DNA from: Mariprofundus sp.
GTDB lineage: Bacteria; Pseudomonadota; Zetaproteobacteria; Mariprofundales; Mariprofundaceae
Length of the DNA stretch: 50,202 nt
Reading direction: 5' to 3'
NCBI GenBank assembly: GCA_030951025.1
Contig: JAUZQK010000141.1
Span: forward strand, 1 to 50,202
In this document: piece after piece, positions 1 to 50,202 of the stretch
Layout of the letters: each line of letters starts with the position of its first letter
Numbering within the stretch: position 1 is the stretch's first letter
Notes under the pieces: model-generated
The model's database searches: none
Told to the model about the DNA's origin: nothing
Seen by the model: the letters and a program-made list of their open reading frames with translations, nothing else
Translations under genes and position numbers: made by a program

Positions 1-37
1 CAGCAATTAATGCAGAAGTATCTATTGTGACATACAT
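1..37 (-). CDS. PIN-domain (VapC-like) protein, N-terminus only
   Basis: Only the first 12 codons lie in the window; the gene runs off the left edge. They read MYVTIDTSALIA. This matches the first beta strand of PIN-domain ribonucleases, where the Asp at residue 6 is the first metal-binding acid of the active site. A GGGAG ribosome site sits about six bases before the ATG. PIN proteins beside antitoxin-like genes are usually VapC-type toxins that cleave RNA, and the neighbours here are toxin-antitoxin remnants. The call rests on very little sequence, and a non-toxin PIN protein is possible. Confidence 0.5.
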   Translation of the reverse strand, partial: MYVTIDTSALIA

Positions 38-53
38 TTGAAACTCCCATCAA

Positions 54-65
54 GTACATATGTAC
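54..65. promoter_or_regulatory. 12-bp perfect palindrome upstream of PIN gene
   Basis: GTACATATGTAC is a perfect palindrome 17 bases before the PIN-gene start codon. Toxin-antitoxin operons are commonly autoregulated through short palindromes in this position, so it is a candidate operator. No matching antitoxin gene is intact beside it. A chance AT-rich palindrome is possible. Confidence 0.3.
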
Positions 66-97
66 ATACAATAGTAAATTCAACGTGCTTTGTACAG

Positions 98-208
98 CTA
101 ACGCCGAAGTTCACCTTCGGCAAACCGCGCAGCATTTTTTGGCCGTTTCAGTTTACCACTCTCAAAGGCTTCGAGGATTTCTCTCTCTTCTGAATCAAAC
201 TTGTTCAT
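98..208 (-). pseudogene. Truncated antitoxin (BrnT-like toxin partner)
   Basis: The frame starts at an ATG overlapping the toxin remnant stop and ends after 36 residues at a TAG. The N-terminus reads DSEEREILEAFESGKLKR, the typical opening of small ribbon-helix-helix antitoxins paired with BrnT-like toxins. Those are usually about 80-90 residues and end in a DNA-binding ribbon-helix-helix, which is absent here. The reading frame is lost inside a short GCCGAAG/CTTCGGC hairpin (103-121). I infer a decayed antitoxin; no full-length product can be made. Confidence 0.5.
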
Positions 209-353
209 TGAATGCTCCTGAATACTGTTTGGTCGCTTTGCGATTGGGAATAATGGTTTTCAAGAATATTTCATTTTCGCTTTCAATAAAAGGCACGAGG
301 TATGCGTAACCTTCAATGAAAACAACAGGAATCCTCTGTCTTGGATAGCAGTG
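195..353 (-). pseudogene. C-terminal remnant of BrnT-like toxin
   Basis: The minus strand encodes GYAYLVPFIE followed by EIFLKTIIPNRKATKQY and a stop, overlapping the antitoxin start by 14 bases. The YLVPF and FLKTIIPxRKATK blocks are the conserved end of a small toxin family found with the antitoxin type seen just downstream. No start codon or N-terminal half is recognisable; reading further upstream gives only a weak match to about position 353. This is therefore a broken gene. The boundary on the right is approximate. Sequence from about 320 to 560 holds no other gene I can support. Confidence 0.5.
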
Positions 354-559
354 TCGGGGATCCACCTATAACATATGGATTTCCCCCAGGGGTCTCTCTC
401 TGCCTTCGGCATTCACCTTGTCCGATGAAACCTTCGGAAATGACGAAACTTTTAGTACATTGCCAAATCATGCCCCGCTTTTTAATGCGAATGCCCTGAG
501 TTAATGAGCCTTTCGGTTTGACTGTTTATTATGGGCTTGGAGCGGCGGTGGTAAGGTTT

Positions 560-3500
560 TTAGTTCTGGCTAACTTTTTTGCCGAACAAGCGTTGGGTGG
601 CATGCTTGATGTCTAAGGCAATGCCGAGGGCTGCGGGTACAGAAAACAGGGTGATGATGGTGGAAAACATCAAGCCCCATGATAATGCCAGCGCCATGGG
701 GGCGACGAAGGGATCATGGCCACCCCAGCCGTAAGCGGTGGGTAGCAGGCCGACGACGGTGGTGATAGCGGTGAGTAAAACAGCCCGCAAACGGCGTTTG
801 CCACTTTCTAAAATCGCTTCACGCCAGGGTACACCGTCCGCAATCAAACGTTGAATAAATACAGCCATGACCAGCGATGCATTGACCACCACGCCAGTGA
901 GGGCAACAAAGCCCATCATGGCCATAAAGGAAAGAGCCGCACCATGCACAAAGAAACCGACAATAATGCCAATCGCGCCAAAGGGAATCGCCAGCATCAC
1001 CAGAATAGGATAACCAATGCGATTAAACTGAATGGCCAGAATCGCAAAGATGCCAAACAGGGCGAAGACAAAGCTGAAAATCAAACCACGCACGGATTCC
1101 TGTGATTTTTCCTCTTCACCACCGAGATGCACGTGTACCGTATCGGCATCCTCAGCCAGCCAGATATCTTGCAATGCCGATACCCGCGTATTGACCTCTT
1201 TGGAGGTCATGTTTTTCTGATCCACTTCAGCCGACACATTGATCACACGACGGCCATCACGATGGCGGATAGAGCTGGTGCCAGAACGGTGTTCGATATG
1301 GGCAACACGGAAGAGGGGCACAAGACCGCCTCGATTGTTGGGGATTTCGAGCTGCATTAAGGTGTCTATATCGCGTTGTGCCTGGATGGGGTAACGGATG
1401 GTGACATCGATTTCTTTTTTACCCCGTTTGATGGTGGAGACACGTAAACCATCGAAAGCAGCCTTGATATGGATGCCGGCAGTGGCCAAATCAACGCCAG
1501 CATAGGCTGCCATTTTGCGATCCATGACAATACGGATCTCTGGATCACCTTTTTCCAAATCACTCTCAACCGCATAGACACCCTTGATGTTATCAATTTG
1601 TTTGATCAGGCGTTCGGCTACACGCGCCATGGCGATCTCATCAGAGCCGGTCAGCTCCACCTGTAGGGCGCGGCCAACAGGTGGGCCGCCTTTTTGCATG
1701 GCAAAGCTGATCTGCATATTGGGAAAGAGGGCGGGGATTTCTTGTTCAATTGAATCCATCACATCATAAGCGCTGACTTCACGCTCGGTGAATGGAATGA
1801 GAATGACACGTTCAAAGCCAAAACGATCGCCAATTTGTTTGAGTGTCTCACGCTGGTCGGCACTATTCTCACCCGCCATCATGGTGGTAGTTTCCAGAAT
1901 GGCAGGATCGATGCGTTTGCGCACTTCGATGTCGAGCAGTTTCAATTGGTCGCGGGTTTCTTCCAGCGTGGTGCCGGTGGGCAGATTAACGCGCAGATAA
2001 AAGGTCGATTCAGCACCGGACGGGAAAAGCTGGAATTTCATGGTGCTGGCTAAGCCAAGCGAGGCCAATAAGCCTGCCAGGGTGAGTAGAATGGTTAAGT
2101 AGCGTAGCTTGACGGCCTTTTTCAAAAACCAGGCATAAATCCGTGTGATCCAGATGAAAAAGATGCGTTCTTTGGGTTGTTTGTTGGCATTGGCCACATC
2201 GCGAATGTGATTCGGCAAAATGAAAATCGCTTCAAACCAGGAAAAGGCCAGCAGCACAACCACCACGACAGGGATGGAATAAATAAACTTTCCAATGATG
2301 CCATCCATATACATCAGCGGTAAAAAGGCCACGATGGTGGTCAGTACGGTGGCTGTGACGGGGCCAATCAATTCATACGTGCCCTCAATAGCTGCCTGTT
2401 CAGGCGAGAGGCCGCGCTCCATGTGGTAGGTGGCGTTTTCACCAATAATAATGGCATCATCAACCATCAGACCAAGCACCATAATAAAGCCGAACATGAC
2501 CAGTAAATTGAGTGTGATGCCTGCCGCATAAAGCACAGCGATGCCGGAAAAGAATATGATGGGTAAACCCCAAACCGTGGTCAGGGCAACGGCTGGACGC
2601 AGGAATAACATCAACAAGAGCAATACCAGCGCCAAGCCGATCATGCCGTTGTTGGTCAATACAGCCAGCCGCAAACGGGTGACGGTGGATAAATCATTGT
2701 AGGCACTGACATGCACACCTGCACCATATTTGTCTGGAATGGTATCGAGATAATTGCGCACACGATCAACCAGCTCAATGATGTCGGCATCGGCGTTTTT
2801 GATCACAATCATACTGATGGCAGGGTCGCCTTGTGCACCAACATAGCGGTAGGGGCGCTGCAGGGTTTCAGTCACTTCGGCAACGTCTTTTAAATAAAGC
2901 GCCTGCCCCAGTTCATTGGCGCGCAATACCAGCATGCCTGCATCTTCAGCCGAACTGAATTCGCCGGTAATGCGGATAATGCTTTGCCCATCCGGTGATT
3001 TTAAGCGGCCACCGGGAGCATCAACATTCCAGCCTTGTACCAATTTTATAATATCATTGATGGAGATACGCGCACGGCGCATTTTGACCGGATCAGGCAC
3101 AATGCGTATTTCTTCTTTTAAATCACCCTGAATAAACACTTTAGAAACGCCATCGAGATCACGCACATCATCTTCGATATTATTACTTAAATGTTTGAGT
3201 GCGAGCGGTTCAAAATCACCGAAAATGGAAAAGGTGAGTACTGGCGCTTGTTCCGATTTAATTTCATGGATGACCGGATCTGCTGGCAGATCCAGTGGTA
3301 GATCGGCGCGATTGATGGCTTGCTGAATGTCGGAAACCAGCCGTGAGCGGTCTTTGAAGTTCGGGTCCACCTCGATGACAATTTGCATGGTGCCGGAGAA
3401 GGCGGTTGATCGTATGGCGTTAATGCCATCCACGCCTTTAAGCTCTTGCTCAATCGGCGTGAGCATCAAACGTTCCACTTCACGCGGTGCAGCACCCGGA

Positions 3501-3655
3501 TAAGCGCCGCTGACTACGATAATATCAAAATTCACACTGGGGAATGCTTCGCGTTGCATTTGTGTGGCTGCATAAATACCAGCGGCAAGTAGAAACAGCG
3601 AAATCAGATTCACCATCACGCCACGTTTAACAAAAAAAGCGATGATATTTTTCAT
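560..3655 (-). CDS. RND-family efflux transporter permease
   Basis: This 1031-residue inner-membrane protein belongs to the resistance-nodulation-division superfamily of proton-driven exporters. The N-terminus (IIAFFVKRGVMVNLISLF) is the usual first transmembrane helix. Periplasmic porter domains lie around residues 40-330 and 560-860. The central helices carry the GLMVDDAIIIGEN motif with the paired aspartates of proton relay, and the last third has VALTGVVVNASL. The ATG at 3655 is preferred to an upstream in-frame start, because it lies one base after the stop of the TolC-like gene and gives the normal family length. The two genes are surely co-transcribed. No periplasmic adaptor gene lies between or after them, which is unusual. 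Substrate cannot be told from sequence. Confidence 0.93.
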   Translation of the reverse strand: MKNIIAFFVKRGVMVNLISLFLLAAGIYAATQMQREAFPSVNFDIIVVSGAYPGAAPREVERLMLTPIEQELKGVDGINAIRSTAFSGTMQIVIEVDPNFKDRSRLVSDIQQAINRADLPLDLPADPVIHEIKSEQAPVLTFSIFGDFEPLALKHLSNNIEDDVRDLDGVSKVFIQGDLKEEIRIVPDPVKMRRARISINDIIKLVQGWNVDAPGGRLKSPDGQSIIRITGEFSSAEDAGMLVLRANELGQALYLKDVAEVTETLQRPYRYVGAQGDPAISMIVIKNADADIIELVDRVRNYLDTIPDKYGAGVHVSAYNDLSTVTRLRLAVLTNNGMIGLALVLLLLMLFLRPAVALTTVWGLPIIFFSGIAVLYAAGITLNLLVMFGFIMVLGLMVDDAIIIGENATYHMERGLSPEQAAIEGTYELIGPVTATVLTTIVAFLPLMYMDGIIGKFIYSIPVVVVVLLAFSWFEAIFILPNHIRDVANANKQPKERIFFIWITRIYAWFLKKAVKLRYLTILLTLAGLLASLGLASTMKFQLFPSGAESTFYLRVNLPTGTTLEETRDQLKLLDIEVRKRIDPAILETTTMMAGENSADQRETLKQIGDRFGFERVILIPFTEREVSAYDVMDSIEQEIPALFPNMQISFAMQKGGPPVGRALQVELTGSDEIAMARVAERLIKQIDNIKGVYAVESDLEKGDPEIRIVMDRKMAAYAGVDLATAGIHIKAAFDGLRVSTIKRGKKEIDVTIRYPIQAQRDIDTLMQLEIPNNRGGLVPLFRVAHIEHRSGTSSIRHRDGRRVINVSAEVDQKNMTSKEVNTRVSALQDIWLAEDADTVHVHLGGEEEKSQESVRGLIFSFVFALFGIFAILAIQFNRIGYPILVMLAIPFGAIGIIVGFFVHGAALSFMAMMGFVALTGVVVNASLVMAVFIQRLIADGVPWREAILESGKRRLRAVLLTAITTVVGLLPTAYGWGGHDPFVAPMALALSWGLMFSTIITLFSVPAALGIALDIKHATQRLFGKKVSQN

Positions 3656-3656
3656 C

Positions 3657-5165
3657 TTAGAGTAAACCAGCCATGTTTTCAGGCAGTAGCATGATATTAA
3701 AATCATACAGCAAACGGCCTTGCGCCCAGGCCAGCTGCGTTTGTGCCAGTTCAATGGTCAGTTGTTGCAATTGCGCATTGAGATCGGCGTTTCTCAGCTC
3801 ACCCTCAAATTGAACAAGGGTGGCTGTATCAGAGCGACCCTGTCGGTAACGTTTCATTTCAGCATTGAATTTGCGTTGCTCAGCTTTGACCTGTTGTCTG
3901 GCCACAGCAAGGGTGGGGATGGCGGCTGTAATGGCTGTCTGGGCGGCCGAAATATCATCTTTGATTTGTTCGAGTACACGTGTGCGATCGGCTTCAATAC
4001 GTTGGCGTTGCAGTTCCGCTTTGCGGATGCCTGCATTGACTGCGCCGCGCCCCAGCGCATCGGAGAGCTCCAGTGAGATGGAGGCAAAATGATCATGGCT
4101 TGATAAGCCGGCCACAACGGCGGGTAAAGGGGTTTTATCGAGTGCGCGTGTGCCGAGTGTGGCTACGATATCCAATTGCAATTGATCGGCATCGAGGGCA
4201 ATCATCAACTGGGCATTGGCGGCCTGCATTTGAGCCTCGAACACCTGCAATTCAGGACGCAATCGCTCGGCCAGACTAAGGCTGTCGGTGATGCTCTGCC
4301 CATCCAGTTTGGTGATCTGTTGGGTGAGAAAGGTATTGCGTTGCACACTTATTTTAGCGCTTGATTGATGCAGCATGAGGCGATTCAGGGTGTTTTGATT
4401 GTTTAAGCGCTGGCTGAGCGAGCGTTGTAAATCGGTGTTGCGGGCGGCCAACAGGGCTTCTGCCTGTAAACGATCAGCGCGTTCAATGAGTCCGAAACGT
4501 TCACGGGAACGTTGATAGGCCAGCAGTCTTTTGGCGCGCTTGACGGCTTGTCGGGCAATATCGATATTAATATCATCGGAGGCCAGTTGATAATAAGCGT
4601 TGATGACTTGCAGGGCTAGATTATGTGCAATCACCTGCTTTTGCTTTTTGGCTTGTTCGAGACCTGCTTCTGCACTGATCAGAGCTTGATTATAATCCGG
4701 CCGATCAGATCCCTTGAGCAGTGGATGACGATAATTGATATTGATCTGATTGCGGTAGGATGGATTGAATAACGCCAACTGGGCTGCAAAGGGAGAATTA
4801 AAACCCTGGGAGGTGCGAATATAGTTAAAATCAGCACCGATTGTGCCGCCGCTGGCCAAGGCTTTTGAAATGCTGCCACTAAGCTGGCCAATACGATTTT
4901 CGGCCGGTTGAAAATCACTGACGGTTGGTGTTTTTTCATCACTGACGATGACATTGGCAGTAATGATTGGATCGAGTATACCTTCGACCCGGTTGGTTTC
5001 TGTCGCTGCAATGGCTGTATCAATGCGACTGACATTCAATTCGGGATGTTGCTCGAGCACGGATTTGATGACCTGTTTCAGGCTCATTTCTGCTGCACTT
5101 GCATGGACGCTAAAAGCACTTATGCAAATCAGGCTGAAGGTAATATTGCGCAACAGGTGGATCAC
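3657..5165 (-). CDS. TolC-family outer membrane efflux protein
   Basis: The 502-residue product starts with a signal peptide (about residues 1-25, ending HASAA). It then shows the long alternating helical repeats rich in Ala, Gln and Leu that form TolC coiled-coil tunnels. TolC-type proteins make the outer membrane and periplasmic channel for RND or ABC exporters. The GTG start at 5165 has an AAGGAG ribosome site five bases upstream. The RND permease gene follows after one base, so the two probably work together. The divergent MarR gene likely controls both. Substrate unknown. Confidence 0.9.
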   Translation of the reverse strand: MIHLLRNITFSLICISAFSVHASAAEMSLKQVIKSVLEQHPELNVSRIDTAIAATETNRVEGILDPIITANVIVSDEKTPTVSDFQPAENRIGQLSGSISKALASGGTIGADFNYIRTSQGFNSPFAAQLALFNPSYRNQININYRHPLLKGSDRPDYNQALISAEAGLEQAKKQKQVIAHNLALQVINAYYQLASDDINIDIARQAVKRAKRLLAYQRSRERFGLIERADRLQAEALLAARNTDLQRSLSQRLNNQNTLNRLMLHQSSAKISVQRNTFLTQQITKLDGQSITDSLSLAERLRPELQVFEAQMQAANAQLMIALDADQLQLDIVATLGTRALDKTPLPAVVAGLSSHDHFASISLELSDALGRGAVNAGIRKAELQRQRIEADRTRVLEQIKDDISAAQTAITAAIPTLAVARQQVKAEQRKFNAEMKRYRQGRSDTATLVQFEGELRNADLNAQLQQLTIELAQTQLAWAQGRLLYDFNIMLLPENMAGLL

Positions 5166-5267
5166 TGGAGCTCCTTTTTATCTGTGTTAAAACAAACGAC
5201 GGGATCTTATCAACAAAGCCTTAACGAAACAGCAGGCATGATCGCAAATAGATTGATGATGTCAACT

Positions 5268-5282
5268 ATTGATAAAATCAAT
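5268..5282. promoter_or_regulatory. Candidate MarR operator
   Basis: ATTGAT-AAA-ATCAAT is a perfect 15-bp interrupted palindrome in the divergent interval between the tolC-like and marR genes, 22 bases before the marR start. A second nearby symmetry, TTGA-TGATG-TCAA (5253-5265), contains a TTGACA sequence on the minus strand that could serve as a -35 element for the efflux genes. MarR proteins bind AT-rich palindromes of this size, so autorepression and repression of the efflux pair is the likely design. Not tested. Confidence 0.5.
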
Positions 5283-5304
5283 CAATAAGATCAGTGTCAG
5301 CCTC

Positions 5305-5772
5305 ATGGACAAGGATTTACAACAACACAACGATGGCTTGGCTGCAATTATGCCGCTTATCGGTTGCATGACCAGCCAGGTACGCTCACATGTCAGCCGT
5401 ATCTGTAAGGCGACCGGTTATAATCTTACACCGGAAGAAGCCGACACATTAATGATTATCCGTCATTGTGATGCTTTACCACAATCGCGTCTGGCCAATA
5501 TTCTGGGTAAAGATAAAGCCGCTGTAACACGATTGATGAACGCGTTGGTGAAAAGCGGTTTGGTGGGGCGTGTTCAGGATGAACAGGATCGACGTATTGT
5601 GCGTGCCCAGATTACTGAAGAAGGCAAGCAGGCTTTTGTACAAGTCTGGCCTGAACTCAAAAAGTTGAGTGATTTGGCGCTGCAGGGTATTGCTACGCAT
5701 GATTTGCATTCGATGCAAAAAACATTAATGACTATCAACGCTAATCTGGGTTCAATGAACGAACTGGATTAA
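5305..5772 (+). CDS. MarR-family transcriptional regulator
   Basis: The 155-residue protein has the MarR winged-helix layout. An N-terminal dimerisation helix is followed by a recognition helix region (LANILGKDKAAVTRLMNALV) and the wing containing the hallmark DEQDRR (DxRxR-like) segment. The C-terminal helix completes the dimer. The frame extends upstream to a TTG at 5269, but ATG 5305 gives the normal family length and leaves the palindrome at 5268-5282 outside the coding region. Divergent placement next to the efflux genes indicates a local repressor, probably relieved by a small ligand exported by the pump. Confidence 0.88.
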   Translation: MDKDLQQHNDGLAAIMPLIGCMTSQVRSHVSRICKATGYNLTPEEADTLMIIRHCDALPQSRLANILGKDKAAVTRLMNALVKSGLVGRVQDEQDRRIVRAQITEEGKQAFVQVWPELKKLSDLALQGIATHDLHSMQKTLMTINANLGSMNELD

Positions 5773-5790
5773 CTATTGAGCAGGGTATAT

Positions 5791-5919
5791 CTACTTCCTT
5801 AAAGCCTCGGCGACTTCAGATGCCTTGTCCGTGAGTGGTGAAAATTCAATTTGCATCTGCCCCATGACCTGCGTCAAAGTAAAGCTGTCGAACTTAGGGT
5901 GATCGTGTTGTTTTCTCAT
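5791..5919 (-). CDS. Possible 42-residue small protein
   Basis: A short frame begins with MRKQHDHPKFDSF and continues with a protein-like, amphipathic sequence ending ASEVAEALRK. Its ATG lies inside the 3' end of the lipoprotein gene, overlapping it by 26 bases in another frame, directly after an in-frame TGA. No ribosome site is obvious; translation could be coupled. I do not recognise the family. It could also be the tail of a decayed gene. Support is composition and position only. Confidence 0.25.
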   Translation of the reverse strand: MRKQHDHPKFDSFTLTQVMGQMQIEFSPLTDKASEVAEALRK

Positions 5920-6973
5920 TCAGTACAAAGGTAATCGACGGTGTGCTTTCACTGCGTTGCAAGTTCACATACACCTTGCCATCCGGCGCTGCCAACACAC
6001 CAGAGATACGTGCAACAGGATGATGCACAACATCATACAGGCTATGTCCATCCCATGCCCACAGTGTCGATGGCGTTGCATCATCGGTAATCCATAACCA
6101 GCCACGTGATGCATCCCATGACATATCCACAGGCTGACGCAACGCATTCTTCTCTAGCCACGTCGAAAGCGTTGGCTGCCTGGCTTCATGATGTAACGTT
6201 CCATTATCCAGAACGCTATCGTGCAACTGTAAAATCCGGCCAGCGCCAGACTCCGCCAGCAATAATGTTCCATCCGGCAAACGTTCAATATCACTGATCG
6301 CCGCAAACTGTTGCGCCCCCAGATGCAATGCCATCGTCACAGTATCTTCCGCTTCCACCGTCAACCAACCCTTAGCCGCATGCCACACGGCCAACGAACG
6401 TGTGACGAAATCAAACCGGTACAAACAGCCGCCTTTGCGCGTGTCAGCCAAATAAGCCTTGTGCTGGTCGGCAGAAAAAGCAATGGCGCGGTGGGCAAAG
6501 TGCCCTGCTAACAGAAACGCTGCAAAGCCCGGATATGTACTATCTCCACTTTGGGCAATCACACGTTGACCTTCAGGGAAATGCGCCGGATCAAGCATGC
6601 GCCATATCTCACCCCGGGCTTCACCCTCGGCCACCCACAGCGACTTATCCGGCGCAAAATGCAAGCCCAGCACATTACGCAAGCCTTCCACCAGCACTTG
6701 CGTACGGCCTGTTTTCACATCCAGCACCGCAACACTGGCCGTATTGCTGTATTCACTCAGTTCGCTACCAAAATACAAGCGGCCCCTTTCCGCATCCAGT
6801 GCCATTTTGTTGGGCATCATCTGCTTCCATGCCCCCAGCGAGTGATATGTCCAGCCGGGTGCAATGACCAGGCCAATCATGTTCCTCCCGCCCTGACAGC
6901 CGAGCAACAACACCAGCATGAGGCAGCTCAAGCCCAAAAGCCGATATTTAGTTCGCTTACATAACCGAATCAA
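5894..6973 (-). CDS. Lipoprotein with SMP-30/NHL-like beta-propeller
   Basis: The 359-residue product starts with a positively charged signal sequence and a lipobox ending LLLGC, so Cys26 is the likely lipidated residue. The mature part has repeated blade-like segments (DAERGRLYFGSE, ADQHKAYLADT, IERLPDGTLLLAESG, DGKVYVNLQ). These are typical of six-bladed propellers of the gluconolactonase/strictosidine-synthase/NHL type. Such proteins are enzymes or binding platforms. No catalytic set is certain here. The gene is leftward and followed by an overlapping small frame. Function unknown beyond an envelope-anchored propeller. Confidence 0.65.
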   Translation of the reverse strand: MIRLCKRTKYRLLGLSCLMLVLLLGCQGGRNMIGLVIAPGWTYHSLGAWKQMMPNKMALDAERGRLYFGSELSEYSNTASVAVLDVKTGRTQVLVEGLRNVLGLHFAPDKSLWVAEGEARGEIWRMLDPAHFPEGQRVIAQSGDSTYPGFAAFLLAGHFAHRAIAFSADQHKAYLADTRKGGCLYRFDFVTRSLAVWHAAKGWLTVEAEDTVTMALHLGAQQFAAISDIERLPDGTLLLAESGAGRILQLHDSVLDNGTLHHEARQPTLSTWLEKNALRQPVDMSWDASRGWLWITDDATPSTLWAWDGHSLYDVVHHPVARISGVLAAPDGKVYVNLQRSESTPSITFVLNEKTTRSP

Positions 6974-7019
6974 CAGATTGTACCACGGTGGGCGCGGGGG
7001 GAGTCGCTATTCAAAACCA

Positions 7020-7634
7020 TCACATGCCATTGCCAAAAGCTGGATCATGGATATTCACATCATTGCGCACCTGTTTTAGAGCGCGCCCGTAACCCATCAA
7101 GATATCAAGGTTCCAGCGTAAGCGGGCTTTGTAATACGTATCCGACTTTTGATCATTATCATCCGGATCGGCATTAAAAACACGCTCCACATCCCGAATA
7201 ATGAGTTGCTCGGGGATGTAACACAGGCGATTATTTTTATAACTGCTCATACGCAATTCCGCCACCGGATAAGCACCTCCGTTGGATGCGGAAACGCTGA
7301 CGATCAAGGCTGGCTTGTGACCCAACTCAAAGCGACTGAACAACAAAAAGAAATTTTTCAGACCGGCAGGCACCTGACCATGCCATTCCGGTGTGATAAT
7401 AACCAGTGCATCACTCTGCGTCAGTTGCGCTTTTAAGGGAGCAAGCCGTTCAATCCAGCCTTCATTCGACTGCCAAATCGATTGATCCCAGAGGGGCAGC
7501 GGATTATCCGCCAATAAATAGAGAAACGGTTCGGCCTCATCAACCTGTTCGTGCAACAGGTTTTCAATATAACGCCCTATTTTTTCACTCTGCGAGGGAT
7601 TGCGATGGCTGCCACTGACAATGGTGATATGCAT
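7020..7634 (-). CDS. NADPH-dependent FMN reductase-like flavoprotein
   Basis: The 204-residue protein has the flavodoxin-like fold of the NADPH:FMN reductase family. The SGSHRNPSQSEKI loop (residues 7-19) fits the FMN phosphate site, and TPEWHGQVPAGLKNFF (81-96) corresponds to the family's PEYNxxxPGxLKN stretch. Relatives reduce flavins, quinones or azo compounds in the cytoplasm. It begins four bases after the stop of the upstream beta-barrel gene, so the two form an operon, which hints at a redox or nitrosative-stress role. Exact substrate unknown. Confidence 0.8.
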   Translation of the reverse strand: MHITIVSGSHRNPSQSEKIGRYIENLLHEQVDEAEPFLYLLADNPLPLWDQSIWQSNEGWIERLAPLKAQLTQSDALVIITPEWHGQVPAGLKNFFLLFSRFELGHKPALIVSVSASNGGAYPVAELRMSSYKNNRLCYIPEQLIIRDVERVFNADPDDNDQKSDTYYKARLRWNLDILMGYGRALKQVRNDVNIHDPAFGNGM

Positions 7635-7638
7635 ACGT

Positions 7639-8196
7639 TCAGACCTTCGTCAGGGTGTTTTGATCCGTATGATGAAAAATCGCATCATTCACCGGAATCC
7701 ATAACTGGGTGTCTTCTTTATAACTGAATTGACCATGCGCAGACATATCCACATCGAGCGTATAGTTCATCGTTTTGTAGGATGCATCGAGATATGTATT
7801 GGATAAAATTCCATAAGTTTCCGAACCCACAGCGGCCGACAAATGGAAACGCGTGCTATCTGCTTCAGCATCCCCACCTGCATTGATCAGCACACCACGC
7901 GGCACCATGAAACAGCGTAATACCTGTTGATTGCCAGCATCCCATAACCAATAACCCAGCTCTTCATGAAAGGCATCCTGCTCACCCAAACGCCAGGCAG
8001 TCATCGCATAACGCAGGCCGTACAGTAGCTGCGGTCCGTTACGCACCGGGCCAAGCGGTTCAAACACAACACGCTCACGGTAGCGAGTCTCTTTTTCCTG
8101 ACTGTGCACACGTGAGACATCAATGCCCTGATCACCTTCCCAAATGCCTGCCAATGCGGCCAATGGCCCCAGGTTTTGAATAATCTGTTCGTCCAT
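7639..8196 (-). CDS. Heme-binding beta-barrel (nitrobindin/FABP-like) protein
   Basis: The protein of about 185 residues opens with LGPLAALAGIWEGDQG, which resembles the GxWxGxG entry strand of nitrobindin and related THAP4-type ten-stranded barrels. The rest alternates short strands such as GYWLWDA and MNYTLDVDMSAHGQFSYKED. Nitrobindins bind ferric heme and react with NO or peroxynitrite, but the heme-ligating histidine is not certain here. Two adjacent ATGs follow an AAGGAG; the second (8196) has the better five-base spacing. The neighbouring FMN reductase and KatG/OxyR locus fit an oxidative or nitrosative theme. Confidence 0.65.
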   Translation of the reverse strand: MDEQIIQNLGPLAALAGIWEGDQGIDVSRVHSQEKETRYRERVVFEPLGPVRNGPQLLYGLRYAMTAWRLGEQDAFHEELGYWLWDAGNQQVLRCFMVPRGVLINAGGDAEADSTRFHLSAAVGSETYGILSNTYLDASYKTMNYTLDVDMSAHGQFSYKEDTQLWIPVNDAIFHHTDQNTLTKV

Positions 8197-8403
8197 CATA
8201 TCTCCTTTATGTTGCAATCTTGATCACCATAGATGTAACAAAGCCCCAAGCCAAGTTAAAAAACAATTGGCAATATTCTCATGGATACCTCCAAATGATC
8301 GGATGAGTTTAGGCCAGAAACAGCTTCAAGCCCAGCCTGAATAGAGGCACTGTTGCAAGCACTTCAAGCCATGCGAATGAGCCAACACAGCAGTATAAAG
8401 ACA

Positions 8404-8436
8404 AAGTGATGCGGAGGCTTGGCCACCGCATCACTT
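8404..8436 (-). terminator. Intrinsic terminator after katG
   Basis: AAGTGATGCGG (8404-8414) and CCGCATCACTT (8426-8436) form a perfect 11-bp stem. On the minus strand it is followed by TTTGTCTTT. It lies just past the katG stop. The rest of 8218-8403 shows no gene. Confidence 0.75.
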
Positions 8437-8448
8437 CAAACGCACTGT

Positions 8449-10698
8449 TTACAGTGTTTTTCCATCATCAAAGCGATCCAGGTTCATCACTTTTGTCCAG
8501 GCTCTGATAAAATCATGCACGAACTTTTCTTTCGAGTTATCAAAGGCGTAAACCTCTGCAACCGCCCGTAACTCCGAGTTAGAGCCAAAGATCAGATCCA
8601 CAGATGTTGCTGTCCATTTGTGTTGACCCGTTTTCCGATCATAACCTTCATAAACACCTGCCGCGTTGGCTGACTGCTTCCACTGCGTAGACATATCCAG
8701 CAGGTTTACAAAAAAGTCATTGCTCAGCGTTCCCGGCCTGTCGGTAAAGACCCCATGTCCGGATTGCCCGTAGTTCGCATTCAACACACGCATACCGCCA
8801 ATCAGAACAGTCATCTCGGGCACGGACAAGTTGAGCAAACCAGCTTTATCGACCAGCATATCCGTTGGTGAACGGTAGCTGTGTTTGCTGAAATAATTCC
8901 GGAAGCCATCGGCTGCAGGTTCAAGCACGGCAAACGACTTTACATCGGTTTGTTGCTGCGATGCATCCGTACGCCCCGGCCTGAACGGAACGGCAACGTC
9001 ATAACCTGCTTGCTGCGCTGCTTGCTCAATCGCAGCAGCCCCACCGAGGACAATCATATCTGCCAATGACACCTGTTTGTTGCCAGCCAATGAAGCATTG
9101 AACGACTTTTGGATATCCTCAAGCGTTGCCAGCACCTTGGCCAGCTCTGTCGGACTGTTGGCAGTCCAGCCTTTTTGTGGTTCCAGACGTATGCGTGCGC
9201 CATTTGCGCCGCCTCGCATATCACTGCCACGGAAGCTGGAAGCCGATGCCCAAGCAGTTCTGACCAGTTCAGGCACACGCAATCCTGATGCAAGAATACT
9301 GAGTTTGATCTTAGCCATGTCTTTGCTATCGATTAATTTATAATCGATAGCTGGAACAGGATCCTGCCAAATCATCGTCTCATCCGGCACATCGGCACCA
9401 ATATAGCGCGCACGCGGCCCCATATCGCGGTGGGTCAGCTTAAACCAGGCGCTGGCAAATGCATGTTCAAACGCTTCCGGATGTTTCTGAAAACGCATTG
9501 CAATGGCTCTAAAGTCCGGATCGAATTTCAGCGCCAGATCGGTGGTAAACATGATTGGCGCATGACCTTTAGCCTTAACATGCGCATCCGGCACCGTATT
9601 GGCGGCAGATTTATCTGTTGGTATCCACTGGCTAGCACCGGCAGGGCTTTTGCTCTGCTGCCAATCGAAGTTGAATAGATTATCCAAATACATGGTTGTC
9701 CACTGCGTTGGAGAGGCAGTCCATGCGCCCTCCAAGCCACTGGTTACGGTATCTTCGGCATTGCCTTTACCACACTTGTTTCTCCAACCGAAACCCTGCT
9801 CTTCCATGGCTGAGGCGGCAGGAGCTGCGCCCACGCACTTGGACGGCTTATGTGCGCCATGTGCTTTACCAAAAGTGTGACCGCCTGCGATGAGCGCTAC
9901 AATCTCTTCATCATTCATCGCCATGCGGCCGAAGGACTCACGAATATCCGCTGCTGCAGCCAATGGATCAGAATTGCCGTTCGGCCCTTCCGGGTTGACA
10001 TAAATCAGCCCCATCTGAACAGCAGCCAAGGGTTGCTCCAAAGCTCCATCTTTACTATGCCGTTTATCATCCAGAAATTTACTCTCAGAGCCCCAGTAAA
10101 CCAGATCAGCCTCCCAGTCATCCTCACGCCCTCCAGCAAAACCAAGGGTCTTGAAACCCATGTTTTCCATCGCGACGTTACCGGACAAAATCATCAAGTC
10201 GGCCCATGAAATGCCTTCCCCGTACTTTTGTTTGACAGGCCAGAGCAAGCGCCTTGCCTTATCCAGGTTGCCATTATCCGGCCAGCTGTTGAGCGGCTCA
10301 AAACGCTGTTGCCCGCCACCAGCACCACCGCGTCCGTCACCTGTACGGTACGTACCGGCGTTATGCCATGCCAGACGAATAAAAAATGGCCCGTAATTCC
10401 CGTAATCGGCCGGCCACCAGTCTTGAGATGTGGTCAACAAGGTGTCGATATCTTTCTTCACAGCCTGCAGATCCAGCTGTTTGAATGCTGCTGCATAATT
10501 AAAATGCTGCCCCAACGGATTGGATGCAACACTGTGCGCTCGCAGTGGACTTAAATTGAGTTGTTCGGGCCACCAGAATTGATTTGTTCTGGCTTCACCC
10601 TTCGTATCGCTAACAGGGTCTGCTATGCTGATCGCTGGCAAGGATAGGGGTATCAACGCTGCCAGCGTCATGCTTATGATGAGATTACGTGTTTTCAT
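8449..10698 (-). CDS. katG: Catalase-peroxidase with signal peptide (periplasmic KatG)
   Basis: This 749-residue heme enzyme breaks down hydrogen peroxide by catalase and peroxidase reactions. The distal pocket motif [12 protein letters not shown], the proximal-histidine motif [10 protein letters not shown], and [11 protein letters not shown] and [10 protein letters not shown] (the Tyr and Met of the Trp-Tyr-Met adduct) are all present, as is the second duplicated half. The first 26 residues form a clear signal peptide ending ISIA. The enzyme should therefore work in the periplasm, unlike the usual cytoplasmic KatG. An AAGGAG precedes the ATG. oxyR is divergent, and an OxyR-type site lies in the shared interval, so peroxide induction is expected. 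Confidence 0.96.
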
Positions 10699-10816
10699 CG
10701 ATTCATTCTCCTTTTATGTTTCTGCTTGTGCTGCAATCATTGATGATTGTGCCCAACCGGCGATGATAGGCAGCATGCATAGGGGGAATGGTAATAACAG
10801 CCCTTATATATGTATA

Positions 10817-10853
10817 ATTGATTGATATTATTATATTGATAGCCTGCAACTAT
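10817..10853. promoter_or_regulatory. OxyR-type binding site between katG and oxyR
   Basis: The sequence reads ATTG-N7-TTAT-N7-ATAG-N7-CTAT. It matches 14 of 16 bases of the OxyR consensus ATAG-N7-CTAT-N7-ATAG-N7-CTAT with exact spacing, and the right half is perfect. It ends 13 bases before the oxyR start codon and lies about 120 bases upstream of the katG start codon. That suits repression of oxyR and activation of katG. The katG promoter itself is not clear. Confidence 0.65.
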
Positions 10854-10866
10854 AATGGAGGTGGCG

Positions 10867-11745
10867 ATGAATTTACGTGAAATGTCATACCTGGTTGCCG
10901 TAGCTGATTTGCATCATTTCAGCAAAGCGGCCGAACAGTGCAATGTCAGTCAACCGACCCTGAGCACACAAATAAAGAAAATGGAACAATGGCTCGGCAT
11001 AAAAATCTTCGAGCGCAATAATAAGCGTGTCATGATTACTGAAGCCGGGCGAGACATCATACAATCGGCAAAAAAAATCCTGCAGGAAGTGGAGCGCATC
11101 AAAGAGATTGCCGAATGTTCGCAGAACCCTCTGGCCGGAAAATTCCGGCTTGGCGCATTTCCGACCCTGTCCACTTATGTATTTCCGAGCATTGTGCCGC
11201 AGATTAAAGCGCTCATGCCAGATCTGCGCCTTATTCTCATCGAAGATAAAACCTCTGCCTTAATGGAAAGCCTGCACCGAGGCGATATTGATGCAGCACT
11301 GTTTGCACTGCCGCTGCATGATGATTTTTTTGAGGTCAAAGCGCTGTTTGACGACCGCTTTTTCCTGGCCGTTCCGCCGAACCACCCCCTGGCAGAGCAT
11401 ACTGAAATAGCCGTGGAGGCGCTTGCCAGTTACCGTTTATTATTGTTGGAAGAAGGGCATTGTCTGCGGGATAACGCTCTGGAGATTTGTCAGCAACACA
11501 ATATTGCAGAAGAACAGGATTTTCGAGCCACCGGTCTTGAAACGCTGCGTCAGATGGTGATGGCCGGTACCGGCATTACCCTCATGCCGGAAATCGCCAT
11601 CAATGCGCACGAAACGGGCATACATTACATCCCCTTTACGGAGCCAACACCATACAGAAGCATAGGACTGGCTTATCGAAAAACATCAACAAAAAAAGAA
11701 ATCATTCAACACGTTGAAGACGTATTGAAAAGCTTCCATCGCTAA
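10867..11745 (+). CDS. oxyR: Hydrogen peroxide-sensing regulator OxyR
   Basis: This LysR-type activator is 292 residues from the ATG at 10867, which has GGAGG five bases upstream (an in-frame ATG at 10855 lacks this). An N-terminal helix-turn-helix (HHFSKAAEQCNVSQPTLSTQIKKME) is followed by the sensor domain. The redox motif EEGHCLRDNALEICQ puts the two cysteines at 199 and 208, exactly the disulfide positions of E. coli OxyR. Oxidation by peroxide links them and switches the protein on. Divergent katG and the intervening site are the obvious target. Confidence 0.95.
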   Translation: MNLREMSYLVAVADLHHFSKAAEQCNVSQPTLSTQIKKMEQWLGIKIFERNNKRVMITEAGRDIIQSAKKILQEVERIKEIAECSQNPLAGKFRLGAFPTLSTYVFPSIVPQIKALMPDLRLILIEDKTSALMESLHRGDIDAALFALPLHDDFFEVKALFDDRFFLAVPPNHPLAEHTEIAVEALASYRLLLLEEGHCLRDNALEICQQHNIAEEQDFRATGLETLRQMVMAGTGITLMPEIAINAHETGIHYIPFTEPTPYRSIGLAYRKTSTKKEIIQHVEDVLKSFHR

Positions 11746-11775
11746 GCAAGGGCTGATTAAAAAAAAAGGGGGGGG

Positions 11776-11921
11776 ACTACATTTTCGATGCTCGTTTTTT
11801 CGGATTCCACCCATGAGCGGGATATGTTTTGGTCATTTTATTGAACTTTTCGTTGTTAGTTTCCAGATTGGACAACTTATGCGCTTCAAAGGCGAACAGC
11901 TTGCGTGCTTCTAAGCCGAAT
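11776..11921 (-). pseudogene. Possible gene-end relic in rdgC upstream region
   Basis: The 276-base interval between oxyR and rdgC has no intact gene. Its minus strand carries an open stretch of about 45 codons ending at a TAG. It reads like a protein end (LEARKLFAFEAHKLSNLE, then TYPAHGWNPKKRASKM). No start or ribosome site precedes it, and an upstream TGA closes the frame. I do not recognise it. A 9-A/7-G homopolymer run lies beside it at 11759-11774. It may be a remnant or chance. Confidence 0.2.
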
Positions 11922-12021
11922 CACGAGCAATGTTGTGATGTGTGTGGCTTTTGATACATTGCGGCAAGTTTTTTAATGTTGCGGGACAGCAACTATCTCC
12001 AGTCAAAAGGGCGCTTGCAAT

Positions 12022-12924
12022 ATGTGGTTTAAAAATATTCATATCTATAAATTTGAAGATGACTTTAAGTTGGCTGCTGGGCAGCTGCATGAGGCATTAG
12101 AGCGACGCAAGGCACGCGCTTGCGGACAGATGGAATTGGCATGTGAAGGCTGGGAAAAACCATTGGGTCATGCCGGTCAACTACTGGTGCATGAGAGCAA
12201 TGGCGCTTTGATGTTGTGTTTGCGTCGTGAAGATAAAGTATTGCCGGCTTCATTGGTGCGAGAGCAGGTGGCTGAGCGTGCACTGCAACTGGAAGCGGAA
12301 ACAGGGCGCTCTCTTGGGCGCAAGGAAAAAGGCGATATTAAAGAGCAAGTGTTGCAGGAGCTGTTGCCGAGAGCGCTTGTTCGCGCCAGTCACACGTATG
12401 CCTGCATTATGCCAAAACAAGGCTGGTTGGTGGTGGATGCTTCGAGCGCCAATAAGGCCGATGCATTGATTGAATTGCTGCGCAAAACGGTGGTGTCGCT
12501 CAATGTGGTCTTGCCAGCGACCAAGGAATCACCGGAATCGGCCATGACCCGTTGGTTAATGCATGATGATGTCTTGCCTGCCGGTTTTACGACGGAAGAT
12601 GAATGTGAATTGCAGGCGGGGGAAGGTGCTGAAGGCATTGTGCGTTGTAAATATGTGGATGTGTCGTCATCGGAAGTGCGCGCGCATGTGGATTTAGGGC
12701 GGCGGGTGAAGAAATTAGCGATGAACTGGAATGAGCGTTTATCTTTTGTTCTGCATGAGGATATGTCGGTACACCGTTTAAAATTTGATGCTGCGGTGTT
12801 GGATGAAGCGGGAGAATCCGGTGGTGATGAAATCAGCCAGTTTGATACCGATTTTACCTTGATGGTGGCTGAATTCGCTGAATTTATACCGGAGCTTCTG
12901 GCTGCTCTGAATACTGAAACATAG
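12022..12924 (+). CDS. rdgC: Recombination-associated protein RdgC
   Basis: The 300-residue product matches RdgC in length (E. coli 303) and layout. It starts MWFKNIHIYKF and contains the RALVRASHTYACIMPKQGWLVVDASS region, the RWLMHDDVLPAGFT segment and the late KKLAMNWNERLSFVL block. RdgC forms a ring-shaped dimer that encircles double-stranded DNA and limits RecA activity, and is tied to replication-fork handling. The start follows a weak AAGGG. apaH follows nine bases later, so the two are likely co-transcribed. Confidence 0.93.
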   Translation: MWFKNIHIYKFEDDFKLAAGQLHEALERRKARACGQMELACEGWEKPLGHAGQLLVHESNGALMLCLRREDKVLPASLVREQVAERALQLEAETGRSLGRKEKGDIKEQVLQELLPRALVRASHTYACIMPKQGWLVVDASSANKADALIELLRKTVVSLNVVLPATKESPESAMTRWLMHDDVLPAGFTTEDECELQAGEGAEGIVRCKYVDVSSSEVRAHVDLGRRVKKLAMNWNERLSFVLHEDMSVHRLKFDAAVLDEAGESGGDEISQFDTDFTLMVAEFAEFIPELLAALNTET

Positions 12925-12933
12925 TTTTTAAAC

Positions 12934-13749
12934 GTGGCAGTATATGCAGTAGGGGATATTCAGGGCTGTTATAAGCAGCTCAGGAAGTTGCTTAAAAGAG
13001 TAAAGTTTAATGCCGCCAAGGATACGCTCTGGTGCGTTGGCGATCTGGTGAATCGTGGCCCTGATTCGTTGAAAACAATACGTTTTCTTAAAGATCTCGG
13101 TGATGCATGTGTGTGTGTGCTGGGCAACCATGATTTGCATTTGTTGGAGCTTGCTGCAGGAGCTTCGAGTTCTCGCAGTGATACCTTAAAACAGGTGATT
13201 GATGCGCCGGATTGTAAAAAGCTGATCAAATGGCTGCGTTTTCGCCCCTTGTTGCATCATGATGCCAGTCTGCGCTGGACGATGGTGCATGCGGGGCTGC
13301 ATCCAGCTTGGACATTGAAACGCGCAATAAACCGGGCTAAACATGTAGAAAAGAGATTGCGTGGAAAAGGCTGGAAAGACTTTTGTCGGCAATTGAATCA
13401 GGTGAAATTTCCGGTGCGTAAGCCGTATAAGGGTAGAAAATCACGGGCGCTGTTTAGTGTGGCTGTGATGACACGCACGCGCTATTGCACCAGTGACGGG
13501 GCATTTAGCTGGAGTGTACGCAGCGGTAAAAGTAGAAAATATCGTGATAAACCCTGGTATGCGCATAAACGTGCCAAATGGCAGCGCCGAACTAGTGTGG
13601 TGTATGGTCATTGGGCTGCTCAGGGTTTGGTAACCGATCAGCCGCATGTGCTGGGGCTCGATAGTGGTTGTGTTTGGGGCAATACCTTAACCCTGGCGCG
13701 ATTGAGAAAGGGTGGTCGGTTTAAAATTGTAGCTCAGGTTGGTGCTTAA
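12934..13749 (+). CDS. apaH: Symmetrical diadenosine tetraphosphatase ApaH
   Basis: The 271-residue protein (E. coli 280) has the metallophosphatase motifs GDIQG near residue 8, GDLVNRGPDS near 37 and GNHD near 66, plus a late GHWAA. It hydrolyses Ap4A symmetrically to two ADP and can remove nucleoside-tetraphosphate caps from RNA. The GTG start is placed nine bases after rdgC. The C-terminal half is unusually rich in Lys and Arg (for example RTRYCT, RSGKSRKYRDK), but this is within the family's range. Confidence 0.93.
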   Translation: MAVYAVGDIQGCYKQLRKLLKRVKFNAAKDTLWCVGDLVNRGPDSLKTIRFLKDLGDACVCVLGNHDLHLLELAAGASSSRSDTLKQVIDAPDCKKLIKWLRFRPLLHHDASLRWTMVHAGLHPAWTLKRAINRAKHVEKRLRGKGWKDFCRQLNQVKFPVRKPYKGRKSRALFSVAVMTRTRYCTSDGAFSWSVRSGKSRKYRDKPWYAHKRAKWQRRTSVVYGHWAAQGLVTDQPHVLGLDSGCVWGNTLTLARLRKGGRFKIVAQVGA

Positions 13750-13769
13750 AGTCGTTTGATTATATCTGC

Positions 13770-15170
13770 TTAATCGTTTTCTGCTGAATAATGAAACTGT
13801 TCATCGGCATGCAATCGTAAACAGTTTTTACCTGCTTTCTTGGCCTGATAGACAGCCAAATCAGCCAGCTTGAGTAAGGTTTTGGCATCCAGGGTTTCAG
13901 CTGATTGTGTGGCCATGCCAATCGATACTGTGATGTTGAGCTCAGGCGCATCGCTGAGGCTAATTTCTGCAATGTGTTTGAGTATACGCAGACCGACTTG
14001 TTCGATGTGCTGTCCGCTCAATGAATCGGACGGTAACAGAACAATAAATTCATCACCACCATAGCGGGCACACACATCATAATCGCGAATGCTGCGGGCG
14101 ATGCTGTTGGCGATTTCCTTGAGTACGACATCACCCATGGGGTGACCATAGTTGTCATTCACATGTTTGAAGTCATCGATATCAATAAAAGCACAGCTCA
14201 GGGTGGAAAACTTATTGCGTTGAATGCGGCTGACTTCCTGTTGTAGTTGTTGATCAAAATAACGGCGATTGTACATGCCTGTGAGCGCATCATTGATGGC
14301 CATGTGTTCCAGATGTTTGTATTGCTGCAAGGTTTTGGCGGCTGTATTCAAATGGATGGATGACATATTCAGGCTGGTACGTTGTTCCCGGTCCAGCTTA
14401 TCGGGCACATGCATCAATAGGGCGGCGATGATTTGATTCTGATGCCAGAGTGGCAGGATCAGATTGTAGGAAATGCGATCATCGCCAATGGGTTGTTTTA
14501 GAAGTTTAAAGCGATGATGCTGTTTAAGCTCGTGACATATATTTTGAGTCGCGTTGATGATGTGTTCATCGCAGTCTGGTTTTGCCTCACCATTTGTATG
14601 TACGATGCTGCCGCTAGCATCATCATTAAAAACCATCACCAGCCCGTAGCTTGTGTGCAAGAGCCTTTCCAAGCTTAACAGCGATGTGTGCATAATATCA
14701 GCCAGTGACGGATGATTTTCCAACTGGGTGGTGATCTCAAGCATACTATCGAGTAAATCCAGCCGTGCATTTTGTGAGTGGATAGTTTTTTTGTGTTTCA
14801 ATTGTTTGGCTACAAGATCAAAGACGAGCTTGGCTGATTTGCCTGCAATCAGTTCGATTTGGCGGGCTGCTAAATCTGTTGCGATGGCATCGCCCATCGT
14901 CTGATCACCGGTGACATCGATTACGATATCACCGTTGAATGCCTGTAAAGCTTGTTTTCTGTCGATTGAGGTGTGGATGCCCAAGCTGTTGGCCAGCGGA
15001 AATGCAATGGCGTGTTGATGAATATCGACAATGCTGTGAATGGCAATCCAGTCGTAATGTTGTAACGCATCAAGCATGGCCAAGCCGCCGCGTCCAGCAC
15101 CGAGGATAAGTAAATTCACCTGGTCGGCATTGTTGGCAACGCTGGCCAGTGCTGAGACTGTTTTTTGCAT
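13770..15170 (-). CDS. Diguanylate cyclase with Rossmann-like NAD-binding and GAF domains
   Basis: The 466-residue protein has three parts. Residues 18-125 form a Rossmann-like domain with GAGRGG at 24-29 and DIVIDVTGD near 81-89, resembling NAD(P)-binding or CoA-binding folds. Residues about 145-285 look like a GAF sensor. Residues 290-455 are a GGDEF cyclase with an intact active-site GGDEF at 371-375. An allosteric RDYD inhibitory site (RxxD) lies exactly five residues upstream, so it should make c-di-GMP and be product-inhibited. It begins eight bases after the xthA stop, so the two form an operon. The N-terminal fusion suggests control by a dinucleotide or redox state; this is inference. 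Confidence 0.85.
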   Translation of the reverse strand: MQKTVSALASVANNADQVNLLILGAGRGGLAMLDALQHYDWIAIHSIVDIHQHAIAFPLANSLGIHTSIDRKQALQAFNGDIVIDVTGDQTMGDAIATDLAARQIELIAGKSAKLVFDLVAKQLKHKKTIHSQNARLDLLDSMLEITTQLENHPSLADIMHTSLLSLERLLHTSYGLVMVFNDDASGSIVHTNGEAKPDCDEHIINATQNICHELKQHHRFKLLKQPIGDDRISYNLILPLWHQNQIIAALLMHVPDKLDREQRTSLNMSSIHLNTAAKTLQQYKHLEHMAINDALTGMYNRRYFDQQLQQEVSRIQRNKFSTLSCAFIDIDDFKHVNDNYGHPMGDVVLKEIANSIARSIRDYDVCARYGGDEFIVLLPSDSLSGQHIEQVGLRILKHIAEISLSDAPELNITVSIGMATQSAETLDAKTLLKLADLAVYQAKKAGKNCLRLHADEQFHYSAEND

Positions 15171-15177
15171 GGTTTGT

Positions 15178-15999
15178 TTATTGCTCTACTTCTGAAGCAG
15201 AATGATCATCGAATATAGCTGTGACAGGGGCATGATCCGAATACCAGCTATCGGTGAATACGCTGACTGATTGAGCTTTGGCAGCAATTGCTGGGGTGCA
15301 CATATGATAATCGATACGCCATCCCACATTGTTGGCGCGGGCTTGGCCTCGGTTAGACCACCAGCTGTATTGTTCTTTTTCCGGGTAAAGCTGACGCAGG
15401 ACATCGCTAAAGCCTGCTTTGATCCATTGATCAAACCAGGCACGCTCTTCAGGTAAAAAACCGGAGTTTTTCTGGTTGCCGCGCCAGTTTTTCAAATCAA
15501 TGCGCTGGTGGGCGATATTGATATCACCGCAGACAATCAATTCACGACCATCGTTTTTGAGCCGTTTCATTAAGGCAAGAAAGCGTTCCAAAAAAGTCAT
15601 TTTGATGGCTTGGCGCTGGCCTGAACTGGAGCCAGATGGAAAGTAAACGCTGATCACGGATAGGGTGGTACCATTGGGCGTTAAAAAATCAGCCATGACA
15701 AAACGACCTTCAGCATCCATATCTGACCAGTCGGTGTCTGGATCGAGTTCAGAGAGACCGATATATACGCCTGTCGGTTGTAAACGTGAATACAGAGCGA
15801 CGCCGGAATAACCCGGCTTTTGGGCAAAATGATAATGATGGAAATAATTGTCTGGCGCGGCTTCGGGCGGAATCTGATGGGCATGCGCCTTGAGCTCTTG
15901 CAGACAGAGGAAATCGGCATCCTGATCGCCAAACCAGTCCCAAAAGCCTTTTTTGCTGGCGGCACGAATACCATTCAAGTTGGCAGTGATAATTTTCAT
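15178..15999 (-). CDS. xthA: Exodeoxyribonuclease III
   Basis: The 273-residue product is an exonuclease III/AP endonuclease that cuts DNA at abasic sites and removes 3' blocking groups. Motifs in order: NLNGIRAA near the start, LCLQELKA with the metal-binding Glu near residue 35, the VCGDINIAH Asp/Asn pair, and YSDHAPV with the catalytic Asp-His near the end. ATG 15999 (MKIITANLNG) is chosen over a start seven codons upstream because it gives the canonical N-terminus. It sits between the flagellar operon and the diguanylate cyclase and is transcribed with the latter. Confidence 0.94.
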   Translation of the reverse strand: MKIITANLNGIRAASKKGFWDWFGDQDADFLCLQELKAHAHQIPPEAAPDNYFHHYHFAQKPGYSGVALYSRLQPTGVYIGLSELDPDTDWSDMDAEGRFVMADFLTPNGTTLSVISVYFPSGSSSGQRQAIKMTFLERFLALMKRLKNDGRELIVCGDINIAHQRIDLKNWRGNQKNSGFLPEERAWFDQWIKAGFSDVLRQLYPEKEQYSWWSNRGQARANNVGWRIDYHMCTPAIAAKAQSVSVFTDSWYSDHAPVTAIFDDHSASEVEQ

Positions 16000-16077
16000 C
16001 CAGCAATTATGACATTGCACATTATAAGTGCAAAAAAGACAGTGTGGTTGCGAATTGAATCTGCCTCCTGATCGTCA

Positions 16078-16860
16078 CTAATTGCCGCCCAGGTGACGCA
16101 GGAATAATGGCAACTGGCCGGAGAGGTCAACGAAAGCATCACCCATGAGATAAATCATGGCTGGCATGCCAAGTGAAAAGGTGAGCAGACCGAGCCCGAC
16201 GGTGAGTGGGAAGCTGACAAAGAACACCTGAATTTGAGGTACGGCTCGCGCCAATAAGCCGAGTGCAATATATACAAACGTGAGCAACAACATGATCGGT
16301 GCAGCAAGCTTTAATGCCAGAATAAACATGCGGGCAGCAGCATCGGTTAAATCGGTAAAGGCTGAAAAATGCCATTGCTGATCGATTGGAAAGAGGGTGA
16401 ATGAATCGATTAAGGTATGAATGAACATGTGATGGGCACCGACAATCACCCACAGCAGCATGGCCAGGGTCATGGATAGTTGTGAGAGAATAGATTGTTG
16501 ACTGCGGGTGACAGGATCAAAGACATTGGCCACGGTCATGCCCATTTGAAAGCTCATCAATTGGCCTGCAAACTGAGCGGCGGTAAAAATCAGCTGGGCA
16601 AACAGGGCAAGTGCTGCAGCAATAAGCATTTCCTGCAAAGCGATGGCGGCAAAGGCGATAGGCTGGAGCGGGATATTGGGCACTTGATCCTCTACCAGCG
16701 GATAAATCAGCAGGCTGATCAAGATAATCAAGCCGACTTTAACTTGTGAAGGGATGAGTTGATGTCCGAGCACGGGCAATAAAATCAGCATCGTACCAAC
16801 ACGCAATAACACCAATAGGGCGACGCTAATCTGCTGTACATCAAACCAGGGGAAATCCAT
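16078..16860 (-). CDS. fliR: Flagellar export gate protein FliR
   Basis: The 260-residue inner-membrane protein has about six hydrophobic helices and the FliR pattern: LRVGTMLILLPVLGHQLIP near the N-terminus, and QMGMTVANVFDPVTRSQQS in the middle. FliR forms the export gate with FliP and FliQ at the base of the flagellum. It is the last gene of the leftward operon motA-motB-motB-fliL-fliM-fliN-fliO-fliP-fliQ-fliR. flhB, which often follows fliR, is absent here; xthA comes next. Confidence 0.95.
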   Translation of the reverse strand: MDFPWFDVQQISVALLVLLRVGTMLILLPVLGHQLIPSQVKVGLIILISLLIYPLVEDQVPNIPLQPIAFAAIALQEMLIAAALALFAQLIFTAAQFAGQLMSFQMGMTVANVFDPVTRSQQSILSQLSMTLAMLLWVIVGAHHMFIHTLIDSFTLFPIDQQWHFSAFTDLTDAAARMFILALKLAAPIMLLLTFVYIALGLLARAVPQIQVFFVSFPLTVGLGLLTFSLGMPAMIYLMGDAFVDLSGQLPLFLRHLGGN

Positions 16861-16880
16861 TAATCGATCATCCTTGTTGA

Positions 16881-17150
16881 TTAATTGGTAATGGTGGGAA
16901 TCATATTAAAAATATCACGGGTGAATGAAACCAGGCGTTCGGTCATCCAGGGTGCGGCAAGAATAACGGCGGCAAAGACGGCGATGATTTTGGGTACAAA
17001 GGTCAGCGTCATCTCTTGAATCTGGGTAACGGCTTGAAACAACGAGATGGCAATACCCACCACCAAAGCAACGATCAGCATGGGCAGCGAAATAAATAAT
17101 ACCATCTTGACAGCTTCACTACCGAGTTGAATAACAAAATCGGGACTCAT
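16881..17150 (-). CDS. fliQ: Flagellar export gate protein FliQ
   Basis: The 89-residue protein has two transmembrane helices. The sequence VGIAISLFQAVTQIQEMTLTF between them is the family's most conserved stretch. Length matches FliQ of other bacteria (about 89). It packs around FliP in the flagellar type III export gate. fliP lies 63 bases upstream and fliR 20 bases downstream. Confidence 0.95.
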   Translation of the reverse strand: MSPDFVIQLGSEAVKMVLFISLPMLIVALVVGIAISLFQAVTQIQEMTLTFVPKIIAVFAAVILAAPWMTERLVSFTRDIFNMIPTITN

Positions 17151-17213
17151 GCTGTATAACCAAGCAATAGTATGGCACGTTGGGGGTGGTGGAAAATGAA
17201 ATTTAACACGGCA

Positions 17214-17978
17214 TTACATCTTGAAACTGGCAAGCAGATTGGCTGTGATCAAATGCCAGCCATCAACCAGCACAAACAGAATAATTTTTAACGGCAACGA
17301 AATCATCACCGGCGGCAGCATCATCATACCCATACTCATCAATACACTGGCCACGACCATATCGAGAATGACAAAGGGCAGGTAAATTAAAAAGCCAATT
17401 TCAAACGCTGTGCGCAGCTCTGAAATGACAAAGGATGGAATCAATACATGCAGTGGAATATCAGTAGCTTCGGCTGGTTTTTCTAATTTTGCGGCATCGA
17501 GGAACAAGATCAAATCATCTTCTCGGGTTTGTTTGATCATGAATGCGCTCAACGGTTCGATGGCGCGATCAACTGCCACAGATTGGGTAATTTCTTCGTT
17601 GAGATAAGGCGTGAGTGCATTGCTATCAATTTTTTCCCATACCGGCATCATGATGAACAGGGTAAGAAATAAGGCGAGGCCAACCAGAATTTGATTGGGG
17701 GGCGATTGCTGGGTGCCCATGGCCTGACGCAGAAAGGCAAAGACAATGAGAATCCGGGTGAAGGAAGTCATCATAACCAGAATTGAAGGTGCCAGAGTGA
17801 GGATGGTCATCATGGCAATGATTTTCAGGCCGGTGAACCATGCGTCCGGATCTTCACTATCACCAAGACTAAATGACAGGGTGGGGATATCACCGGCATA
17901 AGCTGAGACAGGTAGCCATATAGCGATGCAAAATAATACGAACAGGATAGGTTGTTTGAATATGCTCTGGGCTTTCAT
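17214..17978 (-). CDS. fliP: Flagellar export gate protein FliP
   Basis: The 254-residue product starts with a signal peptide (cut near SAYAGD), as FliP proteins do. Conserved blocks include MMTSFTRILIVFAFLRQAMGTQQSPP written as two parts, TSFTRILIVFAFLRQA and GTQQSPPNQ, and the C-terminal LPFVILDMVVASVLMSMGMM. Five FliP subunits with FliQ and FliR make the secretion pore. Its start overlaps the fliO stop by four bases, implying coupled translation. Confidence 0.96.
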   Translation of the reverse strand: MKAQSIFKQPILFVLFCIAIWLPVSAYAGDIPTLSFSLGDSEDPDAWFTGLKIIAMMTILTLAPSILVMMTSFTRILIVFAFLRQAMGTQQSPPNQILVGLALFLTLFIMMPVWEKIDSNALTPYLNEEITQSVAVDRAIEPLSAFMIKQTREDDLILFLDAAKLEKPAEATDIPLHVLIPSFVISELRTAFEIGFLIYLPFVILDMVVASVLMSMGMMMLPPVMISLPLKIILFVLVDGWHLITANLLASFKM

Positions 17979-18301
17979 TCTTGTTTGGCCTTTGTGTGTT
18001 GATTGAGGACTTTCTCGTGCTTTTTATGTTGCTCTAGTTCGTGTTCCTGAGCATGGTGCAATTGCACCATGCCACTGGGTGATAAACCAAGCAGGTAATG
18101 TTGCTCTTTGTGACGGATTTCGACGATGCTGTTTTTACTGTCAATGTGGAGGCGCTGAATGATTTTAAAATCACCATGCAGCGGCCCACCCTGATGCAGG
18201 TTCAAGCGCCTGGCTGCCCAAACCAGCAGGGCGAATAGTCCTAACACAAACGCTAGCCCCAGCATCGATTGAAGTACCATGGATAACATGCCGGTTTGCA
18301 T
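17975..18301 (-). CDS. fliO: Flagellar assembly protein FliO
   Basis: The 108-residue protein has one N-terminal transmembrane helix (MLGLAFVLGLFALLVWAARR). A short cytoplasmic beta domain follows with IQRLHIDSKNSIVEI and YLLGLSPSGMVQLH, the FliO signature. The tail is rich in His, Gln and Lys. FliO helps FliP fold and assemble in the export gate. Position between fliN and fliP confirms the assignment. Confidence 0.9.
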   Translation of the reverse strand: MQTGMLSMVLQSMLGLAFVLGLFALLVWAARRLNLHQGGPLHGDFKIIQRLHIDSKNSIVEIRHKEQHYLLGLSPSGMVQLHHAQEHELEQHKKHEKVLNQHTKAKQE

Positions 18302-18318
18302 TGCTCAGATTCTCTTGA

Positions 18319-18642
18319 TTACGATGACAAGGTGTTGATGCGCGCCGAAGCGGACACCACTTCGGTGATACGAACGCCGAGTTTGTCACCGGTCGAGACC
18401 ACTTCACCCTTGGCGAATATGCTGCCGTTGGCAAGGATTTGAACTTCAGCATTGGCTTCTTTATTGAGCTCAATCACCATACCTTTATTCATACGGGCGA
18501 TTTCGTGCAAGGGCATTTTCACTCGCCCCAGCTCCACACTAATTTCCAGTGGTACATGCATAATGGTTTCAAGATTGGCTGTTTGGCCACCGCCCTGAAG
18601 ATCTGTGGTCTGGTTTTCTAATGCAGTCTGTTCATCGCTCAT
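18319..18642 (-). CDS. fliN: Flagellar motor switch protein FliN
   Basis: The 107-residue protein ends in the SpoA/SurA-like domain: VPLEISVELGRVKMPLHEIA, MVIELNKEANAEVQILANG, and FAKGEVVSTGDKLGVRITEV. FliN makes the lower C-ring that binds CheY-P through FliM and docks the export ATPase. Its start overlaps the fliM stop by four bases. Confidence 0.96.
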   Translation of the reverse strand: MSDEQTALENQTTDLQGGGQTANLETIMHVPLEISVELGRVKMPLHEIARMNKGMVIELNKEANAEVQILANGSIFAKGEVVSTGDKLGVRITEVVSASARINTLSS

Positions 18643-19631
18643 GAGATGTCTCCTTGAGAAACAGGTGTTATGATTTCTACGGCCAGCGTGCCTTCGCGTT
18701 CGCCGGCTCGGGCTAAAAACAATGGTATATCTTCAACCCATAAGGAACATGGATCGCTGATCCTTGTTTTGAGGGGCAAAAACTCGCCGGGTTTGAGGGC
18801 GAGAAAGGTACCGATATCAATTTGGCATCGACCCATTTCAACACAGACATTGGCGGATGTTTGAGAAATGCGCTGAATCAGGTTATCTGACCATTCCGAA
18901 TCGGCGCTTGTCGGCTCATCACTCACAGAGACACGCAACATTTCGAACATGGGTTCCAAAAATGAACGGGGATAATGCACACCCAGTTGTCCAGTGAGCT
19001 CATCACTTAATTTAACATCAAAATAGCTGCTGAAACATTTTTCCATGGCACCGGTGACAGCCAGGAACTGAGGATCGTGGTCGAGTTTGAATATTTGAAA
19101 ATTCAACTCATGCACAGGTTGCCATAATTTACACAGCGTTTCCCCGATTTTAACGGCAATGCGTTCACTCAAACGCAATTCGACAGGTGATAAGCTGGTG
19201 GGCTCATCAGAGGCTTCACCATCACCACCGAGCATGGCATCAACAAAAGCCACAATCAGAGCCGTATCGAAGGTGACCATCATGCGGCCATAATCTTCTA
19301 CTTCGAAAACAAAAAAAACTTCCGGGTGTTCGGTTGTAATCAGGTTTTTGTAAACAGTGCTTTCCAGCTTGTTGAGTTGAACGCTGATATCACGTTTGAA
19401 TAGCTCATCCCATTGCTCATCCAGCATTTCGACCAATCGTTCCTGCAGATTCACAAACATGGGATAACGCTCAGGACTATCTTCATCGACATGGTCGAAA
19501 TGAAAAGAATTCACCTGTTCGGGCTGTTGCATCGGGGGCAGGGATGCAAACATCGCATCGGTCTGCTCCGATGGTTTTATCTCAGCCATCAACGCTTCGA
19601 TTTCCTCCGGTGCGAGAATGGGTTCACTCAT
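18639..19631 (-). CDS. fliM: Flagellar motor switch protein FliM
   Basis: The 330-residue protein has the N-terminal CheY-P-binding peptide in the form ILAPEEIEALMAEI, a shortened variant of the usual LSQxEIDALL. A central CheC-like domain (residues about 50-230) and a C-terminal SpoA domain (about 245-325) follow. FliM transmits chemotaxis signals to rotor direction. The usual GGxG motif of the middle domain appears as DAMLGGDGEASDEPT, more typical of motile proteobacteria with polar flagella. Confidence 0.93.
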   Translation of the reverse strand: MSEPILAPEEIEALMAEIKPSEQTDAMFASLPPMQQPEQVNSFHFDHVDEDSPERYPMFVNLQERLVEMLDEQWDELFKRDISVQLNKLESTVYKNLITTEHPEVFFVFEVEDYGRMMVTFDTALIVAFVDAMLGGDGEASDEPTSLSPVELRLSERIAVKIGETLCKLWQPVHELNFQIFKLDHDPQFLAVTGAMEKCFSSYFDVKLSDELTGQLGVHYPRSFLEPMFEMLRVSVSDEPTSADSEWSDNLIQRISQTSANVCVEMGRCQIDIGTFLALKPGEFLPLKTRISDPCSLWVEDIPLFLARAGEREGTLAVEIITPVSQGDIS

Positions 19632-19682
19632 GCGACTGGCCTGTGTTGAGTTTGTTTTTGCGTTCTCATAACTGCGATACCA

Positions 19683-20201
19683 TTACTGCGATACGAAGTC
19701 AGTAAAATACAGATTTTTGATCGGCTTGCCACCCACCGCACGATTCATGCGATAAACGAGATCCTCTTTGAGGGCATATTTACCTTGTGGGGTGCGAATT
19801 TCAGAAAACTTTTTGCTCGAAAGAATGGTGATGACCAGATCATTGATTTTGATCATGTTTTCATTCACTTTAATCTTGGCTTCTTCATTGCGTACTTCCA
19901 GCTTGATTTTTGTGCGCAAAAAACGGCTTTGGTCGGTGTCTGCCAGATTGACGGTGATATTATCGATGTCCATAAATACAGGTGGCGCATCGGTTTCATC
20001 ATCAGCTTCCGGTATCGTGGTCTCATCACTTTGCTCAACCGCTGCAACGGATTGCTCGGTAGGCTGCTCCATGCTGATCAGTTTCCAGGCGACAAAACCG
20101 CCAACGGCCAAGACCAGTACCAGTAAAACGAGATTAATGATGGGTAATAAACCGCCACCACCGGACTTGCCTTTGTCTTCGCCTTCTTCGTTGTCTGCCA
20201 T
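19683..20201 (-). CDS. fliL: Flagellar basal body-associated protein FliL
   Basis: The 172-residue protein has an acidic N-terminus, a Gly-rich stretch, a single transmembrane helix (LLPIINLVLLVLVLAVGGFVAW) and a periplasmic stomatin-like FliL domain (VNLADTDQSRFLRTKIKLEV, then LVYRMNRAVGGKPIKNLYFT). The ATG at 20201 follows GGAGG; an upstream in-frame start at 20219 does not. FliL rings surround the stator and raise torque. Placement straight after the stator genes fits this role. Confidence 0.92.
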   Translation of the reverse strand: MADNEEGEDKGKSGGGGLLPIINLVLLVLVLAVGGFVAWKLISMEQPTEQSVAAVEQSDETTIPEADDETDAPPVFMDIDNITVNLADTDQSRFLRTKIKLEVRNEEAKIKVNENMIKINDLVITILSSKKFSEIRTPQGKYALKEDLVYRMNRAVGGKPIKNLYFTDFVSQ

Positions 20202-20317
20202 GTGTTCCTCCACGTTCATCGTGTGTTTGTTCGTTTATAATGATCTGTGAGACCTATCTGTTTAAAACTGTTTAATCCAATTAACCTGTTCAATCTCTTG
20301 TTGGGCTGTGGCAATGC

Positions 20318-21016
20318 TTATTTATAGATCACAATATCAACCCGTCTGTTTTTACTGCGCCCAAATGGTGTTGCTTCTGTCGAGACCGGGCGCGAAGGGC
20401 CGTATCCTACCAGTGATAAACGTGCGGCATTGACCCCTTCATCTTCAAGTATATGCAAGACTGATGCCGATCGTGCCAGCGAGAGTGTCCATGGGTCTGC
20501 AAACTGACTGTCGCTTAGGTCAGGATCGCTGTTGGTATGGCCTTCGATACGTATTTTTCCGGGTGTCATGGCGAGCATTTGTGCCAGTTTTTTGATCGCC
20601 TTGGCATGTTCCGGTTTGAGTTTGGCCGAGCCTTTTTCAAATAGAACGGCATCGGGTATTCTGAGATAGAGCCGGTCTTTAACAATGATGCCTTTAACTT
20701 TGTGTTTCAAGGTGCTGTTTTGTAACAATGCCATGCTGTTCTGTCGCATGGCCAGCATGAGTTCCTCGGCTGAAACCAGCTTTTGCATTTCCAACGGTGG
20801 CATGATTTGAAGCTCGGTTTTGGCACCGGCATTGAGTACCGAGACTGCCTTTCTAAAGGAAGTTTCAATATCGGAAAGCCCTGTTTTATCCATAGTGGAC
20901 ATAGAGATCAGTAGAATAAAAAAAGTTAACATGAGGCTGACCAGATCGGCAAAGGTGGTCATCCAGGCTTCGGTATTGGCCTCATATTCAACCGGGTATT
21001 TTTTCTTTTTGGCCAT
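20318..21016 (-). CDS. motB: MotB-type stator protein with canonical Asp
   Basis: The 232-residue protein has one N-terminal transmembrane helix with the stator motif TFADLVSLMLTFFILL; Asp24 corresponds to the essential ion-carrying Asp32 of E. coli MotB. A linker follows, then an OmpA-like peptidoglycan-binding domain (IRIEGHTNSD, LSLARSASVLHIL, LVGYGPSRPV). It anchors MotA to the cell wall and carries H+ or Na+. It starts on the last base of the preceding motB paralog, so the two are translationally linked. Confidence 0.9.
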   Translation of the reverse strand: MAKKKKYPVEYEANTEAWMTTFADLVSLMLTFFILLISMSTMDKTGLSDIETSFRKAVSVLNAGAKTELQIMPPLEMQKLVSAEELMLAMRQNSMALLQNSTLKHKVKGIIVKDRLYLRIPDAVLFEKGSAKLKPEHAKAIKKLAQMLAMTPGKIRIEGHTNSDPDLSDSQFADPWTLSLARSASVLHILEDEGVNAARLSLVGYGPSRPVSTEATPFGRSKNRRVDIVIYK

Positions 21017-21780
21017 TATTTACTCGGCCGTTGAATGGCAGGACGTTGACCTTTATGGATCTGGCCTTGATGCACATTTTTATCCGTAGTTGGACGGAAC
21101 TTGAGGGTAATGTCTACTCTGCGATCAAATTCAGGGTGGCCTGGAACCGGATGCTGATCGCCCATACCTGCAGCAATCATGCGTGATGGGGCAACGCCGC
21201 GCTCATAAAGTGCCTGAAATACGCTCATGGCACGGGAAGCCGATAGCTCCCAATTGGAATGATAACCGGAGCCGCGCATGGGCTTGTCATCGGTGTGTCC
21301 TTCGATCTGAATTTCAATGACTTCCGGGCGCTTAAAGCTCTCAGCCAGCTTATCCATCAAGGGCATTGAACTGGGTGATAAGGTGACCTTGCCGGGTTGG
21401 AAAGCAATATGTTCGGCAAAGCGAATGCGTACGGTGCTTTGATCCAGTGGTAAGGCTGTCATTGCACCTTCGATACCGAGTTCCTTGGAGATATCTGTCA
21501 ATTCTTTGGCGGTTCGTTTCGGTGCGATTGACCCATCAACAATATCACGGGTAGGTAATGCAGGCCCCTGACCTTGGGATAAATTGGCACCGCGTGGCAT
21601 GGGATTGAATGTGCCGGCCAGAGAGCCAATGGCGGCCAGACGTTTTTCTTCAACAATCACAGCATAGGACGTGAGTAGAATAAAAAACGCCAGCATTTGC
21701 ATCATGAGTTCGAGAAACAATGCTGCACCCGGATCCGATGGGAACGGTAATAATGGCGGTTTTTTGTCGCGCTTGGCCAT
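21016..21780 (-). CDS. MotB-like stator paralog with Glu in place of the ion-binding Asp
   Basis: The 254-residue protein has the same plan as its neighbour: a short basic N-terminus, one transmembrane helix, linker and OmpA-like domain (IQIEGHTDDKPMRGSG, LSASRAMSVFQALYERG). In the helix the motif reads LFLELMMQMLAFFILL, so Glu24 replaces the usual Asp. The preceding Trp-x-x-Thr motif is also lost. In E. coli a D32E change leaves MotB only weakly active. The protein may form mixed stators with the canonical MotB or have an accessory role; it lies between motA and that gene. Confidence 0.85.
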   Translation of the reverse strand: MAKRDKKPPLLPFPSDPGAALFLELMMQMLAFFILLTSYAVIVEEKRLAAIGSLAGTFNPMPRGANLSQGQGPALPTRDIVDGSIAPKRTAKELTDISKELGIEGAMTALPLDQSTVRIRFAEHIAFQPGKVTLSPSSMPLMDKLAESFKRPEVIEIQIEGHTDDKPMRGSGYHSNWELSASRAMSVFQALYERGVAPSRMIAAGMGDQHPVPGHPEFDRRVDITLKFRPTTDKNVHQGQIHKGQRPAIQRPSK

Positions 21781-21802
21781 GGTTTATATTGTTTTTATAG
21801 AC

Positions 21803-22561
21803 TTAATCGAACGACGATTTGCGTTCTTTCGGAGGCAAGTAGCCCAACAGTTTTTGCTCCATTACACGCGGGTTCTCACCTGCAACGAGAGATTGAATGC
21901 CGACCAGAATGATTTCATGAATGAGCAATTCTTCTTTGCTGCGTGTCTTGAGTTTGCCGGACATGGGCAGGAATAAAATATTGGCCAATAGTGCGCCGTA
22001 AAAGGTGGTTAACAAGGCAATCGACATGGAGGGGCCAATGGATGAAGGGTCGGACATGTTTTGTAACATCAATACCAAACCAACCAAGGTGCCGATCATG
22101 CCCATTGATGGTGCGTAGGTACCAAGGGCGGTAAACATATCGGAGCCAACGGTGTGCCGGTCGGCTATTTTTTCCATTTCCATGTATAGAATATCTTCGA
22201 TGGCGGAGGGTTCCTGCCCATCAATGGCCATTTGCAGACCCTTGGCCATGAACTGATTTTCGATATTACTGACTTCGCTTTCCAAGGCCAGAATACCATC
22301 TTTGCGCACTGTTTGAGCCAGTTCCACCAGTTTGGCGATCACATCAGCACCAGCGTCAAGTTTGTACATGAATGTCTTCATGACCACACCGACCACACCG
22401 ATACACTTGGCCAGGGGATAACCCACCAGCAATACACCGACGGTACCGCCGATCACGATCATCATCGAAGGGGGATCAATAAAGCTGGAAAGGCCACTGC
22501 CAATGGCAAATATCACCAGTCCAAATGCAAGCACGATGCCTAAAAGAGTTGCGATATCCAC
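21803..22561 (-). CDS. motA: MotA/PomA-type stator protein
   Basis: The 252-residue membrane protein has four transmembrane helices and the PomA-like signature APSMGMIGTLVGLVLMLQNM followed by ALLTTFYGALLANILF. The cytoplasmic loop between helices 2 and 3 carries charged residues that drive FliG. It forms the stator with MotB. The GTG start has GGGAGG six bases upstream. It is the first gene of the flagellar operon behind a sigma-54-type promoter. The similarity is closer to sodium-driven PomA than to E. coli MotA, but ion choice cannot be read with certainty. Confidence 0.93.
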   Translation of the reverse strand: MDIATLLGIVLAFGLVIFAIGSGLSSFIDPPSMMIVIGGTVGVLLVGYPLAKCIGVVGVVMKTFMYKLDAGADVIAKLVELAQTVRKDGILALESEVSNIENQFMAKGLQMAIDGQEPSAIEDILYMEMEKIADRHTVGSDMFTALGTYAPSMGMIGTLVGLVLMLQNMSDPSSIGPSMSIALLTTFYGALLANILFLPMSGKLKTRSKEELLIHEIILVGIQSLVAGENPRVMEQKLLGYLPPKERKSSFD

Positions 22562-22632
22562 TGAAAACCTCCCGGATCCATTGAGTCGGTTCGTCGTTTA
22601 ACGGGGAACCTTGTAATCGTTTAACAACAGTT

Positions 22633-22648
22633 AGCAAGAAGCGTGCTA
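22633..22648 (-). promoter_or_regulatory. Sigma-54-type promoter of the motA-fliR operon
   Basis: The minus strand reads TAGCACG-CTTC-TTGCT, one mismatch from the RpoN consensus TGGCACG-N4-TTGCW, with correct spacing between the -24 and -12 parts. The predicted start at about 22621 gives a leader of some 60 bases before motA. Polar flagellar genes are often RpoN- and FlrA/FlrC-dependent. The mismatch falls in the -24 GG, which tempers confidence. Confidence 0.6.
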
Positions 22649-22724
22649 ATTATCTCCGCAGCATCAAGAAGGGGAGGCTTGATTGATGTTGTGGTGCTTT
22701 GGCTGGGTGCTATCGTGGGGTAAT

Positions 22725-22754
22725 AAAAAAAGGGTCTCTGTTTCCAGAGACCCT
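22725..22754 (-). terminator. Intrinsic terminator after PuuD-like gene
   Basis: AGGGTCTCTG and CAGAGACCCT form a perfect 10-bp stem with a four-base loop. On the minus strand a run of T follows. It ends the transcript of the gene at 22824-23411, and lies just upstream of the flagellar promoter. Confidence 0.85.
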
Positions 22755-22784
22755 TTTGCTGATGTTAAACTGAGATCGAACGGG

Positions 22785-22802
22785 TTGATTCGAACGAATC
22801 AA
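22785..22802. repeat. 18-bp palindrome in 3' region of PuuD-like gene
   Basis: TTGATTCG-AA-CGAATCAA is perfectly symmetric and extends imperfectly outward to about 34 bases. A second palindrome, AACTGA-AA-TCAGTT, lies at 22811-22824 over the stop codon. Both sit between the gene end and its terminator, giving a structured 3' end. Purpose unknown. Confidence 0.45.
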
Positions 22803-22823
22803 ACCGAACGAACTGAAATCAGT

Positions 22824-23411
22824 TTAGTTGAAGATTGGAAAGTGTGCGCTCGATGCCATGAAGAACAACATTGGAATAGACAACATGGTGTTGATGCGAC
22901 TGGCCATCAGGGCTTTTTTACCGCAAGCAGCTTTGGTGTCAGCATCGGCTTCAACCATACCAATGACGCGCTGTTGGTTTGGCCAGATGATGAAATGAAC
23001 ATTGATCCACATGATTAGGCCGAATGTTGCACCGATCATGATTTCAGTGCTGATGCCTGCAGCGCCACCCTGTTTGTATAGACCCATCAGCAAGAATAGG
23101 CCGGAAATAACAGTGAACAATGCACCGAAACGGAACCAGAACAGCGCCCTGCGTACAATGCTGCCATCTTTAAACAAGTCAGCTTTGGTGTCAGCAGATA
23201 CGCCGCCGAGTGAAGGCACTTGAACAAAGTTGAAATAATAAAGTAAACCGATCCAGGTAACACCAGCTAAAAAGTGACCCCAACGTGCAAGTGCGCCAAG
23301 CACCTGATCGCCGCTAAGTCCGCCACCAGTAGCGATTGCAATAGCAATCAGCACTGCTGTCAGTACAAATCCGGCCACAATAGTAAGTTTGTGGTCCATT
23401 AGAATTTTCAT
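22824..23411 (-). CDS. PuuD/urate-hydroxylase-like membrane protein (short form)
   Basis: The 195-residue product has four or five transmembrane helices and the family's motifs ALARWGHFLAGVTWIGLLYYFNFVQVP (residues about 39-65, shown here as GHFLAGVTWIGLLYYFN), FRFGALFTVISG, and MWINVHFIIWPNQQRVIGM. It corresponds to the membrane domain of PuuD. Full PuuD proteins carry an extra C-terminal cytochrome c domain that is missing here. Histidines in helices (H47 type) could hold heme. The short form is known in several marine proteobacteria, but function there is unproven, so urate oxidation should not be assumed. Confidence 0.65.
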   Translation of the reverse strand: MKILMDHKLTIVAGFVLTAVLIAIAIATGGGLSGDQVLGALARWGHFLAGVTWIGLLYYFNFVQVPSLGGVSADTKADLFKDGSIVRRALFWFRFGALFTVISGLFLLMGLYKQGGAAGISTEIMIGATFGLIMWINVHFIIWPNQQRVIGMVEADADTKAACGKKALMASRINTMLSIPMLFFMASSAHFPIFN

Positions 23412-23653
23412 ATTATATCTCCATCGGGTTCAGTATTTGAGACCCATTTAGTATAGTGCGGCGCATAATACCTGATTATTTTACTCAGGCAATTGATATT
23501 GCGATCTTGGTTTGCCATTTGTGTAGATGTTTGAAACATTAAATAAACCATGGGTATCTGTTGTCAGTTTTTTGACAGGCTGGGTGAAATAAAGAAGTGG
23601 CATCGCCGTGCGAGTTGGATAAGGATTCTCTGTTTGTGACATAAGGAGCCCAG

Positions 23654-23935
23654 ATGACTGAACAGCAAAAGAATACGTGGAAAATGGGAAAACGCGATAT
23701 GGTTTTTTTAGCCATTATTACAGCGGTTGTAGTGATATTGGTGCTCGGTAGCACGGATCGCAAGACTATTCCTGTGCCAAATGATGAAACGCATCGTAAT
23801 ACTACGGCTCGAGCGCAGTGCATGATATGTCATGATGCTGCAGGGGTGCGTCCGCAACCGGCTACACATACCAAAATGGAACGCTGTTTTTTATGTCATA
23901 CGCAGCCAGAGGGATGGGCCGGGGCTCCGCAGTGA
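23654..23935 (+). CDS. Small membrane-anchored diheme c-type cytochrome
   Basis: The 93-residue protein has a positively charged N-terminus, one transmembrane helix (about residues 15-32) with no clear cleavage site, and a periplasmic tail with two heme-attachment motifs, CMICH (56-60) and CFLCH (78-82). Spare histidines at 47 and 72 could be the distal ligands of bis-His hemes. Size and spacing recall NapB-like or NrfH-like electron carriers, but it matches no family I can name. A TAAGGAG sequence lies eight bases before the ATG. Its stop overlaps the nadK GTG start. The divergent PuuD-like gene lacks the cytochrome domain of its relatives, so partnership is possible. Confidence 0.8.
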   Translation: MTEQQKNTWKMGKRDMVFLAIITAVVVILVLGSTDRKTIPVPNDETHRNTTARAQCMICHDAAGVRPQPATHTKMERCFLCHTQPEGWAGAPQ

Positions 23936-24810
23936 CACGGGTCGGTATCTCACTTAAACCCAATGATCAGCGTGCTGCTATTGTCTTGCATGAGCTGCAG
24001 GAATGGTTGTTGGCCAAGGCTTGTGATGTGTTCATCGATGCTGAAATTGAAACATCGGTGGCTGAGGCTTGTGATGCACGCTGTGAGCATATTACGCTGG
24101 AGCAGATGGTGGATCGCATTGAGCTGATGATTGTGCTTGGTGGCGATGGTACTCTATTACATGCCGCACGGCAGTTTATTGGCACGGGCACACCGTTGTT
24201 GGGCATTAATCTCGGTCGATTGGGTTTTCTCACCGATACACCGATTGGCAGCATGTTTGAAGTGGTGGATGAGGTGCTGGCCGGGCGTTTAAAAACTGAA
24301 ATACATTTTAGTCTGCATGCTGAAATCTGGCGTAAGGATGAATTATTGATCAGTGCCAAGGCGATGAATGATGCGGTGATTGAGCGCAGTGTGCATCCGC
24401 GCATGATTGGTTTTGAAATGTATGTGAACAATGAATTTGTATTTCGTATGCGTGGTGATGGGCTTATTCTGGCAACGCCCGCTGGATCAACGGCTTATGC
24501 TTTATCAGCCGGCGGTCCGATTGTGCATCCGAGTGTCAATGCGATTAGTGTTGTGCCGGTTTGCCCACATACCTTATCCAACCGACCTATTCTGGTGCCG
24601 GCAGATGATGATATTGAGCTGCATTTGGTTGAATCAAGTTTGTCTGCTGCGCTGAGTCTGGACGGGCAGGAACTGGCAGCGCTGGAAGAGGGTGATCGGG
24701 TGGTGATTCGGAAGGGGGCTGGTATTACGCTGGTTTATTTGCCTGACCGACATTATTATGGTGTGTTGCGCAGCAAACTGCATTGGGCAGGCCAGGTGGA
24801 AACGCGTTAA
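23932..24810 (+). CDS. nadK: NAD kinase
   Basis: The 292-residue protein phosphorylates NAD to NADP. The signature LGGDGTLLHAAR near residue 65 holds the catalytic GGDG loop. NLGRLGFLTD follows, and the second domain contains GDGLILATPAGSTAYALSAGGP. The GTG at 23932 overlaps the TGA of the cytochrome gene and gives the usual start (MTRVGISLKPN); a longer form from ATG 23893 would only add out-of-family sequence. recN starts on the last base of the stop, so cytochrome-nadK-recN form a tight operon. Confidence 0.94.
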   Translation: MTRVGISLKPNDQRAAIVLHELQEWLLAKACDVFIDAEIETSVAEACDARCEHITLEQMVDRIELMIVLGGDGTLLHAARQFIGTGTPLLGINLGRLGFLTDTPIGSMFEVVDEVLAGRLKTEIHFSLHAEIWRKDELLISAKAMNDAVIERSVHPRMIGFEMYVNNEFVFRMRGDGLILATPAGSTAYALSAGGPIVHPSVNAISVVPVCPHTLSNRPILVPADDDIELHLVESSLSAALSLDGQELAALEEGDRVVIRKGAGITLVYLPDRHYYGVLRSKLHWAGQVETR

Positions 24811-26480
24811 TGCTCATATCGCTTACGGTTAAACAATTTGCCTTGATTGAATATGTTCATCTGGAGCTATCGGCTGGCATGACAGTATTTACCGGTGAAA
24901 CAGGGGCTGGTAAATCAATGTTGGTGGGCGCTTTGGGGGCTGTGTTTGGCGCGCGTGCGAGTGTGGAATGGGTGCGTCATGGAGCTGAGAAAGCCGAGGT
25001 GACAGCGCTTTGGCAGGGTGAAAACCCAGGCCTGAGTGCTCTGCTTGAAGCCAATGATATTGATGTGGACGATGAGTTGATTCTAAGGCGGGTGGTGACG
25101 CAAGATGGGCGTTCCCGGGCTTATATCAATGGCGTGTCGGTTGCTTTGAAAATCTTGCGCCAGGTCGGTGATCTGTGTCTGGATTTTCATGGCCAGCATG
25201 AACATCAATCGTTATTGCAGCCGGAAGTGCAGCAGCAGCTTATCGATAGTGGTTTGAAAAGAGCTGTGCTGGATGATGTGGCGATAGCTTTTGCGGCCTG
25301 GAAACAGGTGCAGGGGCAGTTGCAAACAATGCGCAGCGAGCGCGGTGATACCGAACAGCAGGCCAGCTGGATGCGTCAGGAATTAAGTCGGCTTGAAGTT
25401 CTGGATATCGAAGCTGAATTATCTGAAACATTGCAAGCACAGGTGGATGCCGGGCGACATCATGCCCAGGTGCAACAGGCTGCGGCTGAATCCCTAATGT
25501 TGCTGGATGAAGCTGAGCCAAGTGTGCGTGAACTATTGGCGCGTGCAGCTCAAGCCTTGGCACCGGTGGCAGATTTTCATTCTGGTTTGCATGAAAGTCT
25601 GCAATTGATTGAGCAGATGGATGCCTTGTTGGGTGAAGCCGTGCCTGAACTATCGGCTGTGTTGCAGCAATCATTCGATGAAGCAGCGCTGCATCAGTCT
25701 GAAGAGCGTTTGATGGCGTTGCATGAATGTAAACGCAGGCATGATTGTGATGAAGCTGGCTTGTTGGAGCTGATGCAGGATTGGCAACAGCGGCTGGCGG
25801 CACTTGATACTGCCGGCTGGGATGAGGACAGTTTGCTGCAAGCACTCAAGCAGGCGGCAACAGCTTATGAACAGGCCGCAGCCTGTTTGACGGAGCAGCG
25901 ACAAGCTTATGCAGCAATAGTGGTCAAGCAGCTGCGACCCTTTTTGGATCGTCTGGCTTTGGCGGGTATGCAGCTGCGTTTTGCTGTGTTGGCAGAGCAG
26001 GATGATAGTTATTGGACAGTATCCGGCAGGGATACGGTGGTGATGCAGGTGATGTCCAATCCGGGTGAGCCGTGGCGTGATCTGGCTGCGGTTGCATCCG
26101 GTGGTGAAGTTTCGCGTTTGGTGTTGGCCTTGAAGGGTTGCGGCGGGCTGCATGAGATGTCACCGCTGGTGGTGTTTGATGAAGTGGATACCGGTATTGG
26201 TGGTGAAACGGCCTGGTGTGTGGGTGAGTTGCTGGCGGCGATGGGCTCTGAACGACAGGTACTGGTGATTTCACATTTACCGCAAGTAGCATCGTGTGCC
26301 GCACATCAAATTGTGATTGATAAACAGGAAAAAGATGGTCGAACAATAACGCAACTTGAAACGGTATTGGCCAAAGACCGGCAATGGGAAATTGCCCGCA
26401 TGTTGGGTGGTACTGATGACGATAGTTTGCAACATGCCGAACGTTTTTTACAACGTGCTCAGGCTGAAATAGCAGCATGA
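24810..26480 (+). CDS. recN: DNA repair protein RecN
   Basis: This SMC-like ATPase of 556 residues acts in double-strand break repair. The Walker A loop GETGAGKS is at 29-36, long coiled-coil arms rich in Gln, Glu and Ala span about 150-360, and the C-terminal ATPase half has the ABC signature ASGGEVSRLVLALK and Walker B LVVFDEVDTGIGG. The start ATG overlaps the nadK stop (TAATG). A nadK-recN pair is common in proteobacteria. No LexA box was recognised, fitting its embedded place in the operon. Confidence 0.95.
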   Translation: MLISLTVKQFALIEYVHLELSAGMTVFTGETGAGKSMLVGALGAVFGARASVEWVRHGAEKAEVTALWQGENPGLSALLEANDIDVDDELILRRVVTQDGRSRAYINGVSVALKILRQVGDLCLDFHGQHEHQSLLQPEVQQQLIDSGLKRAVLDDVAIAFAAWKQVQGQLQTMRSERGDTEQQASWMRQELSRLEVLDIEAELSETLQAQVDAGRHHAQVQQAAAESLMLLDEAEPSVRELLARAAQALAPVADFHSGLHESLQLIEQMDALLGEAVPELSAVLQQSFDEAALHQSEERLMALHECKRRHDCDEAGLLELMQDWQQRLAALDTAGWDEDSLLQALKQAATAYEQAAACLTEQRQAYAAIVVKQLRPFLDRLALAGMQLRFAVLAEQDDSYWTVSGRDTVVMQVMSNPGEPWRDLAAVASGGEVSRLVLALKGCGGLHEMSPLVVFDEVDTGIGGETAWCVGELLAAMGSERQVLVISHLPQVASCAAHQIVIDKQEKDGRTITQLETVLAKDRQWEIARMLGGTDDDSLQHAERFLQRAQAEIAA

Positions 26481-26998
26481 TGAATGAACACGCCGTTCTG
26501 GTGCGCAGTGCCAAGGCGGCAGATGTTGCGCATATTCATGCGCTGCTAAAACCATTAGCGCAACAGGATATTATCCTGCAGCGCGATGAAGATAATATCT
26601 TTCAGCATTTACAGGAATTTCTGGTGGCCGAATATGATGGTCACATTGCCGGTGTGGTGTGTGCGCATATCTATGGTAAAAATCTGGCTGAACTGCGTTC
26701 TCTGGTGGTGATTCCGGCTTATCAGAAACTGGGTGTTGGCAAGATGCTGGTTGAAGCATGTGAACAATGGGTGACGGAGCTCGGTGTCGCAAAAATATTT
26801 GCGCTGACTTATGTCACCGGTTTTTTCCTTAAACAGGGTTATGTACAGGTGAGCAAAGAGAGTTTACCACAAAAAGTCTGGACGGTATGTGTGCATTGCG
26901 CCCGTTTCGCAGATTGTGATGAAGTGGCGGTCGAAAAAGTGTTATCCGATGCCCCCATCGAACCCATGTCGAATTTGCTTGTGCATGTAGCAGCGTAA
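26477..26998 (+). CDS. GNAT acetyltransferase, short N-acetylglutamate synthase type
   Basis: The 173-residue protein is a stand-alone GNAT domain. LVVIPAYQKLGVGKMLVEAC holds the acetyl-CoA pyrophosphate loop (QxxGxG). The C-terminal segment KESLPQKVWTVCVHCARF...CDEVAV is characteristic of the GNAT half of ArgA-type N-acetylglutamate synthases, with the Cys-rich tail typical of the short form. It probably acetylates glutamate in the first step of arginine synthesis. The start overlaps the recN stop by four bases. An uncharacterised acetyltransferase remains possible. Confidence 0.8.
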   Translation: MMNEHAVLVRSAKAADVAHIHALLKPLAQQDIILQRDEDNIFQHLQEFLVAEYDGHIAGVVCAHIYGKNLAELRSLVVIPAYQKLGVGKMLVEACEQWVTELGVAKIFALTYVTGFFLKQGYVQVSKESLPQKVWTVCVHCARFADCDEVAVEKVLSDAPIEPMSNLLVHVAA

Positions 26999-27056
26999 GC
27001 ATCATCGAAAGTATTTAGAGGATGGGCACAAGGGGCAAAGAAAGCGCTAAGGACAG

Positions 27057-28052
27057 TCAACGGGGCTTTAGAGAACCAAATCGTTTGCCGCTCTGATCGA
27101 TCAATAATACCTGTTGATTGAATTGGCTTTGTTGTGCCATGCCTTTTTTACCCTGAATAAATACAGCAGTACTCCAAGCATCGGCAAGTGTTGCGTTGCG
27201 GGCGATGATGGTAACACTTTGAGCAGTCTGTGCTGGCCAGCCGGTTTGTGGATTGATGAGATGGTGGTAGCGCTTACCCTGATAGATAAAAAACCGTTCG
27301 TAGTCGCCCGATGTCACAATACTGACATCGCCTTCGAGTTGTAGCGTTTCTATCATTTCAGCCTGTTGACGGGGATGGCGAATACCAATGCGCCATGGCT
27401 TGTCCCCATGTTTACCAATCAAACGAATATCACCACCGGCATTGATGATAGCATTTTTGATACCGTGTTGTCTGAGTATTTTGATACCCTGATCAATCGC
27501 ATAACCCTTGGCGATGGCACCAAAATCCAGCAGGCAACGCGTATCGGTGCGTAACCAGCCGGATTTGCCATTGGCCATGCTAGTCTGTGCGATACAATGT
27601 TGCGGTGGTAGTGCCTTTGTAATGGCTTCAGCTGATGGTGGGGTGGTAGGCGCATCACTGGCAGAAAAACCCCATAACAGATTCAGGCCACCGAGAGCGG
27701 GATCAAAAGCACCCTTGCTCTGTTGTTTGATAAGCAGCGCACGTTGTAATAATGATGCGACTTCCTCTGGCAATGCTACTGCGGTGTTGGGCGCTGTGGC
27801 ATTGAATGTTTTGATCGCATTGCTCTGATCGCCGTAAATGGTGAATGCATTTTCAATACGCTGCATTTCATTGGCAGCGGCGCTGATGGCTGCCGCTACA
27901 TCGATATTTTCATGCCTATCTGCAGGAGCGATGGTGAACTTGACCAGTGTGCCCATGATGAAACGGGTTTCGTGTACATCATTGGCCTGCGAGCAAGCGC
28001 TGATCAGCAGTAAAACGAAAGCCATAAAATAGCGCAATAAAAACAAAGCCAT
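27057..28052 (-). CDS. apbE: FAD:protein FMN transferase (lipoprotein)
   Basis: The 331-residue ApbE-family protein attaches FMN to Thr/Ser of periplasmic flavoproteins such as NqrB/NqrC or RnfG/RnfD. The lipobox LISAC puts the lipidated Cys at residue 20. Family motifs are FIMGTLVKFTI, DFGAIAKGYAID, NAGGDIRLIG and SVTIIARNATLADAWSTAVF, the last with the magnesium-binding residues. The ATG at 28052 is chosen over a TTG at 28073 that overlaps trhP. It follows trhP closely. No Nqr or Rnf genes are in the window, so its client lies elsewhere. Confidence 0.93.
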   Translation of the reverse strand: MALFLLRYFMAFVLLLISACSQANDVHETRFIMGTLVKFTIAPADRHENIDVAAAISAAANEMQRIENAFTIYGDQSNAIKTFNATAPNTAVALPEEVASLLQRALLIKQQSKGAFDPALGGLNLLWGFSASDAPTTPPSAEAITKALPPQHCIAQTSMANGKSGWLRTDTRCLLDFGAIAKGYAIDQGIKILRQHGIKNAIINAGGDIRLIGKHGDKPWRIGIRHPRQQAEMIETLQLEGDVSIVTSGDYERFFIYQGKRYHHLINPQTGWPAQTAQSVTIIARNATLADAWSTAVFIQGKKGMAQQSQFNQQVLLIDQSGKRFGSLKPR

Positions 28053-28069
28053 GCCGTTATTTGAAAGAA

Positions 28070-29428
28070 TCAAAGCTTCCAGTTGACCGCCAATAGAGCA
28101 TGTTTATCCGGTGCGACAGGCAAGGGTATTTTTACCTGGTGACCGCTACCCGGAGCCACATCCATCGCTTTGCCGTAGCGGGCATCGTGCATGGATTCCA
28201 GCTTGAAGGTGTGGTTGCCGCCCGGATTGATCAGCTCGATATGATCACCGACTGAGAATTTATTTTTAACGATCACTTCAGCAACTTTCTGTTCTGCATC
28301 ATAAGCAACGATTTCACCGACAAAGCGTTGACCATCGAATTTGGAATTGCCCGTTGTATAGTTTTGGGTGCCAGAGGCGCGTTTGCGGGTATAAAAGGCA
28401 TCGGTATAACCGCGATTGGCCAGCGCATCGAGTTGCGACATCAGCGATTCATCAAAGGCTTTTCCAGCCACCGCATCATCAATGGCCTGACGGTATGTTT
28501 GGGCTGTGCGTGCAACATAATAATGTGATTTGGTACGCCCTTCGATTTTAAGTGAATCAATGCCAATCTCGACCAGTCGATTAACATGTTGTACGGCGCG
28601 TAAATCTTTGGAGTTCATAATATAGGTACCGTGTTCATCTTCAAAGATCGGCATTTGTTCACCCGGCCGGTTCGGTTCGGTCAAGGTATAGACTTGATCG
28701 GCCAGCGCATGACGTTTGACGTCACCGGTTTGGGCAAAGGGCTGGTTATTGCTCATGCCATCGAGCACCTGAATGGGCACGATATCACCGGAGATGTCTT
28801 CAGCTGCTTTTTCCATGCCATATTCCCAGCGGCAGGCATTGGTGCAACTGCCCTGATTGGCATCGCGATGATTGAAATAACCGGACAATAAACAACGGCC
28901 GGAATAGGCCATGCAGAGCGCACCATGCACAAAGACTTCCAGCTCGATATCCGGGCAACGTTGGCGAATTTCTTCTATTTCATCGAGCGAAAGTTCACGC
29001 GAGAGGATGATTCGTTTTACTCCGACCGATTGCCAGAATTTTACAGCGGCCCAGTTCATGGTGTTGGCTTGCACGGAAAGATGCACAGGAATCTCCGGCC
29101 AGCGTTCACGCACCATCATAATCAGACCTGGATCAGCCATAATCAACGCATCCGGTTTCATATCGATGACCGGCTGCATGTGTTCCAGATAACGTTTTAG
29201 CTTGCTGTTGTGTGGTAATAGATTGCTGGCAACAAAGAACTGTTTGCCGAGCGCATGGGCTTCATCAATGCCTGTTTTCAGGGTTTCGAGTTGAAAATCA
29301 TTATTGCGTACACGCAAGCTGTAACGTGGTTGACCTGCATAAACGGCATCGGCACCAAAAGCAAAGGCATAACGCATATTGCGAATAGTTCCTGCGGGAG
29401 ACAGTAGTTCGATTTTAGTCTTGTTCAT
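28070..29428 (-). CDS. trhP: tRNA 5-hydroxyuridine synthesis protein (U32 peptidase family)
   Basis: The 452-residue protein matches YegQ/TrhP, which with prephenate helps make 5-hydroxyuridine at position 34 of tRNAs. The N-terminus KIELLSPAGTIRNMRYAFAFGADAVY is the family opening (given here in part: LLSPAGTIRNMRYAFAFGAD). The U32 signature runs ELEVFVHGALCMAYSGRC with its conserved cysteines, followed by GSCTNACRWEY, and IEGRTKSHYYVA. Despite the peptidase family name no protease activity is implied. apbE follows downstream, probably on the same transcript. Confidence 0.9.
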   Translation of the reverse strand: MNKTKIELLSPAGTIRNMRYAFAFGADAVYAGQPRYSLRVRNNDFQLETLKTGIDEAHALGKQFFVASNLLPHNSKLKRYLEHMQPVIDMKPDALIMADPGLIMMVRERWPEIPVHLSVQANTMNWAAVKFWQSVGVKRIILSRELSLDEIEEIRQRCPDIELEVFVHGALCMAYSGRCLLSGYFNHRDANQGSCTNACRWEYGMEKAAEDISGDIVPIQVLDGMSNNQPFAQTGDVKRHALADQVYTLTEPNRPGEQMPIFEDEHGTYIMNSKDLRAVQHVNRLVEIGIDSLKIEGRTKSHYYVARTAQTYRQAIDDAVAGKAFDESLMSQLDALANRGYTDAFYTRKRASGTQNYTTGNSKFDGQRFVGEIVAYDAEQKVAEVIVKNKFSVGDHIELINPGGNHTFKLESMHDARYGKAMDVAPGSGHQVKIPLPVAPDKHALLAVNWKL

Positions 29429-29822
29429 GATCGTGTTCCTTTTTAATGGTGCGCGTGTTTATTGTCGATTGTGTTGGAGGCGAATGGTGGGGGACATAAT
29501 ATCGAATTGTGTGAACATTTTGAATGTTCCAGTTTTACGGGATTGGCAACGGGCTCATCAAGCCGGATGATTTCTGCAATTAGAGATAATTATTTCGGCT
29601 TCTATACTGTTACTCGATCAAGCTGTGAAGCTGTATCCGAATCAGGCCAGGGCGCATAATGATCTGAATAGTTTGTGATATCTTGAAGCACTGATGTTTA
29701 TCATGGCCAACGCAATGGCATTGCTCTGCTTGGTTTGCTTCGGTAGCGTGCCGATTCCTAAAAATGGTGGTTGCTTTCATTGGATGTCTGGCCGCCGGAT
29801 TCTTTTATATTGGGGTTTATAA
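29429..29822. other. Intergenic region between trhP and ppiD
   Basis: This 394-base divergent region must hold both promoters, but no convincing -35/-10 pair stands out. A possible leader frame of 42 codons (29694-29822, plus strand) starts MFIMANAMALLCLVCFG and stops immediately before the ppiD ATG. It has no good ribosome site. Nothing else recognisable was seen. Confidence 0.3.
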
Positions 29823-31730
29823 ATGCTTGAATCGATGCGTAATCATGCCAAAGGCTGGATTGCAAAAATTATTCTTACCGGTATCGCACTATCGTTTGTA
29901 TTGTGGGGTGTGGGTGACTATTTCACTGGTGGTAATGCAGAGCCTGTGGCTATGATTAATGATAGCCCTGTTGGCAATAATGAGTTTTATCAGGCCTATA
30001 ATCGCCAGCTAAATGCCTATCGTGCGATGCTGGGTAAACAGTATTCCAAAGAATTTGTACAATCGTTGAATGTTAAAGCCAACACATTGCAAACGATTAT
30101 CAATCGTAGGATCATGTTGGATGTGGCATCGAATCTGGGATTGACTGCACCGGATGCGGTGGTGCTGGCAACGGTTCAAAGTAATCCTTCATTTCAGCAA
30201 GCCGGAACATTTGATCCACAGCGTTATAAAATTCTGACGCGTAATATGGGTTTTGGTTCCGAGCAGGATTATGAGAATGATGTGCGTTTGAATGTGATGG
30301 TGGATGCATTGCAGCAAGCGATTATCGGATCGGTTCATGTTAGTGAAGCTGAAATTCATGAGCGTTTTACACGTCAATATGAGCAGCGTGTATTGGCTGC
30401 GATCGTGGTTGATCCGGTCAGTGTGATGGATCAGGTGAGTGTGAGCGATGCCGATGCCAAAGCATGGTATGATGAACATAAAAGCAGTTATCAATCACCT
30501 TTGCGCATTAAAGTGAATGCGGTGGAAATTGATCCGGCTGTGTTGGCGGCAGATATGGTGGTTGATGATGCGGAAATCAAAGCAGCCTTTGATAGCCGTA
30601 AAGCAGCGTTCTCGGAACCTGAACAGCGTCAGGCCAGCCATATTCTGATCAAGGTGAAAAAAGACGCATGGAAGGGTTTGCGTACAGCGGCACGTAAAAA
30701 AATCGAAGCTGTGCAAGCACGTTTAAAAGCTGGCGAAGATTTTGCCAAACTGGCCAAGGAAGTATCGCAGGATAGTAGCGCGGCCAAGGGTGGTGAGCTC
30801 GGTTGGTTTAAGTCCGGTGCGATGGTGGGTGCTTTTGATAAAGTCGTATTTGGCATGGATAAGGGCAGTGTCAGTGATATTGTTGAAACCCAGTTTGGCT
30901 ATCATATCATTAAGCTGAATGATATTCGTCCAGCCCATGATAAAACCTATGCGGAAGTCAAAGATAGCTTGAAAGCTGAACTGATAGCAGCGGCCGCCAA
31001 TACTGAAGCCTATAAACTTTCACAGGATCTGGATGATGCACTTGGCATGGAAGATTCGCTGAAAGCTGCGGCTGAATCATTGAATCTAAAACTGGTTTCC
31101 AGTGATGCGGTGAGTATGGATGAAGCAGAAGTTACGCCTCTATTGAACAATATTGAAATTCGTTCCAAGGCTTTTGCTACGCTGCCTGGCCAGCCGGTTG
31201 AAATTGTTGAAACCAACGATGGCCGTTTTATCGCGTTTGAAGTGGTGGAACGCATTGAGCCGGATACGCTGGCTTATGCTGATGTGGCCAGAAAAGTGAA
31301 AGCCAATGCCAAAGTCTATGCGGCCAATCAGAAGGCGCGCGAGATTGCCGATGAGATTCGTCAGGCAACAGGTAAAAGCATGGATCAGCTGGCTCAGCAG
31401 TATGGGCAGCCGAAGTTCATTTCCAAACCTGTGCGCAGTGACGGGGTTGGTGATAACGCCTCATGGTTGAGTAATAACTTGTTGGCACGTGCATTTAATA
31501 CCGCTGCAGGTGGCTGGGTAAGTCAATCGATTAATGTGCCACAGGGTTATGCAGCAGTACGCATTGAAAAAGTCATTGCACCATCTGAAGATGATTTTAA
31601 TGGTAAAAAAGCAGCCATTGCAAAAGAAGTGGAAAAGGCCAAGGGCGCGGTACGTTTTGCGCGCTGGATGGCTTCGGTACGGGATCGTTATGAGATCGAG
31701 ACCAATGAGCGGGTACTGGCTCAGTTTTAA
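29823..31730 (+). CDS. ppiD: Periplasmic folding chaperone PpiD
   Basis: The 635-residue protein has an N-terminal transmembrane anchor (IAKIILTGIALSFVLWGVG), a SurA-like chaperone region (about residues 40-250) and a parvulin PPIC domain around 265-375. The parvulin domain carries QASHILIKV and AKGGELGWFKSGAMVGAF. A second SurA-like C-terminal part follows. It helps outer-membrane and periplasmic proteins fold as they leave the Sec translocon. Length matches E. coli PpiD (623). The gene is alone, ending at a bidirectional terminator. Confidence 0.93.
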   Translation: MLESMRNHAKGWIAKIILTGIALSFVLWGVGDYFTGGNAEPVAMINDSPVGNNEFYQAYNRQLNAYRAMLGKQYSKEFVQSLNVKANTLQTIINRRIMLDVASNLGLTAPDAVVLATVQSNPSFQQAGTFDPQRYKILTRNMGFGSEQDYENDVRLNVMVDALQQAIIGSVHVSEAEIHERFTRQYEQRVLAAIVVDPVSVMDQVSVSDADAKAWYDEHKSSYQSPLRIKVNAVEIDPAVLAADMVVDDAEIKAAFDSRKAAFSEPEQRQASHILIKVKKDAWKGLRTAARKKIEAVQARLKAGEDFAKLAKEVSQDSSAAKGGELGWFKSGAMVGAFDKVVFGMDKGSVSDIVETQFGYHIIKLNDIRPAHDKTYAEVKDSLKAELIAAAANTEAYKLSQDLDDALGMEDSLKAAAESLNLKLVSSDAVSMDEAEVTPLLNNIEIRSKAFATLPGQPVEIVETNDGRFIAFEVVERIEPDTLAYADVARKVKANAKVYAANQKAREIADEIRQATGKSMDQLAQQYGQPKFISKPVRSDGVGDNASWLSNNLLARAFNTAAGGWVSQSINVPQGYAAVRIEKVIAPSEDDFNGKKAAIAKEVEKAKGAVRFARWMASVRDRYEIETNERVLAQF

Positions 31731-31757
31731 TCAAGATTAAGCCATGCTGATGAATCT

Positions 31758-31787
31758 AAAAACCCTGTCGCTTGCGGCGGGGTTTTT
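31758..31787. terminator. Bidirectional terminator between ppiD and lpxK
   Basis: AAAAACCC and GGGTTTTT flank a GC-rich centre containing CGC-TT-GCG, giving a stem with A/T runs on both sides. It serves the converging ppiD and lpxK transcripts; its right arm includes the lpxK stop codon. Confidence 0.8.
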
Positions 31788-32820
31788 ACTTGGCTGGTAA
31801 AAAAGCCTCAATGGCAGGCATGATGCCGGCATCAGCATCAGGCCGTTGTTGCAAAAGCCATAGCGGCTGATCCGTTGGCCACAGTGCTTGCAGCTTTACC
31901 GCATCCTTGGCGGTAATGGCGATATCGGTGTTGTGTTGTAATATGTTTTTGACATCGTTGTGGCTAAACGGGTGATGATCGGCATACGCTGTTGTGCCGG
32001 ATAGTTGCAGGCCGGTTGATTTCAGATCATCAAAGAAACGCTGTGGCCGCGCAATGGCAGTAATAGCGTGAACACTGCCGGGTGTCTGCGCGCCGCTGTG
32101 CATGATATCGATAATATCGACAGCCTTTGTCAGCCATTGCCATTCGGTTTTATCACTCAGGGCAGGGCATGCTTTTGCATGGCATGCAGAACCGCTACGA
32201 ATGATGATGTCGGCGCGCATTAACGATGTGACATGCTCACGCAAGGGGCCGGCTGGAATGCCATGGCCATTACCGATGCCCGTGTTTGGGATCAAGACGA
32301 TATCGCAGCAGCGTTGCAGTTGCCTGTATTGGAATCCATCATCGAGAATTAAAATATCGCCGAGTGCTTGCTTTATGGAGCCATCGAGCTTGAGATCACT
32401 GGGCATGAGGCCAGCAGCCATGCGACTGCCGGCAATGCGGTCAGTCGCTGCAATAACCGGGCAGCCGGATAAATCCGCCAACATCTTGGCTTCATCACCG
32501 ACGATTGCGGCCGGGTCACTTTTTTTAATCAGCATCGGCGTGGTATTTTTACCACCGTCACCACGACAGAGGATGACAGGTTGGTAGCCCTTATCTTTCA
32601 GCTGTTCGGCCAACCAGAGCACAAAGGGTGTTTTACCACTGCCACCGGCAGTGATATTGCCGACTGAGATCATGGGTAATGCTGGTGCAATCGAATTGGC
32701 AGCGCGCCGTTTCAGGTGGGCGCGGCTAAGCGCGGCATAGACGGGCTCGATGCAGCGCAGCCATAGCGGCGGCGGCGTAGCTTGCCACCACATATTTTCA
32801 AACCAGCTGTGCAGGCTCAT
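31786..32820 (-). CDS. lpxK: Tetraacyldisaccharide 4'-kinase
   Basis: The 344-residue protein phosphorylates the lipid A precursor at the 4' position at the inner-membrane face. A Walker A loop VGNITAGGSGKTP near residue 52 is the family's defining motif. RGDGGKN and ILDDGFQYRQLQR (the catalytic Asp region) and a late AYADHHPF follow. ATG 32820 (MSLHSWFENMW) overlaps the waaA stop as ATGA and is preferred to an earlier frame start at 32844. LpxK plus WaaA form a lipid A/Kdo operon. Confidence 0.94.
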   Translation of the reverse strand: MSLHSWFENMWWQATPPPLWLRCIEPVYAALSRAHLKRRAANSIAPALPMISVGNITAGGSGKTPFVLWLAEQLKDKGYQPVILCRGDGGKNTTPMLIKKSDPAAIVGDEAKMLADLSGCPVIAATDRIAGSRMAAGLMPSDLKLDGSIKQALGDILILDDGFQYRQLQRCCDIVLIPNTGIGNGHGIPAGPLREHVTSLMRADIIIRSGSACHAKACPALSDKTEWQWLTKAVDIIDIMHSGAQTPGSVHAITAIARPQRFFDDLKSTGLQLSGTTAYADHHPFSHNDVKNILQHNTDIAITAKDAVKLQALWPTDQPLWLLQQRPDADAGIMPAIEAFLPAK

Positions 32821-34061
32821 GTGTTGCTCAAGTCGGGAAGCCATGGCTCGATAGCTGTAAGCATGCGTTCGAGCACATGCGAACGGTCTTCAATAAATAG
32901 CGCGGCATTGGCGTTTAACTGTTTGAGTTCATCCGGTTGTTTTAACAAGCGTGTGATGGCGGCTTCCAGTTCATCATCATCTTGGCACACAATCGCGGCT
33001 TCGTGCTGCTGCATCTCGTGCATGATTTCACGGAAATTCTGTATATGGGGGCCAGTCACTACACCGCGTCCACAAATGGCTGCTTCGAGCGGGTTATGGC
33101 CACCGATATTTTGTAAGCTGCCTGCCAATATGGCGACATCGGCAATGCTGTATAAATCACCGAGCAGTCCCATGGCATCAATCAAGATGACATCATTATT
33201 GTTATTGTCGATGTCTGACATTGACCAGCGAGAGCATGTGAGTCCATGTTGGTGAATCAATTCCGCCACCTGATCAAAGCGCTGTGGATGGCGCGGCACC
33301 AGCACCATTAACAACTGCGGACAGGCTGCATGCCAGCTTGGCCACATCTTTAACAGGCTGGCATCTTCACCTTCATGGGTGCTGGCAATCAGCAGAATGG
33401 GGCGAGTGCCACTGCCATCAAGCTGTTGACGCAGGCTTGTCGTATCGACATCGGGTGCATTGATGGCGTATTTTAAATTGCCTGTGGCTTTAATATGATC
33501 GGCCGGAATGCCGAGCGCGATCAATCGATCTCGATCCACGTCGCTTTGTGCTAAAAACAAATGAACTGGAGCCAGCCAGCGTCGCCACAACCAGCGCGAG
33601 GCCAGATAACGCGGAAACGAGCGATCAGAAATGCGGGTGTTGATGCCGATGACAGGGATATTCATGCGACGACAAGCCGACAACATGCCGGGCCAGAATT
33701 CTGTCTCAGCCAGCAGCAGCAGGGCAGGTTGCAGCTGTTTGATCATGCGGGACATGGCAGTAGGTAAATCCCAGGGTAGGAAAGCCACAGCGATGGCGGG
33801 GCTTGAGATAGGGGCTGATGAAACAGGATTCGGTATGTGGTCAGCCAGTAAGCGTTGTGCATGGCTAAAGCCGGTGGCTGTGACAACAGTCAGGTGAATA
33901 TTGTGGCCTTGCATCAATAGGGCGCGAATCAAGGGAGCTACCGAGCTGACTTCGCCCACAGAGCAGGCGTGTAGCCAAATACAGCCGGGGCGAGATGGTG
34001 GCAGATCAAGGCCAAACTGCTGCCGCCATTTCGTTGATGATGTGAAGCTGCTTTGATGCAT
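32817..34061 (-). CDS. waaA: Kdo transferase WaaA
   Basis: The 414-residue enzyme adds 3-deoxy-D-manno-octulosonate to lipid IVA. HACSVGEVSSVAPLI contains the conserved catalytic-base Glu (Glu37), then TATGFSHAQ, ETEFWPGMLSA, ASTHEGED, LVPRHPQRF and GGHNPLEAAICGRGV. E. coli WaaA has about 30 extra N-terminal residues with a membrane anchor. Here the protein starts right at the KWRQQFGL region, and no in-frame ATG upstream restores the anchor, so it may be membrane-attached only peripherally. It overlaps lpxK. Confidence 0.92.
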   Translation of the reverse strand: MHQSSFTSSTKWRQQFGLDLPPSRPGCIWLHACSVGEVSSVAPLIRALLMQGHNIHLTVVTATGFSHAQRLLADHIPNPVSSAPISSPAIAVAFLPWDLPTAMSRMIKQLQPALLLLAETEFWPGMLSACRRMNIPVIGINTRISDRSFPRYLASRWLWRRWLAPVHLFLAQSDVDRDRLIALGIPADHIKATGNLKYAINAPDVDTTSLRQQLDGSGTRPILLIASTHEGEDASLLKMWPSWHAACPQLLMVLVPRHPQRFDQVAELIHQHGLTCSRWSMSDIDNNNNDVILIDAMGLLGDLYSIADVAILAGSLQNIGGHNPLEAAICGRGVVTGPHIQNFREIMHEMQQHEAAIVCQDDDELEAAITRLLKQPDELKQLNANAALFIEDRSHVLERMLTAIEPWLPDLSNT

Positions 34062-34207
34062 AGGCGTATTGGAACAGGAAGCAGCACATTGCGCCAGTTT
34101 CCGGCATTGATTTAGGATGAGCCAATCGTAATATGGGGATGATCAAGGCATTAAACTGGCCTTGTTTTTGCTACTGTATGGCTTAAATCGAATATAAGGA
34201 CTCTCAT

Positions 34208-35596
34208 ATGATTATAACTGTGCTTTCCATCGCTGTGATTCTCTATCTGGCTTTGCAATTGGAGGATAAGGTCAATATTCCTTCACCTGTAGGTTTGATT
34301 GCTTTATCGCTGGGGTTTCATGCCCTGTTTGGTGACTTGTTTATGCTCACCGGTGATGCGGAACACTTTGCCGAGCTGGTGATTTTATTGTTACCGATTT
34401 TATTGATTTCCGATTCGCTGGAATTGAAGCTGGATGATCTCAAGGAACATGGTTTGAGTTTGTTTTATTTGGCTGTAGTGGCTGTCGCACTCTCTGTTGT
34501 GGTGGCTTTATTGATTGGCAACACCTTGTTTGCGCAATATAACTTGTCTGTTGCGGCCATTATTGTGTTGTTTGCCATGGTCTTGGCTACAGATCCTGTT
34601 TCAGTAGTGAGTATTTTTTCCAATTTTGAATTGCCGCATAAGCTAAAGATTTTGTGTGAAGGCGAGAGCCTGTTCAATGATGCAACAGCATTGATTGTGT
34701 TTGTATTTATTGGTTTGTATGCCCTTGAAGGTGGCGAGATTAGTTTTGGCTATGTGGCTGAAACCAGCATAGTGGTGGTAGTGGGATCAGCGATCTTTGG
34801 TGTGTTTATCGGCTATCTTGGTTTGATTGGCATGAAAACAACGACCAACCGTATCGCTGAGTTGCTGGTGTTGATCATGACCGGTTATGGTGCCTTTGAA
34901 TTATCCGAACACTTTTATACCTTGCTGAATTTATTCGGGGCGCATTCGCATATGCATCTCTCCGGCATCTTGGCTTGTATCTTCTCGACTGTGACTGTGC
35001 ACCATGTCATGAGCAAGGAGATTGCTGCTGATAATGTGCAAATTAAAATTGAGGAAAATGCCCTGCAACGTGAATCGATGGCTGAACATAGCTCTCGTAA
35101 TTTGATTCAACATGCGATTTATAAAATCAAGGTGACAGTGGAAGAGCGTGATCGCCATATGCGTACCAAAGAAGATATTCAATTGCTGGCGATTGTGGCC
35201 AATACCATGCTGTTTGTGGCGATGTCGGAGATCGTTGATCTGGATTTGTTGTGGCAATATAAAACAGAGATCTTGGTGATGTTTTTGGCAACCACGCTTA
35301 TTCGCGCTGTGATGATGGCCAAATTTGCAATTTTGACCAATCAGACCGATAAAATGACCAATGTGAATTTTCGCTGGTGGGGTGTATTGACCTTTGCTGG
35401 TATCAAGGGTGGTTTGTCGGTGGTGATGTTAATGATGATTCCCGAAACATTTGAACATCTGGAGATGTTTAAAGCCATCGTGGTGGGTGTGATTATGCTT
35501 TCAACCTTTATCTACTCGTTCATTCTGTTGGCTATTATTGGCAAGAACAAAGAGATATTTGCCAAGGAACTGGCTGAAGAGGGTGAGCACCATTGA
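34208..35596 (+). CDS. CPA1-family Na+/H+ antiporter (NhaP-like)
   Basis: The 462-residue protein has about 12 transmembrane helices with the CPA1 marks ATDPVSVVSIF and CEGESLFNDATALIVFVF, whose Asn-Asp pair binds the cation, and GIKGGLSVVMLMM late. It exchanges Na+ or K+ for H+ at the inner membrane for pH and salt balance. The unusual cytoplasmic insertion at about 275-330 is charged (EERDRHMRTKEDI). A good AAGGA lies seven bases before the ATG. It is a single-gene unit ending at a strong terminator. Confidence 0.87.
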   Translation: MIITVLSIAVILYLALQLEDKVNIPSPVGLIALSLGFHALFGDLFMLTGDAEHFAELVILLLPILLISDSLELKLDDLKEHGLSLFYLAVVAVALSVVVALLIGNTLFAQYNLSVAAIIVLFAMVLATDPVSVVSIFSNFELPHKLKILCEGESLFNDATALIVFVFIGLYALEGGEISFGYVAETSIVVVVGSAIFGVFIGYLGLIGMKTTTNRIAELLVLIMTGYGAFELSEHFYTLLNLFGAHSHMHLSGILACIFSTVTVHHVMSKEIAADNVQIKIEENALQRESMAEHSSRNLIQHAIYKIKVTVEERDRHMRTKEDIQLLAIVANTMLFVAMSEIVDLDLLWQYKTEILVMFLATTLIRAVMMAKFAILTNQTDKMTNVNFRWWGVLTFAGIKGGLSVVMLMMIPETFEHLEMFKAIVVGVIMLSTFIYSFILLAIIGKNKEIFAKELAEEGEHH

Positions 35597-35627
35597 GATG
35601 TTTTGATTAACCTTTCTCTGCCAATAA

Positions 35628-35659
35628 AAAAAAGGCTCTGCAATTGCAGAGCCTTTTTT
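35628..35659. terminator. Strong terminator after antiporter gene
   Basis: AAAAAAGGCTCTGC-AATT-GCAGAGCCTTTTTT is a perfect 14-bp stem with a T run on both strands. It lies 31 bases after the antiporter stop. Confidence 0.92.
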
Positions 35660-35939
35660 AAATGGTGTCTGATGTCGGAGGGAGGGGAGGAGGGTGACAC
35701 CAGACAGGACGAACATTAAGGCTGTGCAATGAGTGGCTGGTGAATGAAAAATTAAGAAACATTCATGATAAGGATACTATCAAATATATCTTTGTTTGAT
35801 GGGGCTCTTTTTATGAGCCATCATTATATAGTCATCTACATCGCCTTGTAAGGTTGCAAGCGAATGAGTTTTAAAGCGATTGCCCTGTGAGGGGACGGGT
35901 GCTATTCCCATCTGTGCGACAAACTCATAGTGTTGCCAT
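35660..35939. other. Intergenic region before psd
   Basis: No confident gene. It contains a second hairpin, GATGG-GCTC/GAGC-CATC, at about 35797-35822. A minus-strand frame ending at 35780 reads MGIAPVPSQGNRFK then LATLQGDVDDYIMM in its middle; it looks protein-like but has no ribosome site and overlaps the psd start. The psd promoter must lie here; no clear one was seen. Confidence 0.3.
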
Positions 35940-36623
35940 ATGTCAAAAGAACTCCCTATTCTCGGCCAGGCTCGTGGCAAACTTCCGTTTGCGCCTGAAG
36001 GCTGGCCATTTATTATTCCAACGGCTGTATTGCTGCTGGTGTCCTATTGGCTGGCATGGACGACTATAACGTTTGTATTATTTATGCTGCTGTTATTTTT
36101 ACTCAATTTTTTCCGTGATCCCAACCATCAGATGCCGAAGGGTGATGATTTGTTTATTTGTCCGGCCAATGGCAAGGTGATTCGGGCTGAAATGACTGAA
36201 GATGGGCATCAGCGGGTGGATATATTTATGAATGTGTTTGATGTGCATGTGAATAGAGCACCAATGGCCGGACGCATTACGGCCATGGATTATATTCCAG
36301 GTAAATTTGTGAATGCCAGCTTTGATAGCGCCAGTGAAGAAAATGAACGCAACCGTTTTGAAATGGAGTGTGAAAACGGCAGCAAGATCGCTTTTACCCA
36401 GATTTCAGGTTTGCTGGCGCGGCGTATTGTCTCCTATGTGCGCATTGGCGATCAACTGGCTGCGGGTGAACGCATTGGTATGATTCGTTTTGGTTCGCGG
36501 CTGAATTGTGAAATTCCAGCTGATTATATATTGCATGTTAGCGTGGGTGATAAGGTCACGGCTGGATTGAGTATTATTGCCCGTCAGGGTAAACAGGAAA
36601 GTGTATCTGATGCCGAAATTTAA
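35940..36623 (+). CDS. psd: Phosphatidylserine decarboxylase, short (PSD-A) type
   Basis: The 227-residue proenzyme makes phosphatidylethanolamine. It has an N-terminal membrane helix pair (VLLLVSYWLAWTTITFVLFMLL in two parts), FRDPNHQMP, the histidine-bearing MNVFDVHVNRAP, and the self-cleavage Gly-Ser in RFGSRLNC. Ser becomes the pyruvoyl cofactor. The short type cleaves at FGS rather than LGST. It overlaps pssA by 14 bases; the product of PssA is its substrate. An in-frame stop just upstream fixes the start at 35940. Confidence 0.93.
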   Translation: MSKELPILGQARGKLPFAPEGWPFIIPTAVLLLVSYWLAWTTITFVLFMLLLFLLNFFRDPNHQMPKGDDLFICPANGKVIRAEMTEDGHQRVDIFMNVFDVHVNRAPMAGRITAMDYIPGKFVNASFDSASEENERNRFEMECENGSKIAFTQISGLLARRIVSYVRIGDQLAAGERIGMIRFGSRLNCEIPADYILHVSVGDKVTAGLSIIARQGKQESVSDAEI

Positions 36624-37410
36624 TAAAAAAGTAGCTGAGCGTGGCGTGTATGTGTTGCCAAGCCTGTTTACGACTATGGGGCTATTTGCAGGTTTTTATT
36701 CGTTAATTGCTTCGATTCAGGGCAACTTTGAAACAGCTGCCTGGGCTATTCTGGCTGCTGCGATATTTGATATGCTGGATGGGCGTGTGGCGCGTTTACT
36801 GCATGCCGAAACAGATTTCGGGGCAGAATACGATTCCTTGTGTGATATGCTGTCCTTTGGTGTGGCTCCTGCGATTCTGGTTTATTTTTGGGCGCTGGTG
36901 AATCTGGGCACTGATTTGCATCGATTGGCATGGCTGGGAGCGTTTTTTCTGGTGGCCTGTGCTGCGATTCGTCTGGCACGTTTTAATGTTAAACTGGATG
37001 TGCAGGACAAACGTTATTTTCAAGGCCTGCCGACACCGGCTGCGGCATTATTGATTGCCATGGCTGTGCTGTTTCATCTCGATGCCAAGATTGAGCCTTT
37101 ACCATGGTTGTGGTTCTTTTTATCGTCATTTTTGGCTTGGCTAATGGTCAGCAATGTACGTTTTGTTTCCGGTAAAGATCTTGATTTAAAGAAACGACAA
37201 TCAAGCAGTGTGTTGCTGGTGATGGTTGCGCTGGTAGCTTTTCTCGCGATTGATCCTTATCGGGTACCATTTACGATTATTCTGGCTTACTGTTTACATG
37301 GGCCGTTGATGAGCTTGTGGCAGAACCGACGCTTGGCTGAAGCTCGTAAGAAACGCAAGTTACGCAGAAAGGCCAATAAAAAAGATTCAACCGATGAGGA
37401 TCCATCCTGA
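36610..37410 (+). CDS. pssA: CDP-diacylglycerol-serine O-phosphatidyltransferase
   Basis: The 266-residue membrane protein makes phosphatidylserine from CDP-diacylglycerol and serine. The CDP-alcohol phosphotransferase motif DGRVARLLHAETDFGAEYDSLCD (about residues 56-78) matches D-G-x2-A-R-x8-G-x3-D-x3-D; key residues are the four Asp. Seven or eight hydrophobic helices and a Lys/Arg-rich tail follow. ATG 36610 (MPKFNKKVAERG) is used; an earlier start would be buried in psd. psd and pssA act in sequence. Confidence 0.94.
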   Translation: MPKFNKKVAERGVYVLPSLFTTMGLFAGFYSLIASIQGNFETAAWAILAAAIFDMLDGRVARLLHAETDFGAEYDSLCDMLSFGVAPAILVYFWALVNLGTDLHRLAWLGAFFLVACAAIRLARFNVKLDVQDKRYFQGLPTPAAALLIAMAVLFHLDAKIEPLPWLWFFLSSFLAWLMVSNVRFVSGKDLDLKKRQSSSVLLVMVALVAFLAIDPYRVPFTIILAYCLHGPLMSLWQNRRLAEARKKRKLRRKANKKDSTDEDPS

Positions 37411-37462
37411 TCCTGTCGGAATAATTACGCCGACTTGGCGCACAGTTATAGCAGGAGAAACA

Positions 37463-39007
37463 ATGTCTGATCGTTTGTATATTTTTGATACCACGTTGCG
37501 TGATGGTGAGCAGTCGCCTGGCTGTTCGATGAATATCGAAGAAAAAATGCGTGTTGCACATGCTCTCGCTGCATTGGGTGTCGATATCATAGAAGCCGGT
37601 TTTCCAATTGCATCTCCGGGTGACTTTGAAGCAGTGCATCGCATCGCCAGCGAAATACATGGCCCTAAAATCGCCGGTTTGGCGCGTGCTGCAACAAAAG
37701 ATATAGAACGTGCAGGCATGGCCGTGAAGCCAGCCGGTGATCATGCACGTATTCATACTTTTATTGCGACTAGCCCCATTCACATGCAGGCAAAACTGCG
37801 CATGACACCTGATCAGGTTCTTGAACGGGCAGTGGCTTCGGTTAAGCAGGCGCGTTCTTTGGTGCCGGAAGTGGAATTTTCCGCTGAAGATGCAGGTCGA
37901 TCCGATATTGATTTTCTCTGCCGGGTTGTTGAAGCAGTGATTAAAGCGGGCGCACGTGTTATTAATATCCCTGATACTGTGGGTTATATGACGCCGGATG
38001 AATTTGGTTTTCGTATTCGCAGCCTGATTGAGAAGGTGCCAAATTCTGATCAGGCGGTTTTCTCAGTGCATTGTCACAATGATTTGGGACTTGCCGTGGC
38101 CAATTCCTTGGCAGCGATTGAAAATGGTGCGCGTCAGGTGGAATGCACCATGAATGGCCTTGGTGAGAGAGCCGGCAATGCATCGCTGGAAGAGATTGTG
38201 ATGATCATGAAAACACGTGCCGATCGTTATGATATCGATACGCAAATTAATACCACGAAAATCGTGCCGACTTCAAAACTGGTCAGTCAAATTACCGGCA
38301 TGTCGGTGCAGGCCAATAAGGCGATTGTGGGGGCCAATGCGTTTGCCCATGAAGCGGGCATTCATCAGGATGGTGTGCTCAAACATAAAAAAACCTATGA
38401 GATCATGACTCCGGAATCGGTCGGTTGGACAACCAATCGCATGGTCTTGGGCAAGCATTCCGGCCGTGCGGCACTCAAAGCACGTTACCTGGAATTGGGC
38501 ACTGAACTGGATGATGAACAGGTCATTGAAGTGTTCGGGCGTTTTAAGATTTTGGCCGATAAGAAAAAAGATATTTTTGATGAAGATCTGATGGCTATTT
38601 TGTCTGCTGATTCAGGCATCGATACAGAGCGCGTGAAGCTGGTCAGTCTGCATGCTGCATCGGGCACCAATGATGTTCCTGTTGCAGCTGTCGAGCTGGA
38701 AATCGAAGGTGTACACCATAAAGCGACAGCAGAAGGTGATGGCCCTGTTGATGCGGCATTCAAAGCGATCAAATCCCTGGTCGAACCAAGAGGGAAACTG
38801 CTGCTTTATGCTGTCAACGCCATTACTGCCGGTACCGACGCGCAGGGTGAAGTGACAGTGCGTTTGCAGAATGGTGATCGCATTGTGAATGGTCAGGGTT
38901 CCGATACTGATATTGTCGTTGCATCGGCCAAAGCCTTGATTTGTGCGCTGAACAAATTGCCAGGTATGCACGCCAAAGCTGTGCATGCGCAATATTCAGG
39001 TGTGTAG
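37463..39007 (+). CDS. leuA: 2-isopropylmalate synthase
   Basis: The 514-residue enzyme condenses acetyl-CoA with 2-oxoisovalerate, first step of leucine synthesis. N-terminal FDTTLRDGEQSPGCSMN carries the metal Asp and the catalytic Arg; HCHNDLGLAVANSLAA holds the metal-binding His pair; NAFAHEAGIHQDG follows. The C-terminal 110 residues form the leucine-responsive regulatory domain. AGGAG precedes ATG 37463. It follows pssA after 52 bases, a psd-pssA-leuA order seen in many proteobacteria. The stop is TAG, relevant to the carB finding. Confidence 0.96.
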   Translation: MSDRLYIFDTTLRDGEQSPGCSMNIEEKMRVAHALAALGVDIIEAGFPIASPGDFEAVHRIASEIHGPKIAGLARAATKDIERAGMAVKPAGDHARIHTFIATSPIHMQAKLRMTPDQVLERAVASVKQARSLVPEVEFSAEDAGRSDIDFLCRVVEAVIKAGARVINIPDTVGYMTPDEFGFRIRSLIEKVPNSDQAVFSVHCHNDLGLAVANSLAAIENGARQVECTMNGLGERAGNASLEEIVMIMKTRADRYDIDTQINTTKIVPTSKLVSQITGMSVQANKAIVGANAFAHEAGIHQDGVLKHKKTYEIMTPESVGWTTNRMVLGKHSGRAALKARYLELGTELDDEQVIEVFGRFKILADKKKDIFDEDLMAILSADSGIDTERVKLVSLHAASGTNDVPVAAVELEIEGVHHKATAEGDGPVDAAFKAIKSLVEPRGKLLLYAVNAITAGTDAQGEVTVRLQNGDRIVNGQGSDTDIVVASAKALICALNKLPGMHAKAVHAQYSGV

Positions 39008-39120
39008 AAGAAGCATCCAGTCCTATGCCTCATAAGCATCATGTTTAAGCTAAGGTATGCAATGCTAAGCTGTATTTCTTGGGTAGGGGATTATGCTTTT
39101 TGATCCGGTGGGGAGAATCT

Positions 39121-39140
39121 GAGGGTCACGAATGACCCTC
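39121..39140. terminator. Stem-loop between converging leuA and accC
   Basis: GAGGGTCA-CGAA-TGACCCTC is a perfect 8-bp stem with a CGAA tetraloop. A weak A/T-rich tail follows on the plus side. It lies between two converging genes and probably ends both transcripts, without classic T runs. Confidence 0.55.
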
Positions 39141-39159
39141 AAATCGAGTTTCTGATGCG

Positions 39160-40515
39160 TTATAGGCTCATTTGATGCAGCCACTTCTCCAAGAAATGAA
39201 TATTAAACTCGGCTTTCTGGAAGCCGGGATTGGCCAATAAACGTTTGTGCAATTCCTGATTGGTGGTGACACCGAGGATGACCAATTCATCAATCGCGCG
39301 TTGCATGCGACGAATGCATTTCTGGCGATCTCTGGCATGGGTAATGATTTTACCAATCATGGAGTCATAATGCGGTGGAATTTTGTAGCCGGTATAAAGC
39401 TGTGAATCGACCCGCACACTGCGGCCACCGGGCGCATGGTAGAGTGTTACAGTGCCGGGAGATGGGGTAAATTTGAACGGGTGTTCTGCATTGATGCGAC
39501 ATTCAATGGCGTGCCCTTTGATTTTAATGTCATCCTGTTTGAAATGCAGTGCTTCACCGGCTGCGACACGGATCTGCCACTCAATCAAATCAACACCGGT
39601 AATCCATTCTGTAACCGGATGTTCTACTTGAATACGTGTATTCATCTCCATGAAAAAGAAGGATTTATCCTTATGCATTAAAAATTCAATCGTACCAGCA
39701 CCAACATAATCAACGGCTTTTGCAGCCGCTAATCCAGCCGCACAAATCTTTTCCCGTGTTTCAGCATCGAGGAACGGGCTCGGTGCTTCTTCGAGTACTT
39801 TCTGATTGTTGCGCTGCATGGAACATTCACGTTCAAACAAATGCACCAGATTACCATGTGTATCGCCCAATACCTGTACTTCGATATGGCGCGGTTCGAC
39901 AAGGAACTTTTCGATGAATACGGTGTCATCACCAAAAGCCAGACCGGCTTCGGTTTTACACATGGAAAAGGCATTGGCTAAGGATGCTTCGCTATGCACC
40001 ACTTTCATGCCACGGCCACCGCCGCCGGCAGAGGCTTTGATGATAATGGGGAAGCCAGCTTGTTTGGCAATGGCTTTGGCTTCTTCAATCGTTTCAACAG
40101 CACCATCGGAGCCGGGAACCAGGGGTACGCCTGCTAGAGCCATTTCTTTTTTGGCCGTAACTTTATCACCCATGGTGCGCATGGACGCAGGCGAGGGGCC
40201 AATCCAGGTGAGGCCGGATTCGATGACAATATCAGCAAACTCCGCATTTTCAGCCAGGAAACCAAAACCCGGATGAATAGCCTCAGCATCAGTGACTTCA
40301 GCTGCGGCCATTAAAGCAGCGATATTGAGATAGGATAAGGCACTCGGTGCAGGGCCGATGCAAATTGATTCATCGGCTAATCGGGTATGCATGCAATCGC
40401 GATCTGCTTCGGAATAAACTGCTACCGAGAGAATACCCATTTCCTTGCAGGCACGAATAATGCGAACAGCAATTTCGCCACGGTTGGCGATGAGGATTTT
40501 ATGAAACATAGCCAT
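39160..40515 (-). CDS. accC: Biotin carboxylase subunit of acetyl-CoA carboxylase
   Basis: The 451-residue ATP-grasp enzyme carboxylates the biotin on AccB. N-terminal KILIANRGEIAVRII; the glycine-rich lid SAGGGGRGMKVV near residue 163; HIEVQVLGD; MEMNTRIQVEHPVTE with metal-binding Glu and Asn; and RRMQRAIDELVILG. The start has AGGAT upstream and accB ends five bases before it. The stop is TAG. It acts in fatty-acid synthesis with AccA and AccD, which are not in the window. Confidence 0.96.
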   Translation of the reverse strand: MAMFHKILIANRGEIAVRIIRACKEMGILSVAVYSEADRDCMHTRLADESICIGPAPSALSYLNIAALMAAAEVTDAEAIHPGFGFLAENAEFADIVIESGLTWIGPSPASMRTMGDKVTAKKEMALAGVPLVPGSDGAVETIEEAKAIAKQAGFPIIIKASAGGGGRGMKVVHSEASLANAFSMCKTEAGLAFGDDTVFIEKFLVEPRHIEVQVLGDTHGNLVHLFERECSMQRNNQKVLEEAPSPFLDAETREKICAAGLAAAKAVDYVGAGTIEFLMHKDKSFFFMEMNTRIQVEHPVTEWITGVDLIEWQIRVAAGEALHFKQDDIKIKGHAIECRINAEHPFKFTPSPGTVTLYHAPGGRSVRVDSQLYTGYKIPPHYDSMIGKIITHARDRQKCIRRMQRAIDELVILGVTTNQELHKRLLANPGFQKAEFNIHFLEKWLHQMSL

Positions 40516-40520
40516 TTCGA

Positions 40521-40976
40521 TTATCCTAACGGTGTGATAACAAACATGGCTTGGCCGTATTCAAGCGGCGTAGCATTGCTCACCAGAATAGATTCAACAA
40601 CACCATCATATTCAGCTTCAATTTCATTCATCATTTTCATCGCTTCGATGATGCACAGGGTATCACCCTTTTTGACCCGTTGGCCTTGTTTGACGAAGTC
40701 ATCGGCATCCGGGCTGGCAGCAGTGTAGAAGGTGCCGACCATGGGGGAGGTGACTTGATGTTCATCTGCCGCTGTTTCTTCTGCAGCAGCTAATGGTGCT
40801 GCAGCTGGCGCTGCAACGGCATATTCAGCAGCCATCACCGGAGCAGCAGCAAGCGTTGGAGCTACAGTGCTGTGACGCGAAATGCGTACGGTAGATTCAC
40901 CTTCGGTAATTTCGATCTCGGTCACATCCGAGCTCTGTACCAGTTTAATCAGTTTGCGAATTTGAGAAATATCCAT
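40521..40976 (-). CDS. accB: Biotin carboxyl carrier protein
   Basis: The 151-residue protein has an N-terminal helical part, an Ala/Pro-rich flexible linker (about 40-72) and a biotinyl domain with EAMKMMNEIEA, Lys114 being the biotinylated residue. The ATG at 40976 gives MDISQIRKLIKL, the usual start; a frame extending to 41015 is not. It is the carrier for AccC (next gene) and the carboxyltransferase. Confidence 0.96.
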   Translation of the reverse strand: MDISQIRKLIKLVQSSDVTEIEITEGESTVRISRHSTVAPTLAAAPVMAAEYAVAAPAAAPLAAAEETAADEHQVTSPMVGTFYTAASPDADDFVKQGQRVKKGDTLCIIEAMKMMNEIEAEYDGVVESILVSNATPLEYGQAMFVITPLG

Positions 40977-41045
40977 GTTGTCTCCTGTTGAATGGTATGT
41001 TTGTTCATGAATCAATGAATTACGTTGTTAATCAAAGCACTTTAT

Positions 41046-41501
41046 TTATTCATCAGTGTTGCTTAATTCTGTTTTAAGTCCGCGTAAAGCCAGTAAATAC
41101 GATGTGGCACCAAAACCAGCCACGACTCCGATAGCCGCATCGGCCAGCATTGATTTGTGCCTGAATGCTTCGCGCTTGTGAATATTGGATAAATGCACTT
41201 CAACAAAGGCAATGGCTGAAGCCAGCATGGCATCACGCAAAGCGATACTGGTATGGGTATAGGCGGCCGGATTGATGATGATGCCATCGATGCCATCAGC
41301 TCCTGCTTGTTGGATGCGATCGACCAGTTCACCTTCATGGTTGCTTTGATAGTGATTGATTTCAATATTCAGTTCCTTGCCCAGCTCAATCAGCTGTTGG
41401 TTGATACAGGCAAGTGTCGTGGCACCATAATGGGCTGGTTCGCGTGTGCCGAGCAGGTTGAGGTTAGGGCCATGTAAAACAAGAATGTGTAGTGTTTTCA
41501 T
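41046..41501 (-). CDS. aroQ: Type II 3-dehydroquinate dehydratase
   Basis: The 151-residue enzyme catalyses the third step of the shikimate pathway. The N-terminal [17 protein letters not shown] holds the catalytic Arg/Tyr loop. [35 protein letters not shown] and [15 protein letters not shown] (with the catalytic His) follow. ATG 41501 overlaps the stop of the TPR gene as ATGA. aroQ-accB-accC is a common operon order. Confidence 0.95.
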
Positions 41502-41947
41502 GTGCGATGCTCCGAGTCCCATTGGTATTGTAATTCCAGCCATTCAGCGTTGTCTGGCTGCTGTTCAATCAACAACGCAATCATGTCTCTGGCTTCATCA
41601 TATTCATGCTGCTGCCATAATAATTGTGCGATGGTGATTGAGGCCAATGGCATGGCTTCGATATCGCTGTTTTGCAATTGTAACGCGCGTTTGGCACTGC
41701 TAATACCTGCTTCAATATGGCCCAGATGACGCTGGGTTTTAGCCAATAGCTTCCATGCTTTGATTTCAACCGGGGCGAATTCAAGCAGTTCAGTCAGAAT
41801 ATTTTCCGCTTGTGCCAAATCGGCTCGCTGAATTGCCTGCCTGGCTGCATCCATCGCTTCGCTAACACCATGCCAGTTACCCGCAGCAGGGCTGCTCTGG
41901 TGTGAAGCCTGAGTAATGTTGGGTGTGGAAGCACTTGCTGCTAGCAT
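41498..41947 (-). CDS. TPR-repeat protein
   Basis: About 150 residues with tetratricopeptide-like helices: [51 protein letters not shown] (in two parts) and [25 protein letters not shown]. Such proteins bind partners and have no catalytic residues. The start is unclear: GTG 41956 or ATG 41947; neither has a good ribosome site. It heads the aroQ-accB-accC operon, overlapping aroQ, but its role there is unknown. Confidence 0.7.
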
Positions 41948-42090
41948 GTGGCTCACGCTACAAGATAGCTATGTAGGGTCAATCTAATCAGGCGAAAAAT
42001 AGCATGAAAAGCACAGAAGTTGATGGATAATGGCCAATAGCGATTGTTTTACGCAACTAATTATAAATAGTGAAATGGTGATGGGGACTT

Positions 42091-42300
42091 ATGTCAGATA
42101 ATATTGATATCCAGTTGAATGGCGAAACACAATCTGTGGCAGCAGTTAATTTGGCACAACTGGTTGTAGAGTTGGGGCTTGAACAACGCATGATTGCCAT
42201 TGAACGCAATCTCGAAGTGGTGCCCAAAAGTCAATATGATGTGACACGTCTGCATGAGGGTGATCGCATTGAACTGGTGCACATGATCGGTGGTGGTTAG
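42091..42300 (+). CDS. thiS: Sulfur carrier protein ThiS
   Basis: The 69-residue ubiquitin-like protein ends in the Gly-Gly tail (HMIGGG) that is adenylated and thiocarboxylated to carry sulfur for the thiazole of thiamin. Features of the family include VNLAQLVVELGL and RIELVHMIGGG. GGGGA precedes the ATG. It stops at TAG. thiG follows after 175 bases containing a tandem repeat, so the two may be on one transcript; no TPP riboswitch was recognised upstream. Confidence 0.92.
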   Translation: MSDNIDIQLNGETQSVAAVNLAQLVVELGLEQRMIAIERNLEVVPKSQYDVTRLHEGDRIELVHMIGGG

Positions 42301-42412
42301 GAATTAAGAGTCCCTGCACAGAGTCGGTCAAGCTCTCCGGGGTTGAGGTGAACGCAATGCAGTAGCTTGTTTAATACAGCTTGTTGTTACTATGGCTGTG
42401 GTTTTTCTTTTA

Positions 42413-42441
42413 CTCTGCGGTGCTCTGTGTACTCTGCGGTG
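42413..42441 (+). repeat. Tandem CTCTGYG repeat upstream of thiG
   Basis: Three near-identical units: CTCTGCGGTG, CTCTGTGTA, CTCTGCGGTG. The unit type recurs upstream of hemE (43321-43350), and similar strings are dispersed in many bacterial genomes, to my memory. It lies 35 bases before the thiG start. Confidence 0.6.
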
Positions 42442-42475
42442 AGTTTTTAAATATGATGATAGTGGGGATGGATAG

Positions 42476-43252
42476 ATGTCTGATGTTTTGAAGGTAGGGA
42501 CTTACACGTTTAATTCACGTTTGATTGTCGGTTCTGGAAAATATAAGGATTTCGAAACAACCAAGGCTGCGACCGAAGCCTCGGATGCCGAGATGATTAC
42601 GGTGGCTATTCGGCGCGTAAACATCACTGACCCTGGCAAGGAAAACCTGCTCGATTATATTGATCCGAAAAAATATACCATTCTGCCCAACACTGCAGGC
42701 TGCTTTAATGCTGAAGATGCCGTGCGTACGTTGCGCTTGGCGCGAGAAGCGGGTGGTTGGGATTTGGTGAAGCTGGAAGTGTTGGGTGATATGGAGACCT
42801 TATACCCGAATGTAGTGGAAACCATCAAGGCAGCTGAAACGCTGGTGGCAGAAGGCTTTCAGGTGATGGTCTATACCAACGATGATCCGATTGTGGCGCG
42901 ACGCTTGGAAGAAGTGGGATGCGTGGCTGTGATGCCATTGGGTAATCCAATTGGTTCGGGTCGCGGTCTGGCCAATCCGTTTAATATTCGCGTGATTAAA
43001 CAGCGCGCCAATGTGCCGATTGTGGTTGATGCCGGAATTGGAACGGCATCTGATGCGGCCAAGGCGATGGAACTCGGCGCTGATGCTGCTTTGATCAATA
43101 CCGCTATTGCCGAAGCCAGAGATGAATGTTTGATGGCAACAGCCATGCGTGATGCTGTCAGGGCAGGGCGTGCAGCCTTCTTGGCTGGCCGCATGCAGAA
43201 ACGAGCTTTTGCCAATGCATCAAGCCCGACTGAGGGCTATATCTGGGATTGA
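42476..43252 (+). CDS. thiG: Thiazole synthase ThiG
   Basis: The 258-residue TIM-barrel enzyme joins deoxyxylulose phosphate, dehydroglycine and ThiS-thiocarboxylate to make the thiazole of thiamin. Motifs are [35 protein letters not shown] with the Schiff-base Lys, [16 protein letters not shown], and [26 protein letters not shown] precedes the ATG. Immediate neighbours thiS (upstream) and hemE (downstream). Confidence 0.95.
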
Positions 43253-43320
43253 GCACCCAGCTTACAAGTGATTATAATAATGCTGAGATAGGCAAATAAG
43301 ACAGGGCTATATTATTTACT

Positions 43321-43350
43321 TCATCTGTGTTTATCTGCGTCCATCTGTGG
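43321..43350 (+). repeat. Tandem 10-bp repeat upstream of hemE
   Basis: Three exactly 10-bp units in a row: TCATCTGTGT, TTATCTGCGT, CCATCTGTGG. They relate to the repeat before thiG. The last unit ends 16 bases before the hemE ATG. Confidence 0.65.
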
Positions 43351-43366
43351 CACATAAGGAATTGAA

Positions 43367-44434
43367 ATGACTGAATTGAAAAATGATTTATTTTTGCGTG
43401 CATGTTTAAAAGAGGATGTGGAACGTACGCCGGTTTGGATGATGCGTCAGGCTGGCCGTTATCTGCCTGAATACCGTGCGACCCGCGCCAAGGCTGGCGG
43501 CTTCTTGAATCTGTGCCGTTCGCCAGAGTTATGCTCTGAAGTAACCCTGCAACCGATTGATATTCTCGATGCCGATGCAGCGATTCTGTTTTCCGATATT
43601 CTGGTGGTGCCGGAAGCGATGGGCATGGAGCTGACCTTCGGTACAGGTGAAGGGCCAAAGTTTCCTGATCCAATCACTTGCCGTGCCGATGTGGAAAAAT
43701 TACCAGTGTTGGATGATCCATCCAAAGAACTCGGTTATGTCATGGATGCGGTGAGCACCATTCGCCGTGATTTGAATGGACGTGTGCCATTGATCGGCTT
43801 TGCAGGCTCGCCGTGGACATTGGCTACCTATATGGTGGAAGGCGGTGGCTCGAAGAACTTCTCCAAAGTGAAAGCCATGGCATTCAATGATCCGGCAAGC
43901 ATGCATTTGTTGCTGGAAAAATTGGCCGACTCCGTGGCTGCCTATTTGAACGGGCAAATCGCTAGCGGTGCACAGGCTGTACAGATATTTGATACGTGGG
44001 GTGGCATCCTCAATACCCGTGATTACCAAGAATTCTCGTTGCAATACATGCAGCGCATTGTTTCACAGTTAAGCCGTGAGAACGATGGTCGCAAGGTGCC
44101 GGTGATTCTCTATTCGAAGGGTGGCATGGGCTGGCTGGAAGCCATGGCTGATACCGGCTGTGATGTCTTGGGACTCGATTGGTCGATTGATATTGATGAA
44201 GCACGCCGCCGTGTCGGTGATAAAGTGGCATTGCAGGGTAATATGGATCCAACCATGCTCTATGCCAAGCCTGAACGCATCCGTGCCGAAGTGAAAGATA
44301 TTCTGGCCAAGTTTGGTCATGGCAATGGTCATGTGTTTAATCTCGGCCATGGCATTACACCGGATGTGCCACCAGAACACGCTATCGAGTTTTTCAAGGC
44401 GGTGCGTGAAGAGTCAGTGCAATATCACAGGTAA
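43367..44434 (+). CDS. hemE: Uroporphyrinogen decarboxylase
   Basis: The 355-residue enzyme turns uroporphyrinogen III into coproporphyrinogen III in heme synthesis. [13 protein letters not shown] (the phosphate-arm Arg residues), [14 protein letters not shown] (catalytic Asp), [13 protein letters not shown] and [15 protein letters not shown] with the substrate His are all present. AAGGA precedes the ATG by eight bases. It ends at a strong terminator. Confidence 0.97.
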
Positions 44435-44465
44435 CCATTTGCATACATTGCGTTTATTGCGTTTT

Positions 44466-44494
44466 AAAAGGGCTGCTCATTGAGCAGCCCTTTT
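44466..44494 (+). terminator. Intrinsic terminator after hemE
   Basis: AAAAGGGCTGCT and AGCAGCCCTTTT form a 12-bp stem around CATTG, followed by TTTTTT. It lies 32 bases after the hemE stop. Confidence 0.92.
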
Positions 44495-44568
44495 TTGTTG
44501 ATGCTCGATCTGGCTTCTTGGTTTTACGTTGCTGCCGTAAAGAGCCAATCAAAGCGAGATGGTGGGGC

Positions 44569-44607
44569 ATTAGCGCTACTTACTGAAACATTCAGTTTAG
44601 TGCTAAT
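44569..44607. other. Long composite hairpin in carB upstream region
   Basis: ATTAGCGCTA pairs with TAGTGCTAAT (one wobble), and inside them ACTGAA pairs with TTCAGT around ACA. The 39-base element could be a leader structure or small-RNA fold, or a palindromic repeat unit. It lies in the 425-base gap between hemE and carB, which has no gene I can support. Confidence 0.5.
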
Positions 44608-44740
44608 CATGCTTACGGCTGAGTGAGAGTTTAGCTGCAATTATACGTAATCAGGTACAGCTTTGGGTGGTGCTTGTTCTGTATGTGTGGATTTACATCT
44701 TTTCCAGACTGGCTTGGCACGCTAGGGTTGGCGGAATTGG

Positions 44741-44769
44741 CGGGTGAGTTGTAAACTTACCCGTTTTTT
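44741..44769 (+). terminator. Terminator/attenuator in carB leader
   Basis: CGGGTGAGTT and AACTTACCCG form a 10-bp stem with a GTA loop and one G-T pair, followed by TTTTTT. It lies about 90 bases before carB and after the hemE terminator, so it either ends a small RNA or conditionally stops carB transcription. Pyrimidine-linked attenuation is a reasonable but unproven idea. Confidence 0.65.
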
Positions 44770-44807
44770 GTGTCCAACGTTGAAATATTGCAATTGAAAT
44801 ACCGAGC

Positions 44808-44836
44808 TTGTCCATGGTTTGTCCATGGTTTGTCCA
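44808..44836 (+). repeat. 11-bp tandem repeat before carB ribosome site
   Basis: TTGTCCATGGT occurs twice head-to-tail, then the first seven bases a third time, ending just before AAGGAG of carB. The repeats could come from slippage or bind a regulator or antisense RNA. Unit length fits one helical turn. Confidence 0.7.
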
Positions 44837-44859
44837 ATATAAGGAGTTGAATAAACCGT

Positions 44860-46332
44860 ATGCCACGTAGAGATGATATTCAATCCATTATGATTTTAGG
44901 AGCTGGACCCATTGTGATTGGCCAGGCTTGTGAATTTGATTATTCAGGTGTTCAGGCCTGTAAGGCTTTAAAGGAAGAAGGTTTCCGGGTGATTCTGGTC
45001 AATTCGAATCCGGCCACGATCATGACCGATCCTGAGTTTGCTGATGCTACCTATATCGAGCCTGTAACCTGGGAAGTGGTGGCCAGCATTATTGAAAAAG
45101 AACGTCCCGATGCGATTTTACCCACCATGGGCGGACAGACAGCGCTTAATTGTGCGCTATCGTTAAACAAACATGGTATTTTGGAAAAGTTCGATGTTGC
45201 CCTGATTGGTGCACAGCCCGATGCGATTGATAAAGCTGAAGATCGAGAACGCTTTAAACGCGCCATGGATGATATTGGCCTGGAAATGGCACGTGGTGGT
45301 TTTGGTCATACGATGCAGGAATCGCGTGAAATTGCGGCTGAGATTGGCTATCCGATTATTATTCGACCATCGTTTACGCTTGGTGGTTCCGGTGGTGGCA
45401 TCGCTTATAACCCGGAAGAATTTGAGCAGATTGCAGCCTCTGGCCTTGATGCTTCGCCGACTGATGAAATTCTGATTGAAGAATCCATCATTGGCTGGAA
45501 AGAATATGAAATGGAAGTCATGCGTGATCACGCTGACAACTGTGTGATCATTTGCTCGATTGAAAATCTCGATCCGATGGGTGTGCATACAGGTGATTCG
45601 ATTACCGTTGCACCGGCGCAAACGCTGACCGATAAAGAATACCAGCGCATGCGTGATGCCTCGATTGCGATTTTGCGTGAAATCGGTGTGGAAACAGGCG
45701 GCTCGAATGTGCAGTTTGCAGTTAATCCAGCCGATGGGCGTTTGATTATTATTGAAATGAATCCGCGTGTATCGCGTTCTTCTGCATTGGCATCCAAAGC
45801 AACCGGATTCCCTATCGCAAAAATCGCGGCCAAATTGGCGGTCGGTTATACGCTGGATGAAATCCGCAATGATATTACCGGTGAAACCTACGCAGCCTTT
45901 GAGCCGACGATTGATTATGTGGTGACCAAATTACCACGTTTTGCCTTTGAAAAATTCCCAGGTGCCGATGTGCGCTTGACCACCCAGATGAAGTCGGTGG
46001 GTGAAGTGATGGCCATTGGCCGCAGCTTTACTGAAAGCATGGGTAAAGCCATGCGTGGTTTGGAAGTCAGCTCTTGCGGCTTTGATAAGTCTGTGCCGGA
46101 TGATGTGGATGCGGCAGTGTTCTTGCAGGAAAAGCTGGCTGTACCGGGTGCTGAGCGTTTGTGGTGGGTTGGCGAAGCGTTACGGGCGGGTTGGTCGGAA
46201 CAGAAAGTATTCGATGTGACCAAAATCGATCCGTGGTTTGTGCGTGAAATAGCTACGGTGATTGCATTGGAAGAATCATTGGCAGGCCGACAGATATCAT
46301 CGTTGTCTGCAGTGGAATGGAATCAGGCCTAG
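44860..46332 (+). CDS. carB: carB N-terminal part, ending at in-frame amber
   Basis: 490 residues with the first ATP-grasp domain of the carbamoyl phosphate synthase large subunit: [77 protein letters not shown]. This domain makes carboxyphosphate and carbamate. The frame ends at TAG 46330-46332, in the middle of the domain that holds the enzyme's oligomer. The ATG has AAGGAG seven bases upstream. carA is not adjacent, unlike the usual carA-carB order. Confidence 0.88.
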
Positions 46333-46356
46333 CGCGAAGGTTTATCTGATCTGCGT

Positions 46357-48075
46357 TTGGCGATGTTGTTGCATGGTGATGAAACAGCTGTGCGTCAGGC
46401 AAGACAGGCTGCGGGCGTGAATCCGGTATTCAAACGGGTGGATACCTGTGCGGCAGAATTTGAGGCCAAAACACCGTATTTATATTCGACTTATGAACAG
46501 GAATGCGAAGCTGCACCGACCGATAAAAAGAAAATCATGGTCTTGGGTGGTGGCCCGAATCGGATCGGACAGGGCATCGAGTTTGATTATTGCTGTGTGC
46601 ATGCGGCCTTTGCATTATCTGAAGATGGTTATGAAACCATTATGGTCAACTGCAATCCGGAAACCGTATCCACCGATTATGATACCTCGGATCGTTTGTA
46701 TTTTGAGCCGCTGACGTTTGAAGATGTGATGGCGATTGTGGATATCGAGCAGCCGATGGGTGTGATTGTACAGTTTGGTGGCCAAACCCCATTGAAGCTG
46801 GCTGAATCACTGGAAGCTGCCGGTGTACCGATTATTGGCACTAGCCCGGATATGATTGATTTGGCAGAAGATCGTGAGCGTTTTCAACAGTTATTGCACG
46901 AGCTGAAATTGAAACAGCCGGAAAATGGTACGGCACGTTCTACCGAAGAAGCGGTGGCGGTGGCTGATGATATCGGCTATCCGGTGGTGGTGCGTCCATC
47001 TTATGTATTGGGTGGCCGAGCCATGCAGATTGTGCATAATCAGAAAGGCCTGCTGCGGTATATGAAAGAAGCCGTCCAGGCTTCACCGGATCATCCGGTC
47101 TTGCTGGATCGTTTTCTCAATTGCGCTATCGAGCTTGATGTCGATGCGCTGGTGGATGGTGAGCAGGTTGTGATGGGCGGTATCATGGAGCATATCGAGG
47201 AGGCGGGCGTGCATTCAGGCGATTCGGCCTGCTGTTTGCCGCCGCACTCGATTAGTGCGGATATTATTGCAGAGGTGACCCGTCAAACCAAGGCGCTGGG
47301 GCTGGCGCTGAATGTGAAGGGCTTGATGAATATTCAGTTCGCAGTTCAAGGTGATGTTATTTACGTACTGGAAGTGAATCCGCGTGCTAGCCGCACTGTG
47401 CCGTTTGTTTCCAAAGCCACAGGTAAACCATTGGCCAAGATAGCTGCGCGTATCATGGCTGGGCAATCGTTGGCTGAGCAGGGTATTGATGAAATCCCGC
47501 AACCCACACATTTTAAGGCTGTGAAAGAAGCAGTATTCCCGTTTGTGAAGTTCAGGGGGGCTGATTCATTACTCAGTCCGGAAATGAAATCGACCGGAGA
47601 AGTGATGGGCATTGCCGATACATTTACCGCTGCCTTCTCCAAAGCACAGCTCGGGGCTGGAGTGCGTTTACCTGAATCCGGTCGGGCATTTATTTCGGTG
47701 CGTGAAGCGGATAAGGCCGATGCGGTTGAGATTGCCCGGGTGCTGATTGAAGCTGGTTTTGAGTTGCTGGCCACCAGTGGCACACATCAGGCTTTGACGG
47801 ATGCCGGTTTGCAATCAGAATCTGTCGCCAAGGTCACTGATGGGACACGGCCTCATATTGTCGATCGCTTGCTCAGTGATGATGTCGATTTGATCATCAA
47901 TACCACCGAAGGTGAGCAGGCCATCAACGATTCCAAATCGATTCGACAGGCTACACTCGATCGTGGCATAGCCTATTATACCACCATGGCCGGTGGCTTA
48001 GCTGCTGCACAAGCCATTGCCGGTCAATCGGATGCGACGGTGGTGAAGAGCATTCAAGAATATCATTCGGTATAA
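46357..48075 (+). CDS. carB: carB C-terminal part, downstream of the amber
   Basis: The same frame continues after the stop with [69 protein letters not shown] and [12 protein letters not shown]. This is the second ATP-grasp (carbamate kinase) half and the allosteric MGS-like domain ([21 protein letters not shown]). A TTG at 46357 or ATG at 46363 could start it, but neither has a good ribosome site, so it is probably made, if at all, by read-through. The sequence is well conserved, arguing against long decay. Confidence 0.85.
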
Positions 48076-48168
48076 TGGGAATGTGTGATTGATGATGAAT
48101 GCATGATGATATGTGCGTAGTGAACTATGTCTCATCTTTTATTGGTTAATGGATTATAAGGAGTAACA

Positions 48169-48642
48169 ATGGAACGGGTTCCAATGACACGACAGGGCGC
48201 TGAAGCTCTGAAAAAGACAATCACCTATTTGAAAGGTGAGAAACGTCATAAAATCGTGGCGGCGATTGAAGAAGCGCGGGCACACGGTGATTTATCCGAG
48301 AATGCTGAATACCATGCTGCGAAAGAAGAACAGGGCATGAATGAAGCGCGTTTGAAAGATATGGAAGATAAGATTGCGCGCTCTCAAATTATTGATCCAG
48401 CCTCAATTTCATCTGATAAAGTGGTGTTTGGTGCGACGGTAGTTTTGCTCGATGTGGATGCAGACAAAGAAATCACCTATCAGATTGTGGGTGTGGATGA
48501 AGCAGATATTGAACAGGGTAAAGTCTCGATCACATCGCCCATGGCACGAGCCATGATTGGAAAAGAAGAGGGTGATGCGGCGATTGTGCAGGCACCGAGT
48601 GGTGAGCGTGAATATGAGATTCAGTCAATCGAGTATGTTTAA
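48169..48642 (+). CDS. greA: Transcription elongation factor GreA
   Basis: The 157-residue protein rescues stalled RNA polymerase by stimulating cleavage of the nascent RNA. The N-terminal coiled coil carries HGDLSENAEYHAAKEEQG, with the acidic tip (Asp and Glu of DLSENAEY), and the C-terminal domain has GATVVLLDVDADKE and SPMARAMIGKEEGDAAIV. AAGGAG sits seven bases before the ATG. carB-greA is a conserved gene pair, so this supports the carB assignment. Confidence 0.97.
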   Translation: MERVPMTRQGAEALKKTITYLKGEKRHKIVAAIEEARAHGDLSENAEYHAAKEEQGMNEARLKDMEDKIARSQIIDPASISSDKVVFGATVVLLDVDADKEITYQIVGVDEADIEQGKVSITSPMARAMIGKEEGDAAIVQAPSGEREYEIQSIEYV

Positions 48643-48663
48643 TACGCCATCGGGAGCTGCGCA

Positions 48664-49203
48664 ATGACGGTGGCTTGCATTCGTATTGGAGCGGTTCGTT
48701 TGTGTCTGGCATTGATGCTGGGGTTGTTGGTGGTGTCGGGTTATGTGGTCGCACCGGTGCTGTTTGCCAATGCGGGCTCATCTACTCTGGCCGGTGCTCT
48801 GGCTGGTGATGTGTTTCACGTGGCCAACCGGGGCATTATATTTTTAGCTGTGGCGGTGATGGTGTTTTGGTTTCGCATGCGTAAATCAGGGCTTGAAATT
48901 GGACGTTTGCGTTGGATATTGTTGCTGTTGGTCACGGCATTGATTGCAGGCAATGAGTTTGCCATTGCACCGATCATTGCAGAGCTTAAATCACATATTG
49001 CTTCGTTTGATGCGTTGGCGGCTGATGATCCTCAACGGCAGTTGTTTGGTGTTTGGCATGGTGTGAGCGCCATTATTCATTTGTTGGCTTCAATCTGTGC
49101 TGCGGTACTGGTGGCGTTGGGTGCGACCCGGCCGGTGCAATATGAAGAATTAGAAAAACCAACTGAACCAGAGCAAGCAGCACAAGCAACAGAGCAAGCA
49201 TGA
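48664..49203 (+). CDS. DUF4149-domain membrane protein
   Basis: The 179-residue protein has four transmembrane helices and the family features AGALAGDVFHVANRG and FGVWHGVSAIIHLLASICA. Its C-terminal tail is rich in Glu, Gln, Ala and Pro. Function is unknown; DUF4149 proteins are often encoded just after greA in proteobacteria, as here, 21 bases downstream. Its stop overlaps the start of the next gene. Confidence 0.8.
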   Translation: MTVACIRIGAVRLCLALMLGLLVVSGYVVAPVLFANAGSSTLAGALAGDVFHVANRGIIFLAVAVMVFWFRMRKSGLEIGRLRWILLLLVTALIAGNEFAIAPIIAELKSHIASFDALAADDPQRQLFGVWHGVSAIIHLLASICAAVLVALGATRPVQYEELEKPTEPEQAAQATEQA

Positions 49204-50202
49204 CGCTTTTTACCGATTGGCTGCGTAAACGCATGGCCGATACCGAATTGCTGATGTTGTTATCATCGCTATTCGTGATTTTTGTATTGCTCATTTTTAT
49301 CGGGCCAATTTTAGCGCCGGTATTATTGGGCATTGCGCTGGCCTATGTCTTGGACGGGGTGGTTGATTTACTGGCCCGTTGCAAGCTGCCGCGCATGTTG
49401 GCGATAGCCGTTGCCGGTGGTGGTGCGTTATTATTATTGTTGTTTACTATCCTGGCAGTGTTGCCCTTGCTGACCGAACAGATTGGCCGCTTGGTATCGC
49501 ATGCGCCGCAATATGTGCAATCGATGCGCGATATGCTGCAACAGTTACAGAGCGGCGATACCGAATGGATTAATCCGATTTATATTCAGAAACTCATTGC
49601 CGCTGTGGCAGCCCAGTTGCAAGAGTGGGGCGGGGCGCTGCTGACCTTTTCCATCGCTTCTATTCCGGGCATGATTACCTTGCTTGTCTATGCTGTGTTG
49701 GTGCCGGTGATGGTGTTCTTTTTCCTGAAAGATAAAGATTTGATTATTGTCTGGGCGCAGCAGTTTTTACCATCGGATCGATCTTTGTTGCAGCGGGTGT
49801 GGTCGGAACTGGACACACAAATCGGTAATTATATTCGTGGTAAATTTTGGGAAGCGTTTATTGTCGGCATTTCAATGTGGTTGGTATTCTGGTGGATGGG
49901 GCATGAATATGCCTTGTTGCTGGGTGTGTTGACGGGTATCTCCGTCTGGATTCCCTTTGTTGGAGCGGCCGTGGTGACGTTTCCGGTGATTTTATTATCA
50001 TTCTTTCAATGGGGTTGGACTGATACCATGGCCTACGCGGTATTGGCGTATGCGATTGTGCAGACCATTGATGCCAATGTGGTTGTACCATGGTTGTTTT
50101 CTGAAATTGTCGATTTGCATCCAGTCGCGATTATTGTCGGGATTCTGATGTTTGGCAGTTTATGGGGTATTGTCGGCGTTATTATTGCCATTCCGATGGC
50201 TG
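49200..50202 (+). CDS. AI-2E-family (PerM/YdiK-like) transporter, 5' part
   Basis: The first 334 codons are open to the window end, so the C-terminus is missing. The sequence starts MTLFTDWLRKRMADTE, then has hydrophobic helices (LLSSLFVIFVLLIFIGPI, ILAPVLLGIALAYVLDG, LAIAVAGGGALLLLLFTILA), an amphipathic middle with LTEQIGRLVSHAPQYVQSM, and PVMVFFFLKDKDL. This is the AI-2E transporter family, a set of eight-helix exporters with diverse or unknown substrates, including auto-inducer 2 and Na+. It overlaps the DUF4149 gene by four bases (ATGA). Confidence 0.85.
   Translation, partial: MTLFTDWLRKRMADTELLMLLSSLFVIFVLLIFIGPILAPVLLGIALAYVLDGVVDLLARCKLPRMLAIAVAGGGALLLLLFTILAVLPLLTEQIGRLVSHAPQYVQSMRDMLQQLQSGDTEWINPIYIQKLIAAVAAQLQEWGGALLTFSIASIPGMITLLVYAVLVPVMVFFFLKDKDLIIVWAQQFLPSDRSLLQRVWSELDTQIGNYIRGKFWEAFIVGISMWLVFWWMGHEYALLLGVLTGISVWIPFVGAAVVTFPVILLSFFQWGWTDTMAYAVLAYAIVQTIDANVVVPWLFSEIVDLHPVAIIVGILMFGSLWGIVGVIIAIPMA

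Follow-up and report, generated by a model that had tools for sequence, protein, structure and literature searches.

A predicted diguanylate cyclase with a Rossmann-type front end, a putative reader of NAD status found in Mariprofundus and its relatives

The DNA stretch which we have analyzed, called the window here, has 50,202 nucleotides and belongs to the genome of a Mariprofundus sp., an iron oxidizer from the sea (assembly GCA_030951025.1, contig JAUZQK010000141.1). An open reading frame on its minus strand (13,770..15,170, ATG start codon) codes for a 466 amino acid protein, with a Rossmann domain, a signalling helix, a GAF-like domain, a second helix and a GGDEF domain. All features of this protein given below are on the same strand. 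The xthA gene, coding for exodeoxyribonuclease III (15,178..16,020, minus strand, TIGR00633, E 1.8e-72), is found 7 nt upstream, and the convergent apaH gene (12,934..13,749, plus strand, NF001204, E 2.5e-88) lies downstream. A series of flagellar genes, fliL-fliM-fliN-fliO-fliP-fliQ-fliR (16,078–20,219, minus strand), leads into xthA and the cyclase gene with short gaps: fliR is 57 nt upstream of xthA, on the same strand. The window also contains katG, coding for a catalase-peroxidase (8449–10,698, minus strand) whose apparent Sec signal peptide at the start suggests an exported form, and a divergent gene for an OxyR-like LysR regulator (10,855–11,745, plus strand). This pair is a plausible peroxide defence in an iron-rich setting.

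The window genes have been searched by tblastn at the loci of 21 orthologues, some of them shortened by contig ends. An upstream xthA is present in 11 loci, and apaH is found on the far side of the cyclase gene in many of them. No homologues of fliR-fliL appear in nine relative loci of 10–14 kb (0/9). These counts indicate that the xthA-dgc-apaH order is old, and that the flagellar junction is peculiar to this genome among the loci seen. An earlier note on this sequence had mentioned the proximity of the flagellar operon: It is found here, but is not conserved, and we have discarded it as functional evidence. The same note placed the gene in an operon with xthA, which agrees with the 7 nt spacing on a common strand; the neighbourhood of xthA is kept in about half of the orthologues. 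Promoter and terminator scans gave scores at or below shuffle levels, so the case for an operon is one of spacing and synteny.

The GGDEF domain (residues 292–449, 13,824..14,297) is clearly recognized by PF00990 (E 4.6e-46, 157 bits, with a cut-off of 23.8). The active-site GGDEF motif (residues 371–375, 14,046..14,060) is invariant in the 21 orthologues, as are R362 and D365 of the RDYD inhibitory site (RxxD, 14,076..14,087), placed five residues ahead of GGDEF. The complete site described in the earlier note is therefore present and conserved. From the Pfam score and the motif, the protein is predicted to be a diguanylate cyclase, and the position of RxxD predicts that it is regulated through the I-site. 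NCBIfam models for PleD-like and other cyclase families also match, they cover the GGDEF domain only and we have not accepted these identities.

Two helices join the domains in the full-length model. The signalling helix (residues 111–152, 14,715..14,840, assigned by DSSP) has 42 residues, is continuous with the last Rossmann strand and reaches into the GAF-like domain; a second helix (residues 261–292) connects this domain with GGDEF. The GAF-like domain itself (residues 156–253, 14,412..14,705) has alternating strands and helices with GAF topology in the model, but its Pfam match is below the cut-off (PF01590, residues 156–276, E 0.014, 16.4 bits, cut-off 22.4), so the GAF assignment proposed earlier stands on topology and falls short in the family search.

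No Pfam domain is called at the N-terminus of the window protein, which is missed by the NAD models, and a PDB search with the single sequence gives no significant match. An AlphaFold2 model of residues 1–131, obtained with a 47-sequence alignment, has a mean pLDDT of 87, with 91–98 in the Rossmann core. The order of its elements is strand 18–23, helix 27–36, strands 42–48, 66–68, 82–85 and 106–109, and helix 110–130. Among solved structures, the best Foldseek matches are the NAD domains of acetaldehyde dehydrogenases (E 1.7e-5, rmsd 1.8); next come WlbA with NADH and Gfo/Idh enzymes with NAD+. Several of the top structures were solved with NAD(H) bound. The acetaldehyde dehydrogenase NAD domains are also first in the PDB sequence profile search (E 7.9e-7, range to 2e-5), with weaker matches to Rex (E 0.015) and to formyltransferase and ribosomal S2 folds. 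Residues 18–109 (14,844..15,119) have been assigned to a Rossmann-type dinucleotide-binding domain from these three analyses. As modelled, it presents the features of an NAD(P)-type Rossmann fold: a parallel beta-alpha-beta core, a glycine loop and an acidic residue after strand 2. The central suggestion of the earlier note, a c-di-GMP enzyme with a dinucleotide-binding domain at its front, is thus backed by the model, the fold and profile searches and residue conservation. Structure prediction, proposed there as a check, gives the Rossmann fold, and the motifs predict a pocket, so that at these two levels the refuting outcome named in the note has not appeared.

We have also considered whether the domain belongs to a known dehydrogenase family. 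Some relatives with the same N-domain match the Gfo/Idh/MocA model PF01408 at E 0.0009 to 3e-5 (13.7–25.2 bits), near or below the cut-off of 24 in nearly all cases, and the window protein has no match; membership has been rejected. The acetaldehyde dehydrogenase family has been rejected as well, the likeness is limited to the NAD domain and is followed by the helix, GAF and GGDEF. In fact, the full-length model has no dehydrogenase catalytic domain after strand 5, the helix and the GAF-like domain are found there instead. Since the Rossmann part has no such catalytic domain behind it, a sensor is the best reading.

Conservation has been counted in the 47-sequence N-domain alignment, which includes members down to 19–25% identity. 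In the glycine loop GAGRGG (GxGxxG, residues 24–29, 15,084..15,101), G24 is present in 47/47 sequences, and G26 and G29 in 43/47 each. D49 (15,024..15,026), directly after strand 2 (residues 42–48), is found in 47/47 and A60 is invariant too. T87 (45/47) is part of the DVTGD loop after strand 4 (residues 85–89, 14,904..14,918). The GAGRGG and DVTGD motifs are those which the earlier note had pointed out. Classically, NAD binding is recognized by a GxGxxG motif together with an Asp after strand 2. In the model, the D49 position would be expected to bind the adenosine ribose hydroxyls, as in proteins using NAD rather than NADP. The profile search against the PDB aligns D49 with a Gly which precedes the acetaldehyde dehydrogenase Asp by two residues; as the two Asp residues are not aligned, the preference for NAD over NADP is deduced from position in the secondary structure. 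The segment E106-IAGKSAK corresponds to a region near the nicotinamide in dehydrogenases of this type.

The N-terminal 131 amino acids alone are enough to find the orthologues, with E values down to 3e-50. Of 299 genomes searched within the phylum, 77 have N-domain matches. The window's own genome is one of them, and has a second copy in a direct Rossmann-GGDEF fusion of 295 amino acids. The search for the same architecture in other genomes, also proposed earlier, has thus given many relatives with several different outputs: GAF-GGDEF, direct GGDEF, PAS-GGDEF, GAF-histidine-kinase-REC(-GGDEF) and small MCP-signal proteins. The GAF-HisKA-HATPase-REC-GGDEF form has about 1014 amino acids. The MCP-signal forms (215–290 amino acids), found in other families of the phylum, are the most divergent (19–25% identity) and the glycine loop is gone from some of them, so these forms may bind a different ligand. 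In a quick tree of the N-domain (few columns, midpoint root), the sequences group mostly by architecture: Zetaproteobacteria and the Sideroxydans order both have the direct-GGDEF and PAS-GGDEF types, the GAF-GGDEF type is found only in the window's own order. The same domain is placed ahead of GGDEF, PAS-GGDEF, GAF-HK-REC(-GGDEF) and MCP outputs, as would be expected for an input module. Judging from these sequences, the N-domain is a recurring input module, beyond a single fusion.

Some of these relatives deserve a separate mention. The hybrid histidine kinase of about 1014 amino acids (L033:635-3676; L150) has a Rossmann domain, GAF, two REC and a terminal GGDEF. It is found in several Zetaproteobacteria, and a copy of about this length exists in Mariprofundus ferrooxydans PV-1. 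Soluble MCP-signal proteins of 214–284 amino acids (L038-L042, L046, L047) have a divergent Rossmann domain, in some cases with no glycine loop.

The distribution of the domain has been studied in one genome per species, covering 84,980 species. A scan with the window protein as sole query gave no relatives. With conserved peptides from nine relatives we have detected 76 loci, 57 of them labelled Mariprofundus, Ghiorsea, Mariprofundaceae or Zetaproteobacteria. The other 19 correspond to Sideroxydans, Gallionellaceae, Ferrovum myxofaciens, Nitrosomonadales, one Betaproteobacteria and eight Proteobacteria MAGs. All named loci belong to Zetaproteobacteria, Gallionellaceae/Sideroxydans, Ferrovum or Nitrosomonadales; the peptides are of Zetaproteobacteria origin, so more distant carriers would escape. 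The named genera are known iron oxidizers.

At the level of the order, 349 genomes have been sampled, with a Sideroxydans as the centre. Carriers of the N-domain (E below 1e-28, open frame of at least 288 amino acids) are 15 of these genomes, and the 12 carrier loci which have been fetched all contain GGDEF (12/12). We have looked for the motif of the Cyc2 cytochrome, an iron oxidase (PMC8406198), with a pattern verified on two motif-bearing genes before use. It is found in 12/15 carriers and in 50/334 non-carriers (Fisher p 1.1e-7), a clade-level association, as relatedness is uncorrected. The window's genome also codes for a 471 amino acid Cyc2-like protein (AIPVFARKYG..CNSCH), which matches the motif. 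It is a fused cytochrome-porin (L161:418-1833, contig C72), a marker of Fe(II) oxidation. According to these genomes, the N-domain family appears to be found mainly in iron oxidizers.

The protein is probably a diguanylate cyclase, soluble and with an NAD(H)-binding Rossmann domain as its input. This domain would come from the cofactor domain of an NAD-dependent dehydrogenase (acetaldehyde-dehydrogenase or Gfo-Idh-MocA type), deprived of the catalytic domain. There are good reasons to propose that this front end reads NAD or redox status; that NAD(H) is the ligand, that it regulates the cyclase and in which direction, we infer. Rossmann domains accept many ligands, and the enzyme might sense another small molecule, such as NADP(H), a CoA ester, a nucleotide or a nucleotide-sugar, and not the NAD redox state. 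The weaker matches to formyltransferase and ribosomal S2 folds go in this direction, and NAD specificity depends on D49 alone. Nevertheless, the best structure and sequence matches all correspond to NAD(P)-dependent dehydrogenases, and the classical NAD signature is present, which makes a different ligand rather unlikely.

We also find it improbable that the Rossmann domain is vestigial or structural, serving for dimerization or protein docking with no ligand, and that activity is controlled from the GAF domain or by a partner. Sensing by the cyclase could indeed lie in its GAF domain, there is no catalytic domain and the glycine loops are degenerate in MCP-type relatives. On the other hand, G24, D49 and T87, which belong to the ligand loops, are among the most conserved columns, and the GGDEF-only relatives, which have no GAF, retain the Rossmann domain. 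The similarity to dehydrogenases might even suggest an enzyme which still uses a redox substrate and makes c-di-GMP as a further activity. This has a very low probability, the region after strand 5 is unlike a dehydrogenase catalytic domain.

A mechanism may be proposed for the NAD(H)-binding cyclase. NAD+ or NADH would occupy the GxGxxG/D49/T87 pocket, and occupancy or redox state would alter the packing around E106-IAGKSAK. As this segment starts the signalling helix, a redox change could pass straight to the GGDEF dimer: Helix 111–152 would relay it through the GAF domain and helix 261–292, setting c-di-GMP output, with RxxD giving product feedback. Iron oxidizers make their NADH by reverse (uphill) electron flow, they deposit iron oxides through their stalks and biofilms, and c-di-GMP is a signal to settle down. 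The NADH/NAD+ ratio would report the supply of Fe(II) and O2, and could decide whether cells swim or, instead, attach or form stalks. If this ratio is sensed, attachment in iron oxidizers would be coupled directly to their energy state, and their settling in the Fe(II)/O2 gradient would become testable with one purified protein.

A broader proposal is possible, which we put forward tentatively: An undescribed NAD(H)-sensing input domain, which Zetaproteobacteria and the iron oxidizers among Betaproteobacteria have on diguanylate cyclases and on a histidine kinase, with divergent MCP relatives, may set c-di-GMP, phosphorelay and perhaps taxis from the NADH/NAD+ ratio kept by reverse electron flow from Fe(II). 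It would then be an energy-status signalling module linked to lifestyle.

The individual parts of this protein are known. We have found no description of an NAD-type Rossmann input on a diguanylate cyclase in the open-access literature searched (titles, abstracts and term counts; most subscription papers are outside this scope, and a prior description is possible), nor of the reuse of the combination as an input module. In Pfam and NCBIfam, no model is above its cut-off for the N-domain, except marginally PF01408. The closest similarity is with the NAD domain of acylating acetaldehyde dehydrogenases of the DmpF type (PDB 4lrs, 1nvm, 4jn6), which have the same Rossmann core and glycine loop, with sequence likeness over about 75–85 residues. 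Nevertheless, the cyclase has neither the catalytic domain nor the aldolase partner, a signalling helix and GAF-GGDEF are found instead. The NAD domain of Gfo/Idh/MocA proteins also has the fold in common, with near or sub-threshold matches in several relatives, but the C-terminal Gfo/Idh domain is missing and nearly all members tested are below the cut-off. At the other end of the protein, GAF-GGDEF and PAS-GGDEF cyclases (such as the bacteriophytochrome cyclase 5llw, PleD and WspR) agree with the protein in the fold of GGDEF, in its active and inhibitory sites and in the sensor linked by a helix. Diguanylate cyclases are known with sensors for light, oxygen, NO and many small molecules; the Rossmann input is absent from the Pfam and NCBIfam diguanylate cyclase models. 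The working principle, as proposed, would be that of Rex, a redox-sensing repressor in which a Rossmann domain serves as NADH/NAD+ sensor in a signalling protein, and to which the profile match is weak. Rex acts on DNA via an N-terminal winged helix, while the output of the 466 amino acid protein would be c-di-GMP.
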